A stretch of 64,000 nt of DNA from Orbaceae bacterium ESL0727 (lineage in GTDB: Bacteria > Pseudomonadota > Gammaproteobacteria > Enterobacterales > Orbaceae): NCBI GenBank assembly GCA_029433345.1, contig JAQTHY010000001.1, positions 1,116,001-1,180,000 on the forward strand, in the 5' to 3' direction. Both the position numbers and the translations under genes were made by a program. The notes beneath the pieces were generated by a model that was given only the letters and a program-made list of their open reading frames with translations, was not told the DNA's origin and did no database searches. This document shows positions 1-64,000 of the stretch, in pieces (position 1 is the first letter of the stretch; each line of letters begins with the position of its first letter).

Positions 1-281
1 TGGAAGATCATACATTCCGCACCACAGCAGAAGGTAAATTTTGCTGTTAATTTAACGCCATTCGCAACTTTTTCAATCTGGCTATTAATCTCGCAAGGAG
101 TGGTTTCTACGGTTTTCGCTGCTTGGGTAAGCATGGCGAGTTTATCTTTTGCTTCTGCTTCGCTAGCAAAGACATGTTCATATTCTGCTGTGCAATCTTC
201 GTTATCGATAATCGTTCCAACATCGACGCAACAACATGCTGGGGTTTCATTGGCACTACATTTATTGGTTGAATTGGTCAT
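1..281 (-). CDS. yfcZ: YfcZ/YiiS-family protein (3' end outside window)
   Basis: The reverse strand from 281 is open to the left edge (93 codons visible). It starts MTNSTNKCSANETPACCCVD and runs through a KFTFCCGAECMIF-like segment. This matches the small cysteine-rich YfcZ/YiiS family as I remember it (E. coli YfcZ begins MSKCSADETPVCCCMDVGT), with the same CCC cluster and a similar C-terminal FTF-C-AE-IF pattern. The ATG at 281 has an AGAGG ribosome binding site at 291-295 in the sense orientation. The biochemical role of the family is not established. The gene runs off the window before its stop codon. Its upstream neighbour hemB is co-oriented but 420 bp away, so it probably has its own promoter. 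Confidence 0.85.
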   Translation of the reverse strand, partial: MTNSTNKCSANETPACCCVDVGTIIDNEDCTAEYEHVFASEAEAKDKLAMLTQAAKTVETTPCEINSQIEKVANGVKLTAKFTFCCGAECMIF

Positions 282-525
282 ATGGTTACCTCTCGCTATG
301 TCAATTTTTTATCTATTTTTGCGTAGTATACCTGAATAATAAGATAGAACAAATGCTATATGTCCGTTATCTTTCAAGAAGATGATTTTAGTTTTCACAC
401 AACTCATTTATTGGTTGCTGTCGATGGGGCAGCCTAAAAAGAGTGATATATTAGGTGCCGCTTTATTTTGCATGGTTTTTAGTGTGCCGTTACCTAGCAA
501 CGTATTATCATCATAATGTAAATAA

Positions 526-553
526 CTTTCAGAACTACTACCCATTTCAATCA
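526..553 (+). repeat. Dispersed repeat, form B (copy 1)
   Basis: A 28-bp stretch beginning CTTTCAGAACTACTACCCAT and ending TTCAATCA is repeated without mismatch on the other strand at 30227-30254. The first half (TTTCAGAACTACTA) is shared with the longer form A elements at 8779, 20255, 41689, 35484 and 50471. The second half is different. It lies in the hemB-yfcZ gap. The rest of this 420-bp gap shows no gene. Confidence 0.85.
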
Positions 554-659
554 AAATTATCGGCTAGATGAAGGTATGCTACCGACTGTTATCTGTAGCA
601 TAATGAAAGATTTTTATGCTGTTTTATTTATCGTTTTATTTAAAGAATGTCTTTTGTTG

Positions 660-690
660 ATATCTATATCAATTTGATTAATATAGATAT
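660..690 (-). terminator. Hairpin just downstream of hemB
   Basis: A perfect 10-bp inverted repeat (ATATCTATAT at 660-669, ATATAGATAT at 681-690) with an 11-nt loop lies 12 nt after the hemB stop. It is AT-only and has no clear U-tract on the hemB strand, so it may be a weak terminator or a 3'-end stabilising stem. Confidence 0.4.
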
Positions 691-701
691 TGCTGTGATG
701 A

Positions 702-1730
<1,029 letters not shown>

Positions 1731-1749
1731 CTACTGCTTAGTTATAAAT

Positions 1750-1799
1750 CTTTTTAACAATTCTTTTTAACAACTGTTTTTAAGAATGCTTTTTAACAA
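1750..1799. repeat. Degenerate tandem repeat, CTTTTTAACAA units
   Basis: Three exact copies of CTTTTTAACAA (1750-1760, 1763-1773, 1789-1799), with a related CTGTTTTTAAGAA between them, fill the region just upstream of hemB. The rest of the 367-bp hemB-rpsU gap holds the presumed divergent promoters and no gene. Confidence 0.7.
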
Positions 1800-1999
1800 T
1801 GTTTCTTATGAAGTTTATTAATCACTTTTTTTTAAAAACTGTTTGTACAAATCACGTTCTATTTCGTCATCACGGGCGACTATTTGAACGCTTTTTGTGC
1901 ATCTGCAATGATTATAAGTCTATTATCGGATTAGATCCGCTATTTAGCAAATGAATTTGCCCTTTGCACAAAAGCAAATGTAATAAAACGATTTTCCAC

Positions 2000-2029
2000 T
2001 TTACAAGCAGTACCAATTAGAGGTAGAAT
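2000..2029 (+). promoter_or_regulatory. Possible sigma-70 promoter of rpsU-dnaG-rpoD
   Basis: TTTACA at 2000-2005 and TAGAAT at 2024-2029 are separated by 18 bp and lie 57 bp upstream of rpsU. This is a plausible main promoter of the macromolecular-synthesis operon. It was assigned by eye only and other AT-rich hexamers are nearby. Confidence 0.4.
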
Positions 2030-2073
2030 TCGGCACTAATTTTTATTTACTCGTGATATTTAAACAATTTTGA

Positions 2074-2301
<228 letters not shown>

Positions 2302-2341
2302 ATTTAGTCAAGTTTGCTGTAAAATTTTATAAAAAATTTAA

Positions 2342-2376
2342 ACAAGCCGTACATTAGCTACGGCTTGTCGTTTTTC
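2342..2376 (+). terminator. rpsU-dnaG intergenic (attenuating) terminator
   Basis: A perfect 10-bp stem (ACAAGCCGTA at 2342-2351, TACGGCTTGT at 2359-2368) with a 7-nt loop is followed by CGTTTTTC. It sits between rpsU and dnaG, as the partial terminator does in E. coli. Confidence 0.9.
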
Positions 2377-2415
2377 TATGAATAGCTTATCTCAATAGCA
2401 ATAGCGGTTGAAATC

Positions 2416-4185
2416 ATGAAAGGCCATATCCCACGCGATTTTATCATAGATTTAGTTGCCCGCACGAATATCCTCGATGTGGTGAGTAAACGCGTTAAGA
2501 TGAAAAAGAAAGGTAATAACTATTTTGGTTGTTGTCCTTTTCATAATGAAAAAACGGCTTCATTTTCGATTAGCGAGTCTAAACAGATCTATTACTGCTT
2601 TGGCTGTGGTGCGTCGGGATCCGTGATCAATTTCTTAATGGAATATGAACATCTTTCCTATCCAGAAGCGATTGAAGAGCTGGCTAGCATGCAAGGTACA
2701 CAAGTGCCTTATATCGATAGCAGTAATAACCACATCGCACCATCCAAACAGGTTGAGTCGCGAAATTTACGGCGAGATTTGTATACTTTAATGGCGAAGA
2801 TTGCCCAGTTTTATCAGCAACAACTTTTGCATGCCGCCGATGCTAAGCAGTATCTTGCAAATCGTGGATTAAATGCTGAAATTATCGAACGATATAAAAT
2901 CGGTTTTTCGCCTAATGAATGGCGTATGACAGCAAACAATGTTGTCAAAAATAGTACAGAAGCAGCGCTTTATGATAAAGCGGGAATGCAAGTTACCAAC
3001 AGTAATAATAACCAATATGATCGTTTTCGTGGACGGATTATGTTTCCGATCCGTGATAGGCAAGGGAATATTATTGCCTTTGGTGGGCGCACAATCGGTA
3101 ATGATTCAGCAAAATATATCAATTCACCGGAAACACCGATTTTCCATAAAGGTATGCAGTTATATGGATTGTATGAAGCGTTAGAAAGCAACCGCAATCC
3201 AGAACAACTGATGGTGGTCGAAGGCTATATGGATGTTGTCTCGCTGGCACAATATGGCATTACATATGCCGTCGCTGCATTAGGTACAGCTACATCTGAA
3301 GAACATATAAAACTGTTATTTCGTGTGACTGATTCGGTTACGTTTTGTTATGACGGTGATACCGCGGGGCGAACAGCTGCTTGGCGTGCATTAAATGTAT
3401 TACTGCCTTGTTTGATTGATGGTAAGAAAATTACATTTGTCTTTTTGCCACCCGAAGATGATCCGGATAGTTTAGTGCGTAAAATAGGTAAAGCAGGTTT
3501 TGAAGATTATTTACATCATTCACCTAATTTATCGCAATTTTTATTTACTGAATTACTAAAGCAAGTGGATTTGAAAACGGCAGAAGGTAAGGCGAAATTG
3601 AGTTCGTTGGCACTGCCGCTATTAGAGAAAATACAAGCTAAAGCGTTTAAATTAAATTTGTTACAGCAGCTGGGTAACTATTTGGGACTGCTTGATATCT
3701 CACAATTAGAGCAATTAATGGATAATCCATCCCCAAATAAGAACAATAACGTCAATCCCCCGGTTTTACAGATGAAATTGACGACTATGCGGATTTTGAT
3801 TGGCTTATTAATTCAATATCCGCATTTGGCGAGTCTGATTGTCGATATTACGCCGCTTAAGCAGGTAAAATTAGCCGGAATTGACATTTTTATACAATTA
3901 CTTGAGTTGTGCAAACGTTATCCCAATATTACGACTGCGCAGATATTAGCAGAAAATATAGAACAACCATTTTATAAACAGCTCAGCCGTTTAGCTACAT
4001 GGGAGCATTGTTATCAGCCCGACGAAATAGAAACAATTTTTTCAAATACGATGAAAGAGTTATATGATAATATACTTGCCCAAAGGCAAGATGAGCTCAT
4101 TGCTAAAGAACGTGTTTCAGGGCTTACCAGCGCGGAGAAAAAAGAATTAGCCACGCTGCTACTTGTTTTATCAAAAAAAGACTAA
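2416..4185 (+). CDS. dnaG: DNA primase DnaG
   Basis: Synthesises the RNA primers for chromosomal replication and works with the DnaB helicase at the fork. The 589-aa protein (E. coli 581) has the three expected parts. An N-terminal CHC2 zinc finger lies near residues 39-64 (CCPFHNEKTASF, YYCFGCGASG). The catalytic core with its TOPRIM motif follows (MVVEGYMDVVSL near residue 268, then CYDGDTAGRTAAW with the DxD-type acidic pair). A divergent C-terminal helical region corresponds to the DnaB-binding domain. It lies second in the rpsU-dnaG-rpoD operon. The ATG at 2416 is the conserved start (MKGHIPRDFIIDLVART). No anomaly was found. Confidence 0.98.
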   Translation: MKGHIPRDFIIDLVARTNILDVVSKRVKMKKKGNNYFGCCPFHNEKTASFSISESKQIYYCFGCGASGSVINFLMEYEHLSYPEAIEELASMQGTQVPYIDSSNNHIAPSKQVESRNLRRDLYTLMAKIAQFYQQQLLHAADAKQYLANRGLNAEIIERYKIGFSPNEWRMTANNVVKNSTEAALYDKAGMQVTNSNNNQYDRFRGRIMFPIRDRQGNIIAFGGRTIGNDSAKYINSPETPIFHKGMQLYGLYEALESNRNPEQLMVVEGYMDVVSLAQYGITYAVAALGTATSEEHIKLLFRVTDSVTFCYDGDTAGRTAAWRALNVLLPCLIDGKKITFVFLPPEDDPDSLVRKIGKAGFEDYLHHSPNLSQFLFTELLKQVDLKTAEGKAKLSSLALPLLEKIQAKAFKLNLLQQLGNYLGLLDISQLEQLMDNPSPNKNNNVNPPVLQMKLTTMRILIGLLIQYPHLASLIVDITPLKQVKLAGIDIFIQLLELCKRYPNITTAQILAENIEQPFYKQLSRLATWEHCYQPDEIETIFSNTMKELYDNILAQRQDELIAKERVSGLTSAEKKELATLLLVLSKKD

Positions 4186-4414
4186 ATATAGAGATCATCT
4201 ACTTATTATCCAATATAGGGTAGGGGTGATTATCTAGGATTACATACGTTATCAATCGAGATTAATAGAAACTGATTAGGTTAGACAATGGTCATAAAAC
4301 GCATTGTGGTGGAACCTATTTTTCGCATCGACGATATTCGATAGCATAAACGCATCTCGACAAGTAACGTTGATAATTAATTATACATAACTAACTAAAT
4401 GTGGATACCTTTTT

Positions 4415-6250
4415 ATGGAGCAAAATTCGCAATCACAGCTAAAACTCTTAATTATTCGTGGTAAAGAGTTAGGATATTTAACCTATGCTGATGTCAATGA
4501 TCACTTGCCTGAAGAAATTATAGACTCGGATCAGATCGAAGACATTATCCAGATGATTAATGATATGGGGATTCAAGTGCTTGAAGAAGCCCCAGATAGT
4601 GATGAGCTATTACTCTCGGAAAATGTCCCTGACGAAGAAGCCGTTGAAGCAGCCACTGCGCTAGTATTATCTAATGTGGAATCTGAAATTGGGCGTACTA
4701 CTGATCCTGTGCGTATGTATATGCGTGAGATGGGGGCAGTAGAACTTTTAACGCGTGAAGGTGAAATTGATATTGCTAAGCGGATTGAAGATGGCATTAA
4801 CCAAGTGCAGACTTCGGTATCAGAGTACCCAGAAGCGATTACTTATCTGCTTGAGCAATATAATTTAATCGAAAGTGGTGAAGTACGTCTTTCTGATCTT
4901 ATCACTGGATTTGTCGATCCTAATGCAGAAGAGTCAACAGATGAACATCCTGAAGATCTTGACGTGACTGAAAAAGAGATCGATCTGGATGATAACGATG
5001 ATGAAGACGAAGATGCTGATTCATCTGCTGATGATGATGTTTCTATCGATCCAGAAGTGGCAAGAGAAAAATTTGCTAAATTACAAGAACAACACGATAA
5101 AACATCTGCGGCCATTAAAAAATATGGTCGAGCACATAAGAAAGCACAACAAGAGATCGAAAACCTTTCCGAAATTTTCAAACAATTCCGCTTAGTCGGT
5201 AAACAGTTTGATATTTTAGTCAACAATATGCGTAGCATGATGGAACGGGTTCGAATTCATGAACGTAGTATCATGAAAATTTGTGTTGAACAGTGCAAGA
5301 TGCCGAAAAAACAATTTATGACCTATTTTACCGGCAACGAAAATGGCATGGATTGGTATAAAAAAGCCTTAACCTCAAAAGCGGCTTTTGTGGCTAAATT
5401 GAAAGAATTCGAAGAACCGATTAACGAACAGATCCAACAGTTACAACAGATTGAAACAGAAACCAATCTGTCCATTGAACAGATCAAAGATATCAATCGC
5501 CGTATGTCGATTGGTGAAGCGAAAGCTCGCCGCGCTAAGAAAGAGATGGTCGAAGCCAATTTACGTCTGGTTATTTCGATTGCCAAGAAATATACCAACC
5601 GAGGCCTACAATTTTTGGATCTGATCCAAGAAGGTAATATCGGTTTGATGAAAGCAGTTGATAAGTTTGAATACCGTCGTGGTTATAAGTTTTCTACCTA
5701 TGCAACATGGTGGATTCGTCAAGCCATTACCCGTTCAATTGCCGATCAAGCACGTACTATTCGTATTCCGGTACATATGATCGAAACGATTAATAAACTT
5801 AACCGTATTTCGAGACAGATGTTACAAGAAATTGGTCGCGAACCAACACCCGAAGAGCTTTCTGAACGTATGCAGATGCCGGAAGATAAGATCCGTAAAG
5901 TATTAAAAATTGCCAAAGAACCTATCTCAATGGAAACCCCCGTTGGTGATGATGAAGATTCACATTTGGGTGATTTTATTGAAGATACTGCGCTAGAACA
6001 ACCGCTAGATGCGGCAACATCAGAAAGTCTACGCAATGCAACACGTGATATTCTATCTGGCTTAACCGTAAGAGAAGCCAAAGTATTACGTATGCGCTTT
6101 GGTATTGATATGAATACGGATCATACCCTTGAAGAAGTGGGTAAACAGTTCGATGTAACACGTGAACGTATTCGTCAAATTGAGGCAAAGGCATTACGTA
6201 AGTTACGTCATCCAAGCCGTTCTGATGTCTTGAGAAGTTTTCTAGAATAG
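4415..6250 (+). CDS. rpoD: RNA polymerase primary sigma factor RpoD (sigma-70)
   Basis: Housekeeping sigma factor directing RNA polymerase to -35/-10 promoters. The 611-aa protein (E. coli 613) shows region 1.1 at the N terminus and region 1.2 ([20 protein letters not shown]). A non-conserved insertion with a strongly acidic run lies around residues 190-210. Region 2 is present ([37 protein letters not shown]), as are region 3 and region 4.2 with its helix-turn-helix ([20 protein letters not shown]). It follows dnaG after 229 bp, a gap that in E. coli holds extra rpoD promoters. The ATG at 4415 is the conserved start. The identification is firm. Confidence 0.98.
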
Positions 6251-6303
6251 TCAATCAAACGCGTTGGTTATTCGTCATAGGACACTTAACGATTCATCCT
6301 TTC

Positions 6304-6325
6304 TCCGCCGGCAACTCCCGGCGGA
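6304..6325 (+). terminator. GC-rich hairpin after rpoD
   Basis: A perfect 8-bp stem (TCCGCCGG at 6304-6311, CCGGCGGA at 6318-6325) with a 6-nt loop lies 54 nt after the rpoD stop. It has no U-tract, so termination is plausible but not proven. Confidence 0.5.
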
Positions 6326-6513
6326 ACAATGTCTCGATATCGAAAGTCATTGCTCATAAGGGATCTTTATTGGTCTCTTCATTCTTTTATTTTATTCGTG
6401 GCGCAAAACTATTATCTTTAATTGTAATGAGCATAAATATAAAAAATTACTTTGCTCATCGACAAATCTTTAGCATAATAGCCACGTTATTAACAACAGA
6501 AAGACACTAATCT

Positions 6514-8028
6514 ATGTTTCATCTATTTTCTGACTTAGGATTTTCAACCATTATATTGCTGGTATTGGCGCTCCTTTTCGTTCTTTTTTATGAAGCAATT
6601 AACGGTTTTCATGACACGGCGAATGCAGTCGCAACAGTTATTTATACGCGAGCATTAAAAGAACAATTTGCCGTGATGATGGCCGGTATTTTTAATTTTT
6701 GTGGAGTATTATTAGGCGGATTAAGCGTTGCTTATGCGATTGTCCATCTATTACCAACTGATTTATTGCTAAATGTAAGTTCCATGCATGGCTTGGCTAT
6801 GGTGTTTTCTATTTTATTAGCAGCGATTATTTGGAATTTAGGGACGTGGTATTTAGGTATTCCTGCATCAAGTTCACACACATTAATTGGCTCGATTATT
6901 GGTGTTGCCTTAGCCAATGCATTTTTGATGGATACATCGATTATTGAAGCTTTAAATATCCCGAAAATGGTCAGTATTTTATTGTCATTAATTCTTTCCC
7001 CTCTTGTTGGATTAGTCTTAGCGGGAGTGATGATTTTCTTATTACGAAAATATTGGACTCGCCGCGGGCAAAGCAAAAAAAGCAGCAAAAAGCGCGAACG
7101 CATATTTATGACACCTGAGCAGCGCGAAAAATTATATGATAAAAAGAAGCCACCTTTTTGGATTCGGATTATGTTAATTTTATCTGCGATTGGCGTCAGT
7201 TTTTCGCATGGCGCGAATGATGGACAAAAAGGCATCGGCTTGTTAATGTTAGTGTTAATGGGAATAGCGCCGGCTGGTTTTATTGTTGATATGAACGCCT
7301 CGACTTATGAAATCACCAATACCCGTAATGCGATTCATAATATTGAAGACTATTTTATTACGCATAATGATGAATTAAATAGTGTCATCGGTAAACAATC
7401 TGTTGTTGACGCCAACATTCCTATCACGGATCTCAATAAATATCATTGTGATTATTCACGATCTTTTATCACGATTGGTATTGCAAATACATTATTCAAT
7501 AAATTAGATAATTATGATGCATTAACCGTAGAACAGCGTTCACAAACGCGACGCATATTACTCTGCTTATCAGATACGATTGCGCATGTGGCTAAACAAC
7601 CGAATATTTCATCCGAGGATGCTAACTATTTAACGTCACTGAAAAATAATTTACTTGTCACTGTCGAATACGCACCAATTTGGATTATTGTGGCAGTTGC
7701 CTCAGCATTAGCGGTAGGGACAATGATTGGCTGGCGTCGAGTCGCCATTACGATTGGTGAAAAAATTGGTAAAAAAGGGATGACTTACGCGCAAGGTGTC
7801 ACGGCACAAATAACCACGGCGTTTTCTATTGGTATTGCCAGTTACACAGGTATGCCAGTCTCGACTACCCAAGTATTATCGTCTTCGGTTGCTGGCACCA
7901 TGCTAGTTGATGGCGGCGGAGTACAGAGCAAAACGATTAAAAATATTGCGTTAACATGGATTTTAACACTCCCAATGTCGATTTTATTATCAGCATTACT
8001 TTTTTGGCTTGCTCAAAAGTTGATTTAG
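6514..8028 (+). CDS. pit: PiT-family inorganic phosphate transporter
   Basis: Low-affinity, proton-coupled inner-membrane transporter for metal-phosphate, of the PitA/PitB type. The 504-aa length matches E. coli PitA (499). Two PiT signature repeats are visible. The N-terminal one is [20 protein letters not shown] near residues 28-47. The second, [20 protein letters not shown], is near residue 235. About ten hydrophobic segments flank a central hydrophilic loop (residues ~180-215, rich in KKSSKKRER) and a large soluble loop at ~255-385. It is followed by uspA, the same neighbourhood as pitA/uspA in enterics. I cannot separate PitA from PitB by eye. Confidence 0.93.
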
Positions 8029-8156
8029 TAGTAAATATAGTATCGTGTTTTCGACTAATATGTTAAATTCGACAATGTGTTAGATGTAACAATGTGTTAG
8101 GTTTAGCACCGTTTTAAATTTCATTGGGAATCCGTAACGGGAAAAAGGAGACTATC

Positions 8157-8618
8157 ATGGCCTATAAACATATACTTGTAGCAGTTGATCTATCACCAGA
8201 AAGTGGTGTGCTTGTTGAGAAAGCCGTTTCTATGGCTAGACCATACAATGCGCAAATATCACTTATTCATGTAGGTATTAACTATTCTGATCTTTACACA
8301 GGATTAGTCGATATCAATATGACGGATATGAAAGATCGTATTACTGAAGATGCGCATATCGCGTTAAATAAATTGGCTGATGGTGCAGGTTATCCTATTA
8401 CTCATACGCTTTCCGGTAATGGTGAATTTGGTCAAGTATTGATTGAAGCCATTCAAGAATATGGTGCTGATCTGGTTGTGTGCGGCCACCATCAAGATTT
8501 CTGGAGTAAATTGATGTCATCTGCACGGCAGCTCATTAATACTACCCATATTGATACATTGATAGTGCCATTGAAAGATGAAGAACCCGCTGAAGAAACA
8601 ACGAAAACTAAAGCGTAA
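8157..8618 (+). CDS. uspA: Universal stress protein A
   Basis: Cytosolic stress-induced protein of the UspA class, which dimerises and in E. coli aids survival of growth arrest. I place the start at the ATG at 8157 ([20 protein letters not shown]), because AAGGAG at 8145-8150 lies at ideal spacing. The longer reading frame from 8124 adds only an unlikely [11 protein letters not shown]. This gives 153 aa versus 144 in E. coli. The Usp fold motifs are clear: the N-terminal beta strand HILVAVDLS and a C-terminal [20 protein letters not shown] segment. The acidic C-terminal tail ([13 protein letters not shown]) is longer than usual. A strong terminator follows. Confidence 0.95.
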
Positions 8619-8632
8619 AAGCATCAACATTA

Positions 8633-8660
8633 ACCCGCGTCATAGAGCGGGTTTTTTTGT
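8633..8660 (+). terminator. Rho-independent terminator after uspA
   Basis: The stem AACCCGC (8633-8639) / GCGGGTT (8648-8654) has an 8-nt loop and runs into seven consecutive T residues. Confidence 0.93.
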
Positions 8661-8778
8661 CATATAATATTGTACTTATCTATTAATGGTTTGATAATCA
8701 ATAGATATACCCGGTTTTATTCAAGATAACGTCATGACTTATAAGGGTAATGACGATAAACGTAATGATGTAAATTTG

Positions 8779-8815
8779 ATGTTTCAGAACTACTATACGT
8801 TTATGTAAAATTTTT
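8779..8815 (+). repeat. Dispersed repeat, form A (copy 1)
   Basis: The element reads ATGTTTCAGAACTACTATAC, then GTTTATGTAAAATTTTT. It shares essentially its whole length with 20255-20289 and, with a few changes, with 41689-41727 and the minus-strand copies at 35484-35519 and 50471-50507. It lies 25 bp upstream of ydfG and immediately before its ribosome binding site. Confidence 0.92.
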
Positions 8816-8839
8816 GAGCTACCAATAAGGGGAACAATC

Positions 8840-9595
8840 ATGAATACAGCTTTAGTCACAGGTGCATCAGCCGGTTTTGGTCAAGCAATTTGTCGTAAAT
8901 TAATTGCCGATGGTTATAAAGTCGTAGGCATAGCAAGACGGGAAGATAAATTACAAAATTTAGCCAAAGAACTGGGTAGTAACTTTTTACCATTACAGTT
9001 AGATATTACTAAAAAAGATGCAGTAGAATCCATTTTATTACAACTACCCCAAAATTTTCAGCCAATTGATATTCTGATTAATAATGCTGGGCTTGCTTTA
9101 GGATTACAACCTGCCTATGAAGCCGATTATGCTGATTGGGAAACCATGATTAACACCAATATTATCGGATTAGTCCATTTAACACGCCAGATTTTACCCG
9201 GCATGGTTGAGCGTAATTTTGGTTATATCATTAATTTAGGTTCTGTCGCCGGAACATACTCGTATAAAGGCGGTAATGTGTATGGTGCCACAAAAGCATT
9301 TGTTAAACAATTTAGTGCTAATTTGCGTACTGATCTCCTAGGAAAGAAAATCCGCGTCACCAATATTGAACCTGGCCTTTGTGGGGGTACCGAGTTTTCG
9401 ACAGTGAGATTCCATGGTGATGAAAAACAGGCTGCTGCGGTATACCAAGATTCACTGTTTATTACCCCCGAAGATATCGCAAACACGGTATCATGGTTAG
9501 TTAATACACCGGCTTATTTCAACATTAATTCATTGGAAATTATGCCTATCTCGCAAGCGCCAGCTGGGCTTACTGTTGTGAAAGAAGCAAAATAA
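8840..9595 (+). CDS. ydfG: NADP-dependent 3-hydroxy acid dehydrogenase YdfG
   Basis: Classical short-chain dehydrogenase. E. coli YdfG oxidises L-allo-threonine, serine and 3-hydroxypropionate and reduces malonic semialdehyde. The 251-aa protein (E. coli 248) has the nucleotide-binding TGASAGFGQAI, the NNAGLALGLQPA motif, the catalytic Ser (GSVAGTYSYKG) and the YGATKAF Tyr-x3-Lys pair. It also has the orthologue-specific NIEPGLCGGTEFSTVRF and LEIMPISQ segments. The ATG at 8840 follows AAGGGG. The dispersed repeat copy 1 lies directly upstream, so any promoter must be within or before that element. Confidence 0.92.
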   Translation: MNTALVTGASAGFGQAICRKLIADGYKVVGIARREDKLQNLAKELGSNFLPLQLDITKKDAVESILLQLPQNFQPIDILINNAGLALGLQPAYEADYADWETMINTNIIGLVHLTRQILPGMVERNFGYIINLGSVAGTYSYKGGNVYGATKAFVKQFSANLRTDLLGKKIRVTNIEPGLCGGTEFSTVRFHGDEKQAAAVYQDSLFITPEDIANTVSWLVNTPAYFNINSLEIMPISQAPAGLTVVKEAK

Positions 9596-9703
9596 ATCAT
9601 ATTTATTGGTGTAGAAAATTTTATTTGCTTACAAAATAGACTTGCACTTATTTTAACGGATTGCTATTCTTTGTCCTTATACTTTTGATCGAGGTTATTT
9701 TCA

Positions 9704-10033
9704 ATGACATTTTCTGAAGTTGTAAAAACATTTGCAGAAAGTTTGCCCGGAACCGATACTTACGTAAAGTTGCGTAAATCTATGCAAACATTGATCCATG
9801 AGGATCCGGCTAATGCTGCAGTCTATTTTTTATTTTTTGGTTTTGCCCGCACTTATGTAATGTTGTATGAAGATCAAGAAGTATCGCCAAAATTTGCTGA
9901 AGAAAATCAAAAGGTAATGTTATCTTATTTAAATGCACTTGATGCGGCATTAAAACAGCATGATGTATCAAAAATATATGCTGTACTTAGTCACGTCGTG
10001 AATGAATACGAAAATGGCAAAAAAGTTTTTTAA
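9704..10033 (+). CDS. Hypothetical protein, 109 aa
   Basis: I do not recognise this family. The ATG at 9704 follows a GAGGTT ribosome binding site, and a strong rho-independent terminator lies a few bases past the stop, so it looks like a real single-gene transcript. The protein is mostly helical by eye. It has no signal peptide and one moderately hydrophobic aromatic stretch (VYFLFFGFARTYVMLYE near residues 41-57) that is too broken for a confident membrane span. The C terminus NEYENGKKVF is charged. It may be a cytosolic lineage-specific protein. Its position between ydfG and thrL gives no functional hint. Confidence 0.75.
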   Translation: MTFSEVVKTFAESLPGTDTYVKLRKSMQTLIHEDPANAAVYFLFFGFARTYVMLYEDQEVSPKFAEENQKVMLSYLNALDAALKQHDVSKIYAVLSHVVNEYENGKKVF

Positions 10034-10038
10034 TATTA

Positions 10039-10074
10039 CAGCCTGACATGAAAATGTTAGGCTGTTTTGTTTTA
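10039..10074 (+). terminator. Rho-independent terminator after the 109-aa gene
   Basis: An 11-bp stem with one G-U pair (CAGCCTGACAT at 10039-10049, ATGTTAGGCTG at 10054-10064) has a GAAA tetraloop and is followed by TTTTGTTTT. Confidence 0.95.
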
Positions 10075-10100
10075 GGTATTAATTTAATAGGGAAATGCTA

Positions 10101-10241
10101 ATGACGCCAACCATTATCCTAACAAACGTAGCAACGATTCAATTAGCTACCATGATTAGCATGACAGATATTATTATGATAGGCGCTTTTATGACAGGTA
10201 CCATTATAACAGGCACCATTACAAAAAATGGGGCGGGTTGA
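10101..10241 (+). CDS. thrL: Threonine operon leader peptide
   Basis: A 46-codon ORF from ATG 10101 to TGA 10239-10241, with AGGGAA at 10089-10094 as ribosome binding site. I count 11 Thr and 10 Ile codons among 46, clustered in its second half (e.g. MTGTIITGTITKNGAG). It ends in NGAG, exactly as the E. coli ThrL peptide does (TTGNGAG). It sits immediately before a terminator hairpin and thrA. It serves as the sensor of charged tRNA-Thr and tRNA-Ile: ribosome stalling on the Thr/Ile run should prevent termination. It is about twice the length of the 21-aa E. coli leader. An internal ATG (10191) would give a 16-aa form. Confidence 0.93.
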   Translation: MTPTIILTNVATIQLATMISMTDIIMIGAFMTGTIITGTITKNGAG

Positions 10242-10289
10242 CTTTCTCTACCAGAGTAAAAAACCCGCTAAATATTGGCGGGTTTTTTG
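10233..10289 (+). promoter_or_regulatory. thr operon attenuator (alternative hairpins)
   Basis: Terminator: AACCCGC (10262-10268) pairs with GCGGGTT (10278-10284), followed by TTTTTTGTTTTT. The same AACCCGC can instead pair with an identical GCGGGTT at 10233-10239, which overlaps the last codons of thrL. A ribosome reaching the thrL stop would cover that upstream arm and favour termination. A ribosome stalled earlier would leave it free and form the antiterminator. This is the classical attenuation logic and is read directly from the bases. Confidence 0.92.
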
Positions 10290-10337
10290 TTTTTATATGC
10301 TGATAAATAAACGATAGTAAATGAATGAAGGTGAAAA

Positions 10338-12794
10338 ATGAAAGTTTTAAAATTTGGAGGAACATCGGTCGCTAATGCAGAACGCTTTTTGCGCGTGGCG
10401 GATATTATCGAAAATAATGCTAAGCAGGCGCAAACGGCCGCCGTGTTATCTGCACCAGCTAAAATCACCAATCATTTGATCGCGATGGTCGAAAAAACCG
10501 TTGCTGGACAAGATATTCACAATCATATTTATGAGGCAGAAAAAATTTTTGCTGATCTATTAGCCGGAATAGCAAAAAAAGAACCTAATTTTGCTTATGC
10601 TGAGTTGAAAGCATTTTCATTAAATGAATTAAATCATATTAAGCAATTATTTGAAGGCATTCGTTTATTAGGGCAATGCCCAGATAGCATTAATGCGGCA
10701 ATTATCTGTCGAGGCGAAAAACTATCGATTGCAATTATGGCTGGTTTACTTAAGGCGAAAGGACACCCAGTTACCGTGATCGATCCGGTAAAAAATCTGT
10801 TAGCTGTTGGGGAATATTTAGAATCTACAGTTGATATTAATGAATCAGCTAAACGAATTAATGATCTGCATATTCCTAAAAAGAATATTATTTTAATGCC
10901 AGGATTTACCGCGGGTAATGCAAAAGGTGAGTTAGTGGTATTAGGTCGTAATGGTTCGGATTATTCAGCCGCCGTATTAGCAGCTTGTCTTCGCGCTGAT
11001 AGCTGCGAAATTTGGACTGATGTCGATGGTGTGTATACCTGCGATCCACGCATTGTGCCTGATGCAAGATTGCTTAAAACCATGTCTTATCAAGAAGCGA
11101 TGGAGTTATCCTATTTCGGGGCCAAAGTGCTACACCCCCGAACTATTTTACCAATTGCACAATTTCAGATTCCTTGCTTAATCAAAAATACCAATAATCC
11201 TGATGCGCCAGGAACATTGATTGGCACAAATATTGTTGATACATCGACGCCGGTAAAAGGCATTACTAATCTTAATAATATGGCGATGATTAACGTTTCA
11301 GGACCAGGATTAAAAGGTATGGTGGGCATGTCAGCGCGCGTCTTTTCAGCCATGTCTTATGCCGGCATTTCGGTAGTATTAATTACGCAGTCTTCCTCGG
11401 AATACAGTATCAGTTTTTGCGTACCGCAAGTTGAACTTTACCGTGCCGAACAAGCCTTACAAGAAGAATTTTATTTAGAACTCAAAGATGGATTATTGGA
11501 ACAATTGGAAGTCGTGGAAAAATTAGCCATTATTTCGGTTGTTGGCGATGGTATGCGAACTTTACGGGGATTATCGGCTAACTTCTTCACGGCCTTAGCG
11601 CGTGCTAACATTAATATTATTGCCATTGCGCAAGGTCTATCTGAACGTTCGATTTCGGTTGTCGTCGAGAATGATGTCGCAACAATTGGTGTTCGAGCGA
11701 CACACCAAATGTTATTCGGTACCGATAGAATTTTAGATGTTTTTGTCGTGGGTATCGGTGGCGTTGGGGGAGCATTAGTTGAACAGATCGCGCATCAACA
11801 AAAATGGCTAAAAAACAAACAGATTGATCTCCGTGTATGTGGTTTATTTAATTCTAAACATGCCCTGCTTAATCGCGATGGGCTTGATCTCACGGATTGG
11901 AAAAATCAGATTAAACAGAGCCAAGAAAGTTATAATTTAGATAAGATTATTGAATTTGCTAAACATAATCGACTGCTTAATCCTATTTTAGTGGATTGTA
12001 CATCCAGTAGTGATGTAGCAAATAAATATGCTGACTTTTTAGCCAATGGTTTCCACGTCGTTACCCCTAATAAAAAAGCGAATACTAGCTCAATGGCCTA
12101 TTATTTACGTTTACGCCAAGAAGCGGCTAAAAGCAAACGTAAATTCCAATATGATACTAATGTTGGTGCAGGTTTACCGGTTATTGAAAATTTGCAAAAT
12201 CTACTCAATGCAGGCGATGAGCTGATCCGTTTTTCAGGTATTTTATCCGGCTCACTGTCATTTATTTTTGGTAAACTTGATGAAGGTTTGTCACTATCAG
12301 AAGCAACCAAATTAGCGAAAAAAGAGGGCTTTACCGAGCCAGATCCCCGCGATGATCTTTCAGGAACCGATGTGGCTCGTAAACTCTTAATTCTTGCTCG
12401 CGAGGCTGGCTTACAATTGGAACTTGATCAAATAGAGGTCGAATCAATTTTACCGCCGGAATATTCTCAAGGTAATATTACTGAATTTATGGCAAAATTA
12501 CCGCAACTTGACGCCCAATTTAAAGCAGAAGTTGCGGCGGCAGCTAAAGAAGGCAAAGTGTTACGTTATGTCGGCAGTATCGAAAATAATCACTGTAGTG
12601 TTAAAATTGAAGCTGTGGATAGCGATGATCCGCTTTATAAAGTGAAAAATGGTGAGAATGCGTTAGCGTTTTATACGCGTTATTATCAACCAATCCCATT
12701 GGTATTACGTGGTTATGGTGCAGGTAACGATGTCACAGCGGCGGGGGTATTTGCGGATATTTTACGTACAACATCTAGCAAAATTGGTGGATAA
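10338..12794 (+). CDS. thrA: Bifunctional aspartokinase I / homoserine dehydrogenase I
   Basis: Catalyses the first (aspartate phosphorylation) and third (aspartate semialdehyde to homoserine) steps of threonine synthesis in the cytosol. The 818-aa length equals the E. coli enzyme (820). The N-terminal kinase opens with [20 protein letters not shown] and has [14 protein letters not shown] near residue 205. Two ACT regulatory regions lie at ~315-460 ([36 protein letters not shown]). The dehydrogenase follows from ~465 with [17 protein letters not shown] and the GAGLPVI and [11 protein letters not shown] motifs. It is the first structural gene after the attenuator. The ATG at 10338 is preceded by GAAGGTG. 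Family enzymes are inhibited by threonine. Confidence 0.98.
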
Positions 12795-12833
12795 TGAGCA
12801 ATAGTTATAATTAATAAGGTAAATAGAATAACA

Positions 12834-13781
12834 ATGAATAACACAAATAATCGTCGTATTAAAGTTTACGCACCTGCCTCTATGGCTAATATCAGTGTTG
12901 GGTTTGATATTTTAGGTGCCGCTATTCACCCAATTAATGGTGCAATGTTAGGCGATTGTATTACTGTTGAAACGGCAGCTAAATTTGAGCTTATGAGCCG
13001 TGGCCATTTCGTTAAAAAGTTACCGAGTAATCCTAAATACAATATTGTTTACCAATGTTGGCAACGTTTTTGTCAAGCGATAGGTAAAACATTACCGGTT
13101 GCGATGACACTCGAAAAAAATATGCCAATTGGTTCGGGATTGGGCTCAAGTGCTTGTTCTGTATCCGGTGCATTGGTTGCTTTAAATGAATTTTTTGATA
13201 AACCGTTTAATGAACAGCAACTGCTCACGATGATGGGCGAAATGGAAGGCAAAATATCAGGGAGTATTCATTATGATAATGTAGCGCCTTGTTATTTGGG
13301 CGGGATGCAGCTTATTATCGATGAATTGGGCACGATTAGCCAATCTATTCCTGTCTTTGAAGATTGGTATTGGGTGATGGTCTATCCGGGTATTAAAGTC
13401 TCGACGGCCGAAGCAAGAGCCATTTTACCAGCGCAATATCAAAAAGCAGATTGTGTTGCTCATGGGCGTTATGTCGGTGGTTTTATTCATGCTTGCTATA
13501 CCAAACAACCGAAATTGGCAGCAGCTATGCTACATGATAATATTGCCGAACCTTATCGCAAACAATTATTACCGAATTTTGACCAAATCCAAAAAAATGT
13601 ACAGCAACTGGGTGCATTGGCATCGGGAATATCGGGTTCGGGACCGACTATTTTTGTGATTGCAGATAAATTAGAAACAGCACAACAGATAGAATCTTTA
13701 TTAAAAACAAATTATTTACAGAACAGCGAAGGCTTTACCCATATTTGTAAAATAGATACATTAGGCACACGCGTTATTTAA
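12834..13781 (+). CDS. thrB: Homoserine kinase
   Basis: GHMP-family kinase converting homoserine to O-phosphohomoserine. The 315-aa protein (E. coli 310) has the substrate-binding start [20 protein letters not shown], the glycine-rich ATP loop [20 protein letters not shown] near residues 98-117 and the C-terminal [14 protein letters not shown]. It lies 39 bp after thrA and 24 bp before thrC in the thrLABC operon, so it is presumably under the upstream attenuator. The usual start is MVKVYAP. Here a short MNNTNNRRI extension precedes it. The identification is firm. Confidence 0.97.
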
Positions 13782-13805
13782 TTGGATGTAGGAATCTAGC
13801 ACATT

Positions 13806-15095
13806 ATGAAATTATATAATTTAAAAGATCACACAGAGCAAGTTAGCTTTGCTCAAGCTGTACAGCAAGGATTGGGTAAAAATCAAGGTCTCTTCTTCCC
13901 ACAGCTGTTACCTAAATTTACAGCGTCAGAGATAGATTCGTTATTAAAACTCGATTTTGTCACGCGTAGCGCAAAGATTTTATCTGCATTTATTGGTAAT
14001 GAAATTAATGATGATGATCTATTAAGATTAGTCGGTAATGCTTTTCAATTTCCTGCACCAGTTAAGGCTGTGACCGACGATATCGGTACCTTAGAACTTT
14101 ATCACGGCCCAACATTAGCCTTTAAAGATTTTGGTGGACGCTTTATGGCACAAGCATTAGTGCAAGTGGCAGCCGATAAGCAGATCACCATTTTAACCGC
14201 TACCTCTGGTGATACTGGTGCCGCGGTTGCTCACGCCTTTTACCATTTACCAAATATTCGCGTGGTGATCCTCTATCCAGAAGGGAAAATTAGCCCACTA
14301 CAAGAAAAACTCTTTTGTACATTGGGTGATAATATTCATACTATTGCGATTAAAAGTGATTTTGACGCCTGCCAATCATTAGTCAAACAGGCGTTTGACG
14401 ATGAAGAGCTAAAAACAAAAATCGGTTTGAATTCCGCTAATTCAATCAATATTAGCCGTTTACTGGCACAGATTTGCTATTACTTTGAAGCTTATGCGCA
14501 GCTTACACCAAAGCAACGTGAGCAATTGGTGATTTCTGTCCCAAGTGGCAATTTTGGCGATTTAACCGCCGGCTTGCTTGCGAAAACCATGGGGCTTCCT
14601 ATCAAACGTTTTATTGCTGCTACCAATGCTAATGATACTGTGCCTCGTTATTTAGATACCGGTAAATGGCAACCTCATCAAACTGTGGCAACTTTATCGA
14701 ATGCGATGGATGTGAGTCAGCCTAATAACTGGCCGCGCATTGAAGAGATCTATCGCCGTGAAAGTTGGGTTTTATCATCGTTAGCGCATGGTGCGGTATC
14801 GGATGATGAAACTAAAGTCGCTGTGCAAGAGCTCGATGCGCAAGGTTATCTCTCTGAACCGCATGGTGCGATTGCTTACCGCGTATTGCGCGATCAGTTA
14901 CAAGACGGTGAATATGGGCTATTTTTAGGTACGGCTCACCCAGCTAAATTTAAAGAAGTGGTCGAAGCGATATTACATAAAACTATCCCATTGCCAGAGG
15001 CATTGGCAGCAAGGGAAAATATGACTCTCTTATCGCATCACATGCCAAATGATTTTGCTCAGTTGCGCGACTTTTTGCTCGCATTACATTGGTAA
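13806..15095 (+). CDS. threonine synthase thrC: Threonine synthase
   Basis: PLP enzyme that converts O-phosphohomoserine to threonine, the last step of the pathway. The 429-aa protein (E. coli 428) begins MKLYNLKDHTEQVSFAQAVQ, the enteric type. The PLP-lysine motif GPTLAFKDFGGRFMAQ is near residue 107. TATSGDTGAAVAHAF is the phosphate-binding loop and SVPSGNFGDLTAG is conserved. It ends the thrLABC operon and is followed 50 bp later by nrdR on the same strand. No terminator was obvious between them. Confidence 0.97.
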   Translation: MKLYNLKDHTEQVSFAQAVQQGLGKNQGLFFPQLLPKFTASEIDSLLKLDFVTRSAKILSAFIGNEINDDDLLRLVGNAFQFPAPVKAVTDDIGTLELYHGPTLAFKDFGGRFMAQALVQVAADKQITILTATSGDTGAAVAHAFYHLPNIRVVILYPEGKISPLQEKLFCTLGDNIHTIAIKSDFDACQSLVKQAFDDEELKTKIGLNSANSINISRLLAQICYYFEAYAQLTPKQREQLVISVPSGNFGDLTAGLLAKTMGLPIKRFIAATNANDTVPRYLDTGKWQPHQTVATLSNAMDVSQPNNWPRIEEIYRRESWVLSSLAHGAVSDDETKVAVQELDAQGYLSEPHGAIAYRVLRDQLQDGEYGLFLGTAHPAKFKEVVEAILHKTIPLPEALAARENMTLLSHHMPNDFAQLRDFLLALHW

Positions 15096-15145
15096 TCACA
15101 AAGGCGGGAATATCATCCATATTTACCCTATAGAGGATAACATTT

Positions 15146-15598
15146 ATGCACTGCCCATTTTGTAATGCTGAAGATACTAAGGTGATTGATTCCCGCTTAG
15201 TTGGTGGAGGATTCCAAGTACGCCGTCGCCGGCTATGTGTTGAATGCAATGAAAGATTTACCACGTTTGAAGTTGCCGAATTGATAATGCCTAATGTGAT
15301 AAAAAGCAATAAAGTGCGTGAGCCGTTTAATGAAGATAAATTGCGTAATGGTATGAAGCATGCGCTTGAAAAGCGTCCAGTTAGCCTAGATGCTATCGAA
15401 GATGCGATTACCCGAATTAAATCGAAATTAAGAGCCACAGGCGAGCGCGAAGTACCGGCAAAGTTGATTGGTGATTACGTGATTGAAGAACTGAAAAGTT
15501 TAGATAAAGTGGCGTATATTCGCTTTGCCTCAGTCTATTTTAGTTTTCAGGATATTGAGCAATTTAGTAACGAAATTGCTAAATTACAACAAAAATAA
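15146..15598 (+). CDS. nrdR: Transcriptional repressor NrdR
   Basis: Zinc-finger/ATP-cone repressor of ribonucleotide reductase operons. The 150-aa length is standard. The N-terminal zinc ribbon is [17 protein letters not shown] ... [16 protein letters not shown] (two CxxC pairs), followed by an ATP-cone from about residue 49 ([20 protein letters not shown]). The ATG at 15146 follows a GAGGA ribosome binding site. It precedes ribD by 51 bp, the conserved nrdR-ribD arrangement. Nothing is unusual. Confidence 0.97.
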
Positions 15599-15649
15599 TT
15601 TACCTGCTTACTGGGTACGAATATAACGATTAATTAAACGTTAGAGACG

Positions 15650-16765
15650 ATGATCATCACAGAAACCGATCTTTTTTATATGCAAAAAGCGCTAGCGTTG
15701 GCTAAATTAGGACGCTTTACCACTACACCTAATCCAAGTGTGGGCTGCGTCATTGTCAAAGATAACCAAATTATTGGCGAAGGCTATCATCGCCGCGCGG
15801 GCGGGCCTCATGCCGAAGTTTATGCTTTGCAAATGGCGGGGCCATGTGCACAAAATGCGACGGTTTATGTCACCTTAGAGCCGTGTAGCCATTTCGGACG
15901 TACGCCGCCATGTGCGAATGCGTTAATTCAGGCAGGTGTCAAACGCGTAGTAGTTGCTATGCAAGATCCCAATCCTAATGTCGCCGGTAATGGGCTTGCG
16001 CGTTTAAGTAAAGCGGGAATTATGGTTGATGTTGGTGTATGTCAAAAAGAAGCGGAGCAGATTAATCGCGCTTTCTTTAAGCGAATGCGCACCGGGCTAC
16101 CTTATGTACAATTAAAACTTGCAACATCGTTAGATGGTAAAATTGCGATGGCCTCGGGCGAAAGCCAATGGATTACGTCACCTACCGCCCGGCAAGATGT
16201 ACAATGCTTTAGAGCACAAGCCAGTGCGATTTTAAGCACGTGCGCCACTGTACAGGCAGATAATGCCAGTTTGACCGTTCGCCATACTGAATTACCGGAA
16301 GCGATCCAATCGATTTATCCATCAACAGACGTTCGTCAGCCAATACGGGTGATTCTTGATGGTCAAAACAGATTAGTCGGTTGCGAAAATATTTTCCAAC
16401 AACCAGGTGATACATGGGTAGTCAGAAAAGAAAATACCCCCATCAATGCACCTAACAGCCAACTGTTAGTTGAGTCTTCTCATTATCCTCATATCAATTT
16501 GACGGCATTATTAAAAATGCTAGGCGAAAGACAGATTAATTCACTCTGGGTTGAGGCGGGGGCACATTTAGCAGGTGCATTAATTGAACAAAATTTAGTC
16601 GATGAGTTGATTATCTACTATGCGCCGAAGTTGTTAGGCCACAACGCATTAGATATGTGCATTTTACCTAAGCTACAACAATTAGCATTGGCGCCGGAAT
16701 TTGTCTTTCAATCCGTCACTATGTTGGGGCATGATCTTCGTGTGATCTTAACCCCAAAACAGTGA
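15650..16765 (+). CDS. ribD: Bifunctional riboflavin biosynthesis deaminase/reductase RibD
   Basis: Carries out the second and third steps of riboflavin synthesis: deamination of the pyrimidinone intermediate and NADPH reduction of its ribosyl chain. The 371-aa protein (E. coli 367) has the N-terminal cytidine-deaminase-like zinc site (GGPHAEVYAL near residue 51, LEPCSHFGRTPPCANALI near 75-93). The C-terminal RibD reductase domain follows from ~145 (YVQLKLATSLDGKIAMASGE, ...WVEAGAHLAGALIEQNLVDE). It lies downstream of nrdR. In many relatives ribH and nusB follow, but here the next gene is lacZ on the opposite strand. Confidence 0.96.
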   Translation: MIITETDLFYMQKALALAKLGRFTTTPNPSVGCVIVKDNQIIGEGYHRRAGGPHAEVYALQMAGPCAQNATVYVTLEPCSHFGRTPPCANALIQAGVKRVVVAMQDPNPNVAGNGLARLSKAGIMVDVGVCQKEAEQINRAFFKRMRTGLPYVQLKLATSLDGKIAMASGESQWITSPTARQDVQCFRAQASAILSTCATVQADNASLTVRHTELPEAIQSIYPSTDVRQPIRVILDGQNRLVGCENIFQQPGDTWVVRKENTPINAPNSQLLVESSHYPHINLTALLKMLGERQINSLWVEAGAHLAGALIEQNLVDELIIYYAPKLLGHNALDMCILPKLQQLALAPEFVFQSVTMLGHDLRVILTPKQ

Positions 16766-16811
16766 AACCTTTATAGAAGAATCTTCACCTTGGAATCTTC
16801 ACATTTAAATA

Positions 16812-20024
<3,213 letters not shown>

Positions 20025-20073
20025 TTATTTGTGATGTAAGGTAATGTAATGTTGTTCTTTGATGGTCATTATC

Positions 20074-20089
20074 ATAACGTGTTTGTTAT
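20074..20089 (-). promoter_or_regulatory. Inverted repeat upstream of lacZ
   Basis: ATAAC-N6-GTTAT at 20074-20089 is 59 bp upstream of the lacZ start. It is an imperfect dyad in a position suited to a repressor or activator. It does not fit the GalR operator consensus well, so assignment to the adjacent repressor is uncertain. Confidence 0.3.
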
Positions 20090-20134
20090 AAAGTAGCTAA
20101 ACAAAAAGTAGTCATGTCAACATAATTAACTGTT

Positions 20135-20168
20135 TTCAATATAAAGGATTATTCAATATAAAGGATTA
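20135..20168. repeat. 17-bp tandem duplication
   Basis: TTCAATATAAAGGATTA occurs twice in perfect tandem (20135-20151, 20152-20168) in the 405-bp gap between lacZ and its upstream repressor gene. It looks like a recent slippage or regulatory duplication. The rest of the gap holds the dispersed repeat at 20255 and no gene. Confidence 0.9.
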
Positions 20169-20254
20169 TGCCAATGTAAAGAACAGACGGTTATCCCTGT
20201 CGATTTAGTTTTATATTTTATTGATAATAACTATCAGTTTGATTAGTTTTATGG

Positions 20255-20289
20255 ATGTTTCAGAACTACTATACGTTTATGTAAAAAAT
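20255..20289 (+). repeat. Dispersed repeat, form A (copy 2)
   Basis: ATGTTTCAGAACTACTATAC followed by GTTTATGTAAAAAAT is identical to 8779 over 31 bases. It lies in the intergenic region between the repressor gene's end and the lacZ promoter region, in the opposite orientation to both genes. Confidence 0.92.
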
Positions 20290-20420
20290 AGACGATTATG
20301 TATAAAATTGAGGCGTGTATTTACGTTGCTGCGGTATTTTAGTGTTGTCATGGGCGGGAGTAGTGAAAAATAGTTTATCAACTGTACACTACTCGCCGTC
20401 TATTTTGTTGTCGATAATGG

Positions 20421-21425
20421 TTAACTGATGAAATTAATCGAATAACGTTTGGTTAACGTAGGGGTGAACATATTAGTCAGATTCTGTGGCGGTTGTTTGC
20501 CTTTCGCTAACTCAAGGGAGAGTTCGGCAGCTTGTTCAGCCATTGTTTGCAATGGGTAACGGATAGTGGTTAATTTAGGATGTAAATAGCGGGCAATCGG
20601 TAAATCATCAAAGCCGATAATTGAGATATCAGCGGGAATGTTGATACCATTATCATAAAGCACTGACATAGCACCTGCTGCCATGGAATCATTATAACAA
20701 GCAATGGCAGTAAGGTGGCAGTTACGTTCAAGTAGTCTCATCATCGCTTGTTCGCCACCATTGCTATCGGGTGAAGCAAAAGCAATATTTTTATCATCCA
20801 CTGCGATCTGATGTTCAGTTAATGCATCACGATAACCTTGTAGTCGATCAGCCGAATCGGAAATTTTATGATCAGAACATAAGTAACCAATCTGTTTATG
20901 TCCATGTTGGATTAAATGTTTGACAGCTAAGTAGGAACCATAACGGTCATCAAGGGCAATGCAGCGATGTTCAAAACCGGCTAACATGCGATTAATCAAC
21001 ACCATGCCCGGTATCTGTAACATGAAGTCAGTAAGCGTTTCATCTGATAACATTTTAGCATGCACAACTAATGAAGCGCAGCGATGTTCCATCAATTGGG
21101 TAATGGCACTGTATTCTTGTTGTGCATTATGATAACCATTGCCAATTAATAAAAAATGACCTGTGCGGAAAGCGACTTTTTCTATCGTACTGACCATTGC
21201 ACCAAAAAAAGGATCAGAAACGTCGGCAACTACAATGCCGATAGTCTTGCTATTTTGTTGCGAGAGAGCACGGGCATTGGCATCCGGATGGTAATTAAGT
21301 TGTTCCATCGTCTGCTTAACAGTGTTGCGAGTTGTATTGCTAACATTTTGTGCATTATTAATGACACGAGATACTGTGGCAACAGAAACATTGGCTAAAC
21401 GTGCCACATCTTTTATAGTAACCAT
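20421..21425 (-). CDS. galS: LacI-family repressor, GalR/GalS type
   Basis: DNA-binding repressor. The N-terminal LacI helix-turn-helix (MVTIKDVARLANVSVATVSR) is followed by the hinge (NYHPDANARALSQQNSKTIG) and a periplasmic-binding-protein-like effector domain. The 334 aa compare well along their length with E. coli GalS/GalR as I recall them: DVSDPFFGAMV, LIGNGYHNAQQE, IPGMVLINRML, FEHRCIALDD, IGFDDLPIARY, TPTLTKRYS. Galactose is the likely inducer. It sits between lacZ and the GH36 alpha-galactosidase, all co-oriented, and a near-consensus GalR operator lies upstream of the latter. Whether it is GalS, GalR or a paralogue is not resolved. Confidence 0.85.
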   Translation of the reverse strand: MVTIKDVARLANVSVATVSRVINNAQNVSNTTRNTVKQTMEQLNYHPDANARALSQQNSKTIGIVVADVSDPFFGAMVSTIEKVAFRTGHFLLIGNGYHNAQQEYSAITQLMEHRCASLVVHAKMLSDETLTDFMLQIPGMVLINRMLAGFEHRCIALDDRYGSYLAVKHLIQHGHKQIGYLCSDHKISDSADRLQGYRDALTEHQIAVDDKNIAFASPDSNGGEQAMMRLLERNCHLTAIACYNDSMAAGAMSVLYDNGINIPADISIIGFDDLPIARYLHPKLTTIRYPLQTMAEQAAELSLELAKGKQPPQNLTNMFTPTLTKRYSINFIS

Positions 21426-21580
21426 AGAAATACCTTTTATTATATGTTATGCAAAAGTCAGATATAGCCAAGTATGATAAGGGTAAAATTACATTTTGCC
21501 AATTTCATTATGCAATTCTGCTATTATTTATAATAAAATGATTTCTATGGATTATTTTATAGGATAAACGGAGTATATAA

Positions 21581-21636
21581 TTATTATCCTTTCGGGGCTG
21601 TTTTATTCCGTTGATTAGTAACAGCCAAGATAATAA
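21581..21636 (-). other. Compound hairpin between alpha-galactosidase and repressor gene
   Basis: Nested inverted repeats, TTATTATC/GATAATAA (21581-21588, 21629-21636) around GGCTGTT/AACAGCC (21596-21602, 21620-21626), begin 10 nt past the alpha-galactosidase stop. This may be a terminator without a long U-tract, or an RNA-stabilising structure. Confidence 0.45.
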
Positions 21637-21645
21637 ATACACCTA

Positions 21646-23823
21646 TTACGCTGTTGCGATCACCTGAATTAACATAGCAGTTTCCGGATCCAACACAGGT
21701 AAAGGCAAGCCTATATTCATTAACCAATCACCAGAAAGCACGGTATCACGGCTCATCCATTTTGGTAATGCCTTCATAGTATGGGCATTATTTTTAGGAT
21801 CGATATTGGCTGGCATATCCAAGACAATAATACGATAATGCCGATCTGTTGATAGACCTGTTAAACGCAAATTACCACTGAGTGCGTAAGTTGGCATCAT
21901 CAATTGAGCGATGATAAAAACTGCTTCTTGCTGATTTTGACTAATGACGCCATAACTTTGCATTTTTTCTGCATCATCGACATCTAAGCGGACACAAGTA
22001 CCACTATGTAATAAGTTGCGTAACTGTTTATGCAATGTAATGTAATGGCGAAAAGCGTATTGTTCTTCTTTTGGCGTTGTAATTGGATCAAGCTCAACCC
22101 CCATATGACCAAATAAAGCGGTCAGGCCGCGAAAATTGATATGATGCTGGCGGAAAGTGGTGTGGCAAACCGCACCGCCGATATGGGCGCCCATGACTTC
22201 GGGAGGGAAGAAGTAACTCATACCTCGCTGAATGATCTGTCTTTCTAAAGCATCATTTGAATCAGATGTCCAGAATCGATGCGTGCGTTTTAATATTTCA
22301 TAATCGATACGTCCACCACCCGATGCACACGACTCGATTGCAACGTGCGGGAACTTATCACGTAAAATATCGAGTAGGCGGTAAAGTGCCTGAGTTTGCC
22401 CAACTATTGCGGGATGGCCTTGGTGTCCTGGTTGGACGATTTCGCGATTCATATCCCATTTGATATAGTCAATATCATAACTTCCTAGTAACCACGTTAG
22501 GCGTTCGAGCAGATAATCAAAGACAGCAGGATTTTGCAAATCCAGAAGATATTGGTGACGACCTTCTGGTTGGTTATAACCGGTTAGTTCGAGCAACCAA
22601 TCGGGATGCGCACGGTAAAGATGCGAATTTTTATTAATCATCTCAGGCTCAACCCAGATACCAAACTCCATACCGAGATCTTTAACTTGTTTGATGATCG
22701 GCTCAAGTCCATTAGGGTATTTACGTTTATCTAAGTACCAATCGCCTAAAGCTTGGTAATCATCATCACGGGTACCAAACCAACCATCATCAATAATAAA
22801 ACGTTCCACACCCAGTTCAGCTGCTTTGATAGCCATTTGCTGAATATATTCTGGTCGATGATCAAAATAGATGCCTTCCCAGGTGTTGAGGTGGACAGGT
22901 CGTGAGGTGGATTGGCAATCGGATTTAGGCGTATGGAGAATATGCTGGCGGACAAAGTGATAAAAATTCTGGCTCATCTTATTTAATCCTTGCGCACTAT
23001 AGGTCGCATACAGCCAAGGCGTACTTAGGGTTTCGCCTTTTGCCAGTTCTATTTCGCCGGCTAAATAGAGTGCTTCGGCTTGAATAAAGCGTTTGCCATT
23101 ACTTTTGACTGCAACGTGGATATGATGATTGCCACTCCAACCTAAATGGAATCCCCACACTTCGCCTTGCTGTTCTTTAAAACCGGTATCACCAATCATG
23201 ACCCCTGGGAAATATTCATGAGATGTGCGTCCGCGACGATTTTCTTGTAAAAAACCAGCATGGGAAATTTGGACACGATAAGCTTGGAACTCTTTTGTCC
23301 AGCGGCCATTAAAGGCCATGAGCTCTTTGGCTCGTTCGGGAAGCGGAATGGTCAATGCGAGTCGATTCACTTGATAAGGTTGATCACTTAAATTAGTCAA
23401 GCTATTTTGGCACTGTAATACACCACTGCTATCCAAAATCAGTGTGCTGGTGAGGCGTAATTTGGCGATCGCATCTTCACTGATAATGGTGACGCCGTTT
23501 TCTATCGGTGCGATTGTTTGTGTCACAAAAATAGGTGACCAATCCTTCCCATTGCGATGTCCTTCGACGCCAGACGTACTAAAATTCCCTAATCCTTCAG
23601 CCGGTACTAATGTAAAGGGGACATGGGTATCTAATCGTCCATTAGGTACTGCCGGTATGAGAGAATCTAGGCTATCTATCTCTGGTCCATGTTCTTCTGG
23701 TCCATGTTCTGTTATTGGGTTTATATCCGTATTATGTAATCGTTTACCAAAATAGCTTAATTCAGCATAAGGTTTTGTGCATAGAATAATATCAATATCA
23801 TGGCTGCTTAGACGGTAGGTCAT
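21646..23823 (-). CDS. Alpha-galactosidase, GH36 (RafA/AgaA type)
   Basis: Releases galactose from melibiose- and raffinose-type alpha-galactosides. The 725-aa protein (RafA about 708) has a long N-terminal beta-sandwich followed by a TIM barrel. Family motifs are FIIDDGWFGTRDDDYQALGDW near residue 340 and YIKWDMNREIVQPG, whose Asp is the nucleophile in GH36. SCASGGGRIDYEILKR also matches, as does FWTSDSNDALERQ, whose second Asp is the acid/base. No signal peptide is visible, so it should act in the cytosol and need a sugar importer elsewhere. The ATG at 23823 has GAGGAG just upstream. It is not the NAD-dependent GH4 enzyme MelA. Confidence 0.93.
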   Translation of the reverse strand: MTYRLSSHDIDIILCTKPYAELSYFGKRLHNTDINPITEHGPEEHGPEIDSLDSLIPAVPNGRLDTHVPFTLVPAEGLGNFSTSGVEGHRNGKDWSPIFVTQTIAPIENGVTIISEDAIAKLRLTSTLILDSSGVLQCQNSLTNLSDQPYQVNRLALTIPLPERAKELMAFNGRWTKEFQAYRVQISHAGFLQENRRGRTSHEYFPGVMIGDTGFKEQQGEVWGFHLGWSGNHHIHVAVKSNGKRFIQAEALYLAGEIELAKGETLSTPWLYATYSAQGLNKMSQNFYHFVRQHILHTPKSDCQSTSRPVHLNTWEGIYFDHRPEYIQQMAIKAAELGVERFIIDDGWFGTRDDDYQALGDWYLDKRKYPNGLEPIIKQVKDLGMEFGIWVEPEMINKNSHLYRAHPDWLLELTGYNQPEGRHQYLLDLQNPAVFDYLLERLTWLLGSYDIDYIKWDMNREIVQPGHQGHPAIVGQTQALYRLLDILRDKFPHVAIESCASGGGRIDYEILKRTHRFWTSDSNDALERQIIQRGMSYFFPPEVMGAHIGGAVCHTTFRQHHINFRGLTALFGHMGVELDPITTPKEEQYAFRHYITLHKQLRNLLHSGTCVRLDVDDAEKMQSYGVISQNQQEAVFIIAQLMMPTYALSGNLRLTGLSTDRHYRIIVLDMPANIDPKNNAHTMKALPKWMSRDTVLSGDWLMNIGLPLPVLDPETAMLIQVIATA

Positions 23824-23947
23824 AAAATCTCCTCATCATCATTGAAGTTATCGCAATCATCCTTTAAGGCTGTTACCGCTTAACGAGCGGGCAGTTATCA
23901 AGTTTGGTTTATCTTAAAGGGGAATGCATCTATTTTAAAGCAAAGCA

Positions 23948-24071
23948 CTATTTATTTATGGGGAACTCTTTATTTATGGCGAACTATTTATGGTGAACTA
24001 TTTATTCATAACAAACTATTAATGAAAAACTATTAATCAAGTACTATTCATGAAAAACAATAAACGAGGAA
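23948..24071. repeat. Degenerate tandem repeats (TTTATGG-GAACTA type)
   Basis: About eight related 14-18-bp units, such as TTTATGGCGAACTA, TTTATGGTGAACTA and TTAATGAAAAACTA, run through the 410-bp gap upstream of the alpha-galactosidase. They lie between its start and a likely -10 (ATTATA at 24098-24103, TATAAT on the sense strand), so they would form part of a long 5' leader. Confidence 0.7.
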
Positions 24072-24153
24072 CCAAAAATACATGTTATAAGTAGAGTATT
24101 ATAAACAGAGTATTATTAATAGAATAACCGCAACACGATCATGGATAATGGTA

Positions 24154-24167
24154 TGTAAACGTTACCA
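24154..24167 (-). promoter_or_regulatory. GalR/GalS-type operator
   Basis: TGTAAACGTTACCA matches the remembered GalR/GalS consensus TGNAANCGNTTNCA at 10 of 11 specified positions. It is 331 bp upstream of the alpha-galactosidase start and near a TATAAT-like -10 (24098-24103, minus strand). A weaker match, TGTTACCGCTTAAC, lies at 23871-23884. The adjacent repressor gene makes it the likely ligand. Confidence 0.6.
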
Positions 24168-24233
24168 GATATCCTTCTTATTGAAAAGGAAAATGTATGA
24201 TCGATAAAAAGGATAATCGCGAAAATTTGATGG

Positions 24234-25757
24234 CTATCCAATATTTTTATGTAATTGAATTAATAATCTATCCATAGAGCGATAACTCAGTGCTTCGGCA
24301 ATATGGGGTTGTTCTATATTTTTATGGCCAGCTAAATCGGCAATGGTGCGCGATACTTTGAGTATACGGTGCCATGCTCTGGCAGATAGCCCTAATTTTA
24401 TTAATGCTTGTTCTAAATAGTCGTTATCCGTTTGGCTTAATTGACAGATGTGTTGGATCTCATTTGGGGTGAGTTGGCTGTTAAGTTTATTGGCACGTTC
24501 CAACTGTATTTGCCTTGCATGATGGACGCGTTGCCTAACCGACTCGGTAGATTCTGTGAGTGTCGTTTTTTGGCTTAGTGATCCTTTCGGTAATAACGGC
24601 ACTTCAATTGAGAGATCGAATCTATCTAAAAAAGGGCCAGATAAACGATTTAAGTAGCGAATAACTTGTCGGGGTGTGGTGCGGTTATGGGTACCTTGAT
24701 AGTGACCAGTCGGACTTGGATTCATGGCTGCAATCAATTGAAAACGAGCAGGAAACTTTATCTTGGCATTAGCTCTTGAGATAATAATTTCGCCCGATTC
24801 GATCGGTTCGCGTAGCGCATCTAGCACTTTACGATTAAATTCGGGTAATTCATCCAAAAATAACACACCATTGTGGGCAAGTGATATCTCCCCCGGTTTA
24901 GGTGTGGTGCCACCCCCCACTAGCGCGGCGGCCGATGCGCTATGATGTGGTGATCTAAAAGGGCGTTGGCGCCAATTTTTAATCGATCCATTTGGACTGA
25001 CTAAACTGGTAATCGTGGCACTTTCTAAAGCTTCGTCGTCATTGAGTGGTGGTAATAGTGCCGTGAGCCTTGTGGCTAACATTGTTTTCCCTGTACCGGG
25101 GGGACCAATTAATAAAAGATTATGCCCACCGGCGGCGGCAATTTCTAATGCGCGCTTAGCATGTTCTTGGCCGATAACATCTTGCAAATCGCCATATGGC
25201 TTATCGCGATCTTCGTATTCACGATATTCTACTTTAGGCAAGGTGATTTCATGATATAGATGCTGGCAAAGCGCTTGTAAATTTTGGGTAATGAGAGTGT
25301 TATTATGGTGGATTAACGACACTTCGGATTGATTTTCTTGCGATAGAATGAGGGTCCGGCCTTTTCGTTGCGAAGCAATGGCAGCCGGAATAGCCCCTTT
25401 TATTGCGCGAATATCCCCCGATAGCGCCAGTTCACCTAAAAATTCATACTGTAACAGCTCATCGGTGGGAATCTGCCCGGTTGCGGCAAGTATGGCAATG
25501 GCGATCGGCAAATCGAAACGACTCCCTTCTTTGGGGAGATCTGCCGGTGATAAATTAACCGTAATTTTTTGCGCGGGGAAAGTAAAACCACTATTAATAA
25601 TTGCACTGCGGACTCTATCTTTGGCTTCTTTGACGGTGGCTTCGGGTAGACCAACCAGAACAAATCCTGGCATACCATTGCTAATATGAACTTCGACATT
25701 AATTTGTGGCGCTTGAATACCAATTGAGGCGCGCGTGTAAACGATAGCGAGTGACAT
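24234..25757 (-). CDS. comM: Mg-chelatase-like AAA+ ATPase ComM/YifB
   Basis: Hexameric branch-migration helicase that assists natural transformation in competent relatives (ComM). The E. coli orthologue is YifB. The 507-aa protein starts with the ComM-type N domain (MSLAIVYTRASIGIQAPQIN). It has Walker A GPPGTGKTMLATRL near residue 220 and Walker B HNGVLFLDELPEF. The Mg-chelatase C-terminal region follows (LSARAWHRILKVSRTIADLA). Length equals YifB (506). It stands alone between the alpha-galactosidase and znuB. Its presence suggests a capacity for DNA uptake but does not prove it. Confidence 0.95.
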   Translation of the reverse strand: MSLAIVYTRASIGIQAPQINVEVHISNGMPGFVLVGLPEATVKEAKDRVRSAIINSGFTFPAQKITVNLSPADLPKEGSRFDLPIAIAILAATGQIPTDELLQYEFLGELALSGDIRAIKGAIPAAIASQRKGRTLILSQENQSEVSLIHHNNTLITQNLQALCQHLYHEITLPKVEYREYEDRDKPYGDLQDVIGQEHAKRALEIAAAGGHNLLLIGPPGTGKTMLATRLTALLPPLNDDEALESATITSLVSPNGSIKNWRQRPFRSPHHSASAAALVGGGTTPKPGEISLAHNGVLFLDELPEFNRKVLDALREPIESGEIIISRANAKIKFPARFQLIAAMNPSPTGHYQGTHNRTTPRQVIRYLNRLSGPFLDRFDLSIEVPLLPKGSLSQKTTLTESTESVRQRVHHARQIQLERANKLNSQLTPNEIQHICQLSQTDNDYLEQALIKLGLSARAWHRILKVSRTIADLAGHKNIEQPHIAEALSYRSMDRLLIQLHKNIG

Positions 25758-25890
25758 AGTAAGTTAATCAATAATCATCAGTTAAGTAAAAATAATGTCG
25801 CCAGCTTAGCTATTTTTACATTTTGCGCTAACGCACAATGACTAAATTGGGAGATACCTCACATTAATTATAGTCGAGTGCTATTTTTTA

Positions 25891-26727
25891 TTATTTTTTT
25901 ACGACAGCGTTCCCTTTTATGGTTAACTTGGTTTTGATGATTGATCTTATTTTTATGATCAATAATGTGATGAAGAAAAGCGCGGTATTACTTAACACGA
26001 CAGATGGGCCTGTTGGTGTGTCGTAAAAGAGTGAAAAGCACAATCCACCCAGAATAGATAACATGCCAAGAATAATGGCAAAAAGTGCCATTTTTTCAGG
26101 AGAATTGGCATAATATTTGGCTGTGGCGGCTGGAATAATCAATAACGAGGTAATAATAAGTGCGCCGACAAATTTCATCGAAATACCGATCGTTAACGCC
26201 AATAAAATGGTCAAGATAAGTTTGGTTAACGGAATATTAATTCCGTTACTAAAGGCCAGTTCTTCACTGACTGTGATGTAAAGAAAATCATTCCAACGCC
26301 AAAGCAAAATGGCGCCTACAAGGGCGACCCCCGTGATAATTTGGTACAGATCCTCCCACGTAACTGACAAGAGATCACCAAATAAATAGCCGATAAGATC
26401 GACACGAATATCTTTCATTAAGCTGATAACAACCAGTCCTAACGATAACGCACTATGCGCCAAAATGCCTAATAACGTATCAACCGATAACTGTTTTTGT
26501 GATTCTAACCAAATCAGTCCAAACGCTAAAATTAATGTAATAAAAATGATGGCGTAAAAGAGATTAATATGAAACAGAAAGCCAAACGCGATACCTAATA
26601 ATGCAGCGTGTGATAACGTATCGCCAAAATAGGACATTCTGCGCCATACCACAAATGTTCCTAATGGCCCAGTAATGAGCGATAAACATAATCCTGCACA
26701 AAGACAAGGTAATAAAAGTGCAATCAT
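25891..26727 (-). CDS. znuB: Zinc ABC transporter permease ZnuB
   Basis: Inner-membrane permease of the high-affinity zinc importer ZnuABC. The 278-aa protein (E. coli 261) has eight to nine hydrophobic segments. It starts [20 protein letters not shown] and carries [20 protein letters not shown], a segment typical of metal ABC-3 permeases near residues 28-47. Its start overlaps the last base of znuC (ATGA-type overlap at 26727), indicating translational coupling. The C terminus is a basic tail ([20 protein letters not shown]) slightly longer than usual. It is presumably under Zur control from the znuC/znuA divergent promoter. Confidence 0.95.
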
Positions 26728-27395
26728 TATTTTGCCCCTCGATTAAATAATGTCATAAAGGCGGGATCATTGGCGACAGCTGCTGGTGTGCCTGTACAAC
26801 AGATAGTGTGATTTAGACAGATAATTTTATTGGCATTTTTCATGACTAAGTCGAGATCGTGGGAAACCATCAAAACGCCACATTTTAATTGTACGCGTGT
26901 ATTGGCAATTAAATCGTATAACAAAACTTGGCCATTGACATCGACACCTTGCGCCGGCTCATCGAGTATCAATAATTGCGGCTGTTTAGCGATTGCTTGC
27001 GCCAGTAAGACTCTTTGCAATTCACCACCAGATAATTGTTGCATCGCTTCATCGATAAGATGATCTGCCTTTACTAAGGCTAAGATCTGTTTCACGGCGC
27101 TTTTAGTCAATTGCCGATTCAGATGCATAAAACGGCCGACAGTAATGGGTAGCGCGGGATTGAAATTGATCGATTGCGGCACATAGCCAATCGTGAGATT
27201 GGGGGCGCGTGTAACGGTCCCTGTGGTTGGCGACATTAATCCTAACACTACTTTGATTAATGTTGATTTCCCTGCACCATTGGGGCCAAGAATGGTAGTG
27301 ATTTCATTGGCATTAATGGTTAATGAAATTTGTGATAAGATTTTTTGATGATTAATTTCGACACCCACATCTTGCAGTGAAATTAATGGAGACAT
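26727..27395 (-). CDS. znuC: Zinc ABC transporter ATPase ZnuC
   Basis: ATP-binding subunit of ZnuABC. I choose ATG 27395 ([20 protein letters not shown]), which has AAAGG about 10 nt upstream. The longer frame from 27437 adds an N terminus without a ribosome binding site and approaches the Zur box. The resulting 222 aa carries Walker [16 protein letters not shown], signature [16 protein letters not shown], Walker [13 protein letters not shown] and the switch histidine in [12 protein letters not shown]. It overlaps znuB. E. coli ZnuC is 251 aa with a longer C-terminal tail that is missing here. Confidence 0.94.
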
Positions 27396-27456
27396 AGTCT
27401 TGCTGCCTTTGTTTGCCATGCTGGTTAGGATAAACATTTTGGTTATGCTTTTTTAT

Positions 27457-27471
27457 TGTTATAATATAACA
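27457..27471. promoter_or_regulatory. Zur box in znuC/znuA divergent promoter
   Basis: TGTTATAATATAACA is a near-perfect dyad equal to the core of the known enterobacterial Zur site (TGTTATAWTATAACA). It sits between the znuC and znuA starts, 61 and 50 bp away. It predicts Zn-dependent repression of both transcripts. Confidence 0.93.
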
Positions 27472-27521
27472 TAACACTGTTATGGCTATTTTATAATATT
27501 TCCTCACTATTAGGTACTCAT

Positions 27522-28472
27522 ATGCAAAAATTTATGGCACTATTTTGCCGATTTTTCACGAAAGTAAGCGTGCTTTTTTTATTTATGATCACGTCGTTGT
27601 CAGCGGCTCACGCAACTATTGTTGTTTCGGTAAAACCGATCGGCTTTATTGTGGAGGCGATTGCTGATGGCGTGACCGATACGTCAGTTTTACTTCCCGA
27701 TGGTGCATCGCCACATACTTATTCATTAAAACCTTCTGATCTGGCTAAAATTCATTCGGCTGAATTGGTTGTGTGGATTAGTGAAGATATGGAAACATTC
27801 TTACCGAATGTGTTAAAAAGTGTGGCGGAATCGAAGCAGTTAGCGTTAACGGCTATTCCGCAAATTCAAACGTTATTACGTAAAGGGCATTCTCAGGCGA
27901 ACGGTGATTCTGATCATCATGATGATGCAAGCGATCATGACCATGATCATGGCACACATGATGAACATATCTGGTTATCGCCGCAAATTGTTAAAATTAT
28001 TGCGCACACTATACGTGATAGATTAATTGCGCAATACCCTGATAAACAGGCTGTTGTTGATGAAAATCTAAACGAATTCATGATAAATCTCACGGAAACG
28101 GAACAAAATATTGCAAAAAAATTAATTCCCGTCCAAAATAAGGGCTATTTTGTTTTTCATGATGCTTATGGTTATTTTGAATCGCAATTTGGATTAAAAA
28201 ATTTAGGCAGTTTTACCCTTAATCCAGCCGTTCAGCCCGGTGTTCAAACAGTCTATGCTATTCAGCAATCACTCAAAGAACATCATGCCGTATGTGTATT
28301 TAGAGAACCACAATTTAGTCCGTCAGTTATTGATAAATTAGTGAAAGGTACAACCGTTAGAGTGGGTGAATTAGATCCATTAGGGACGGGAATTGCCCCT
28401 GCAAAAGATGCCTATTCGCAGCTATTATTGAAATTAACTGGACAGTTGTTGGCTTGTTTAGATCATCAATAA
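27522..28472 (+). CDS. znuA: Zinc-binding periplasmic protein ZnuA
   Basis: Periplasmic receptor that delivers zinc to ZnuBC. The 316-aa protein has a signal peptide (hydrophobic core VLFLFMITSLSAAHA, predicted cleavage near residue 31). It then has the metal-site histidine of DGASPHTYSLKPSD. A charged loop rich in His and Asp (DHHDDASDHDHDHGTHDEH, residues ~131-149) is typical of ZnuA and is thought to catch zinc. HIWLSP, FVFHDAYGYFE and the CVFREPQFSP segment are also present. It is divergent from znuCB across the Zur box, and mepM follows on the same strand, as in enterics. Confidence 0.96.
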   Translation: MQKFMALFCRFFTKVSVLFLFMITSLSAAHATIVVSVKPIGFIVEAIADGVTDTSVLLPDGASPHTYSLKPSDLAKIHSAELVVWISEDMETFLPNVLKSVAESKQLALTAIPQIQTLLRKGHSQANGDSDHHDDASDHDHDHGTHDEHIWLSPQIVKIIAHTIRDRLIAQYPDKQAVVDENLNEFMINLTETEQNIAKKLIPVQNKGYFVFHDAYGYFESQFGLKNLGSFTLNPAVQPGVQTVYAIQQSLKEHHAVCVFREPQFSPSVIDKLVKGTTVRVGELDPLGTGIAPAKDAYSQLLLKLTGQLLACLDHQ

Positions 28473-28600
28473 CCTAAGTTATTCAGACTAAATTATTCGG
28501 GCTAAGTTAGTTATGTTAAGATTATTTAGGTTAAGTTATTAATACTTCACTTATTATAACTAAGTTATCAAGAATTTTTAGCACTAATTTTTAGTAATAG
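28466..28600. repeat. Degenerate CTAAGTTA-type repeats after znuA
   Basis: The znuA-mepM gap is made of related CTAAGTTATT/GTTAAGTTATT words repeated about seven times. AATAACCTAAGTTATT at its start forms a 6-bp stem that might help terminate znuA transcripts. Confidence 0.55.
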
Positions 28601-28616
28601 AGCATTAAGGTTAATT

Positions 28617-29969
28617 TTGGCGCAACAACTTACATCACCGCGTATCTCAATAAGTCGTGTTCGTATTCCTTATTTTTCGGTATTAGGTGTTTTTGTTATC
28701 ATTGTACTTTTTTCTTTTTTATGGCGACCTTTAAATTTAGGGCGAACAACTTATGTGCCTTTAACGCCACAAGCTGAAACGACGGTTTTGGATCAACATT
28801 TGGTATTAGGTGGCACGCGCGTCGATATTGTCGATGATAAAGCCAAATCTCAGCAGGCCACCGAATCTTCTGATATTCCTGAAGATAATATTGATAAAGA
28901 TGAACTCGATGACATTATTGATGATAAAGATAATAGTGTGCAATATACCATTGTGCGCGGCGATACCTTGCACGATGTGTTAGTGCGTTATAATGTCAAT
29001 CGTAATGATATCTATCAATTAACCACACAATATAAACAACTGGCAAATTTACGTATTGGTCAACAAGTGAGTTGGACAACCGATGATGATCATAATTTGC
29101 AATCATTTAGCTGGACCATTTCGACCAATAATATCCGTTTCTATGAACGATCCGGTAACAGTTTTGTCGAAAGTTCAGAAACGACCGAAGGGGTCTCACA
29201 AAATATTACCGTCCAAGGGGAAATTAAAAGTAATTTTGTTGTAGATGCACGTCGAAGTGGTTTGACTAGTCGCGAAATCAATATTATTACCAAGGCATTA
29301 CAGTGGCGGCTTGATTTCCGTAAATTGCAAATTGGCGATAAATTTATTGTGCTGCTTTCCCGCGAAATGCACGGTAAACGCTCAGTCAATAGCCAACTAT
29401 TGGGTGTGCGCATTAAAAATGGCAGTAAAGATTACTATGCTATTTTAGCGGATGATGGCAAATATTATGACATCAATGGTGGCAGTTTATCGCAAAGTTT
29501 CCTGCGTTACCCTTTAGTACGTCAATCGCCCGTTTCATCAGGATTTAATCCAAGACGTCTTAATCCAGTCACCGGTATTGTCGCACCACATAATGGTGTC
29601 GATTTTGCGGTATCGCGCGGCACATCAGTTTTATCGGTAGGCGATGGGGAAGTGGTCATGGCGAAATACAGTGATTCTGCCGGCAACTATATTGCTATCC
29701 GCCATGGTCGACAATATATGACCCAGTATATGCATCTTGATAAAATTTTAGTCAAACCTGGTCAGCAAGTTAAACGTGGCGATAAAATTGCGTTGTCTGG
29801 AAATACTGGCCGCTCAACAGGCCCGCATCTCCATTTTGAGCTTCATATCAATAATCGACCGGTAAATCCATTAACAGCAAGTTTACCAATATCAGAAGGA
29901 TTAACCGGTAAATCCAAAGCTGCATTTATTGCGAATGTCAAAGATATCAAATCGCAGCTAAGTTTATAA
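28617..29969 (+). CDS. mepM: Murein DD-endopeptidase MepM (M23, LysM)
   Basis: Cleaves D-Ala-mDAP cross-links so that new peptidoglycan can be inserted during growth. The 450-aa protein (E. coli 440) has one N-terminal membrane anchor (FSVLGVFVIIVLFSFLW). A LysM-like segment lies near residue 107 (YTIVRGDTLHDVLVRYNVNR). The C-terminal M23 metallopeptidase has PHNGVDFAVSRGTSVLSVGD (HxxxD zinc ligands) and GPHLHFELHINNRPVNP (HxH). The start codon is TTG at 28617 with AAGG at 28607-28610, and no ATG lies early in the frame. It follows znuA as in E. coli. The UUG start may lower its translation. Confidence 0.94.
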   Translation: MAQQLTSPRISISRVRIPYFSVLGVFVIIVLFSFLWRPLNLGRTTYVPLTPQAETTVLDQHLVLGGTRVDIVDDKAKSQQATESSDIPEDNIDKDELDDIIDDKDNSVQYTIVRGDTLHDVLVRYNVNRNDIYQLTTQYKQLANLRIGQQVSWTTDDDHNLQSFSWTISTNNIRFYERSGNSFVESSETTEGVSQNITVQGEIKSNFVVDARRSGLTSREINIITKALQWRLDFRKLQIGDKFIVLLSREMHGKRSVNSQLLGVRIKNGSKDYYAILADDGKYYDINGGSLSQSFLRYPLVRQSPVSSGFNPRRLNPVTGIVAPHNGVDFAVSRGTSVLSVGDGEVVMAKYSDSAGNYIAIRHGRQYMTQYMHLDKILVKPGQQVKRGDKIALSGNTGRSTGPHLHFELHINNRPVNPLTASLPISEGLTGKSKAAFIANVKDIKSQLSL

Positions 29970-29988
29970 GCGCGCCACCTTGCGCGCT
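29969..29988 (+). terminator. Hairpin after mepM
   Basis: AGCGCGC/GCGCGCT is a 7-bp GC-rich stem directly at the stop codon (arms near 29969-29975 and 29982-29988). No U-tract follows, so it is only a candidate terminator. Confidence 0.5.
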
Positions 29989-30034
29989 CGTAATCCCTTT
30001 TCCCATCTTTAAAAAATGGCGCTCTTTTCCCTTT

Positions 30035-30165
30035 TTGCAAAGCAACTGTTTTTCAAGGTAACTGTTTTCAAAATAACTGCTTTTCAAGGCAATTGATTTT
30101 TAGGCTAATTATTTTTCAAAACAGCTTGTTTCTCTAAGGTAAGCACTTTTCAAGATAAACGGTCA
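30035..30165. repeat. Degenerate repeats, CTGTTTTTCAAGGTAA type
   Basis: Units such as ACTGTTTTTCAAGGTA, ACTGTTTTCAAAATA and ACTGCTTTTCAAGGCA recur every 16-20 bp about six times across the mepM-mrcB gap (431 bp). No gene is seen here. The dispersed repeat form B follows at 30227. Confidence 0.7.
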
Positions 30166-30226
30166 GTCGGTAAAGACTATGTGCATTGCGCTCAACACTA
30201 TCGATAGTAAATTGACAGCAATAAAC

Positions 30227-30254
30227 TGATTGAAATGGGTAGTAGTTCTGAAAG
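30227..30254 (-). repeat. Dispersed repeat, form B (copy 2)
   Basis: On the minus strand this reads CTTTCAGAACTACTACCCAT then TTCAATCA, an exact 28-bp match to 526-553. It lies upstream of mrcB, oriented against it. Confidence 0.85.
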
Positions 30255-30400
30255 ATCTTAACATCATGATTGGGATTATTTCGAAAGATAAACATTGGAT
30301 TTATGATCTGACGTGGTCAGTGGTAACTCTGTCTCATCAACTGTCTAAAATTGTGTTATTATGGGCGAATTTCTGATTAAGCATAAAGACTTGGTGGCAA

Positions 30401-32725
30401 GTGAGTAAAAAACGAAATCGATCTAATCAACAAGAAGATAACGTTAAAGTTCGTCCGTCGTGGCGTCGACGACTATTTTGGTTATGTTTTAAACTTTTTT
30501 TAATTTTCGCGGCGGCGACGGCAATCTATGGCGTCTATCTTGATCAACAGATTAAAGAGCGTATTGACGGTAATGTGTGGGAATTGCCAGCGGCAGTTTA
30601 TGGGAAAATCTCTGATCTCGAACCCGATAGTGAATACAGCCTAAGCGACGTTGTGTCACTTCTGTTGGGTGCGCAATATCGTCAAGAAAGCAAAGCGACA
30701 CGTCCAGGTGAATTTGTGGTCAGTGGTGATAGTATTGAGATCTATCGTCGACCATTTGTGTTCCCGGATGGTGAAGAACAGGCGTTTCGTGTCAAAATCA
30801 CCTTTTATCAAAATCGCATTGATCGAATGACCAATCTTGATACAGGGCGTGATTTTGGTTTGCTTAAGATCGATCCTAAATTGATCACCATGCTACATTC
30901 TCCCAATGGTGAGCAGCGGTTATTTGTGCCATTAAAAGAGTTCCCCGATTCTTTATTACAAACATTGATTGCCACTGAAGATAAACGTTTTTATCAACAT
31001 GATGGTATTAGCCTTTACTCTATTGGGCGAGCCATTTTTGTCAATCTGACAACTGGGCGTACGGAAGGCGGCAGTACCTTAACTCAGCAAACGGTTAAAA
31101 ATCTTTTTCTCTCCAATGAACGTAGCTTAAGTCGTAAATTGCGCGAAGCTTATATGGCCTTGATTTTAGATGGGCGTTATAGTAAAGAGCGAATTTTGGA
31201 GCTCTATCTTAACGAAGTTTACCTCGGGCAAAGTGGCAGTGAAGAGATTCATGGTTTCCCACTTGCTAGCCTCTACTATTTTGGTCGACCGGTTAACGAA
31301 CTTACACTTGATCAGCAAGCTGTTTTAGTGGGTATGGTCAAAGGTGCTTCACTTTATAATCCTTGGACACAACCTGCGCTAGTGACTGAGCGGCGTAACG
31401 TGGTTTTAAAATTGGCGGAAGAGCAAGGTATTATTGATGATGAGCTCTATAATTTGTTAAGCCAACGGGCATTAACCGTGTTACCTAAAGGTGGCGTGAT
31501 TTCGCCGCAACCGGCGTTTATGCAGGTGGTGCGTAATGAATTGCGAAAACAGTTAGGTGATCAGGCTGATCATTTATCTGGTATGAAGATTTTTACTACC
31601 TTCGATCCGGTCGCACAGGCCGCGGCTGAGCAGGCGATCACTGATGGTATCGAAACATTGCGCAATGCTACATCTAAGGATCTGCAAACTGCAATGGTGG
31701 TTGTGAGCCGAGAAACCGGTGAAATCCGCGCGCTAATTGGTAGTGCTGAGCCGCGTTATCCTGGTTATAACCGTGCTTGGTTAACACGGCGTGCGATAGG
31801 TTCGCTGGCTAAACCGTCGACCTATTTGACCGCCTTAGGCCAACCCGATCGTTATCAACTGAACAGTTGGCTAGAAGATAATCCGCTTTCGATTAAGCTC
31901 GACAACGGTACATATTGGGAACCACGTAATTTCGATCGCAAATTTCGTGATCGGGTGATGTTAGTCGATGCATTAGCCTTATCGCTGAATGTACCAACAG
32001 TTAATTTAGGTATGGCACTTGGCTTAGGCGCCAGTAAAAATACGTTGCAAGCGCTAGGGGTACCAGAAGAGCGTATCCCTAATCTACCTTCCCGTTTACT
32101 GGGGGCAATAGAGTTGACACCACTTGAAACGGCACAGATGTTCCAAACGATTACCAATAGCGGGCAACGTGCGCCACTCTCTATTTTACGCTATGTATTA
32201 ACTGAAAAAGGCGAGTTGATTTACCAAAATTATCCGCAACAAATCCAAGCGGTTTCGGGGCAAGCGGCTTACCTGACCACATTTGCCATGCAACAAGGGG
32301 TTGAGTCGGGTACATCGCGATCGTTAAAAGCGAAATATGGTGCGTTCAAATTAGCGGCCAAAACCGGGACCAGTAATGACTCACGCGATAGCTGGTTTAC
32401 TGGGGTAGATGGTAAAAATGTTGCGGTTATCTGGATTGGCCTTGATGATCACTCGCCAATGAAATTAACCGGGGCGACAGGTGCGCTTAAAATTTATGGC
32501 GAGTATTTGCGACGTAATCCGCCGAAGAAACTCGAGTTACCTTTACCACAAAACATTGTTTATATGCCTATAAATAGCAATGGCCAATGGTTATGTGATG
32601 GAGGCAGTGGACGGATGTTACCGGTCTGGACAGCTAATCCACAAAGCTTTTGTTCATCAAACAGTCAAGCTGAGCCTGATCAGCAGACAGCGCCAACTTG
32701 GGTAAAAGATATGTTTGGCCAATAA
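30401..32725 (+). CDS. mrcB: Penicillin-binding protein 1B
   Basis: Bifunctional peptidoglycan glycosyltransferase/transpeptidase anchored in the inner membrane. The 774-aa protein has a basic cytosolic tail and one membrane span (residues ~27-46). A UB2H-like domain follows, the contact site for the activator LpoB. The GT51 domain has TLIATEDKRFYQHDGI and TEGGSTLTQQTVKNLFLS, with the catalytic Glu in the first. The transpeptidase has an SxxK (IGSLAKP), an SLN (LSLNVPT) and KTGTSNDSRDSWF. I read the start as GTG 30401; E. coli also has a shorter form. It is the final gene before mutM. Confidence 0.95.
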   Translation: MSKKRNRSNQQEDNVKVRPSWRRRLFWLCFKLFLIFAAATAIYGVYLDQQIKERIDGNVWELPAAVYGKISDLEPDSEYSLSDVVSLLLGAQYRQESKATRPGEFVVSGDSIEIYRRPFVFPDGEEQAFRVKITFYQNRIDRMTNLDTGRDFGLLKIDPKLITMLHSPNGEQRLFVPLKEFPDSLLQTLIATEDKRFYQHDGISLYSIGRAIFVNLTTGRTEGGSTLTQQTVKNLFLSNERSLSRKLREAYMALILDGRYSKERILELYLNEVYLGQSGSEEIHGFPLASLYYFGRPVNELTLDQQAVLVGMVKGASLYNPWTQPALVTERRNVVLKLAEEQGIIDDELYNLLSQRALTVLPKGGVISPQPAFMQVVRNELRKQLGDQADHLSGMKIFTTFDPVAQAAAEQAITDGIETLRNATSKDLQTAMVVVSRETGEIRALIGSAEPRYPGYNRAWLTRRAIGSLAKPSTYLTALGQPDRYQLNSWLEDNPLSIKLDNGTYWEPRNFDRKFRDRVMLVDALALSLNVPTVNLGMALGLGASKNTLQALGVPEERIPNLPSRLLGAIELTPLETAQMFQTITNSGQRAPLSILRYVLTEKGELIYQNYPQQIQAVSGQAAYLTTFAMQQGVESGTSRSLKAKYGAFKLAAKTGTSNDSRDSWFTGVDGKNVAVIWIGLDDHSPMKLTGATGALKIYGEYLRRNPPKKLELPLPQNIVYMPINSNGQWLCDGGSGRMLPVWTANPQSFCSSNSQAEPDQQTAPTWVKDMFGQ

Positions 32726-32874
32726 AGCAGAGTGAAGAGGTGAGGTAATTAAGGGGTAAGCGAAGCGTTATTTTAGTGCTGATTTATTAACATTTGCTTA
32801 TCAACGCTTACTTATTAATGGATTACCTTTTGAATATATCGATATGAAAAGTTATGTGGGAGCCTATCTGATTT

Positions 32875-33729
32875 ATGCCTGAATTACCGGAAGTCGAAAC
32901 GAGCCGTCGTGGTATTTTGCCCTATCTCAAAGGGCAAACGATTGGGCAGATTATTATTCGTCAACCTAAATTACGTTGGTTAATTGATGATGCGATTTTA
33001 CAGGCACAAGGGCAGGTGATTGTTGATGTAAAACGGCGTGCCAAATATTTGCTATTAGAACTGCAATCGATAGAAGGTAAAAACAACATTTCACAAACAT
33101 CAGCATCGACTATTCATTGGATCGTGATTCACCTAGGTATGTCGGGGAGTTTACGGATTTTACTTACACCAGAACCTGCACAAAAACATGATCATGTTGA
33201 TCTAATTTTAGCAAACGGTGTTACGTTACGGTATACCGATCCGCGCCGTTTTGGCGCATGGCTTTGCGCCTCATCGCTTAATGATTTATCCCAATTAACC
33301 CATTTAGGGCCAGAGCCATTAAGTGACGATTTTTCGGCAGATTATCTATTTAGGCAGGCAAAAAATCGGAAAGTACCGATAAAAAGTTGGATTATGGATA
33401 GTAACATTGTGGTTGGGGTGGGTAATATTTATGCGTCGGAATCACTATTTATGGCCAAAATCCATCCTATTCGCCCCGCTAATTCATTGACATTAGCGGA
33501 ATGTGAACGGTTAGTGGTGGCGATTAAGCAGGTACTTGCGAAGTCGATCGAACAAGGCGGCACAACCTTAAAAGATTTTTTACAATCCGACGGTAAACCT
33601 GGCTATTTCGCCCAACAGCTACAGGTGTATGGGCGAGCAGGGGAAGCGTGCTTTATCTGCCAAGCGAAAATACAATCCCTCAAAATCGGTCAACGCAACA
33701 CCTTTTTTTGCGAGAAGTGCCAAGGGTGA
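32875..33729 (+). CDS. mutM: Formamidopyrimidine-DNA glycosylase MutM
   Basis: Base-excision repair enzyme removing 8-oxoguanine and formamidopyrimidines. The 284-aa protein (E. coli 269) starts [14 protein letters not shown] with the catalytic Pro2/Glu3. It has the helix-two-turn-helix segment ([19 protein letters not shown]) and ends in a zinc finger ([20 protein letters not shown], then CEKC). A short extra loop near residues 63-75 ([13 protein letters not shown]) explains most of the added length. The ATG at 32875 is required, because Pro2 must become the N terminus. Confidence 0.97.
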
Positions 33730-33753
33730 TCACAGTAAATGATTAACTCAAAA

Positions 33754-35290
33754 TTAAGGTGTTACGCAGGCGAAAATATTATTATTAGTATAATCGAGAT
33801 CTATTGCACCATCCATGCTACCAACAGCAATGAATTTATTGCCTGAACTTATCTCGATAGCTCAATATGAGTGGGTACGTGTATATGAGGGGCTAAAGTC
33901 ACTATCTATATAAGAATACGACACGTTCTTTATTGCTCCCCATTCTGCAAATAACCCTCCACCAATTTTACGTTTATAAGACCAATCCGTGCTGCCGCCA
34001 GGATTTGCAGCCCACCCCAAATCCTTATCAGGTCCTGCAAATGTTATTTGCCCATTGCTATATTCCCTTACTCTAGGAATACGATAACGGTTTCCATAGT
34101 AAGTTGCACAGAAATCAGCCTTGTAAGGGCCTTGATGAGCAGGACTTGAGATAAACCATTTACCGATATAAAAACTGTAGAATTTAGTTTTTGTTGTGCC
34201 TGTACCTGAGTATAACGTAAAAGTGGTTGGTACGGCAGTTTCTGCAGTCGTATAGGTCGCTTCAGTTGGTCCTTTTAACGTTATTTTGGTGTTAATCAGC
34301 GTTGGATTATCCGGTTCTTCGGTAGAGGGTTCTATCGTTAAACTGAGACCTGAATCTGTGGGGAATTTTTCGTAACTTATCTTCCCTAAGGGACCCGCAA
34401 CGGTTAAATTGAAAAACAGATTATTTGCCCAATTGTAGGGAAGTTAGAGGATGGCATAGTGATATTTTGTGGAAGAAATCCAGACTCTTTATACCATTGT
34501 GTCTCATCATAATTATCCGACCACATGATATTGGGTTGGACATAACAGGTTAAGGGCCCTGTTAATTTGGGTTTTATGTAATAAGTTATGGTGGAACCGG
34601 CGAAATTACTACTTCGAGGTATACCATATTGAGTACTCAGTTCACCACCATCACTGGTGAGTGTGATTTGGTAAGGTGCGTGACACGGATCTAATCTTGC
34701 CCCATGATTTGCAAAGATATCACCATACACATCTTTTATTTCGACGGTAATATTCCCCGTCACAATGAGCCCATCTGACCCTTCCCCGTCGCCATTATTA
34801 TCATACCAATAATTATTATTACGAATTGGTGTGCTTAAATCAGCTGTATTGGATGTGACAGGAACAGGCATTTGGACATCATGTAGCGTTTGATCTACAA
34901 CAGGCAATTCCATCGGTGTTGCTTCTGTACATTGATTGTTAGTTGGCGTGCACATTTTACCATCAGACAGTTTTAATGTGAGCAAAGGGGCGGTATCTGG
35001 TGCTTGCGTCACCCCATTATCAAAAGTCAAATAAGGCGCTTGACCTTCTATTGCACGTGAGGTAATCGCAGAGAGTGCTGCTTGCACTGTCAACGGCATA
35101 AAAAATAGTGTTATAACAGATAATCGGAAAAATAGAGAATAAAGGGATTGTGTTACGTGGTGTGATAAAAATAACGACCAAAAATCATTTTGTTTGCTTG
35201 TTTGCTTGTTTGCTTGTTTGCTTGTTTGCTTGTTTGCTTGTTTGCTTGTTTGCTTGTTTGCTTGTTTGCTTGTTTGCTTGTTTGCTGCAT
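33754..35290 (-). pseudogene. Broken, repeat-switched surface/adhesin-like protein gene
   Basis: The start I propose is ATG 35290, with AAAGGAA at 35298-35304. It is followed at once by 12 copies of AGCAAACA (sense strand). With 11 or 14 copies the frame would run MQQTSKQANK..., then a signal peptide (SLYSLFFRLSVITLFF, MPLTVQA). The body would begin LSAITSRAIEGQAPYLTF. With the 12 copies present it stops at 35153-35155. The downstream frame is open 35099-34404 and then shifts, because one C seems lost from CCC at 34438-34440. It continues YNWANNLFFNLTVAGP ... YRIPRVREYSNG ... KIGGGLFAEWGA, meets TGA at 33862-33864, probably in place of a Trp codon, and reads on to FACVTP at 33754. The C-terminal pattern (YRIP-RE, GGLFAEWG, ACVTP) resembles large secreted or invasin-like proteins of Providencia and relatives. 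That similarity is from memory. Domain function is unknown. Confidence 0.75.
35191..35286. repeat. (TGTTTGCT)12 octanucleotide tract
   Basis: Twelve perfect, uninterrupted copies of TGTTTGCT (96 bp) run from 35191 to 35286. The sense strand for the neighbouring gene reads AGCAAACA, and all three frames through it lack stops. It begins one base past the proposed ATG 35290-35288. Because 8 is not a multiple of 3, gain or loss of a unit changes the downstream frame. Confidence 0.98.
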
Positions 35291-35483
35291 TATACGGTTC
35301 CTTTATTCCTTTGCAACTTAATTTCTGTTAACACTTATGGAAATTATTTCGTTATTTTAATGCTAAAAATAAAAAACGTAAGTTTTATAGGCGTCTTTTT
35401 TGTAAAGATTTGTAATTTTTCAGTTAGTTAGATAAAAAGATCGTTTAAATTAAAGTTGTAGCATTAATGTTAAGCATAAACTT

Positions 35484-35519
35484 AAAATTTGACATAAACG
35501 TAGTGTAGTTCTAAAACAT
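35484..35519 (-). repeat. Dispersed repeat, form A (copy 3)
   Basis: On the minus strand it reads ATGTTTTAGAACTACACTAC then GTTTATGTCAAATTTT, most similar to the copy at 41689 (both have TGTCAAATTTT). It lies about 195 bp upstream of the repeat-switched gene, in the same orientation. The rest of 35291-35817 holds an A/T-rich promoter-like region and the terminator below, with no gene seen. Confidence 0.88.
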
Positions 35520-35647
35520 CATCATAAAAAAATGATAAAAAGTGATTGGATTTTTAAATTCTTGCCATTTTTATGCGGTGTAATTACTCACAAGCAGATA
35601 GCCATTTTTCTCGATAAGATAAGAGATTCATTTGAAGAATAATGCAT

Positions 35648-35685
35648 AAAAAATCGCCAAGTTAAATAAAATTGGCGGTTTTTAT
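35648..35685 (-). terminator. Bidirectional terminator downstream of purD
   Basis: AAAAAATCGCCAA (35648-35660) pairs with TTGGCGGTTTTT (35673-35684). The GC core has one G-U pair and both strands have T-rich 3' sides. It would end purHD transcripts on the minus strand. Confidence 0.85.
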
Positions 35686-35817
35686 TGACAAGATTATTGA
35701 CGGGATTATTGATCAAGAAGCGCCATAATTGGGAGCGAATTGGTCTGTTTTACCTGTTCGTATTTTGGCCGCTTCTGATGTTTTCGATTTTTATTTCTAT
35801 TATTGTTTTAGGGTTGC

Positions 35818-37182
35818 TTATTCAGCCGCATGTTGGTTAACAAGATCTTGTTCAGTGTAATCGCATGCTGTTGTCCTTTGTGCTAAGGTATCTTGCGCTG
35901 CTATTTCGCGTGCAATGGCACGATAACCAATATCATGACGATAGAAACAGCCATGCCAATGGATATCGTTTACCTGTTGATATGCGCGCGTTTGTGCGGC
36001 AAGCACGGTATCGCCTAAGGCAGTCACACAAAGTACACGCCCGCCATGTGTACAGATTTTCCCTTTTTCAAGGCTGGTACCTGCATGGAACACTTTGCAA
36101 TCTTGGTCTGAATGTGTTGGTAAACCAATGATTTCATCTTGCGTATTATATTGTCCTGGATAGCCACCTGCTGCCATGACAACGCCTAAAGCGGGTCTTG
36201 GATCCCATTGCGATTTTTGACTATCAAGTGTGCCAGCGGTTGCTGCTAAGCAAAGTGCCACTAAATCGGATTGCAATCGCATTATAATCGGTTGGGTTTC
36301 AGGATCGCCAAAACGGCAATTAAATTCGATCACTTTGGGATTGCCTTGTTTATCTATCATCAGTCCAGCATATAAAAAACCGGTATAGGGATTCCCTTCT
36401 TGGGCCATGCCATTGATAGTTGGGTAGATGATCTGTTCCATGACCTTAGCAAAAACCGTGTTGGTCACAACAGGTGCGGGGGAGTAAGCCCCCATTCCAC
36501 CAGTATTAGGGCCAGTATCACCATCGAAAGCACGTTTATGATCTTGGCTAGTGGCCATCGGTTCGACATGCTTGCCATCTACCATGACGATAAAGCTGGC
36601 TTCTTCGCCGTCTAAAAACTCTTCGATAACAATACGATGACCGGCATCGCCAAAGGCGTTACCCGCTAACATGTCGCGAATAGCCGCTTCGGCCTCTTTG
36701 AGTGTCATCGCAACGATAACACCTTTGCCCGCCGCTAAGCCGTCGGCTTTAATGACAATGGGCGCACCTTGTTCGCGAACATAAGCGATCGCGGGATCGA
36801 TTTCGGTAAAGTTTTGATAGGTCGCCGTTGGGATATGATGACGCGCTAAAAAATCTTTAGTAAAAGCTTTCGAACCTTCTAGTTGTGCCGCTGCTTTAGT
36901 GGGCCCAAAAATTTGTAGACCTGCTTTTTGAAAACTATCAACAATCCCAATAACCAGTGGCGCTTCAGGACCGACAATGGTGAGATCGATTTTTTCTTGT
37001 TGTGCGAAAGTGAGCAAGCCACTGACGTCGGTCGCTTTGATATTGATATTTTCGAGCAAGGGTTCTTGTGCCGTGCCTGCATTACCTGGAGCGACAAATA
37101 CTTTGGTGACTAATGGCGATTGTGCCACTTTCCAAGCTATAGCGTGTTCGCGTCCACCATTACCAATAATTAATACTTTCAT
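35818..37182 (-). CDS. purD: Phosphoribosylamine-glycine ligase
   Basis: ATP-grasp enzyme joining glycine to phosphoribosylamine, the second step of purine synthesis. It begins MKVLIIGNGGREHAIAWK and carries VIKADGLAAGKGVIVAM, AFDGDTGPNTGGMGAYSP and VIEFNCRFGDPETQ. At 454 aa it is about 25 residues longer than E. coli PurD (429). The extra is a C-terminal tail (DTLAQRTTACDYTEQDLVNQ). It lies 17 bp after purH in the conserved purHD operon. Confidence 0.97.
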   Translation of the reverse strand: MKVLIIGNGGREHAIAWKVAQSPLVTKVFVAPGNAGTAQEPLLENINIKATDVSGLLTFAQQEKIDLTIVGPEAPLVIGIVDSFQKAGLQIFGPTKAAAQLEGSKAFTKDFLARHHIPTATYQNFTEIDPAIAYVREQGAPIVIKADGLAAGKGVIVAMTLKEAEAAIRDMLAGNAFGDAGHRIVIEEFLDGEEASFIVMVDGKHVEPMATSQDHKRAFDGDTGPNTGGMGAYSPAPVVTNTVFAKVMEQIIYPTINGMAQEGNPYTGFLYAGLMIDKQGNPKVIEFNCRFGDPETQPIIMRLQSDLVALCLAATAGTLDSQKSQWDPRPALGVVMAAGGYPGQYNTQDEIIGLPTHSDQDCKVFHAGTSLEKGKICTHGGRVLCVTALGDTVLAAQTRAYQQVNDIHWHGCFYRHDIGYRAIAREIAAQDTLAQRTTACDYTEQDLVNQHAAE

Positions 37183-37199
37183 AAACTGTCCTTGCTCAT

Positions 37200-38855
37200 T
37201 TAATGTCTAAAGTGACGCATGCCGGTAAAAATCATAGCAATATTATGCTCGTTGGCCGCTTGGATCACTTCGTCATCTCGAATCGAACCACCCGGTTGGA
37301 TGATACAGGTGACGCCGACTGCGGCGGCGGCGTCAACACCATCGCGGAAAGGGAAAAATGCGTCAGAAGCGACCACTGATCCTGCCACGTCGAGGTTTTC
37401 ATCTTGTGCTTTGATGCCCGCAATTTTGGCAGAATAGACGCGGCTCATCTGCCCAGCACCAATACCGAGAGTCATGTTATCTTTGGCATATACGATCGCA
37501 TTAGATTTCACAAATTTGGCGACTTTCCAACAAAATAGAGCGTCTGCTAGCTCTTTTTCGGTTGGTTGACGTTTAGTGACGATATTTAGTTCATTTTTGG
37601 TCACAGTACCCGTATCGCGTTCTTGCACCAGTAATCCACCATTAACGCGTTTAAAATCAAGTTGGCTGATTGCGATTGGTGAAGTCGGTTCGGTTGCCGC
37701 GGTGGTTGACCATTCACCACACTCAAGGACCCGGACATTTTTTTTGGTCGCGGTGATAGTGAGTGCTTCTGGTGTGACAGACGGGGCAATGATCACTTCG
37801 ACAAATTGGCGATCAACGATAGCTTGCGCAGTATTGGCATCGAGTGGGCGATTAAAGGCAATAATTCCCCCAAAAGCTGATGTTGGATCGGTCTTAAAGG
37901 CACGCAAGTACGCATCGGTTGCACTTTTGCCAATTGCGACACCACACGGATTGGCATGTTTGACAATAACACAAGCGGGTTCGTCAAAACTTTTCACGCA
38001 TTCAAGGGCGGCATCGGTATCGGCAATATTGTTGTAAGAGAGTGCTTTACCTTGCAACTGTTTGGCGGTTGCAATAGACACATTGGCGCGGTTAGGTTCG
38101 GCGTCGGCATGATGTCGGTCGGTATTGGTTTCTTCAACATAAAACGCGGCGTGTTGGTGTGCATTTTCGCCATAACGCATATTCTGTTTTTTGATAAATT
38201 GCAGATTAAGTGTACGTGGAAATTCGCCTGATGGCTGATCGGTTTCGCCCAGATAAGGGGCAACACGTTGACCAAAATAGTTGGCAATCATGCCGTCATA
38301 TTTAGCGGTGTGTTCAAACGCTTTAATCGCGAGATTGAAACGGTAATCAAATGTCAGTGAGTTTTGGTTTTTATCCATCAGATCGATGATAGTTGTGTAA
38401 TCATGATGATCGACAACAATTGCAACATCTTGATGATTTTTCGCGGCTGATCGCACCATAGTAGGGCCACCAATATCGATATTTTCGACCGCATCGGCTA
38501 AGGTACAGTTAGGTTTAGCAACGGTTTGGGCAAATGGATAAAGGTTGACAACAACCATATCGATAGGCGCGATTTGCTGTTGTTGCATAATGGCATCATC
38601 AATGCCACGTCGACCTAAAATACCGCCATGTATTTTAGGATGTAACGTTTTGACACGTCCATCCATCATTTCAGGAAAGCCTGTGTAGTCGGATACTTCG
38701 GTAACGGGAATGTGGTGTTGCAGTAATAATTTTGCGGTGCCGCCAGTTGATAAGAGTTCGACATGACGATCGGTAAGCGCTTTTGCAAATTCTAAAATAC
38801 CTGTTTTATCCGATACACTTAATAGTGCACGGCGGATGGGACGATGTTGCTGCAT
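37200..38855 (-). CDS. purH: Bifunctional AICAR transformylase/IMP cyclohydrolase
   Basis: Catalyses the last two steps of IMP synthesis. The N-terminal cyclohydrolase (MGS-like) domain starts [20 protein letters not shown], with [16 protein letters not shown]. The transformylase domain includes [31 protein letters not shown] with its Lys-His pair, and [20 protein letters not shown]. It ends [13 protein letters not shown], as in enterics. At 551 aa it is some 20 longer than E. coli (529), through small insertions (e.g. [15 protein letters not shown]). It is first gene of purHD. No convincing PurR box was found upstream. Confidence 0.97.
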
Positions 38856-39111
38856 TGACGGTGCTCCAAAATCGATTCTGATAAGAGAAATGCGTTAGGC
38901 GTTTATTATATAGAAGATCATAAAAAATGTTTAGCGATAACTTTGCTCGTCCAACTTTGTCCGCCCAAATTTGTGTCTCTGCAAAAAGGGGCCGGTTATC
39001 GTATTTGCCTTATCAGCTAAGGTTTTAGGGGATTGATAAAATCAAACAAAAAATGAGTTGTCTTGTATGATATCTGCGTGAGTCTTGCGAATAAATGGTG
39101 TAATTAAAAAT

Positions 39112-39127
39112 CTTGATTGAGATCACA
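39112..39127 (+). promoter_or_regulatory. Possible CRP site upstream of idnO
   Basis: CTTGA-N6-TCACA keeps the right half-site of the CRP consensus (TGTGA-N6-TCACA) exactly and the left half partly. It lies about 65 bp upstream of the paired palindromes at 39192. cyaA is present in the window. Confidence 0.4.
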
Positions 39128-39191
39128 AAACAGAACTTTTTGCCATAAATCGGCTTCCATTGACTTTTATTTTCCCTTTTTTTGTCGTAAT

Positions 39192-39216
39192 GTTACGCGT
39201 AATTGTTACGCGTAAC
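39192..39216 (+). promoter_or_regulatory. Tandem GntR/IdnR-type operators
   Basis: GTTACGCGTAAC at 39205-39216 is a perfect 12-bp palindrome, and GTTACGCGTAAT at 39192-39203 is its near-copy one base before. They lie about 80-105 bp upstream of the idnO-like gene and resemble the GTTACC-GTAAC-type sites recognised by enteric GntR/IdnR. A looser dyad, TGTTA-N6-GTAACA-like, follows near 39226-39241, and TGTTAGTTAACA at 40277-40288 precedes the transporter. The linked GntR-like gene at 41833 is the likely binder. The remaining 38856-39190 gap shows no gene. Confidence 0.65.
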
Positions 39217-39297
39217 TATTTTGGATGTTATGTTTGTAACACTGCACTTAATGAGCAAAATGAACGCTTCATAAGAAATATAAAAGGAGAAAATGTT

Positions 39298-40062
39298 ATG
39301 CAATCGTTATTTGATTTGACAGGTAAACGTGCACTGATAACTGGGTCGGCGCAAGGTATTGGGAATTTACTGGCGAAAGGGCTGGGTGAGTATGGGGCGA
39401 GTATTGTGATTAATGATATTACACAAGAACGTGCCGATGCTGCGGCTAAAGCTTTACAGGAGCAAGGTATTGATGCAGTAGGTGTGGGGTTTGATGTGAC
39501 GAATTCGACGTCGGTTAAAAATGCGATCGATCATATCGAACACGATATTGGTCAGATCGATATTTTGATTAATAACGCCGGTATTCAACGCCGTCATCCT
39601 TTTACCGAATTTCCTGAAGCCGATTGGGATGCGGTGATTAATGTTAACCAAAAAGCGGTTTTTTTGGTCTCACAACAAGTGGCTAAACATATGATAGCGC
39701 GTAAACAGGGCAAAATTATTCATATTTGTTCAATGCAAAGTGAGTTGGGTCGTGACACGATTACTCCTTATGCGGCGTCGAAAGGGGCTGTGCGGATGTT
39801 AGTGCGTGGAATGTGCACTGAATTGGCTCGTTATAATATTCAGGTAAATGGTATTGGGCCAGGTTATTTTGACACAGCTATGACCAAAGCGTTAGTTGAA
39901 GATAAGGTATTTTCGGATTGGTTATTTAAGCGCACACCGGCAGCACGTTGGGGACAACCCGAAGAGTTGATTGGTTCAGCTGTCTTTTTATCTTCTGCCG
40001 CCTCTAATTTTGTTAATGGACATATTGTTTATGTCGATGGTGGTATGTTGGCCGCTGTCTAA
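39298..40062 (+). CDS. idnO: Gluconate 5-dehydrogenase / 5-ketogluconate reductase (SDR)
   Basis: Cytosolic short-chain dehydrogenase that in E. coli reduces 5-keto-D-gluconate to gluconate in the idonate pathway. The start is ATG 39298 (MQSLFDLTGKRALITGSAQG), because AAAGGAGA lies at proper spacing. The upstream open frame to 39160 is non-coding by appearance and crosses the operators. The result is 254 aa, the length of IdnO. Motifs are TGSAQGIG, NNAGIQRRHPF, CSMQSELGRDTITPYAASKG (Ser, Tyr-x3-Lys) and FVNGHIVYVDGG. It is followed by an MFS transporter and a GntR-like repressor, which supports a ketogluconate or related sugar-acid role. Confidence 0.85.
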   Translation: MQSLFDLTGKRALITGSAQGIGNLLAKGLGEYGASIVINDITQERADAAAKALQEQGIDAVGVGFDVTNSTSVKNAIDHIEHDIGQIDILINNAGIQRRHPFTEFPEADWDAVINVNQKAVFLVSQQVAKHMIARKQGKIIHICSMQSELGRDTITPYAASKGAVRMLVRGMCTELARYNIQVNGIGPGYFDTAMTKALVEDKVFSDWLFKRTPAARWGQPEELIGSAVFLSSAASNFVNGHIVYVDGGMLAAV

Positions 40063-40311
40063 GTGGTTGCTCTTATTCATTCCCATCAAGGTGAGGGGAA
40101 AGGTGTTGCTCCACTAGCGTATAGGGACTACGTATAGAAAATAGGTATAGGGAGTAGTGAGTGAATCTTTATTCACATTTTCCACTTGAACCCACCGATG
40201 ACCATCGAGGGAGTCACATCACCTTTTTTAAGGAAACTGGGGATATTCGTGTATTTGTAAATGCTGTATTTATAAATGTTAGTTAACAAGATAAATTCAG
40301 GAATAACAGTT

Positions 40312-41562
40312 ATGGAAACAATAAAAGTTCGATTAGCACCTTCTCGTTGGTGGCGGTTAATGCCAATTATTTTTATCACCTATAGTCTGGCCTATTTAGA
40401 TCGTGCTAACTACGGTTTTGCTGCAGCGGCGGGTATTAATAAAGATTTAGGTATTACGGCTGGGACATCTTCGCTTATTGGTGCACTCTTTTTTTTAGGT
40501 TACTTCTTTTTCCAGGTGCCGGGTTCGATTTATGCGGTTAGACGCAGTGTGCGTAAATTGATTTTTGTCTGTCTTATCTTATGGGGACTTTGTGCTGCCT
40601 TAACGGGGATGGTGAGTAATATTCCTTCTTTGATGGTGATCCGTTTTATTTTGGGGATTGTGGAAGCAGCTGTCATGCCTTCTATGTTGATCTACATTAG
40701 TACGTGGTTCACTAAGGCCGAACGCTCTAAGGCAAATACATTTTTGATTTTAGGTAATCCTGTTACTGTACTTTGGATGTCGATTGTTTCTGCACATTTG
40801 ATTGATCTGTATGGTTGGCGCGAAATGTTTATTATCGAAGGGTTACCTGCGGTGGTTTGGGCACTCATTTGGTGGATTTTAGTGCGTGATAAACCTTCTG
40901 AAGTGACATGGTTAACGTCGCAAGAAAAAGCCGATTTTAAAGCAGCGATGGAGTTGGAACAGCAGAATATCAAACCTATGCGAAATTATGGCGAAGCGTT
41001 CCGTTCAGGTAATGTGATTAAGCTTTGCGCAGTGCATGCACTTTGGAGTGTGGGTGTTTATGGTTTTATGATGTGGATGCCTTCTATTATTAAATCAGCG
41101 GGTAATATTGATATTGTGTCTACCGGTTGGTTGACAGCAATTCCTTACCTTGTTGCAATTACGTTAATGCTAATTGTCTCTTACTTATCTGATAAATTGC
41201 AAAATCGCAAACTGTTTGTCTGGCCATTACTTTTGGTTGCAACAATTGCATTTTTTACCGCTTATTTATTGGGCGCAGAACATTTTTGGATCTGTTTTGT
41301 TTTATTGGCTATTGCAGCAGGTTGTATGTATGCACCTTATGGGCCTTTCTTTGCGTTAATTCCAGAATTGCTACCAAGTAATGTCTCTGGTGTATCAATT
41401 GGTTTGATTAACAGTTTTGGCGCATTGGGTGCATTTATAGGTGCATGGTTAGTTGGTGTGATTAATGCGGCAACTGGCAGTGCAGGTGCGTCTTATGTTT
41501 TTATGGGCGTGGCATTGGTGTTGTCAGTGGTGTTGATGGCGAGTGTGAAGGCCGCTAAATAG
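40312..41562 (+). CDS. MFS transporter, anion:cation symporter type (sugar acid)
   Basis: Twelve-span inner-membrane permease of the ACS group that carries hexuronates, galactonate and related acids. The start is ATG 40312 (METIKVRLAPSRWWRLMPII) with AGGA upstream. The frame's earlier ATG at 40276 overlaps an operator-like dyad. The protein is 416 aa. The family signature YLDRANYGFAAAAGIN in span 1 is clear, as is the LGIVEAAVMPSMLIYISTWF loop typical of ACS members. Placed between idnO and a GntR-like gene, its substrate is likely a keto-gluconate or aldonate. Specificity cannot be read from the sequence. Confidence 0.85.
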   Translation: METIKVRLAPSRWWRLMPIIFITYSLAYLDRANYGFAAAAGINKDLGITAGTSSLIGALFFLGYFFFQVPGSIYAVRRSVRKLIFVCLILWGLCAALTGMVSNIPSLMVIRFILGIVEAAVMPSMLIYISTWFTKAERSKANTFLILGNPVTVLWMSIVSAHLIDLYGWREMFIIEGLPAVVWALIWWILVRDKPSEVTWLTSQEKADFKAAMELEQQNIKPMRNYGEAFRSGNVIKLCAVHALWSVGVYGFMMWMPSIIKSAGNIDIVSTGWLTAIPYLVAITLMLIVSYLSDKLQNRKLFVWPLLLVATIAFFTAYLLGAEHFWICFVLLAIAAGCMYAPYGPFFALIPELLPSNVSGVSIGLINSFGALGAFIGAWLVGVINAATGSAGASYVFMGVALVLSVVLMASVKAAK

Positions 41563-41581
41563 TTATCATATCAAACTGTTT

Positions 41582-41599
41582 CGCCGATGCGAATCGGCG
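41582..41599 (+). other. GNRA-capped hairpin after the transporter
   Basis: CGCCGAT (41582-41588) pairs with ATCGGCG (41593-41599) around a GCGA tetraloop. It lies 20 nt past the MFS stop and has no U-tract. Confidence 0.5.
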
Positions 41600-41648
41600 G
41601 CCAGTTAGCCAAGAGATTGAATAAAACATTGCTATAAATATTGAAGAT

Positions 41649-41682
41649 AAAGTCATTCCGTCAAAGGCAATGACTTTATTTT
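41649..41682 (+). terminator. Rho-independent terminator of idnO-transporter unit
   Basis: AAAGTCATT (41649-41657) pairs with AATGACTTT (41669-41677) and runs into ATTTTTATTTG. It separates the transporter from the regulator. Confidence 0.8.
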
Positions 41683-41688
41683 TATTTG

Positions 41689-41727
41689 AATGTTTCAGAA
41701 CTATACTACGTTTATGTCAAATTTTTA
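41689..41727 (+). repeat. Dispersed repeat, form A (copy 4)
   Basis: ATGTTTCAGAACTATACTAC then GTTTATGTCAAATTTTTAA. It lies between the terminator and the GntR-like gene. A naive long reading frame of that gene would start inside this element, which is one reason to prefer a downstream start. Confidence 0.9.
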
Positions 41728-41832
41728 ACAAAACCTTGTGTCAATTTGTGGGTAACTCCTGGTTTGCCGATAAAATGGTTTGCTGATAAAATGCCTGCCT
41801 TAGGATTTTTTGAGGCAAAATATAAAGAAGTG

Positions 41833-42840
41833 ATGAGAGAAAAGCGGGTTAGTTTACAAGATATTGCTGATTTGACCGGTGTAACGAAAATGACAGTGAG
41901 TCGTTATTTACGTGATCCTAATCAAGTATCCGATAAAAATCGCGATAAAATTGCCAAAGTCCTTGAAGATATTCATTATATCCCTAATCTGGCACCACAA
42001 ATTATGCTAGGGTCGCGCAGCCGTTGTATCGGTATTGTCATACCGTCATTTAATAATCAGATTTTTTTAGATGTCTTAGCTGGCATTGAATCTGTCGCAT
42101 CGAAAAATCATTATCAAACGATTATTACCAATTATGATTATGATCGTGTTATCGAAGAGGAAAAGATTTTAAATTTGCTCTCTTACAGTATCGATGCATT
42201 GATTTTAATGGAAAAGAAACATACCGTAAAAGCTTTGCGTTATTTGAAAACGGCGGCAATTCCGGTGGCTGAATTAATGGATATTACGCCGCGCTGTATT
42301 GATATCCAAGTCGGTTTTGATAATGAACAAGCTGCCTTCGCCATGACGATGCAGTTAATTAATAGTGGTAAGCGAACGATTATTTATTTTAATTCAGTCG
42401 ATAGCAGTCGTGATAGGCAGCGTTATGAAGGATACAAGCGTGCCATGGAGACAGCTGGATTAGTCGCCAGGCAAATTTTGCCAAATCAAGTCTCGTCGAT
42501 TGATTTGGGGAAAGCCTTATTTGAGCAAGCTTATCAACACTATCCAGATATGGATGGTATTTTTTGTACTAATGATGATATGGCGATTGGGGCGCTGTTG
42601 ATGTGTCAACAAAAGAAGATTGACGTACCGCGCGAAATTGCCATTGCCGGTTTCCATGGCTTGGATATCGGCAGGGCGAATCAGCAAGCGATCGCGTCAG
42701 TGATTACGCCACGGTTTGCGATGGGTAAGCTGGCGACTGAGTTATTATTAAAAAAACTAAATGGTGAGTCAGTGACCTCCACATATTCTTTAGATTATAC
42801 GCTTTCGCTTGGACAGACCGTTGGGATGGCGGAAAAGTAG
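41833..42840 (+). CDS. LacI-family regulator, GntR/IdnR-like
   Basis: I place the start at ATG 41833 (MREKRVSLQDIADLTGVTKM), which aligns with E. coli GntR (MKKKRPVLQDVADRVGVTKM). ATG 41791 is possible. A start at 41686 would translate the dispersed repeat and is rejected. The ribosome binding site is weak (AAGAAG very close to the ATG). The 335-aa protein has the helix-turn-helix DIADLTGVTKMTVSRYLRDP, then a sugar-binding-protein fold sharing GVDNE-like and IDIQVGFDNEQAAFAM, GIFCTNDDMAIGAL and IAIAGFHGLDIG with GntR. It likely represses the adjacent idnO/transporter genes via the GTTACGCGTAAC sites, and is relieved by gluconate or a keto-acid. Confidence 0.85.
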   Translation: MREKRVSLQDIADLTGVTKMTVSRYLRDPNQVSDKNRDKIAKVLEDIHYIPNLAPQIMLGSRSRCIGIVIPSFNNQIFLDVLAGIESVASKNHYQTIITNYDYDRVIEEEKILNLLSYSIDALILMEKKHTVKALRYLKTAAIPVAELMDITPRCIDIQVGFDNEQAAFAMTMQLINSGKRTIIYFNSVDSSRDRQRYEGYKRAMETAGLVARQILPNQVSSIDLGKALFEQAYQHYPDMDGIFCTNDDMAIGALLMCQQKKIDVPREIAIAGFHGLDIGRANQQAIASVITPRFAMGKLATELLLKKLNGESVTSTYSLDYTLSLGQTVGMAEK

Positions 42841-42851
42841 ATCTTTTCCGC
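42829..42851. terminator. Hairpin between convergent gntR-like gene and era
   Basis: GCGGAAAAG (42829-42837) pairs with CTTTTCCGC (42843-42851). The gntR-like stop codon lies in the 5-nt loop. It could serve both convergent transcripts, although no long U-tract follows either arm. Confidence 0.6.
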
Positions 42852-42857
42852 TATTAG

Positions 42858-43769
42858 TTAGTGATCGTCACTATAACCTAGACTGCGTAAGGCACGTTCA
42901 TCATCCGCCCAACCTGCTTTGACTTTGACCCAAAGTTCAAGATGGACTTTGGCATCAAAAAAGGCTTGCATATCTTTACGTGCTTCGATACCAATCTGTT
43001 TGATTTTTTCCCCTTTACTGCCGATGACCATCTTTTTTTGCCCTTCACGTTCAACCAAAATGAGTCCGTTGATGCGATATAGGCCGGTTTTTTCATCGAT
43101 TTTGAATTGTTCTATCTCAACGGTGACAGAATAAGGGAGTTCTTCGCCAAGAAAGCGCATCAGTTTTTCGCGAATGATTTCTGATGCCATAAAGCGTTGT
43201 GAGCGATCGGTAATATAATCGTCTGGGAAATGGTGTTCGCCTTCGGGTAAATATTTTTTGACGATGGATTTGATCGTATTTACCCCTTCGCCGGTTTCGG
43301 CACTAATAGGGATAGCTTCGATAAAATGGACTTTTTTACTGATCTCTGTGATATGCGGGAGGAGTTGGCTTTTGTCCGCAATATTATCAATTTTATTGAT
43401 CACCAGCAAAATTGGGCATTTACATTGTTTGAGTTTTTCGGCAACCATGTCATCGTCTTCGTTCCAACGTGTGCCTTCTACGACAAAGAGCACCAGTTCG
43501 ACATCACCGATTGAGCTGCTGGCTGCGCGATTCATTAAGCGATTAATGGCGCGTTTTTCTTCTAGATGAAGGCCAGGGGTATCGATATAGATAATTTGAT
43601 CGTCACCTTCGGTATCGATACCGAGAATGCGGTGACGCGTGGTTTGTGCTTTACGTGAAGTGATTGAGATTTTTTGGCCTAATAATCGGTTAAGCAGTGT
43701 GGATTTACCAACGTTAGGGCGTCCGACGATTGCAACAAAGCCGCAGTGTTTTTTTGTCTCTACCATCAT
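42858..43769 (-). CDS. era: GTPase Era
   Basis: Essential GTPase that binds the 3' end of 16S rRNA during 30S maturation. The 303-aa protein (E. coli 301) has G1 [17 protein letters not shown]2/G3 with [15 protein letters not shown]4 NKID and G5 [10 protein letters not shown]-terminal KH domain follows with [20 protein letters not shown]. It is the last gene of the lepA-lepB-rnc-era order. Unlike enterics, where rnc and era nearly overlap, 193 bp separate them here and recO does not follow. Start ATG 43769 or the adjacent ATG 43766. Confidence 0.97.
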
Positions 43770-43897
43770 ATGCTCTCATTATCATTAAAAATGGTTGTCT
43801 ATAAATTCCGTAGATTGTTATCTGCGAAATGGTGGGGTGGGATTGCTTGGATAAACTATTTTATCAATCCCATTTTTTTAAATATTTTCAATATGTA

Positions 43898-43913
43898 ATG
43901 AGTATATACTCAT
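43898..43913. promoter_or_regulatory. Perfect 16-bp palindrome between rnc and era
   Basis: ATGAGTATATACTCAT is fully self-complementary and lies in the unusual 193-bp rnc-era gap, 129 bp upstream of the era start. It could be a regulator site or part of an era promoter. No known consensus was matched. Confidence 0.5.
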
Positions 43914-43962
43914 CGTCTTATAAAGTGAACGGAAAAGATAAATGGTTAAGAATGATTAGCCA

Positions 43963-44637
43963 TTATTTTATTCCGAGCGTATTTAAGGCAAGCTCGGCGG
44001 CGGCTTGTTCTGCTTTTCGGCGACTGAGTCCACGTCCGAGGTATTCATGCTGATCACCTTCAATTTTACATTGCACAAGAAACTCTTGTTCGTGATTTTC
44101 GCCAACGACTTCGATAATTAAATATAACGGCCTTTCTTGATGAATACCTTGTAGATATTCTTGTAATCTTGTTTTGGCATCTTTTTGTTTGATACCAGGT
44201 TTGATGTCATTGAGGCGCGATATATACCAAGTGAGAATTAATTGGCGGATGGTGTCGACATTGCTATCTAAATAGATAGCACCGATAATGGCTTCTACCG
44301 CGTCGGCAATAATGGATTCACGTCGGAAGCCACCGCTTTTTAATTCGCCTTGGCCTAAGATAAGCCAATCACCTAAACCAAATGCTTTACCCATCACGGC
44401 TAAGGTTTGTCCACAGACTAAACTGGATCGCATTTGGCTGAGGTCGCCTTCATCAACAAGGGGAAAACGGTGAAAGAGTTCGTCGGCAATGACAAAACTT
44501 AAAATTGAGTCACCTAAAAATTCGAGCCTTTCGTTATGTACTTTACTGGCACTGCGATGTGTGAGTGCATGTTGGAGTAATGCTTCATTTTGAAAATGGT
44601 AGCCTAAGGCTTTTTGTATTTCACTAAATTTTTTCAT
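43963..44637 (-). CDS. rnc: Ribonuclease III
   Basis: Double-strand-specific endoribonuclease for rRNA and mRNA processing. The 224-aa protein (E. coli 226) has the catalytic [20 protein letters not shown] near residue 34 and [20 protein letters not shown] near residue 108, which hold the metal-binding acidic residues. The C-terminal double-stranded RNA binding domain starts [10 protein letters not shown] and ends [14 protein letters not shown]. It follows lepB by 73 bp. A hairpin in the lepB leader (45781) is a candidate autoregulatory cleavage site. Confidence 0.97.
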
Positions 44638-44710
44638 TATGCTGTTTATATATCACTCTTAAAATACGGTTATCACTGATTGTGCATAACCGTTGGGTCA
44701 CCTTTTATCA

Positions 44711-45712
44711 TTAATGGATACGACCAATCCGATTAAATCGAACACCCGTTGGCCATTCATCAGGTTGTTTTTCAAAACTGATCCAAATCACAGAAGCGCG
44801 GCCGACAAAATTCTTTTCGGGTACAAAACCGAAGTAACGGCTATCACCACTGTTGTCACGGTTATCGCCCATCATAAAATAGTTCCCTTCAGGGACAACC
44901 CAGGTGGCGAGGGGTTGATTATTTTGGTGGTAAAAATAGCTCGGATCTTCTTGTGTATTTTGGGTTAGCAAAATTGTGTGTGTGACCTTACCTAAGGTTT
45001 CTTGCTGGATATTCATATCAAAGGTAGCGATTGATTCTGAATCAGTAATATTTTCTTGTTTATATTGCGTTAAAGTATAGAAATTGGGATTCGGTTTGAA
45101 GCGGTTATGGACTTCTTTCCATTGACTGGCTTCTGGTTCAGAATAGTGTAAATCAAGTGGCTCAAGCTGTTGGCCCGTACAATTTTGATCATTTGTTTGG
45201 CAAGCGGGGTAGATTAATAACTGTTTTTCTTTGACGAGATAAACAATTTTATCACCGGGTAGACCAACGACACGTTTGATGAGATCCATCTGTGATCCAT
45301 TAGGGTGTTTGAATACCGCAACATCACCACGTTGGGGTTTCCCTGTCTCAATTAATACGTTATTCATGAGAGGATCGCGGATGCCATAGGCGTATTTTTC
45401 AACAGCAATAAAATCGCCAATTAGCAATGTTTGCATCATGGAACCTGATGGAATTTGGAAGGGCTCATAGATAAATGATCGAATAATAAATACCACAAAT
45501 AAGACAGGAAAAAACGAGGCTAGCCCTTCTACCCAACCTTTAGGTTTGCCCACTTCTGCTAATATGCTGCCGTCAATATCACCGTTGCATTGTTGGCGCA
45601 CTTCTTCAACTTTACGTTGTCGAGCTGGCTTCCATTTGAATTTTTCTAATCCCCAAAAGATGCCGGTTATTAAGGTGGCGAATGTTAATATGATGGCAAA
45701 GGTTCCAGCCAT
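44711..45712 (-). CDS. lepB: Signal peptidase I
   Basis: Inner-membrane protease that removes signal peptides from secreted proteins. The 333-aa protein (E. coli 324) has two N-terminal spans (residues ~2-22 and ~67-83). The catalytic Ser lies in QIPSGSMMQTLLIGDFI and the Lys in DLIKRVVGLPGDKIVYL. The C-terminal box MMGDNRDNSGDSRYFGFVP is intact. It lies between lepA and rnc in the usual order, 247 bp after lepA. Confidence 0.97.
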   Translation of the reverse strand: MAGTFAIILTFATLITGIFWGLEKFKWKPARQRKVEEVRQQCNGDIDGSILAEVGKPKGWVEGLASFFPVLFVVFIIRSFIYEPFQIPSGSMMQTLLIGDFIAVEKYAYGIRDPLMNNVLIETGKPQRGDVAVFKHPNGSQMDLIKRVVGLPGDKIVYLVKEKQLLIYPACQTNDQNCTGQQLEPLDLHYSEPEASQWKEVHNRFKPNPNFYTLTQYKQENITDSESIATFDMNIQQETLGKVTHTILLTQNTQEDPSYFYHQNNQPLATWVVPEGNYFMMGDNRDNSGDSRYFGFVPEKNFVGRASVIWISFEKQPDEWPTGVRFNRIGRIH

Positions 45713-45780
45713 TATGATTCCTCTTTAACTAGTTAGTGTAATATTTAATCTGTATTGATTACCCTTCAAGATGGTGCTTT

Positions 45781-45802
45781 TCCGCTAGATTTTGCTAGCG
45801 GA
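45781..45802 (-). other. Stem-loop in the lepA-lepB gap
   Basis: TCCGCTAG (45781-45788) and CTAGCGGA (45795-45802) form a perfect 8-bp stem with a 6-nt loop, about 70 nt upstream of lepB. No U-tract follows on the minus strand. It may be a leader structure of lepB-rnc rather than a terminator of lepA. Confidence 0.5.
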
Positions 45803-45959
45803 CATAAAAAGAGAAGGGACGTTATTGGACTCTCCCCTAAAATCCAACGGATTAGGTTTGTTATCTATTATTGGCTATCTGTTGTTTGTTATCTATGAAC
45901 AATAGAAAATTCAATAAAATCAAACTAATAAAATCAGTTTTTAGGGTAAGTATCATCTA

Positions 45960-47756
45960 TTAATCTTTTCCTACATGCAAGATAGCTAAAAATGCTTCTT
46001 GTGGTAATTCGACATTTCCCACCTGTTTCATGCGTTTTTTACCTTCTTTCTGTTTTTGTAAGAGTTTTTTCTTACGGCTTACATCGCCACCATAGCATTT
46101 TGCTAAGACGTTTTTGCGTAACTGCTTAACGGTTGATCGTGCAATGATATGATTGCCAATAGCGGCTTGGATCGCAATGTCGAATTGTTGTCGTGGAATC
46201 AGATCGCGCATTTTTTCGACCAATTCCCGACCGCGATAAGGCGCATTATCTCGGTGTGTGATTAAGGCTAATGCATCGACGCGTTCGCCATTGATTAAGA
46301 TATCTAAGCGGACCATATCGGCGACTTGGAAGCGTTTAAAGCTATAATCGAGTGAGGCATAACCGCGAGAAGTCGATTTGAGTTTGTCAAAAAAGTCTAA
46401 TACGACTTCGTTCAGCGGGATTTCATAGGTTAACGACACTTGGTTACCGTGATAAACCATATGCGTTTGTACACCACGTTTTTCAACACAAAGTGTGATG
46501 ACATTCCCTAAATAGGCTTGTGGTACAAGGATATTACATTCGGCAATCGGTTCACGCAGTTCTTGGATATTATTGACTGCGGGCAATTTGGCCGGGCTAT
46601 CAACATAAACGGTCTCATCGGCTGTGGTTAAGACTTCGTAGACAACCGTCGGTGCGGTTGTAATCAGATCGAGATTGTATTCGCGTTCTAATCGTTCTTG
46701 GATGATCTCCATATGGAGTAAACCAAGGAAACCACAGCGGAAACCAAAGCCTAAGGCACCTGAATTTTCGGGTTCATAAAAGAGTGATGCGTCGTTTAAG
46801 CTTAATTTACCCAGTGCGTCGCGGAAAGATTCATAATCATCAGAACTGGTTGGAAAGAGCCCCGCATAGACTTGCGGTTTCACTTTCTTAAAGCCAGGTA
46901 AAGGATGGCTTGCAGGATTATGTGCTAGCGTTAAGGTATCACCGACTGGCGCGCCTAAGATATCTTTAATTGCACAGACAACCCAACCCACTTCTCCACA
47001 ATTGAGGCTATCTTTATCAATCTGTTTTGGCGTGAAGATTCCTAGGCGATCGACATTATAGGTCATGCCGGTACTCATCACTTTGATTTTATCGCCTTTG
47101 TGCAGTTTGCCATTTTTGATGCGAATTAAGGATACCACACCTAAATAGTTGTCGAACCAAGAATCAATAATCAATGCTTGTAGTGGTGCATCTGAATCGC
47201 CTTCTGGTGGCGGGATCTCTTTGACTAGGCGTTCTAATACATCTATTACCCCGACACCGGTTTTAGCTGAGCAGCGTACTGCATCGGTGGCATCAATGCC
47301 GACGATATCTTCGATTTCAGCAGCGACTCGTTCTGGTTCGGCGGCAGGTAGATCGATTTTATTAAGAACAGGGACAACTTCCAGGTTCATGTCTAAGGCG
47401 GTATAACAGTTAGCTAATGTTTGTGCTTCAACGCCTTGCCCTGCATCGACAACAAGTAGTGCGCCTTCACAGGCGGCAAGTGAACGCGATACTTCATACG
47501 AAAAGTCAACATGTCCAGGCGTGTCAATGAAGTTTAGCTGATAAGTTTGGCCATCTTTCGCTTGATAATCTAGGGTGACACTTTGCGCTTTTATCGTAAT
47601 ACCACGCTCACGTTCGAGATCCATCGAATCTAGAACTTGTGCTTCCATTTCACGATCACTTAGCCCACCGCAAATTTGGATAATACGGTCAGATAGCGTC
47701 GATTTACCATGGTCAATATGAGCAATAATTGAAAAATTGCGAATATTTTTATTCAT
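45960..47756 (-). CDS. lepA: Elongation factor 4 (LepA)
   Basis: Ribosome-associated translational GTPase with roles in initiation and 30S biogenesis under stress. I choose ATG 47756 ([20 protein letters not shown]). The longer frame begins with a TTG at 47789 and adds an unlikely [11 protein letters not shown]. The 598-aa result matches E. coli (599). G motifs are [42 protein letters not shown] and [13 protein letters not shown]. The LepA-specific C-terminal domain is intact ([20 protein letters not shown]). It heads the lepA-lepB-rnc-era order. Confidence 0.97.
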
Positions 47757-47841
47757 ATTAATCGTTACAGTTAAAAATTTAAGTAGCAATAAAAGTAGGC
47801 ATTCTACACATTAATGGCCGGCAAGCATAGCCTTATCGATA

Positions 47842-49026
47842 TTATGAGGGTGATTTCTCGGTAATATTTTGTGCGATGCGTTCAATAGTTGTTAAGGGTA
47901 AATTACCAATAATAATGATATTTTTTTTATTTAAATTGGTGGAAAAAATGGTTCTCCCGCCTTGCTGAATAAGTTGATTGGTTGGCGTGGTTTGTTCATC
48001 GGAAATATTGACCGTAAATGAAAATACACCATCAGAAAAGAGTTTTGTTGCGATATCGGAATTGTAAAAACTGATATTATAGGCGGCAATTTCTTTAAAA
48101 CCGGTTGGTAGCCAAGTCAGTTGCCATTCATCTAGGTTATTATTCTTTTTCTCAATAGCTAGCAAAATGGGGTAAGTTCGGTTATCGATGTAGTTTAAGA
48201 GCTTTTTCTTATCAAAATTTTGATTAAATTCGACCACTTTCATCTGTTGTAGTAGTTCGTTATTGAGATCGATCAAATCAATGCGTAAGGGTAAATAAGT
48301 TTCATCGTCAATCCAGACAACATAATTATAGCGATCTTTATCTTTTGCGATAATTCTAATTAATTGTACGCTGCGGTTAGCCGTTCTTGTTTTACCTAAT
48401 AGGATAAAATCATAGGTATTGGCAAGTTGTTTGAAATCATTATAGATGACATCTGGAAAGGCTTCGACAATTCGCGGACTTGTGATAGAAAAGGACGCAC
48501 TATCCGGCTGGAAGTAGCTGGTAATATTATGATGTAAAATAATCTCTTTAGCAGGGCCTTCTAAGTAAAGTAAATGCGCCGCAGCGTCGTTATTTTTAAC
48601 GTTACTATTTCTATGGATGAGTGACTCTGGGGTTGTTGCGCCGATATGGCTATATTCGAATGTAGTCACATATTGATTTTTATCTTGGGTAATAAAATTA
48701 ATTTGATAATTTTGGGTTTGTACCGCGTTATTCATTTTATTGAGTAAATTGATCGCATCGTCGGTATCCGTTGCCAAACAAACTGAAGAAAATAGCAGGC
48801 TAAGTAGAGGGAAAAATAGTGTTAGTAAGGTTTTCCCTTGTTTACGTGGTAAGGTTTTAGCCACCTTATTTTGATTAGGCTGATATGTGGTTATGTGATT
48901 TAGTCGATTGTGGTTGGTAAAATAAGGCGGAAAAAAAAGATTGATAAGGCGTTGACCTATAATCAATCGATTTTTGTCCGCGCCTTTATGGGAAAGTCTA
49001 TTATTGATAATAACGAATAAATTCAT
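47842..49026 (-). CDS. rseB: Sigma-E regulatory protein RseB
   Basis: Periplasmic protein that binds RseA and senses mislocalised outer-membrane proteins or LPS, shielding RseA from DegS. The signal-peptide hydrophobic core LLTLFFPLLSLLFSSVCLA ends near residue 85 of the frame opened at ATG 49026. That is far too late for an export signal, and no ribosome binding site is visible there. A GTG at 48864 would give VAKTLPRKQGKTLLTLFFP, a normal signal peptide, and a 340-aa protein (E. coli 318). I suspect that start. The mature part has the MucB/RseB pattern (INLLNKMNNAVQTQNYQINF, YVTTFEYSH). It follows rseA directly. Confidence 0.88.
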   Translation of the reverse strand: MNLFVIINNRLSHKGADKNRLIIGQRLINLFFPPYFTNHNRLNHITTYQPNQNKVAKTLPRKQGKTLLTLFFPLLSLLFSSVCLATDTDDAINLLNKMNNAVQTQNYQINFITQDKNQYVTTFEYSHIGATTPESLIHRNSNVKNNDAAAHLLYLEGPAKEIILHHNITSYFQPDSASFSITSPRIVEAFPDVIYNDFKQLANTYDFILLGKTRTANRSVQLIRIIAKDKDRYNYVVWIDDETYLPLRIDLIDLNNELLQQMKVVEFNQNFDKKKLLNYIDNRTYPILLAIEKKNNNLDEWQLTWLPTGFKEIAAYNISFYNSDIATKLFSDGVFSFTVNISDEQTTPTNQLIQQGGRTIFSTNLNKKNIIIIGNLPLTTIERIAQNITEKSPS

Positions 49027-49045
49027 TGTAATGCGTAGATTAATT

Positions 49046-49684
49046 TCAATGGGTATTTAATCTTTTTTGCAATTCGTAATCTTGAACTAACAATCGGATT
49101 TTATCATATTGTCTTTTTTCAAAAAGCTGCTGTTCGCTAGGTTGTTGTTCACCTGGTTGTGCAATACCGCCAACCGGCGCAACATTTACACCAATAGGAA
49201 CGGTATTTAAAATAGGTGCGTGGCTGTCGTTTGATTGCCCCTGATGATATTGGACACCGGCAATAATCGCTAAAGTCACACAAGCAGCTAAACCGACTTG
49301 GCTGGTGCGGATTGCCATCTCTTTTAGGTGTGCCCAAAAGAGATTCGGGGATTTAAGACTGTTTAGGTTAGGCATTTCGACGTTAGCGATAGCAGGTTGA
49401 TCTGTTGCAGGTACGCCATATAGATTGTCATTAGCAATTGATTGCGCTACTGCACTTTCGATATCCAACGTTAAGGAACAGCTGTGTAAATTACCTTGCA
49501 TAGCGTCTCTTGCTATATGATAACGATGCCAACAGGCGTGTAAACGTTCATCTTCGGTGATGGTTTGTAAAAAACGATCATCGGTGAACTTGTCATTGAT
49601 GAGTTCACCATCCATCAATGATGAAAGGGTTTCATTCTGTTTTTGTTCTTCTTGCATGGTAAGTTGCATAGTAGATACCTTCAT
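49046..49684 (-). CDS. rseA: Anti-sigma-E factor RseA
   Basis: Single-pass inner-membrane protein that holds RpoE inactive until cleaved by DegS and RseP. The 212-aa protein (E. coli 216) has an N-terminal sigma-binding domain (LSSLMDGELINDKFTDD, then ACWHRYHIARDAMQGN). It has one membrane span near residues 136-152 (GLAACVTLAIIAGVQY) and a periplasmic tail. The frame opens at 49684, overlapping the rpoE stop by one base (TAATG). ATG 49669 has a better ribosome binding site (GAAGG 8 nt upstream) and gives MQLTMQEEQKQN. It is middle gene of rpoE-rseA-rseB. rseC is absent from this locus. Confidence 0.93.
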   Translation of the reverse strand: MKVSTMQLTMQEEQKQNETLSSLMDGELINDKFTDDRFLQTITEDERLHACWHRYHIARDAMQGNLHSCSLTLDIESAVAQSIANDNLYGVPATDQPAIANVEMPNLNSLKSPNLFWAHLKEMAIRTSQVGLAACVTLAIIAGVQYHQGQSNDSHAPILNTVPIGVNVAPVGGIAQPGEQQPSEQQLFEKRQYDKIRLLVQDYELQKRLNTH

Positions 49685-50256
49685 TAACCAACTAGAGGTT
49701 TTATCTTTTCATCGATTGCTTCACGTGCCCTAGAAATTCGTGATCGTACAGTTCCTACAGGCGTATGCATAATATCAGCAATCTCTTCATAACTTAGACC
49801 ATCAATTTCACGTAATGTGATGGCTTTTCGTAAATCTTCAGGTAATGACTTGATCGTTTCAAATACCACTTTTTCAATTTCTTTTGAAAGAATCAGACTT
49901 TCTGGATTGTCAGTATCTTTTAATAAATCAGCACCTTCGTAACTTTCGGCTTCACTGGCATCGATATCTGATGCGGGTGGTCGTCTACCTTGAGCGGTTA
50001 AGTAATTTTTGGCTGTATTGACCGCAATGCGATATAGCCACGTATAAAAAATACTTTCACCTTTAAAAGAGCCCAAAGAGCGATAAGCTTTAATAAATGT
50101 TTCTTGCACAACATCGGGGACTTCAGATGTTAATACATAACGAGAAACCAAATGAGCTAATTTATTTTGATAACGAACCACTAATAGATTGAACGCATTC
50201 TTGTCTCCATGTAGTACGCGATCAACTAGCATTTGGTCTGTTACTTGTTCACTCAT
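49684..50256 (-). CDS. rpoE: RNA polymerase sigma-E factor
   Basis: ECF sigma factor for the envelope stress response. The 190-aa protein (E. coli 191) is highly conserved: VDRVLHGDKNAFNLLVVRYQ, region 2 (DVVQETFIKAYRSLGSFKGE, FYTWLYRIAVNTAKNYL) and region 4 (LPEDLRKAITLREIDGLSYE, GTVRSRISRAREAIDEKI). It heads the rpoE-rseAB operon and a sigma-E-type promoter stands upstream, consistent with the positive autoregulation known in E. coli. Confidence 0.98.
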   Translation of the reverse strand: MSEQVTDQMLVDRVLHGDKNAFNLLVVRYQNKLAHLVSRYVLTSEVPDVVQETFIKAYRSLGSFKGESIFYTWLYRIAVNTAKNYLTAQGRRPPASDIDASEAESYEGADLLKDTDNPESLILSKEIEKVVFETIKSLPEDLRKAITLREIDGLSYEEIADIMHTPVGTVRSRISRAREAIDEKIKPLVG

Positions 50257-50388
50257 CTAAGGCCATTCTCCATCGTATTAACTATCTGTTGGCCTATTTA
50301 CCCTTTATCAGAATTTACTTAATAAGTCTTAGTCTACATACGCATGACTTATTATCAAAAGCTCTTACAAAGATGTGCGCACAAATAG

Positions 50389-50416
50389 TTAGATTACAAA
50401 ATTGCTAAAAAGTTCC
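50389..50416 (-). promoter_or_regulatory. Sigma-E promoter of rpoE (autoregulatory)
   Basis: On the minus strand GGAACTT (50416-50410), a 16-bp spacer and TCTAA (50393-50389) match the sigma-E consensus GGAACTT-N15-19-TCnnA. It lies 133 bp upstream of the rpoE start. Confidence 0.88.
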
Positions 50417-50470
50417 CATTATTTTAATAGAAATCTAATTATTTGTTCTATTAAAAATGGCGTTATCTGT

Positions 50471-50507
50471 AATTTTTACATAAACGTTATATGATTCTGA
50501 AACATTC
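50471..50507 (-). repeat. Dispersed repeat, form A (copy 5)
   Basis: On the minus strand it reads GAATGTTTCAGAATCATATA then ACGTTTATGTAAAAATT. The central part differs from other copies, while both ends are conserved. It lies between the cyaA stop and the sigma-E promoter. Confidence 0.85.
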
Positions 50508-50529
50508 GACAATGGGTTTGATGATTAAA

Positions 50530-53205
50530 TTAACCCAGTGGTAGAATTTCGCGTTGGCCTTTTGGATTATAAATGATTTGATAAAATTGTGGTAAGTTAA
50601 AATTAATCGAACTACTTGCGGCAAAACTGAAACGGTCATCTGAGAGCGCATAGAAATTATTAATATCTTTTAACATATTATATTTGTTCCCATTACAGTT
50701 ACGGTAAATTTCGACTTGGTTGTGTTCATTTAAGATATAGAGATCGAAGCCGGTATGAGTATCTTCAAAAAAGAATTGGATAATTCCTTCGCAGGCAACA
50801 CTGTCAATTTCAGTCGGCATTTCATTGGTTTCATCTAACATGTTGAGTGCACGGCCTTGTACTTTATTGTTCGAGACGGCACCATAGAAGTCGATGCTAT
50901 TGGCGAATTGATGAAACGATACGCCTAAACGTTCAAAAAAGAGATACCAAGATGATCCGTTAATACGCAAAGGTTTGACTTGGGTTGAGTTATTTTGAGT
51001 CGTCGTGAGGCGTAACTCAATACAATCATCCATCAACTCTTTTATCTGTTGTTTAATATCGGTCTGTAATAATTTGCTATAGCAAAATATCTCTATCGAA
51101 TTAGGTAAGTCAGCATCTTTATGCATGCGGTTCAGTAAGGTTTTGATTGCTTCAAAGAGGCATTGTGAACCATTAAAATGGAGTACGCGAATTTCGTTCC
51201 ATGAGTTACGATAAAGCAGATCAATAGATCCAATTAGGCTGATCTCTTTCTTGCCATAATTGAGCACGCTATCGTTTAAGTGTGGTTCGTTGGTCGGATC
51301 ACTATTGGTGGTGGTACTATTTATTTCGTCAGCAAATGATGTTTGTGCGGTCGGATCGTTTTCCAGATTGATCATAATGGCTAAATGTCGAATTTCACAA
51401 GGACCATAAAGTGCAGCTTCGGAAGCGGCCGGGACATCGATAGGAAAATAGTGTTGTAAATCTTTTACCAGCTGTTTGATTTTCGTATTATCTTTTTTAT
51501 CGCCATCATAAAAAAAGAGTTTAGTGCTATCGACAATCAAGCCGTTAAAATAGCACCAGCCTACTAATTTGACTAAATATTTGCTGTATTCTAAATATTG
51601 GTGGCCGATAATAGTTTCTATTTTAGGTTGTTGATTATAGACATACCAACCGGCTCTGTTGATGCGATCTTTTTGAACGTGGATAAAGGTTAAGGCTTCT
51701 TCTTGCAAATTATTCGAAATATTGAGTTTTAGGGTTGTGATTTTCCCCGGTAATACTTCAAATTCGGCATAAAGTTTGCGCGTAAGCACCGCCAAGTCTT
51801 GCGGGCTGACTTGTGCATCTAAATTGTTACGGCGACCAAAATTTAATAATTTTCGGTAACCGGTCATCATTGTGTGCAATAAGAGTTCATGTATTTCACG
51901 AACCTGTTTTATCTTCCAGATATGACAGGCGTCGAGTTTTTCAATAGCGGGTTGCTGCCATCCCCATTTTGTCACCAGTTTGGTTAAGAGTGCTCTACGC
52001 CAAGAAGGTGTAGTGGTTGGCATGGAAAGTTTTTCATCGACTTTTAAGTAAAAACAAGCCCGCGCCAGCGCTAAACGTTGCCAGTCATTAATGTCGATGA
52101 GATAGGCGGTAATGCGTTCTAGCATCATATAATAGGAATCAAAATGGTTGGTTTGTTCCTCGTGTATATTCAGGTTCCCTTGTTGGATCCAAGTTTTCAT
52201 TTCGTAAGCGATAGGGCGATTTTCAGGGTAAAGCCATGAGTAGGCTTCTAACAATAACGTTTTTAATACCGCTTTGAAAGGTGAATCGATACTTTTATAA
52301 AGTTGCCATAAGCTGGCGCCGAAATATTCTTCTGCCGATAATCCCCCTAATGAACCAAAATCAATCCATTCATCACGGTTAATTAGGCCATTATTTACTA
52401 ACGCAGCAACGCATTCGTTATAGGCGTTATAGGTAATATTATTAACGGTAAGATCTTGTGGGACAGCAAACCAGAGCAAGTGCTTTCCGGCAATTAAATT
52501 GGCGGAGCGATAAAACTCTTCTAATAACAGCATATGTTGGGCAGAACCGCAGTTTTCACCCATTAAGCATTCATGATGTTTTTCGATAAATCGATTTACG
52601 TCGACCACAAATAGTGTCAATTTTACATTCTGTTCACTTGCCCATGCTTCGATTAAGCGACATTTTTTTTGTAAGCATATTTTTCTTTCTTCGGATAGGC
52701 TTTGTTCAATGCAGATCCATATATCGAGATCGGATTCCACAGATTGCCCAATCGAACCTGTGCTTCCCATAGAATAAATTGCTGAAATTTCGGCTTGGTG
52801 GTTCGGTAATGATGATGTGATTGATGCGATAGTAAGGTGAAATTTTTCGGTTAATAAGAGATCAATCTCACTATTTGCTTGATTGTCGTTAAATAAACTA
52901 TCGTTAAAGGAACTATCTTTAAATGAACTATCGTTAACTAAATTATTTTTGACTAAATTGCTGTCATGGGATGGATTAGGATTAATGGGCTGATAATTAG
53001 CGATGCCGTGTGGCACGTTATCGTCATCCAGGTAACCGGGTAATCCACTATGATTGTACTGAAATAAAATGGGCAGTAGCAAAAAGACAGATCTAAATCC
53101 TACCGGCATGCCAACCAGCGTTTGTTCACGTTTTAGATGGGCAAGATCTGTAAGCGTTTTTTTTATTTTATGAATATCATTTATGTTATTTATATTGTAT
53201 TGCAT
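50530..53205 (-). CDS. cyaA: Class I adenylate cyclase
   Basis: Produces cAMP for CRP signalling. The 891-aa protein (E. coli 848) has the class I N-terminal catalytic domain with IYSMGSTGSIGQSVESDLDI near residue 145 (Asp pair of the nucleotidyltransferase site) and VDVNRFIEKHHECLMGENCG. The C-terminal glucose-responsive half ends FYQIIYNPKGQREILPLG. An insertion at residues ~82-109 (NLVKN NLVND SSFKD SSFND SLFND) is made of degenerate 15-bp tandem units at 52879-52962, in a linker before the catalytic core. CRP-like sites are seen upstream of agp and idnO, which fits a working cAMP system. Confidence 0.95.
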   Translation of the reverse strand: MQYNINNINDIHKIKKTLTDLAHLKREQTLVGMPVGFRSVFLLLPILFQYNHSGLPGYLDDDNVPHGIANYQPINPNPSHDSNLVKNNLVNDSSFKDSSFNDSLFNDNQANSEIDLLLTEKFHLTIASITSSLPNHQAEISAIYSMGSTGSIGQSVESDLDIWICIEQSLSEERKICLQKKCRLIEAWASEQNVKLTLFVVDVNRFIEKHHECLMGENCGSAQHMLLLEEFYRSANLIAGKHLLWFAVPQDLTVNNITYNAYNECVAALVNNGLINRDEWIDFGSLGGLSAEEYFGASLWQLYKSIDSPFKAVLKTLLLEAYSWLYPENRPIAYEMKTWIQQGNLNIHEEQTNHFDSYYMMLERITAYLIDINDWQRLALARACFYLKVDEKLSMPTTTPSWRRALLTKLVTKWGWQQPAIEKLDACHIWKIKQVREIHELLLHTMMTGYRKLLNFGRRNNLDAQVSPQDLAVLTRKLYAEFEVLPGKITTLKLNISNNLQEEALTFIHVQKDRINRAGWYVYNQQPKIETIIGHQYLEYSKYLVKLVGWCYFNGLIVDSTKLFFYDGDKKDNTKIKQLVKDLQHYFPIDVPAASEAALYGPCEIRHLAIMINLENDPTAQTSFADEINSTTTNSDPTNEPHLNDSVLNYGKKEISLIGSIDLLYRNSWNEIRVLHFNGSQCLFEAIKTLLNRMHKDADLPNSIEIFCYSKLLQTDIKQQIKELMDDCIELRLTTTQNNSTQVKPLRINGSSWYLFFERLGVSFHQFANSIDFYGAVSNNKVQGRALNMLDETNEMPTEIDSVACEGIIQFFFEDTHTGFDLYILNEHNQVEIYRNCNGNKYNMLKDINNFYALSDDRFSFAASSSINFNLPQFYQIIYNPKGQREILPLG

Positions 53206-53355
53206 AACATCATTCGGGCAAAAAACGGGGAACTATTGACAATTTTTAATCTAACATTTTATCGTCATAACGTAAAGGAAATGTCCATTTTTAATGGCAA
53301 GATTTCCAAATAGAGACACTAGAAATAATGCATAAAAATAGCGATAAATTATAAA

Positions 53356-53430
53356 TGGCTGGGGTACAAGGATTCGAACCTTGGAATGGTGGAATCAGAA
53401 TCCACTGCCTTACCGCTTGGCTATACCCCA
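53356..53430 (-). tRNA. tRNA-Gln (CTG)
   Basis: 75 nt with encoded CCA. Acceptor TGGGGTA/TACCCCA, anticodon stem GTGGA/TCCAC with loop TTCTGAT (anticodon CTG) and T-arm GGTTCGAATCC. It is last in the five-tRNA cluster. Confidence 0.97.
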
Positions 53431-53500
53431 ATAAGGTGATAGACGTTTATTACATCGTTTGAGCATTTATAATATAAACTATTTATAACCGCTAAATAGT

Positions 53501-53585
53501 TGGTACGGGTAGTGAGATTTGAACTCGCACACCTTTCGGAACTAGAACCTGAATCTAGCGCGTCTACCAATTCCGCCATACCCGC
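53501..53585 (-). tRNA. tRNA-Leu (CAG)
   Basis: 85 nt with encoded CCA and a class II variable arm. Anticodon stem CTAGA/TCTAG with loop TTCAGGT gives anticodon CAG. The acceptor starts GCGGGTA. Confidence 0.96.
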
Positions 53586-53700
53586 ATGGTATTAAAAAAG
53601 CTTCATCGTACTGTCGTGATAAATAGTCTATTCTAAAACAAGACAAAATAAGATAGAAAAGCAGGTAAGTGACAAAAATTACATGACGTTGTGGACTAAA

Positions 53701-53775
53701 TGGCTGGGGTACCAGGATTCGAACCTGGGAGTGGCGGGATCAAAACCCGCTGCCTTACCGCTTGGCTATACCCCA
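53701..53775 (-). tRNA. tRNA-Gln (TTG)
   Basis: 75 nt with encoded CCA. Anticodon stem GCGGG/CCCGC with loop TTTTGAT (anticodon TTG). The acceptor is identical to that of the CTG isoacceptor. Confidence 0.97.
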
Positions 53776-53827
53776 ATTTAGAGGGAACTATTAAGTTATT
53801 TCATAGATAATAAGTTATAACACTAAA

Positions 53828-53912
53828 TGGTGCGGGTGGAGAGACTTGAACTCACACACCTTGCGGCGCCAGAACCTAAATCTGGTGCGTCTACCAATTT
53901 CGCCACACCCGC
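53828..53912 (-). tRNA. tRNA-Leu (TAG)
   Basis: 85 nt with encoded CCA and a long variable arm. Anticodon stem CCAGA/TCTGG with loop TTTAGGT gives anticodon TAG (leuW type). The acceptor starts GCGGGTG. Confidence 0.97.
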
Positions 53913-54010
53913 ATTGAATATCAGCAATAACAGTCTTTTATCGATTAGGTTATTTCATTAATCATAAAAGCTGTCTGTTATAAAACTATTCATTATACAT
54001 GAAATCTTAA

Positions 54011-54087
54011 TGGTGGCTACGACGGGATTTGAACCTGTGACCCCATCATTATGAGTGATGTGCTCTAACCAACTGAGCTACGTAGCC
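54011..54087 (-). tRNA. tRNA-Met (CAT), elongator
   Basis: 77 nt with encoded CCA. It starts GGCTACG and has anticodon loop CTCATAA (CAT), the elongator rather than initiator type. It is first in the transcribed order Met-Leu-Gln-Leu-Gln, recalling the enteric metT-leuW-glnU cluster. Confidence 0.95.
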
Positions 54088-54179
54088 ATTCATTCGCAAC
54101 GTCATAACCAACACTGCGACGCGCATTATGCTTGGGTTATAACAAATCGTCAACCCTTTTTTTTAGATATTCCTAAAAA

Positions 54180-55316
54180 TCAATGCAACTGATTAAGATA
54201 CAAACAAATCCAGTCTGATAACAGTGCAATTCGCTGTTTTTGTAGTTCGATATGGATGGCTTGCCCCGTCAATCCTTGGGAAATAATCGCCTGTACATTA
54301 ACACTATTGGCGATTTTATAAGCTTGTTTTAGGAAATCACCTTGCCGATAGGGACTATTTTGACTATTTTTTGGATGAAAATAGGCTTGGCTAGCGATAA
54401 TTAATTGTTGTAAATGGTGTGGATGACGCCAGACATCGATGGTATTGAGTAATTGTAAGATCTGTTCGGCGGTAAATTGTTCAATCTGCTGTATAGATTG
54501 GTAATGTTGTTGTACTATTTGTGCTACTTTTCGATAATTATTGGGCGCTTTGATATCACTGCACAGTTGATTGACAAGTTGTCGGTTATCAAGTTGACTA
54601 CACAGGAGCGCAAAGCGAATTTCGCGTTCTTGCGTTAATTGTGTGACATTTTTTAACGCATCCATCAAGGTATCTGTGAGTTTGATTTCGGGAAAGAGTG
54701 CCGCTAATGCACCACATTGTTCTAAAGTTTGAAAATAAATTTGTGGATCTTGTGTTGACAACGCTTTTTCGGTTTCTTTCCAGACGCGTTCTGCGGTTAA
54801 GTTTGCAATCTCTTTTGACGTCACAATCTGTGTCATTAAAGTCATTGTTTCATCAGCTATTGTAAATCCGAGATGATGATAACGCGCGGCAAAGCGTGCA
54901 ACACGGAGGACACGAAGTGGATCTTCACCAAAAGCGGGGGAGATATGGCGTAATATTTTACGATGGATATCATCAATCCCATGATAAGGATCGAAAAGTT
55001 GACCTTGCTCGTCTTGGGCGATGGCATTAACCGTGAGATCACGCCGGATCAGATCTTGTTCTAATGTGATTTCCTTCCCAAAATCACAAATAAAACCGGT
55101 ATAGCCTTTACCTGATTTACGTTCAGTTCGTGCTAAGGCATACTCTTCTTTAGTTTTGGGATGTAAAAAAACCGGGAAGTCCTTCCCAACTTGTTGATAG
55201 CCTTGCCCGAGTAACTCATTTGGGGTTGCGCCAACAACAACCCAATCACGTTCAGTAACAGGTAAATCGAGTAATCTATCCCGTATTGCGCCGCCGACAA
55301 GATAGATTTTACTCAT
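54180..55316 (-). CDS. cca: CCA-adding tRNA nucleotidyltransferase (HD residues missing)
   Basis: Adds or repairs the 3' CCA of tRNAs. The 378-aa protein keeps the class II nucleotidyltransferase head: IYLVGGAIRDRLLDLPVTER, the RDW acidic pair, then RRDLTVNAIAQDEQG and EDPLRVLRVARFAARY. E. coli Cca (412 aa) has a C-terminal HD phosphohydrolase domain with IHT, CHDLGK and a HHGH cluster. Here the matching stretch reads RFALLCSQLDNRQLVNQLCS, and two short segments are deleted, so the metal-binding histidines are gone. Polymerase activity should persist, but 2',3'-cyclic phosphodiesterase/phosphatase activity should not. It lies between a tRNA cluster and ygiM, as in enterics. Confidence 0.95.
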   Translation of the reverse strand: MSKIYLVGGAIRDRLLDLPVTERDWVVVGATPNELLGQGYQQVGKDFPVFLHPKTKEEYALARTERKSGKGYTGFICDFGKEITLEQDLIRRDLTVNAIAQDEQGQLFDPYHGIDDIHRKILRHISPAFGEDPLRVLRVARFAARYHHLGFTIADETMTLMTQIVTSKEIANLTAERVWKETEKALSTQDPQIYFQTLEQCGALAALFPEIKLTDTLMDALKNVTQLTQEREIRFALLCSQLDNRQLVNQLCSDIKAPNNYRKVAQIVQQHYQSIQQIEQFTAEQILQLLNTIDVWRHPHHLQQLIIASQAYFHPKNSQNSPYRQGDFLKQAYKIANSVNVQAIISQGLTGQAIHIELQKQRIALLSDWICLYLNQLH

Positions 55317-55317
55317 A

Positions 55318-55953
55318 TTAATTCATCCAACGATCTTTGCGACGGCGATTTGGGATAAGCATTGGTAAAATAAGACCCAATAACAAACCCGCACCTGCAA
55401 CGCCACCACCATAAATAAACCATGTTTGAATCAGATTTTGTCTTTTCTCATCAACCTGAGTGGTCATGGAATCGATCTGTTTGTTCTGCTCTTTGATCTG
55501 TTTTTGTAAATTAGCGATAGTCTGTTCTGCGTCTTGCAATTTGGTCATATAGCTATCGATTGTATCAGCTTGATTCGTATCGGCATTGTTTGCTTGATCT
55601 GCTTTATTTTTATATTCCGCAAGTTGTGATTCGAGCTCAGTAAAGCGTTCTTTTAAGCTAGGCGTATCATTTAATTTTGACGTTTCAATCCAAGCAAATT
55701 TGCCTTCTGCATCTTGGATACGAGCATATTTACCATCTTGGCTCGTTTCTAATATATTGACTTTATCGCCTGCTTTTACTGAACCTGAAAAAGCATATTG
55801 CGCACCAGGGCCACGACGTAAATAGACATTGACATCATCTGTCACATATTTATCTAATGCATAGCTAGTCGAAATAGTGGCAGAAAGTGTAATTAGTGTC
55901 GCAAGAAATTTTTTTAAAATAAGTTGTTTTCTCATCATATTCTTCATCAGCAA
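55318..55953 (-). CDS. ygiM: SH3-domain protein YgiM family
   Basis: A 211-aa protein with a signal peptide (FLATLITLSATISTSYA), a bacterial SH3 domain at ~33-100 (VNVYLRRGPGAQYAFSGSVK, AWIETSKL) and a coiled coil at ~105-170. One C-terminal membrane span (FIYGGGVAGAGLLLGLILPM) is followed by a basic tail. This is the TIGR04211/YgiM layout and the cca neighbour agrees with E. coli. It is probably periplasm-facing and anchored to the inner membrane. The function is not established. The start may be the internal Met7 (MRKQLILKK) rather than 55953. It ends one base before the cca start codon (55318 versus 55316). Confidence 0.9.
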   Translation of the reverse strand: MLMKNMMRKQLILKKFLATLITLSATISTSYALDKYVTDDVNVYLRRGPGAQYAFSGSVKAGDKVNILETSQDGKYARIQDAEGKFAWIETSKLNDTPSLKERFTELESQLAEYKNKADQANNADTNQADTIDSYMTKLQDAEQTIANLQKQIKEQNKQIDSMTTQVDEKRQNLIQTWFIYGGGVAGAGLLLGLILPMLIPNRRRKDRWMN

Positions 55954-56155
55954 GCTAAAAATAGCCTTATCATATCATAAAAGCGTGGATTTTCGTACAC
56001 AGTTTCACGCGATACAAGGTCGTATTATTTGTCGGCCTCTATTCCACATGAAATTGATTATGTTATCCATCGACTATGATTAATTACATAGAAAATTAAT
56101 CGTATAGAAACTAGTCGACGGCTCGCTTCATCTATAAATGTCGCTAAGATGAAAA

Positions 56156-56671
56156 TCAATTATTTTTTACGTCAGATTGCCAAATAATATGAGGTATAGA
56201 GGCGCCTTTATGAGATGAGGTACCCTCTTCACTATCGGCATAAATAGATAATGCGCCTAAGTTCGGGATATCCATAAATCCTGTCGATTTTAATTTATTA
56301 TCATCAATATATTCAATGGACCATGTGATGTGATTAGGTGTGTCTTCGTTATTGATATGATCAGCGAATTCAGAAAGTAAATCACCATAGATAGGATTAC
56401 GCCAACATTCATCAGAATCATCAATACAATATTTTATGCTGACAGCTTGATATTTTTTATTTTGATTTACTAAAACGGGGACTGCTGTATTTTCTTTTGT
56501 ATCAACATAGAAATAAAAACTAAATCCTTTGTCTAACGTCGCATTATATTTGATAAAACGGTTATTATTATTGTCAATCACGTTTTTTGTAAAAGAAGTT
56601 TTGTTGGTATTCGCGTAACTGCTATTGCTATAAAGTGTGCATAACAATAGTGTTAAAATTAATTTTTTCAT
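56156..56671 (-). CDS. Secreted hypothetical protein, 171 aa
   Basis: I do not recognise the family. The protein has a clear signal peptide (MKKLILTLLLCTLYSNSSYA, cleavage near residue 20), so it is periplasmic or secreted. The mature part is polar and beta-rich by eye, with one cysteine pair (CIDDSDEC near residues 82-89) that could form a disulfide. The ATG at 56671 has AGGAAATAG upstream. It stands alone between ygiM and agp, co-oriented with both but with large gaps, so it is likely its own transcription unit. Confidence 0.8.
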   Translation of the reverse strand: MKKLILTLLLCTLYSNSSYANTNKTSFTKNVIDNNNNRFIKYNATLDKGFSFYFYVDTKENTAVPVLVNQNKKYQAVSIKYCIDDSDECWRNPIYGDLLSEFADHINNEDTPNHITWSIEYIDDNKLKSTGFMDIPNLGALSIYADSEEGTSSHKGASIPHIIWQSDVKNN

Positions 56672-56877
56672 TCTATTTCCTGTTTTGTTTATTAGTCGCG
56701 AAATAAAATCGTCATCTCGATTGCTAATCGTTATAGATATACCGCTTTGTTAGCATAATAAAATATCATGCATTTGTCACTAGAGAGTCGTGACCGCGGC
56801 CTTTTAATAAGGTGTTGTTATGCATGTTGAAAGGTGATGACAATTTGGGCTAATAATTACGTTTTATGTACATTGTT

Positions 56878-56930
56878 GTAGTTATAGATCGTAGTTATAG
56901 ATCATAGTTATAGCAATATTGTAGTTATCG
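56878..56930. repeat. GTAGTTATAGATC tandem repeats
   Basis: Two exact 13-bp copies (56878-56890, 56891-56903) plus two degenerate ones (to 56930) lie in the 404-bp gap downstream of agp. No gene is seen in this gap. Confidence 0.8.
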
Positions 56931-56940
56931 CGATAGAAAC

Positions 56941-56966
56941 ACCACTAATTTTATTAAATTAGCGGT
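56941..56966 (-). terminator. Candidate agp terminator hairpin
   Basis: On the minus strand ACCGCTAATTT pairs with AAATTAGTGGT (11 bp, one G-U) around a 4-nt loop, followed by GTTTCT. It lies 110 nt past the agp stop. Confidence 0.5.
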
Positions 56967-56982
56967 ATTTTATGATAGAAGG

Positions 56983-57019
56983 CGATCCATTAAGTGATGA
57001 ATTAACACTTAATGGATCG
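56983..57019. repeat. 14-bp perfect inverted repeat
   Basis: CGATCCATTAAGTG (56983-56996) and CACTTAATGGATCG (57006-57019) are exact complements with a 9-nt loop, 57 nt downstream of agp. Termination or mRNA 3'-end protection is likely. Confidence 0.8.
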
Positions 57020-57075
57020 AAATAAAACTGATGAGAATTTGTTTTACTCGGATTATCTTTGGGAATATCACTAGA

Positions 57076-58335
57076 TTAGTTGATGGCTTTATTTAGGATT
57101 TTCTTAAAATCACCCCATGGACAGAGTCCTTGTTTATTTGTTTTACAGTTTTTCAGTGTTAATGTTGTTCTTCCAGGAGGATTATCCAAAGTTAACGCTG
57201 ATAATTCTCTCATTTGTTGTGTGGTTTGATAGATATATTCCACTTTTAAGAATGGTGCATTGGTTTTTTTATCAACCCAGCGTTCGAAAACAAGTTTGCC
57301 ACTAATTGGGGTTTTTTCGTATTGACCTGGTAAGGTGTAATCATTAAAACCAATCGCATTAATGATTGGACCAACAGTTGTATCATGGCCAACGATTAAG
57401 GTGACTTTACTATCTTTGTCTGTCATTTCTTTCGGAAGTTTGGTATCCAAATAGCTTAACATTGGGCGGATAATATTTTTAACCACAATAGGTTGATTAT
57501 AAGCAGCCTCAATATAACTATTTCTTAATTTGGCTAATGCTTTCCAATCAGCATCTGTTTTTATTTTACCCCAAGCAACATCATTAGCAGGAAATCCTTC
57601 ATAATTTTGCAGTATAAATGCATCAATAATCGCAAAACTGGTTTTTAGTGGGCCTTTTAATGACGGTTCTTGACCGTAATCTAAGTTAACACTATTACTG
57701 ATAGTACTTAAATCACATACTTTTTTGTCAAGACAATCATTGGATTGGCTATAGTTAATGACGTCTTGTAATTTTTTATAAGATGGAGCAAGTTTTTGTT
57801 CAGCGATAAATTTATTAATTTCTGCGGTAGCCTTATTTTTGAATTGATCACTATTATCTTTTACAGATTGGAAGAAGAGTGGATCTTTATCTTTAACATT
57901 GGCTAAATGGTTAACGGTAATTTGGCAACCAGAAAATGCACCACTTAAGAAGTTTTGTGCAGTCGCAATGGTTCTTGGCATAACATTCGTATAAACGTAA
58001 AGATCATTCTCAGTAGGGCACACATCTTTTTTCAATAAACCTTCTTGATTGAGCCAATCAATAAAGTAACCGCCCATATAGACTTCGATGGCTCCCCCTT
58101 TGGTTGTTAATAATCCAGGTTTAGTGTTCCACTTAGGCCATTGTAATGATACAGCTTGTTTGATGTCATTGGCACCGTCTGTTAATGGTGATCGCAGTCC
58201 ATGTCGACTCACAATAACGATCTGTTGTAATTGATAATTATCCATTCCATTAGTTGTTGGTTGTGGCTCTTGAGCATAGGCTTCATTGCATAACATACAT
58301 AATGTTAGCAATGCCACTTTTTTTATATGTTTCAC
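57076..58335 (-). CDS. agp: Periplasmic glucose-1-phosphatase (histidine acid phosphatase)
   Basis: Hydrolyses glucose-1-phosphate in the periplasm to yield glucose. Related enzymes may also act on phytate. The 419-aa protein (E. coli 413) has a signal peptide ending near AYA (residue 21). The active-site motif VIVSRHGLRSPL contains the canonical RHGxRxP, whereas E. coli Agp has RHNxRxP. TTKGGAIEVYMGGYFIDWL and YTNVMPRTIATAQNFLSGAF follow, then LIVGHDTTVG with the proton-donor His-Asp. The EGFPANDVAWGKIKTDADWK and ERTPIGGK-like KTPISGKLVFERW stretches match Agp better than AppA. Two CRP-like sites lie upstream. Confidence 0.9.
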   Translation of the reverse strand: MKHIKKVALLTLCMLCNEAYAQEPQPTTNGMDNYQLQQIVIVSRHGLRSPLTDGANDIKQAVSLQWPKWNTKPGLLTTKGGAIEVYMGGYFIDWLNQEGLLKKDVCPTENDLYVYTNVMPRTIATAQNFLSGAFSGCQITVNHLANVKDKDPLFFQSVKDNSDQFKNKATAEINKFIAEQKLAPSYKKLQDVINYSQSNDCLDKKVCDLSTISNSVNLDYGQEPSLKGPLKTSFAIIDAFILQNYEGFPANDVAWGKIKTDADWKALAKLRNSYIEAAYNQPIVVKNIIRPMLSYLDTKLPKEMTDKDSKVTLIVGHDTTVGPIINAIGFNDYTLPGQYEKTPISGKLVFERWVDKKTNAPFLKVEYIYQTTQQMRELSALTLDNPPGRTTLTLKNCKTNKQGLCPWGDFKKILNKAIN

Positions 58336-58411
58336 TTTTATCTCCTCGTTGTTTGCGAAAATTTATCTTAACAAAGAATAAATTGATAATCGTACTGAAT
58401 TGTTATTTTTT

Positions 58412-58427
58412 TGTGATGTTTATCACT
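58412..58427 (-). promoter_or_regulatory. CRP-like site (agp-proximal)
   Basis: TGTGATGTTTATCACT fits TGTGA-N6-TCACA with one mismatch. It is 77 bp upstream of the agp start. Confidence 0.7.
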
Positions 58428-58455
58428 TATTTAAAATTAATAAATCTAAAATAAA

Positions 58456-58471
58456 TGTGATATTTCTCACA
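58456..58471 (-). promoter_or_regulatory. CRP-like site (agp-distal), perfect core
   Basis: TGTGATATTTCTCACA has both half-sites exact. Its centre is 44 bp (about four helical turns) from the proximal site. Confidence 0.75.
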
Positions 58472-58540
58472 AAATAAAATACTTTTATAAGTAAAACAAT
58501 GGTTTTCTATTTTTTATTTTAGATGAAGGATTGGTTAGAC

Positions 58541-58558
58541 TATCACGCAAAAGCGTGC
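58541..58558. other. Small hairpin in agp-island gap
   Basis: CACGC/GCGTG around AAAA (58543-58556 approx.) is followed by CCTAATTTTAAGG. The 836-bp gap 58336-59171 contains no convincing gene. It holds the CRP sites, this hairpin, the repeats at 58972 and the terminator at 59101. Confidence 0.35.
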
Positions 58559-58971
58559 CTAATTTTAAGGGAATATATCAATCATGATGTAATTCAAACC
58601 TTGTTATCCAGATTTGCTCCACGAGACAAGGTAAATTGGGTAGATGTAAGTTAGTTAAGAAATAGGGAAAAGTTGATTTTTAATGAGTTATTGATTTTTG
58701 TGGAATCGAGTAGATATGTAATTTGGTGCGTGGATGGGACTCAAATTATATGGCGAAAATCCTTTTGTAGGCTATACTTTTAATTTCTAAAACTCAAATC
58801 GTATAACTAAAACAAAAAGTGACCCCCTATATTGGTTATTTTTTAGTCTGTCTATTTGTGAGAGTATTTCCCGTTTTTTTTGAGATCATAGAAATTGGGT
58901 TAGATGGGTTACCCAAAAAATGGAAAGTAGAATTTATTTACCCCCCCATAAAAATAAAATTTTATGAAAAA

Positions 58972-58989
58972 GTGTTCACGGTGTTCACT
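58972..58989. repeat. Tandem GTGTTCAC iterons
   Basis: GTGTTCACG and GTGTTCACT lie in direct tandem (58972-58980, 58981-58989). Their complement, GTGAACAC, resembles the GGTGAACA repeats bound by the P4 alpha protein at its ori/crr. Their position just beyond the 3' end of the alpha-like gene recalls P4 crr. Confidence 0.5.
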
Positions 58990-59025
58990 CTTTTCGCTAA
59001 GCCTTATACCTCAAGGCTTTGGAGA

Positions 59026-59062
59026 GTGAAGAGTTAAAATATTAACTATGCACACTCTTCAC
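59026..59062. repeat. 9-bp inverted repeat near the island's replication gene
   Basis: GTGAAGAGT (59026-59034) and ACTCTTCAC (59054-59062) are exact complements around an AT-rich centre that contains TTAAAATATTAA. It may belong to the same replication or regulatory region as the iterons. Confidence 0.6.
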
Positions 59063-59100
59063 GTTTTACAGGTTAGGTCTACACGATTGATGTTAATGAA

Positions 59101-59125
59101 TAAAAAAACCGCCCCTAAAGGCGGT
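59101..59125 (-). terminator. Terminator of the P4-like operon
   Basis: On the minus strand ACCGCC pairs with GGCGGT (6 bp, 6-nt loop) and is followed by TTTTTTTA. It is 47 nt past the replication gene's stop. Confidence 0.85.
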
Positions 59126-59171
59126 GTGAAGTGAATGAGTAAGAATATGGATAGTCTATTTTGTTAGCTGA

Positions 59172-61606
59172 TTACTTGACATCATCAACCCTAGGTAGCC
59201 AGTCGCAACTTGTTTCTAGGTTGAGCTCAAGATTAGTTCTTATCCCTGCGGCAAAGCGTTTTTTAATATATTCCTTGCCGTTCTCTTTCATTGCATAATC
59301 AATCGATACTCCGAATTGAGTTAATGAGAGGGGGCGAGTTAATCCCATATTGACTGTATACTCGGTATAAGCATGGAAAAGATATCTTCTTGGATTAAAA
59401 GGAACAATCCCTAAATTGCCAACATACATGCCATCAGGTTCATCGAGTACGTCAAGGTAACTACAAAAATCAATCAGGTGGTCAGCTTCGCGTTTGATAA
59501 TGGTTGCCTCCCCTGATTCGCGTTGGCGCTCTAATCGTGCTTTGGCATCTTCTGGATTGGGAAATTCAGCTAATAACAATCGGACAATAGTTGGGAGTTC
59601 CTGTTCTATTTTACTGATTAGGTTATAGTCGCGCTCTTGCTTAGGAATGACCTTGCCAAAGTGAAAGATTATCCTACGCCTTGATACCGCGCCCGTACGG
59701 TCAGTAAAGCGCATCGCTTCATTATTGACAACCAGCACCACGGCAGGAATTTTACAATCATAGGACTGTTTATATTTCGGGTCGATTTGGATGATATCAT
59801 TGCCCGTAATAGCTTTAAGTCCATCACCCCCACCGACGTAGCGAGGTTGGTCAGGTAGGATGATTAAGGGTTTGCCGACAATGATGGCGCGCTCTCTTGG
59901 ACTGTCGAGTGATGCCATATTGGTTGCGGTGGTGTTCTCTTTTCCGGCGAGCAGTGTTGCGATATCAGCAAATACACTTTTGCCGCTTCCGCCTGCGCCC
60001 GTCACTTCAATAAATAACTGCCAGTCACAGCGGTTAGCGAGTATCATATAAAGCGCGGCGAGGATATTTTTAGTTTTCTCAGGATTGCCATTTGATGCGC
60101 AATGAAGCCATTTAGTAAAATTAGGCGCATGGGCGTCTAAGGATTCTTTTCCGTTGGCTGGGTAGTAATCAATATGATTATTAACGGTTATCCAATCTGC
60201 TTTATGATGCTCCCTAAATTGTTGAGTCTTGGGGTCATAGATACCATTTTTAAAACAAATTACCCCTTTTGTGGCTCTCCCATCGCAGGTAGCGATAATT
60301 GTAAGGAATCGACGGCAGAGGTGATACGCATTGGATTATACGGCTCGCCTGATTGTTCGAATAGTTCAACTAAGGTACGCTTTAGGACTTTGTCACTAAT
60401 CGGCTTCCAGACGTTATCTTGATAATGATAGATTTCATCACTATTAAGATTAATCGCTAAATTATCGTTATAGTGCTGTTTTAACAGTTCGGCGCGCTGA
60501 CTAGATGCCATTTGTGATAGATTCATGGTGGATGGCTCATGTCTAGACGTGTTAGGATTTTCCTTTCTTGGCTCGGTTGGTTTTGTTAATGCGATTTGAA
60601 AAGCGTGGCACGTATACTCAAGTCCATATTGTTGACGATAATCATCTCAATCACATTTTTTATCTGTATCAGGAATCGTATATTGACCTTTAACCGCTTG
60701 TGCGGCTTTGATTGATTTCTCTTTACCACAATTAGGCTTTAAATGCGCGTCATTGTCGCCCGCAATGATGATATGCACGTTAGAGTTAAGGGTTTTGATA
60801 TTCCTTGCCACATGAATCAAATTTCCCGCATCAATCGCGGCTAAAATCAGCGCATCAGGCTTAATCAGTGATAAGGTGATAGCTGTTGCTACTCCCTCGC
60901 AGATAATCACGTCACGTTCTGTCACTTCTTTTTTTATAGTATCTGCAAAATCTGCATTTTCTCCTTTTTTTATAGTACCCTTAAAATCCTTATTTTCCCC
61001 TATCGCAATAAATGCCCCCTTCTTATGGGTACCTTTCAGTAACCGTTTTTCTCCGTCTACGTCAATAAACTGTCCACCTGTATAATTGCCATGGATATCG
61101 ATAACCGGCACAAAAATACGCCCGTTATCAAGTAATGGCAGCGCATAGGTTAAACCCTTGCGAGTGAGGTAGTCCGATTGACCTAAAGTGGTTTTACTGA
61201 GTAACTGGATAACTTGATTCTCTTTTTTTATAGTACCGGCAAAATCGGCAGAATCTTTTTTTATAGCGTCCTCAAAATCCCCAATTTCTCTGTTTTGTAC
61301 TTGGGTATCTTTTGAATGATTAATATTATTTTGGCCAAGGTAAATCCCTGCATAGGCTACCGCGGTTTCTGCTGCTTCCCGACTACTACAATGGTGATAA
61401 CGTTTGACTAGCTCTAACCCATCTCCAGCGCCACATTGATTACATATCCATGTCCCACGTCCATCGATATCATCCATGCGAAACCTATCCTTACCCCCAC
61501 ATAATGGGCAGGGGCAATGCTGATTTGTCTTAATATCTAGTCCGAGCTTATGAAACACAGTGAGCCACTGCCCATTAAGCTGGGTGACAATGTTTTTTAT
61601 ATTCAT
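59172..61606 (-). pseudogene. P4 alpha-type primase-helicase with in-frame stop and frameshift
   Basis: Three pieces together match one P4 alpha-like replication protein (about 811 codons; P4 alpha is 777 aa). Piece 1 (61606-60647) has the zinc finger CPCPLCGGKDRF ... WICNQCGAGDG and a TOPRIM core VIICEGVATAITLSL ... IIIAGDND. It ends in TGA (60647-60649), after which the same frame goes on DDYRQQYGLEYTCHAFQIAL, so the TGA probably replaces a Trp codon. Piece 2 ends LSLPAMGEPQKG at 60260. A single G missing from the run at 60263-60266 would restore GVICFKNGIYDPKTQQF. Piece 3 is a superfamily 3 helicase with Walker A EVTGAGGSGKSVFADIA and motif C VVLVVNNEAMRF. As read, no full protein is made. 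Sequencing error at the G-run is possible but would not explain the TGA. Confidence 0.85.
60926..61280. repeat. Four DF-xx-TIKK coding repeats in the primase piece
   Basis: Two tandem pairs (about 60926-60990 and 61221-61280) encode DFADTIKK, DFKGTIKK, DFAGTIKK and DFEDAIKK. At DNA level each is GATTTT-N6-(A/G)CTATAAAAAAAG. They interrupt the linker between zinc finger and TOPRIM, and the TOPRIM itself, in frame. Confidence 0.8.
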
Positions 61607-61617
61607 CTATTCCCCTA

Positions 61618-61989
61618 TTAGTGTGTAGTGGGTACCAGTTTGTCGGCATTTTTTTCGGCCAATTGCTCAAATAGCCGTGTTAACAGTGTTCGCCCTTCTA
61701 AGGTAAGCTCCATGGTGGTTTTACCGTGTTGATAGATTTTGCTAAACATAGCGTAGGTACGATTTAGTCCTTTTTCTTCACCCAATTGGTTAATCAACAT
61801 ACTCTTGATATTAATCTTTAACGCTTGCATAACTAATACACGTGAGATGGGGAGCTCTATGTCGTTATGGATAAAAACAGCACGATTATTTTTCTGGATT
61901 TGTTCAGTTAAAAACAGGCAAGCGATGATTAATATCATGCTGTCAATCATAAGGTGATTCATTTGGTTTAATTCTTCTTGATTATTCAT
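61618..61989 (-). CDS. Small phage-island protein, 123 aa
   Basis: I do not recognise it. It lies 11 bp upstream of the primase-helicase in the same orientation, within a tight run of small genes, so it is probably part of the same operon. The sequence is mildly hydrophobic at the N terminus (MIDSMILIIACLFLTEQIQ, residues ~15-33). This could be a membrane span, but it lies in a helical context with charged ends. The C-terminal half is polar (GEEKGLNRTYAMFSKIYQHG). P4-like islands commonly have unannotated proteins here. Confidence 0.7.
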   Translation of the reverse strand: MNNQEELNQMNHLMIDSMILIIACLFLTEQIQKNNRAVFIHNDIELPISRVLVMQALKINIKSMLINQLGEEKGLNRTYAMFSKIYQHGKTTMELTLEGRTLLTRLFEQLAEKNADKLVPTTH

Positions 61990-61995
61990 TGTGTT

Positions 61996-62175
61996 TTATC
62001 CTCTTATATTTTCCATATATCGTCTGACTTCGGGTGGCAGGTGCTGCGTAAAATCAGTTAATAATCGTGGAATATCTTGCAAGCCAAAGGTAAGTAATTC
62101 TACATAGCGATTATTTTTAAGTCTTAATGCGGTAATTGAGCCATTTTTGTTATGATTAAATTTAAATTCTTCCAT
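61996..62175 (-). CDS. Small phage-island protein, 59 aa
   Basis: Start chosen at ATG 62175 (MEEFKFNHNKNGSITALRLK), which has AAGGGG 6 nt upstream. The longer frame to 62244 overlaps the preceding gene and lacks a ribosome binding site. The protein is polar and probably beta-rich and ends LPPEVRRYMENIRG. The family was not recognised. It is co-oriented and tightly packed in the P4-like operon. Confidence 0.7.
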   Translation of the reverse strand: MEEFKFNHNKNGSITALRLKNNRYVELLTFGLQDIPRLLTDFTQHLPPEVRRYMENIRG

Positions 62176-62185
62176 GGCTATCCCC

Positions 62186-62449
62186 TTAGCGATTAATCGG
62201 GTCTGTATTACTACAGGTTTTATAAGGTTCTTGGCTACCTTCATATTTGCGATTGCGTATACAAAGTGTTATATCATCGAGCAAATCACTAAGTAACCAC
62301 ATCGCGTTATTAACCATCTCATTTTCTATGATATCTCCACGGCTTTCAGTAGCATCAGCTATAAACGCGACAAGTGTGCTTGATTGAGTAAGCTTTTTCA
62401 TGATTTCATCGGCGGATTCTTCTGTCAGGGTGACTAATGGATTATTCAT
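62186..62449 (-). CDS. Small phage-island protein, 87 aa
   Basis: Start chosen at ATG 62449 (MNNPLVTLTEESADEIMKKL), with GGAG upstream. It overlaps the end of the Icd-like gene by 8 bp. It is acidic and helical by eye (AMWLLSDLLDDITLCIRNRK) and ends with a polar tail. It resembles the small DUF-type proteins found next to Icd-like genes in enterobacterial P4 islands, but I cannot name the family. Confidence 0.7.
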   Translation of the reverse strand: MNNPLVTLTEESADEIMKKLTQSSTLVAFIADATESRGDIIENEMVNNAMWLLSDLLDDITLCIRNRKYEGSQEPYKTCSNTDPINR

Positions 62450-62672
62450 AGCTATCTCCATTAATAACAGCACGGCGAGGATATTCGATAGTAATTGGAG
62501 TAAGCCTAATTTGTGCGATAAAGATAAGGGATTTGTTGCCTAATTTTTCTCTGGCTTGGCGTTCGGTTGATGCGATGATTTCAAATACTTTGGTTGAGGT
62601 TAGATCGTAGAATTTGAATAGTTTTGAAGATTGCCCGTTTTTAGGGTATAGGGTATTATTACTATTAGCCAT
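62442..62672 (-). CDS. Icd-like host cell-division inhibitor family protein
   Basis: A 76-aa protein from ATG 62672 (MANSNNTLYPKNGQ), with AAGGATAATG upstream. The frame opens much earlier (63383), but that part is antisense to another gene and lacks coding character. The segment FEIIASTERQAREKLGNKSL then IFIAQIRL matches the pattern of P4-island proteins annotated as Icd-like (surface of ER-AR-L, then FAGRI-like end). In P4 the icd product blocks host division on derepression. Function here is inferred from family resemblance only. Confidence 0.6.
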   Translation of the reverse strand: MANSNNTLYPKNGQSSKLFKFYDLTSTKVFEIIASTERQAREKLGNKSLIFIAQIRLTPITIEYPRRAVINGDSYE

Positions 62673-62765
62673 AGCATTATCCTTGTTAATGATTGTGGTT
62701 AGATAGCTCGTTGTATGCCAGTACTTCGGGCTATCGTTATTTTGGGAATATACCAATCTACTTGG

Positions 62766-62845
62766 TGTACCTACAATATAATTTATGGTGTACTTACAAG
62801 TCAAGGCTTTTTTGCTTCTTCTTTTTCCTGTATAGTGTAGGTACA
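62766..62845. promoter_or_regulatory. Operator-like TGTACCTACA repeats in divergent promoter
   Basis: TGTACCTACA (62766-62775), TGTACTTACA (62789-62798, 23 bp on) and the inverted TGTAGGTACA (62836-62845) occupy the 199-bp space between the Icd-like gene and the divergent regulator. They probably bind the regulator itself or the island's repressor. Confidence 0.7.
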
Positions 62846-62871
62846 GTAAATATAAATTTAATGGCTTTAAT

Positions 62872-63030
62872 ATGGTAACTGGGCGTAATAATAATAGTTC
62901 TAAACTTAAAAATATCCGCTTCCCCCATGACCTAATTGAGCAAATCGATAAACAAGCCAAGAAAGAAAATAGCAATTTCTCCGCTTGGGTGATTACGACT
63001 TGTCGCGAAAAACTTGATAAATCTAAATAA
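62872..63030 (+). CDS. Ribbon-helix-helix regulator, YlcI/YnfO-like
   Basis: A 52-aa ORF on the plus strand. It starts MVTGRNNNSSKLKNIRFPHD and continues LIEQIDKQAKKENSNFSAWV, then ITTCREKLDKSK. The pattern (basic N terminus, IRFPHDLIEQID strand-helix, FSAWVITTCRE helix) is that of short Arc-type ribbon-helix-helix proteins of the YlcI/YnfO (DUF3950) family common in P4-like islands. It is divergent from the Icd-like operon and adjacent to TGTACCTACA-type operators. It is the best candidate for a local autorepressor. The ribosome binding site is poor. Confidence 0.75.
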   Translation: MVTGRNNNSSKLKNIRFPHDLIEQIDKQAKKENSNFSAWVITTCREKLDKSK

Positions 63031-63379
63031 TTCCCTTTTTTATGGAATCCGAAAATTCTTTTTACCTTCACATTAATTATTTTGTGAAGATGTTTAAGGA
63101 TTAGAGTACGTTTCATAACAAACAGTAGGCGCGTTACTGCTTTTTGTTTATGTTGAACCTTAACATTTATTAACAGGTTTGCGCGCATGTTGATAAGAAT
63201 TCTTGCCAGAAAGAGAGATTTCCCCTTCTGACTTGAATTTTGGATATCCGGTTTTATAAGGTTATCGATATCAAGTTTTGACAAGTTGTTATCCCGCGAA
63301 AAAGGCACCACAGGGCGATTATTCATCATTGGGATGTAAGGTTGTATCACTGGCGCGACAAATAGGCTTAACATCGCTC
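63031..63379. other. 349-bp region without a clear gene
   Basis: The minus strand is open but the translation is low-complexity and leucine/lysine rich, without family features. The plus strand has no supported ORF. It may hold the promoter of the Icd-like operon or untranslated sequence. Confidence 0.4.
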
Positions 63380-64000
63380 TCATTGCGTCACCTCATTCAT
63401 TAGTCGCGTTAAGTAGGTCTGTGATAGTTTTGTAAGTTCGGTTTTTCGCTGCTGATAGTCCCATCCCACATCCAACAAAGTAATATTAGAGCGCTCAAGA
63501 TAGGCTAAATGGCTGATTTGCTGCTCACTGAAATGGTTACGGATATCGCCTTTAATACCATGAGCCAAGCGATATGCTTTAGCTGGCACGCCAAGGATAA
63601 TGCTATTAAGCATATCGTACTCATTTTTGTAATGATGCGGTTTAGTTTCCTTGCCTTGTGCTAGACGTGACATAGTTAATGCGTCACACATTGGGCGGCT
63701 ATAACTCGCCGCTTCTAATCGCGCTTTTAGGCGTTTTAGTTCGCTTTTGTGAATGATGGGCGCAATATTTCTAAGTTGTTCTTCACAGCGAATAAAATGA
63801 CGCCTAATAGCATGACCTTTCTCGTTGTTCTCTATCATGGCAAGTTCTTTAGCCATATTGAGAGTAAGGAAATAATCTTTTTCAGGTCTACCACGCCGGG
63901 TATTTTTCCCCGGATTTGGGGAATATTGTTTATTATTTGTACTTTGATTATTATCATTTGGATAATGTTGATCTGAGTTGAGCTTCCTCAGTTTTGAAGC
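63380..64000 (-). CDS. Phage antirepressor-like protein (5' end outside window)
   Basis: The frame is open from the right edge to the stop at 63380 (206 codons visible). A low-complexity Asn/Gln-rich linker (NDNNQSTNNKQYSPNPGKN) precedes RRGRPEKDYFLTLNMAKELA then MIENNEKGHAIRRHFIRCEE. This is the core of AntA/AntB-type and related phage regulatory proteins, where DYFLTLDMAKELAMVE-N is typical. The C-terminal part is helical and less conserved. An ATG at 63856 would give a 158-aa form, but it would cut the conserved motif, so I treat it as an internal Met. It is likely to counteract the island or a helper-phage repressor. Confidence 0.75.
   Translation of the reverse strand, partial: ASKLRKLNSDQHYPNDNNQSTNNKQYSPNPGKNTRRGRPEKDYFLTLNMAKELAMIENNEKGHAIRRHFIRCEEQLRNIAPIIHKSELKRLKARLEAASYSRPMCDALTMSRLAQGKETKPHHYKNEYDMLNSIILGVPAKAYRLAHGIKGDIRNHFSEQQISHLAYLERSNITLLDVGWDYQQRKTELTKLSQTYLTRLMNEVTQ

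Follow-up and report, generated by a model that had tools for sequence, protein, structure and literature searches.

The perfect 12-unit AGCAAACA array on the minus strand of the window (the 64,000-nt stretch of Orbaceae bacterium ESL0727 DNA that was analysed) is, in our assessment with good confidence, a translational phase-variation switch in one gene of a large Gilliamella/Orbaceae family whose members are predicted to be exported adhesins; with 12 units it would stand in the OFF frame. This reading is based on family comparisons: most relatives without an array start in frame, relatives with an array are mostly out of frame, near-identical paralogs lie one unit apart, and the leader between array and signal peptide looks coding-like. 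Replication slippage would lengthen or shorten the array in steps of 8 bp. With 11 or 14 units, translation initiated at ATG 35290 would continue through the array, the leader and the signal peptide into the mature protein; with 12 units it would end after 45 codons. From these comparisons we infer slippage in living cells, unit-dependent expression, a surface location and an adhesive role. The mechanism proposed in the first-pass annotation is likely for the family; for the window copy, the annotation was right about the switch and not about a working product.

Array, reading frames and interruptions in the window gene

The features of the window gene are listed below.

35298..35304, minus strand: AAAGGAA, ribosome-binding-site-like in sequence, 7 nt above the ATG
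35288..35290, minus strand: start codon ATG, not in the exported-protein frame when 12 units are present
35191..35286, minus strand: array of 12 perfect AGCAAACA units, from sequence
35153..35290, minus strand: short frame from the ATG at 12 units, 45 codons and then the stop at 35153-35155
34404..35327, minus strand: open frame across the array, leader, signal peptide and N-terminal mature part, with its stop at 34404-34406
35079..35150, minus strand: signal-peptide-like hydrophobic segment (approximate ends, judged by eye)
34404..34443, minus strand: region where homology passes between reading frames, through damage or assembly error
33865..34443, minus strand: C-terminal part in a second frame, 47% identical to residues 312-472 of the relative P0013
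33862..33864, minus strand: in-frame TGA before a conserved C-terminus, from sequence

The order of AAAGGAA, ATG 35290 and 12 perfect units, as first annotated, agrees with the sequence, and a single base separates the ATG (35290-35288) from the first AGCAAACA unit. The tandem is perfect (12 x 8 bp), its unit length is not a multiple of three, and TRF placed it at 35190-35286 with 12.1 copies and a 100% match. The frame arithmetic was also right: the distance from ATG 35290 to the frame of 35099 is 191 nt (remainder 2), which is out of frame at 12 units and leads to the stop at 35153-35155. Recomputation joined the ATG and the exported-protein frame at 8, 11 or 14 units, as had been proposed, and likewise at 5 and 17. 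All frames through the repeat are indeed open, the AGCAAACA unit containing a stop codon in no phase.

The exported-protein frame is open from 35327 to 34407, and its first ATG occurs only at 35099, inside the hydrophobic stretch; the mature start was placed by homology at about 35078. Translation from ATG 35099 was rejected, since this codon lies in the hydrophobic core and array-free relatives start upstream, with their in-frame start at the same place as ATG 35290. Ribosomal frameshifting in the array was also rejected, as units such as TGGCATC show no slippery run by eye. By comparison with homologous in-frame starts and from the coding-like leader, the array lies within the translated 5' end. 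At least four consecutive AGCAAACA units were found only at the window locus among the 60 genomes searched, the window genome included, and the array is the longest of the six (units of 5-12 bp, at least 3 copies) detected in the window plus 400 kb of control stretches from the same genome. Being the sole such locus and the longest of the six, the array is, by these counts, more than a chance occurrence. Elsewhere in the window, degenerate tandem repeats of 14, 18 and 32 bp cluster at positions 23947-24116.

As assembled, the window copy is interrupted twice, by a frame change within 34404-34443 and by the TGA at 33862-33864, past which a conserved-looking C-terminus follows. Its N-terminal part (34404-35099) matches residues 95-313 of P0013 with 45% identity. 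Since the frame is broken twice downstream in the assembly, the switch of this copy would control a truncated product only; in frame, the gene would yield a protein some 300 residues long, lacking the predicted adhesive tip. The proposal of a slipped-strand switch of an exported protein thus stands for the mechanism, by family comparison, and fails for the full product at this locus. Comparison also supports the K/Q/N-rich extension suggested to precede the signal peptide, as the segment from array to signal peptide behaves like coding DNA. Intact family members are present both in the window genome and in relatives. Decay is common in the window genome, where at least 400 codons after the mature start are kept by 10 of 20 usable members, compared with 195 of 211 in other genomes.

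Family distribution and census of 5' arrays

The gene does not stand alone as a switch locus: it belongs to a family of dozens of copies. Its 231-residue N-terminal part has 31 matches in its 2.15-Mb genome, some of them fragments, with 20 usable 5' ends. Family matches were found in 31 of 35 genomes of the genus, including the window genome, and a search with an intact 543-residue paralog detected members in 41 of the 44 family-level genomes, from 4 of 5 genera. Judged from these matches, the window gene belongs to a large and so far unnamed Orbaceae family. Named relatives come from Gilliamella apis, G. apicola, G. bombi, G. bombicola, G. mensalis, Gilliamella sp. wkB178, Orbaceae bacterium ESL0721 and Orbus hercynius; wkB178 (G023) and ESL0721 (G004) were counted in the genus of the window genome. 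Gilliamella-type bacteria are a group known from bee guts. The named ones among the 120 relatives listed are annotated as hypothetical or uncharacterized proteins, except for one DUF1566 label, and several relatives are annotated from a start within the signal peptide. Owing to these uninformative names and starts, strain comparisons may have overlooked the switch. A search of open-licence papers found no description of the family or of phase variation in Gilliamella. The window genome also encodes a 1,556-codon frame with repeated domains (C1:1005034-1009689), which carries 8.4 copies of AAAGCCAA and is out of frame.

For the census, 239 family 5' ends were located in 30 genomes and 231 were used, after removal of 5 with short upstream sequence and 3 internal repeats of the 1,556-codon-frame member. 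The stretches were chosen among the matches listed, leaving aside about 10 weaker G006 matches and a few in other genomes, and 11 genomes were represented by one locus each. Arrays were counted when perfect, of at least 2.9 copies and inside the frame leading to the mature protein; those with imperfect copies were counted as array-free. Of the 231 sampled 5' ends, 129 had a perfect array preceding the signal peptide (7-bp units in 119, 8-bp units in 10), with 29 distinct units in the family. Paralogs of one genome carry different units, namely 6 units in 6 arrays in G005 and 6 in 12 in G032. Copies that are perfect within arrays, together with units that differ between paralogs, suggest turnover inside each array. 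Among the 102 members without a 7- or 8-bp array, three from G006 (C1:1261203, 1263219 and 1979978) have 19-21 copies of the 4-bp unit GCCA.

The segments from start to mature protein (60.8 kb) contained 138 arrays, compared with 26 in the other fetched DNA (1,269 kb), a density about 110 times higher, and some of the 26 outside arrays seem to lie at the margins of family members. Most outside arrays (22 of 26) likewise have units of 7-8 bp, so a frame switch cannot be argued from unit length alone. In the window genome, 8-bp arrays of 4 to 13.6 units are also intergenic (C1:324896, 494555, 1321701, 320344 and 1387745; loci L070, L073, L084 and L085). Several of these intergenic arrays adjoin an interspersed element of about 40 bp (TTTGACATAAACGTAGT.TAGTTCT.AAACAT), which occurs at positions 35480-35548 of the window and has at least 41 matches in its genome, its own copy included (40 of 142 candidates scored). 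A TTTAC-N5-TTTAC motif was observed above 65 of the 231 members in sense orientation and above 1 in antisense; 36 of the 65 are in G023, where it lies about 170 nt above the array, and 400 kb of control sequence held 4 sites on both strands.

Frame states, the leader and competing explanations

An ATG with a Shine-Dalgarno-like site just before the array was found in 127 of the 129 array genes. The 102 array-free members comprise 69 with such an ATG and site in frame, 8 with an in-frame ATG alone and 25 with neither, several of the latter having about two units or damaged 5' ends. Of the 127 array genes, 10 are in frame and 117 out of frame, and 107 of these 117 keep at least 400 open codons (106 of 115 in the genomes other than that of the window). 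For genomes with at least 4 switchable genes, the in-frame genes number 2 of 4 in the window genome, 3 of 13 in G004, 0 of 6 in G005, 1 of 6 in G006, 0 of 9 in G022, 1 of 35 in G023, 1 of 16 in G026, 0 of 14 in G030 and 1 of 12 in G032. The 35 array genes of G023 are the most in one genome among the matches listed.

The three frames are occupied 4/8/7 by arrays of at least 5 units (n=19), a spread consistent with the prediction of free slippage. Of the arrays below 5 units (n=108), 6 are in frame, 101 share a single out-of-frame register and 1 occupies the other; this bias is not predicted by free slippage and counts against the switch reading. The bias may reflect gene conversion, common descent or culture conditions that select against expression. 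Five of the six short in-frame arrays, from five genomes, have 4.43 units, and the sixth (G026, 3.14 units) does not reflect a whole-unit change. The short out-of-frame arrays have 3.3-3.9 units, with one exception of 4.0, which places most out-of-frame genes one added unit from ON. Furthermore, among the pairs listed, unit number differs between near-identical paralogs. A G032 pair is 97.9% identical over 900 nt and has a 7-bp gap as its sole gap, giving 2.43 and 3.43 units. A G006 pair (95.1% identical, gaps of 7 and 1) has 3.43 units out of frame and 4.43 in frame, and three ESL0721 relatives carry 18, 20 and 23 CCACGCAA units, their alignments showing 16- and 24-nt gaps besides smaller ones of 6 and 1.

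In 95 nearest-neighbour pairs, gaps in multiples of three made up 49 of 83 in the leader (the other 34 were not), 30 of 61 in the mature part, 1 of 44 upstream and 8 of 48 in unclassified 5' parts, and array gaps corresponded to whole units in 17 of 21 cases. For 90 out-of-frame genes of seven genomes, aligned in the chosen frame only, pN/pS ranged from 0.50 to 0.79 in the leader and from 0.36 to 0.61 in the mature part. By these measures the leader looks translated and coding-like.

A promoter-based explanation, in which the array sits at the very start of the mRNA, just downstream of a sigma-70 promoter, and acts through its length on transcription or mRNA stability instead of the reading frame, draws on the start region of the relatives, which resembles a TTGACA/TATAAT promoter, with such hexamers directly before the array in many of them. 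All 109 members with an ATG 12-30 nt before the array have Tyr as third codon (TAT in 97, TAC in 12), and all 109 also fit the hexamer form TAnnnT, so the coding pattern of the start region does not by itself dispose of this explanation. In the window gene, TTGCAA-16-TATAAT, the only promoter-like match nearby, overlaps the ATG with 10 of 12 matches, a point against the translational switch. Against a promoter stand the 2.8 matches that shuffled sequences gave in the same scan and, in some relatives, an upstream TTGCAT-16-TATACT visible by eye. Such an arrangement would leave most genes without an ATG, since an in-frame ATG occurs in only 52 of 127 leaders and at least 25 codons before the mature start in only 5, although an in-frame GTG or TTG at that distance is present in 37 of the 127. 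As leaders mostly lack an ATG and look coding-like in gap lengths and pN/pS, and as array-free members use the same ATG in frame, the array was rejected as a promoter element, and we regard this explanation as very unlikely.

Slightly less unlikely is that the window gene is decaying, its array a relic, and that arrays of the window genome expand neutrally. The double interruption of the window copy, the 10 of 20 usable members of its genome without 400 open codons and the 7-8 bp arrays between its genes fit such a history; the preservation of long frames elsewhere, also among out-of-frame members, the concentration of arrays at family 5' ends and pN/pS below 1 in out-of-frame genes speak against it. 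Least probable is that out-of-frame genes act as silent donors recombining into expressed array-free copies, with the array secondary. Array-free in-frame members do occur beside many out-of-frame ones (11 and 15 in G026, for example), and the register shared by most short arrays would suit donors; nevertheless, nearly all array genes keep their own ATG and Shine-Dalgarno-like site, in-frame members with 4.43 units occur in five genomes, and arrays are perfect while their units differ between paralogs.

Protein architecture, known systems and implications

The predicted fold of P0013 combines Ig-like domains with a lectin-like C-terminal tip, and the tip of the mature protein is predicted to be invasin/intimin-like. 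This tip resembles the C-terminal domains of invasin and intimin (PDB 1cwv and 1f00) in predicted fold, while neither the PDB (E up to 1) nor Pfam gave a sequence match. Inverse autotransporters of the intimin/invasin type have an N-terminal membrane beta-barrel, and the Opa fold is a membrane barrel. In the model, the N-terminal region does not look like an intimin-type membrane barrel, and the Ig/lectin-like fold predicted for the Orbaceae family differs from that of Opa.

The closest parallels are found in other repeat-controlled genes. In Neisseria opa, a CTCTT pentanucleotide in the 5' signal-sequence region sets the frame at 9-12 loci, and gonococcal opa genes are in frame less often than chance would give (mean 1.7 against 3.4 expected), a bias of the same kind as that of the Orbaceae family and milder (PMC13183285). 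Both are multigene surface-protein systems, predicted as such in the Orbaceae, with a 5' repeat setting the frame at several loci per genome; the Orbaceae family differs in its 7- or 8-bp units of 29 kinds, its long leader and its up to 35 array genes per genome. Opa membership was rejected, as the units are of 7 or 8 bp (4 bp in the three G006 members) and not the CTCTT pentanucleotide. Escherichia coli K1 neuO shares a heptanucleotide array in the 5' coding region (AAGACTC, 3-53 units), on whose number translation depends; it is a single phage-borne O-acetyltransferase gene (PMC13001214) and not a secreted multigene family. In Haemophilus influenzae, CCAA repeats in several hgp paralogs are likely surface-protein switches, which is the point of likeness, whereas most units in that species are of 4 bp and the hepta- and octanucleotide arrays of hmw lie upstream, in the promoter region (PMC2651432). 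The vlhA genes of Mycoplasma gallisepticum likewise form a large adhesin-like family with a repeat at each gene, but their control is transcriptional, through a promoter GAA repeat active at 12 repeats (PMC6258824). By analogy, the Orbaceae family would combine Opa-like logic and neuO-like unit size with another type of protein and higher numbers.

Most known phase-variable multigene surface families come from vertebrate pathogens, where antibody escape is the usual explanation. Our judgement is evenly poised on a broader picture, in which each genome of Gilliamella-type bee symbionts would carry dozens of intact adhesin genes with lectin tips; of those with arrays, almost all would be silent exactly one unit from expression, with one or a few ON at a time, on a scale exceeding gonococcal Opa and in an insect host without antibodies, while in some lineages the arrays would have grown to 12-26 units and run freely. 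In bee-gut commensals, a family this large would call for a different driver, for which host glycans, strain competition or phages are candidates. Since Gilliamella can be cultured and put back into bees, the question of the driver is testable.
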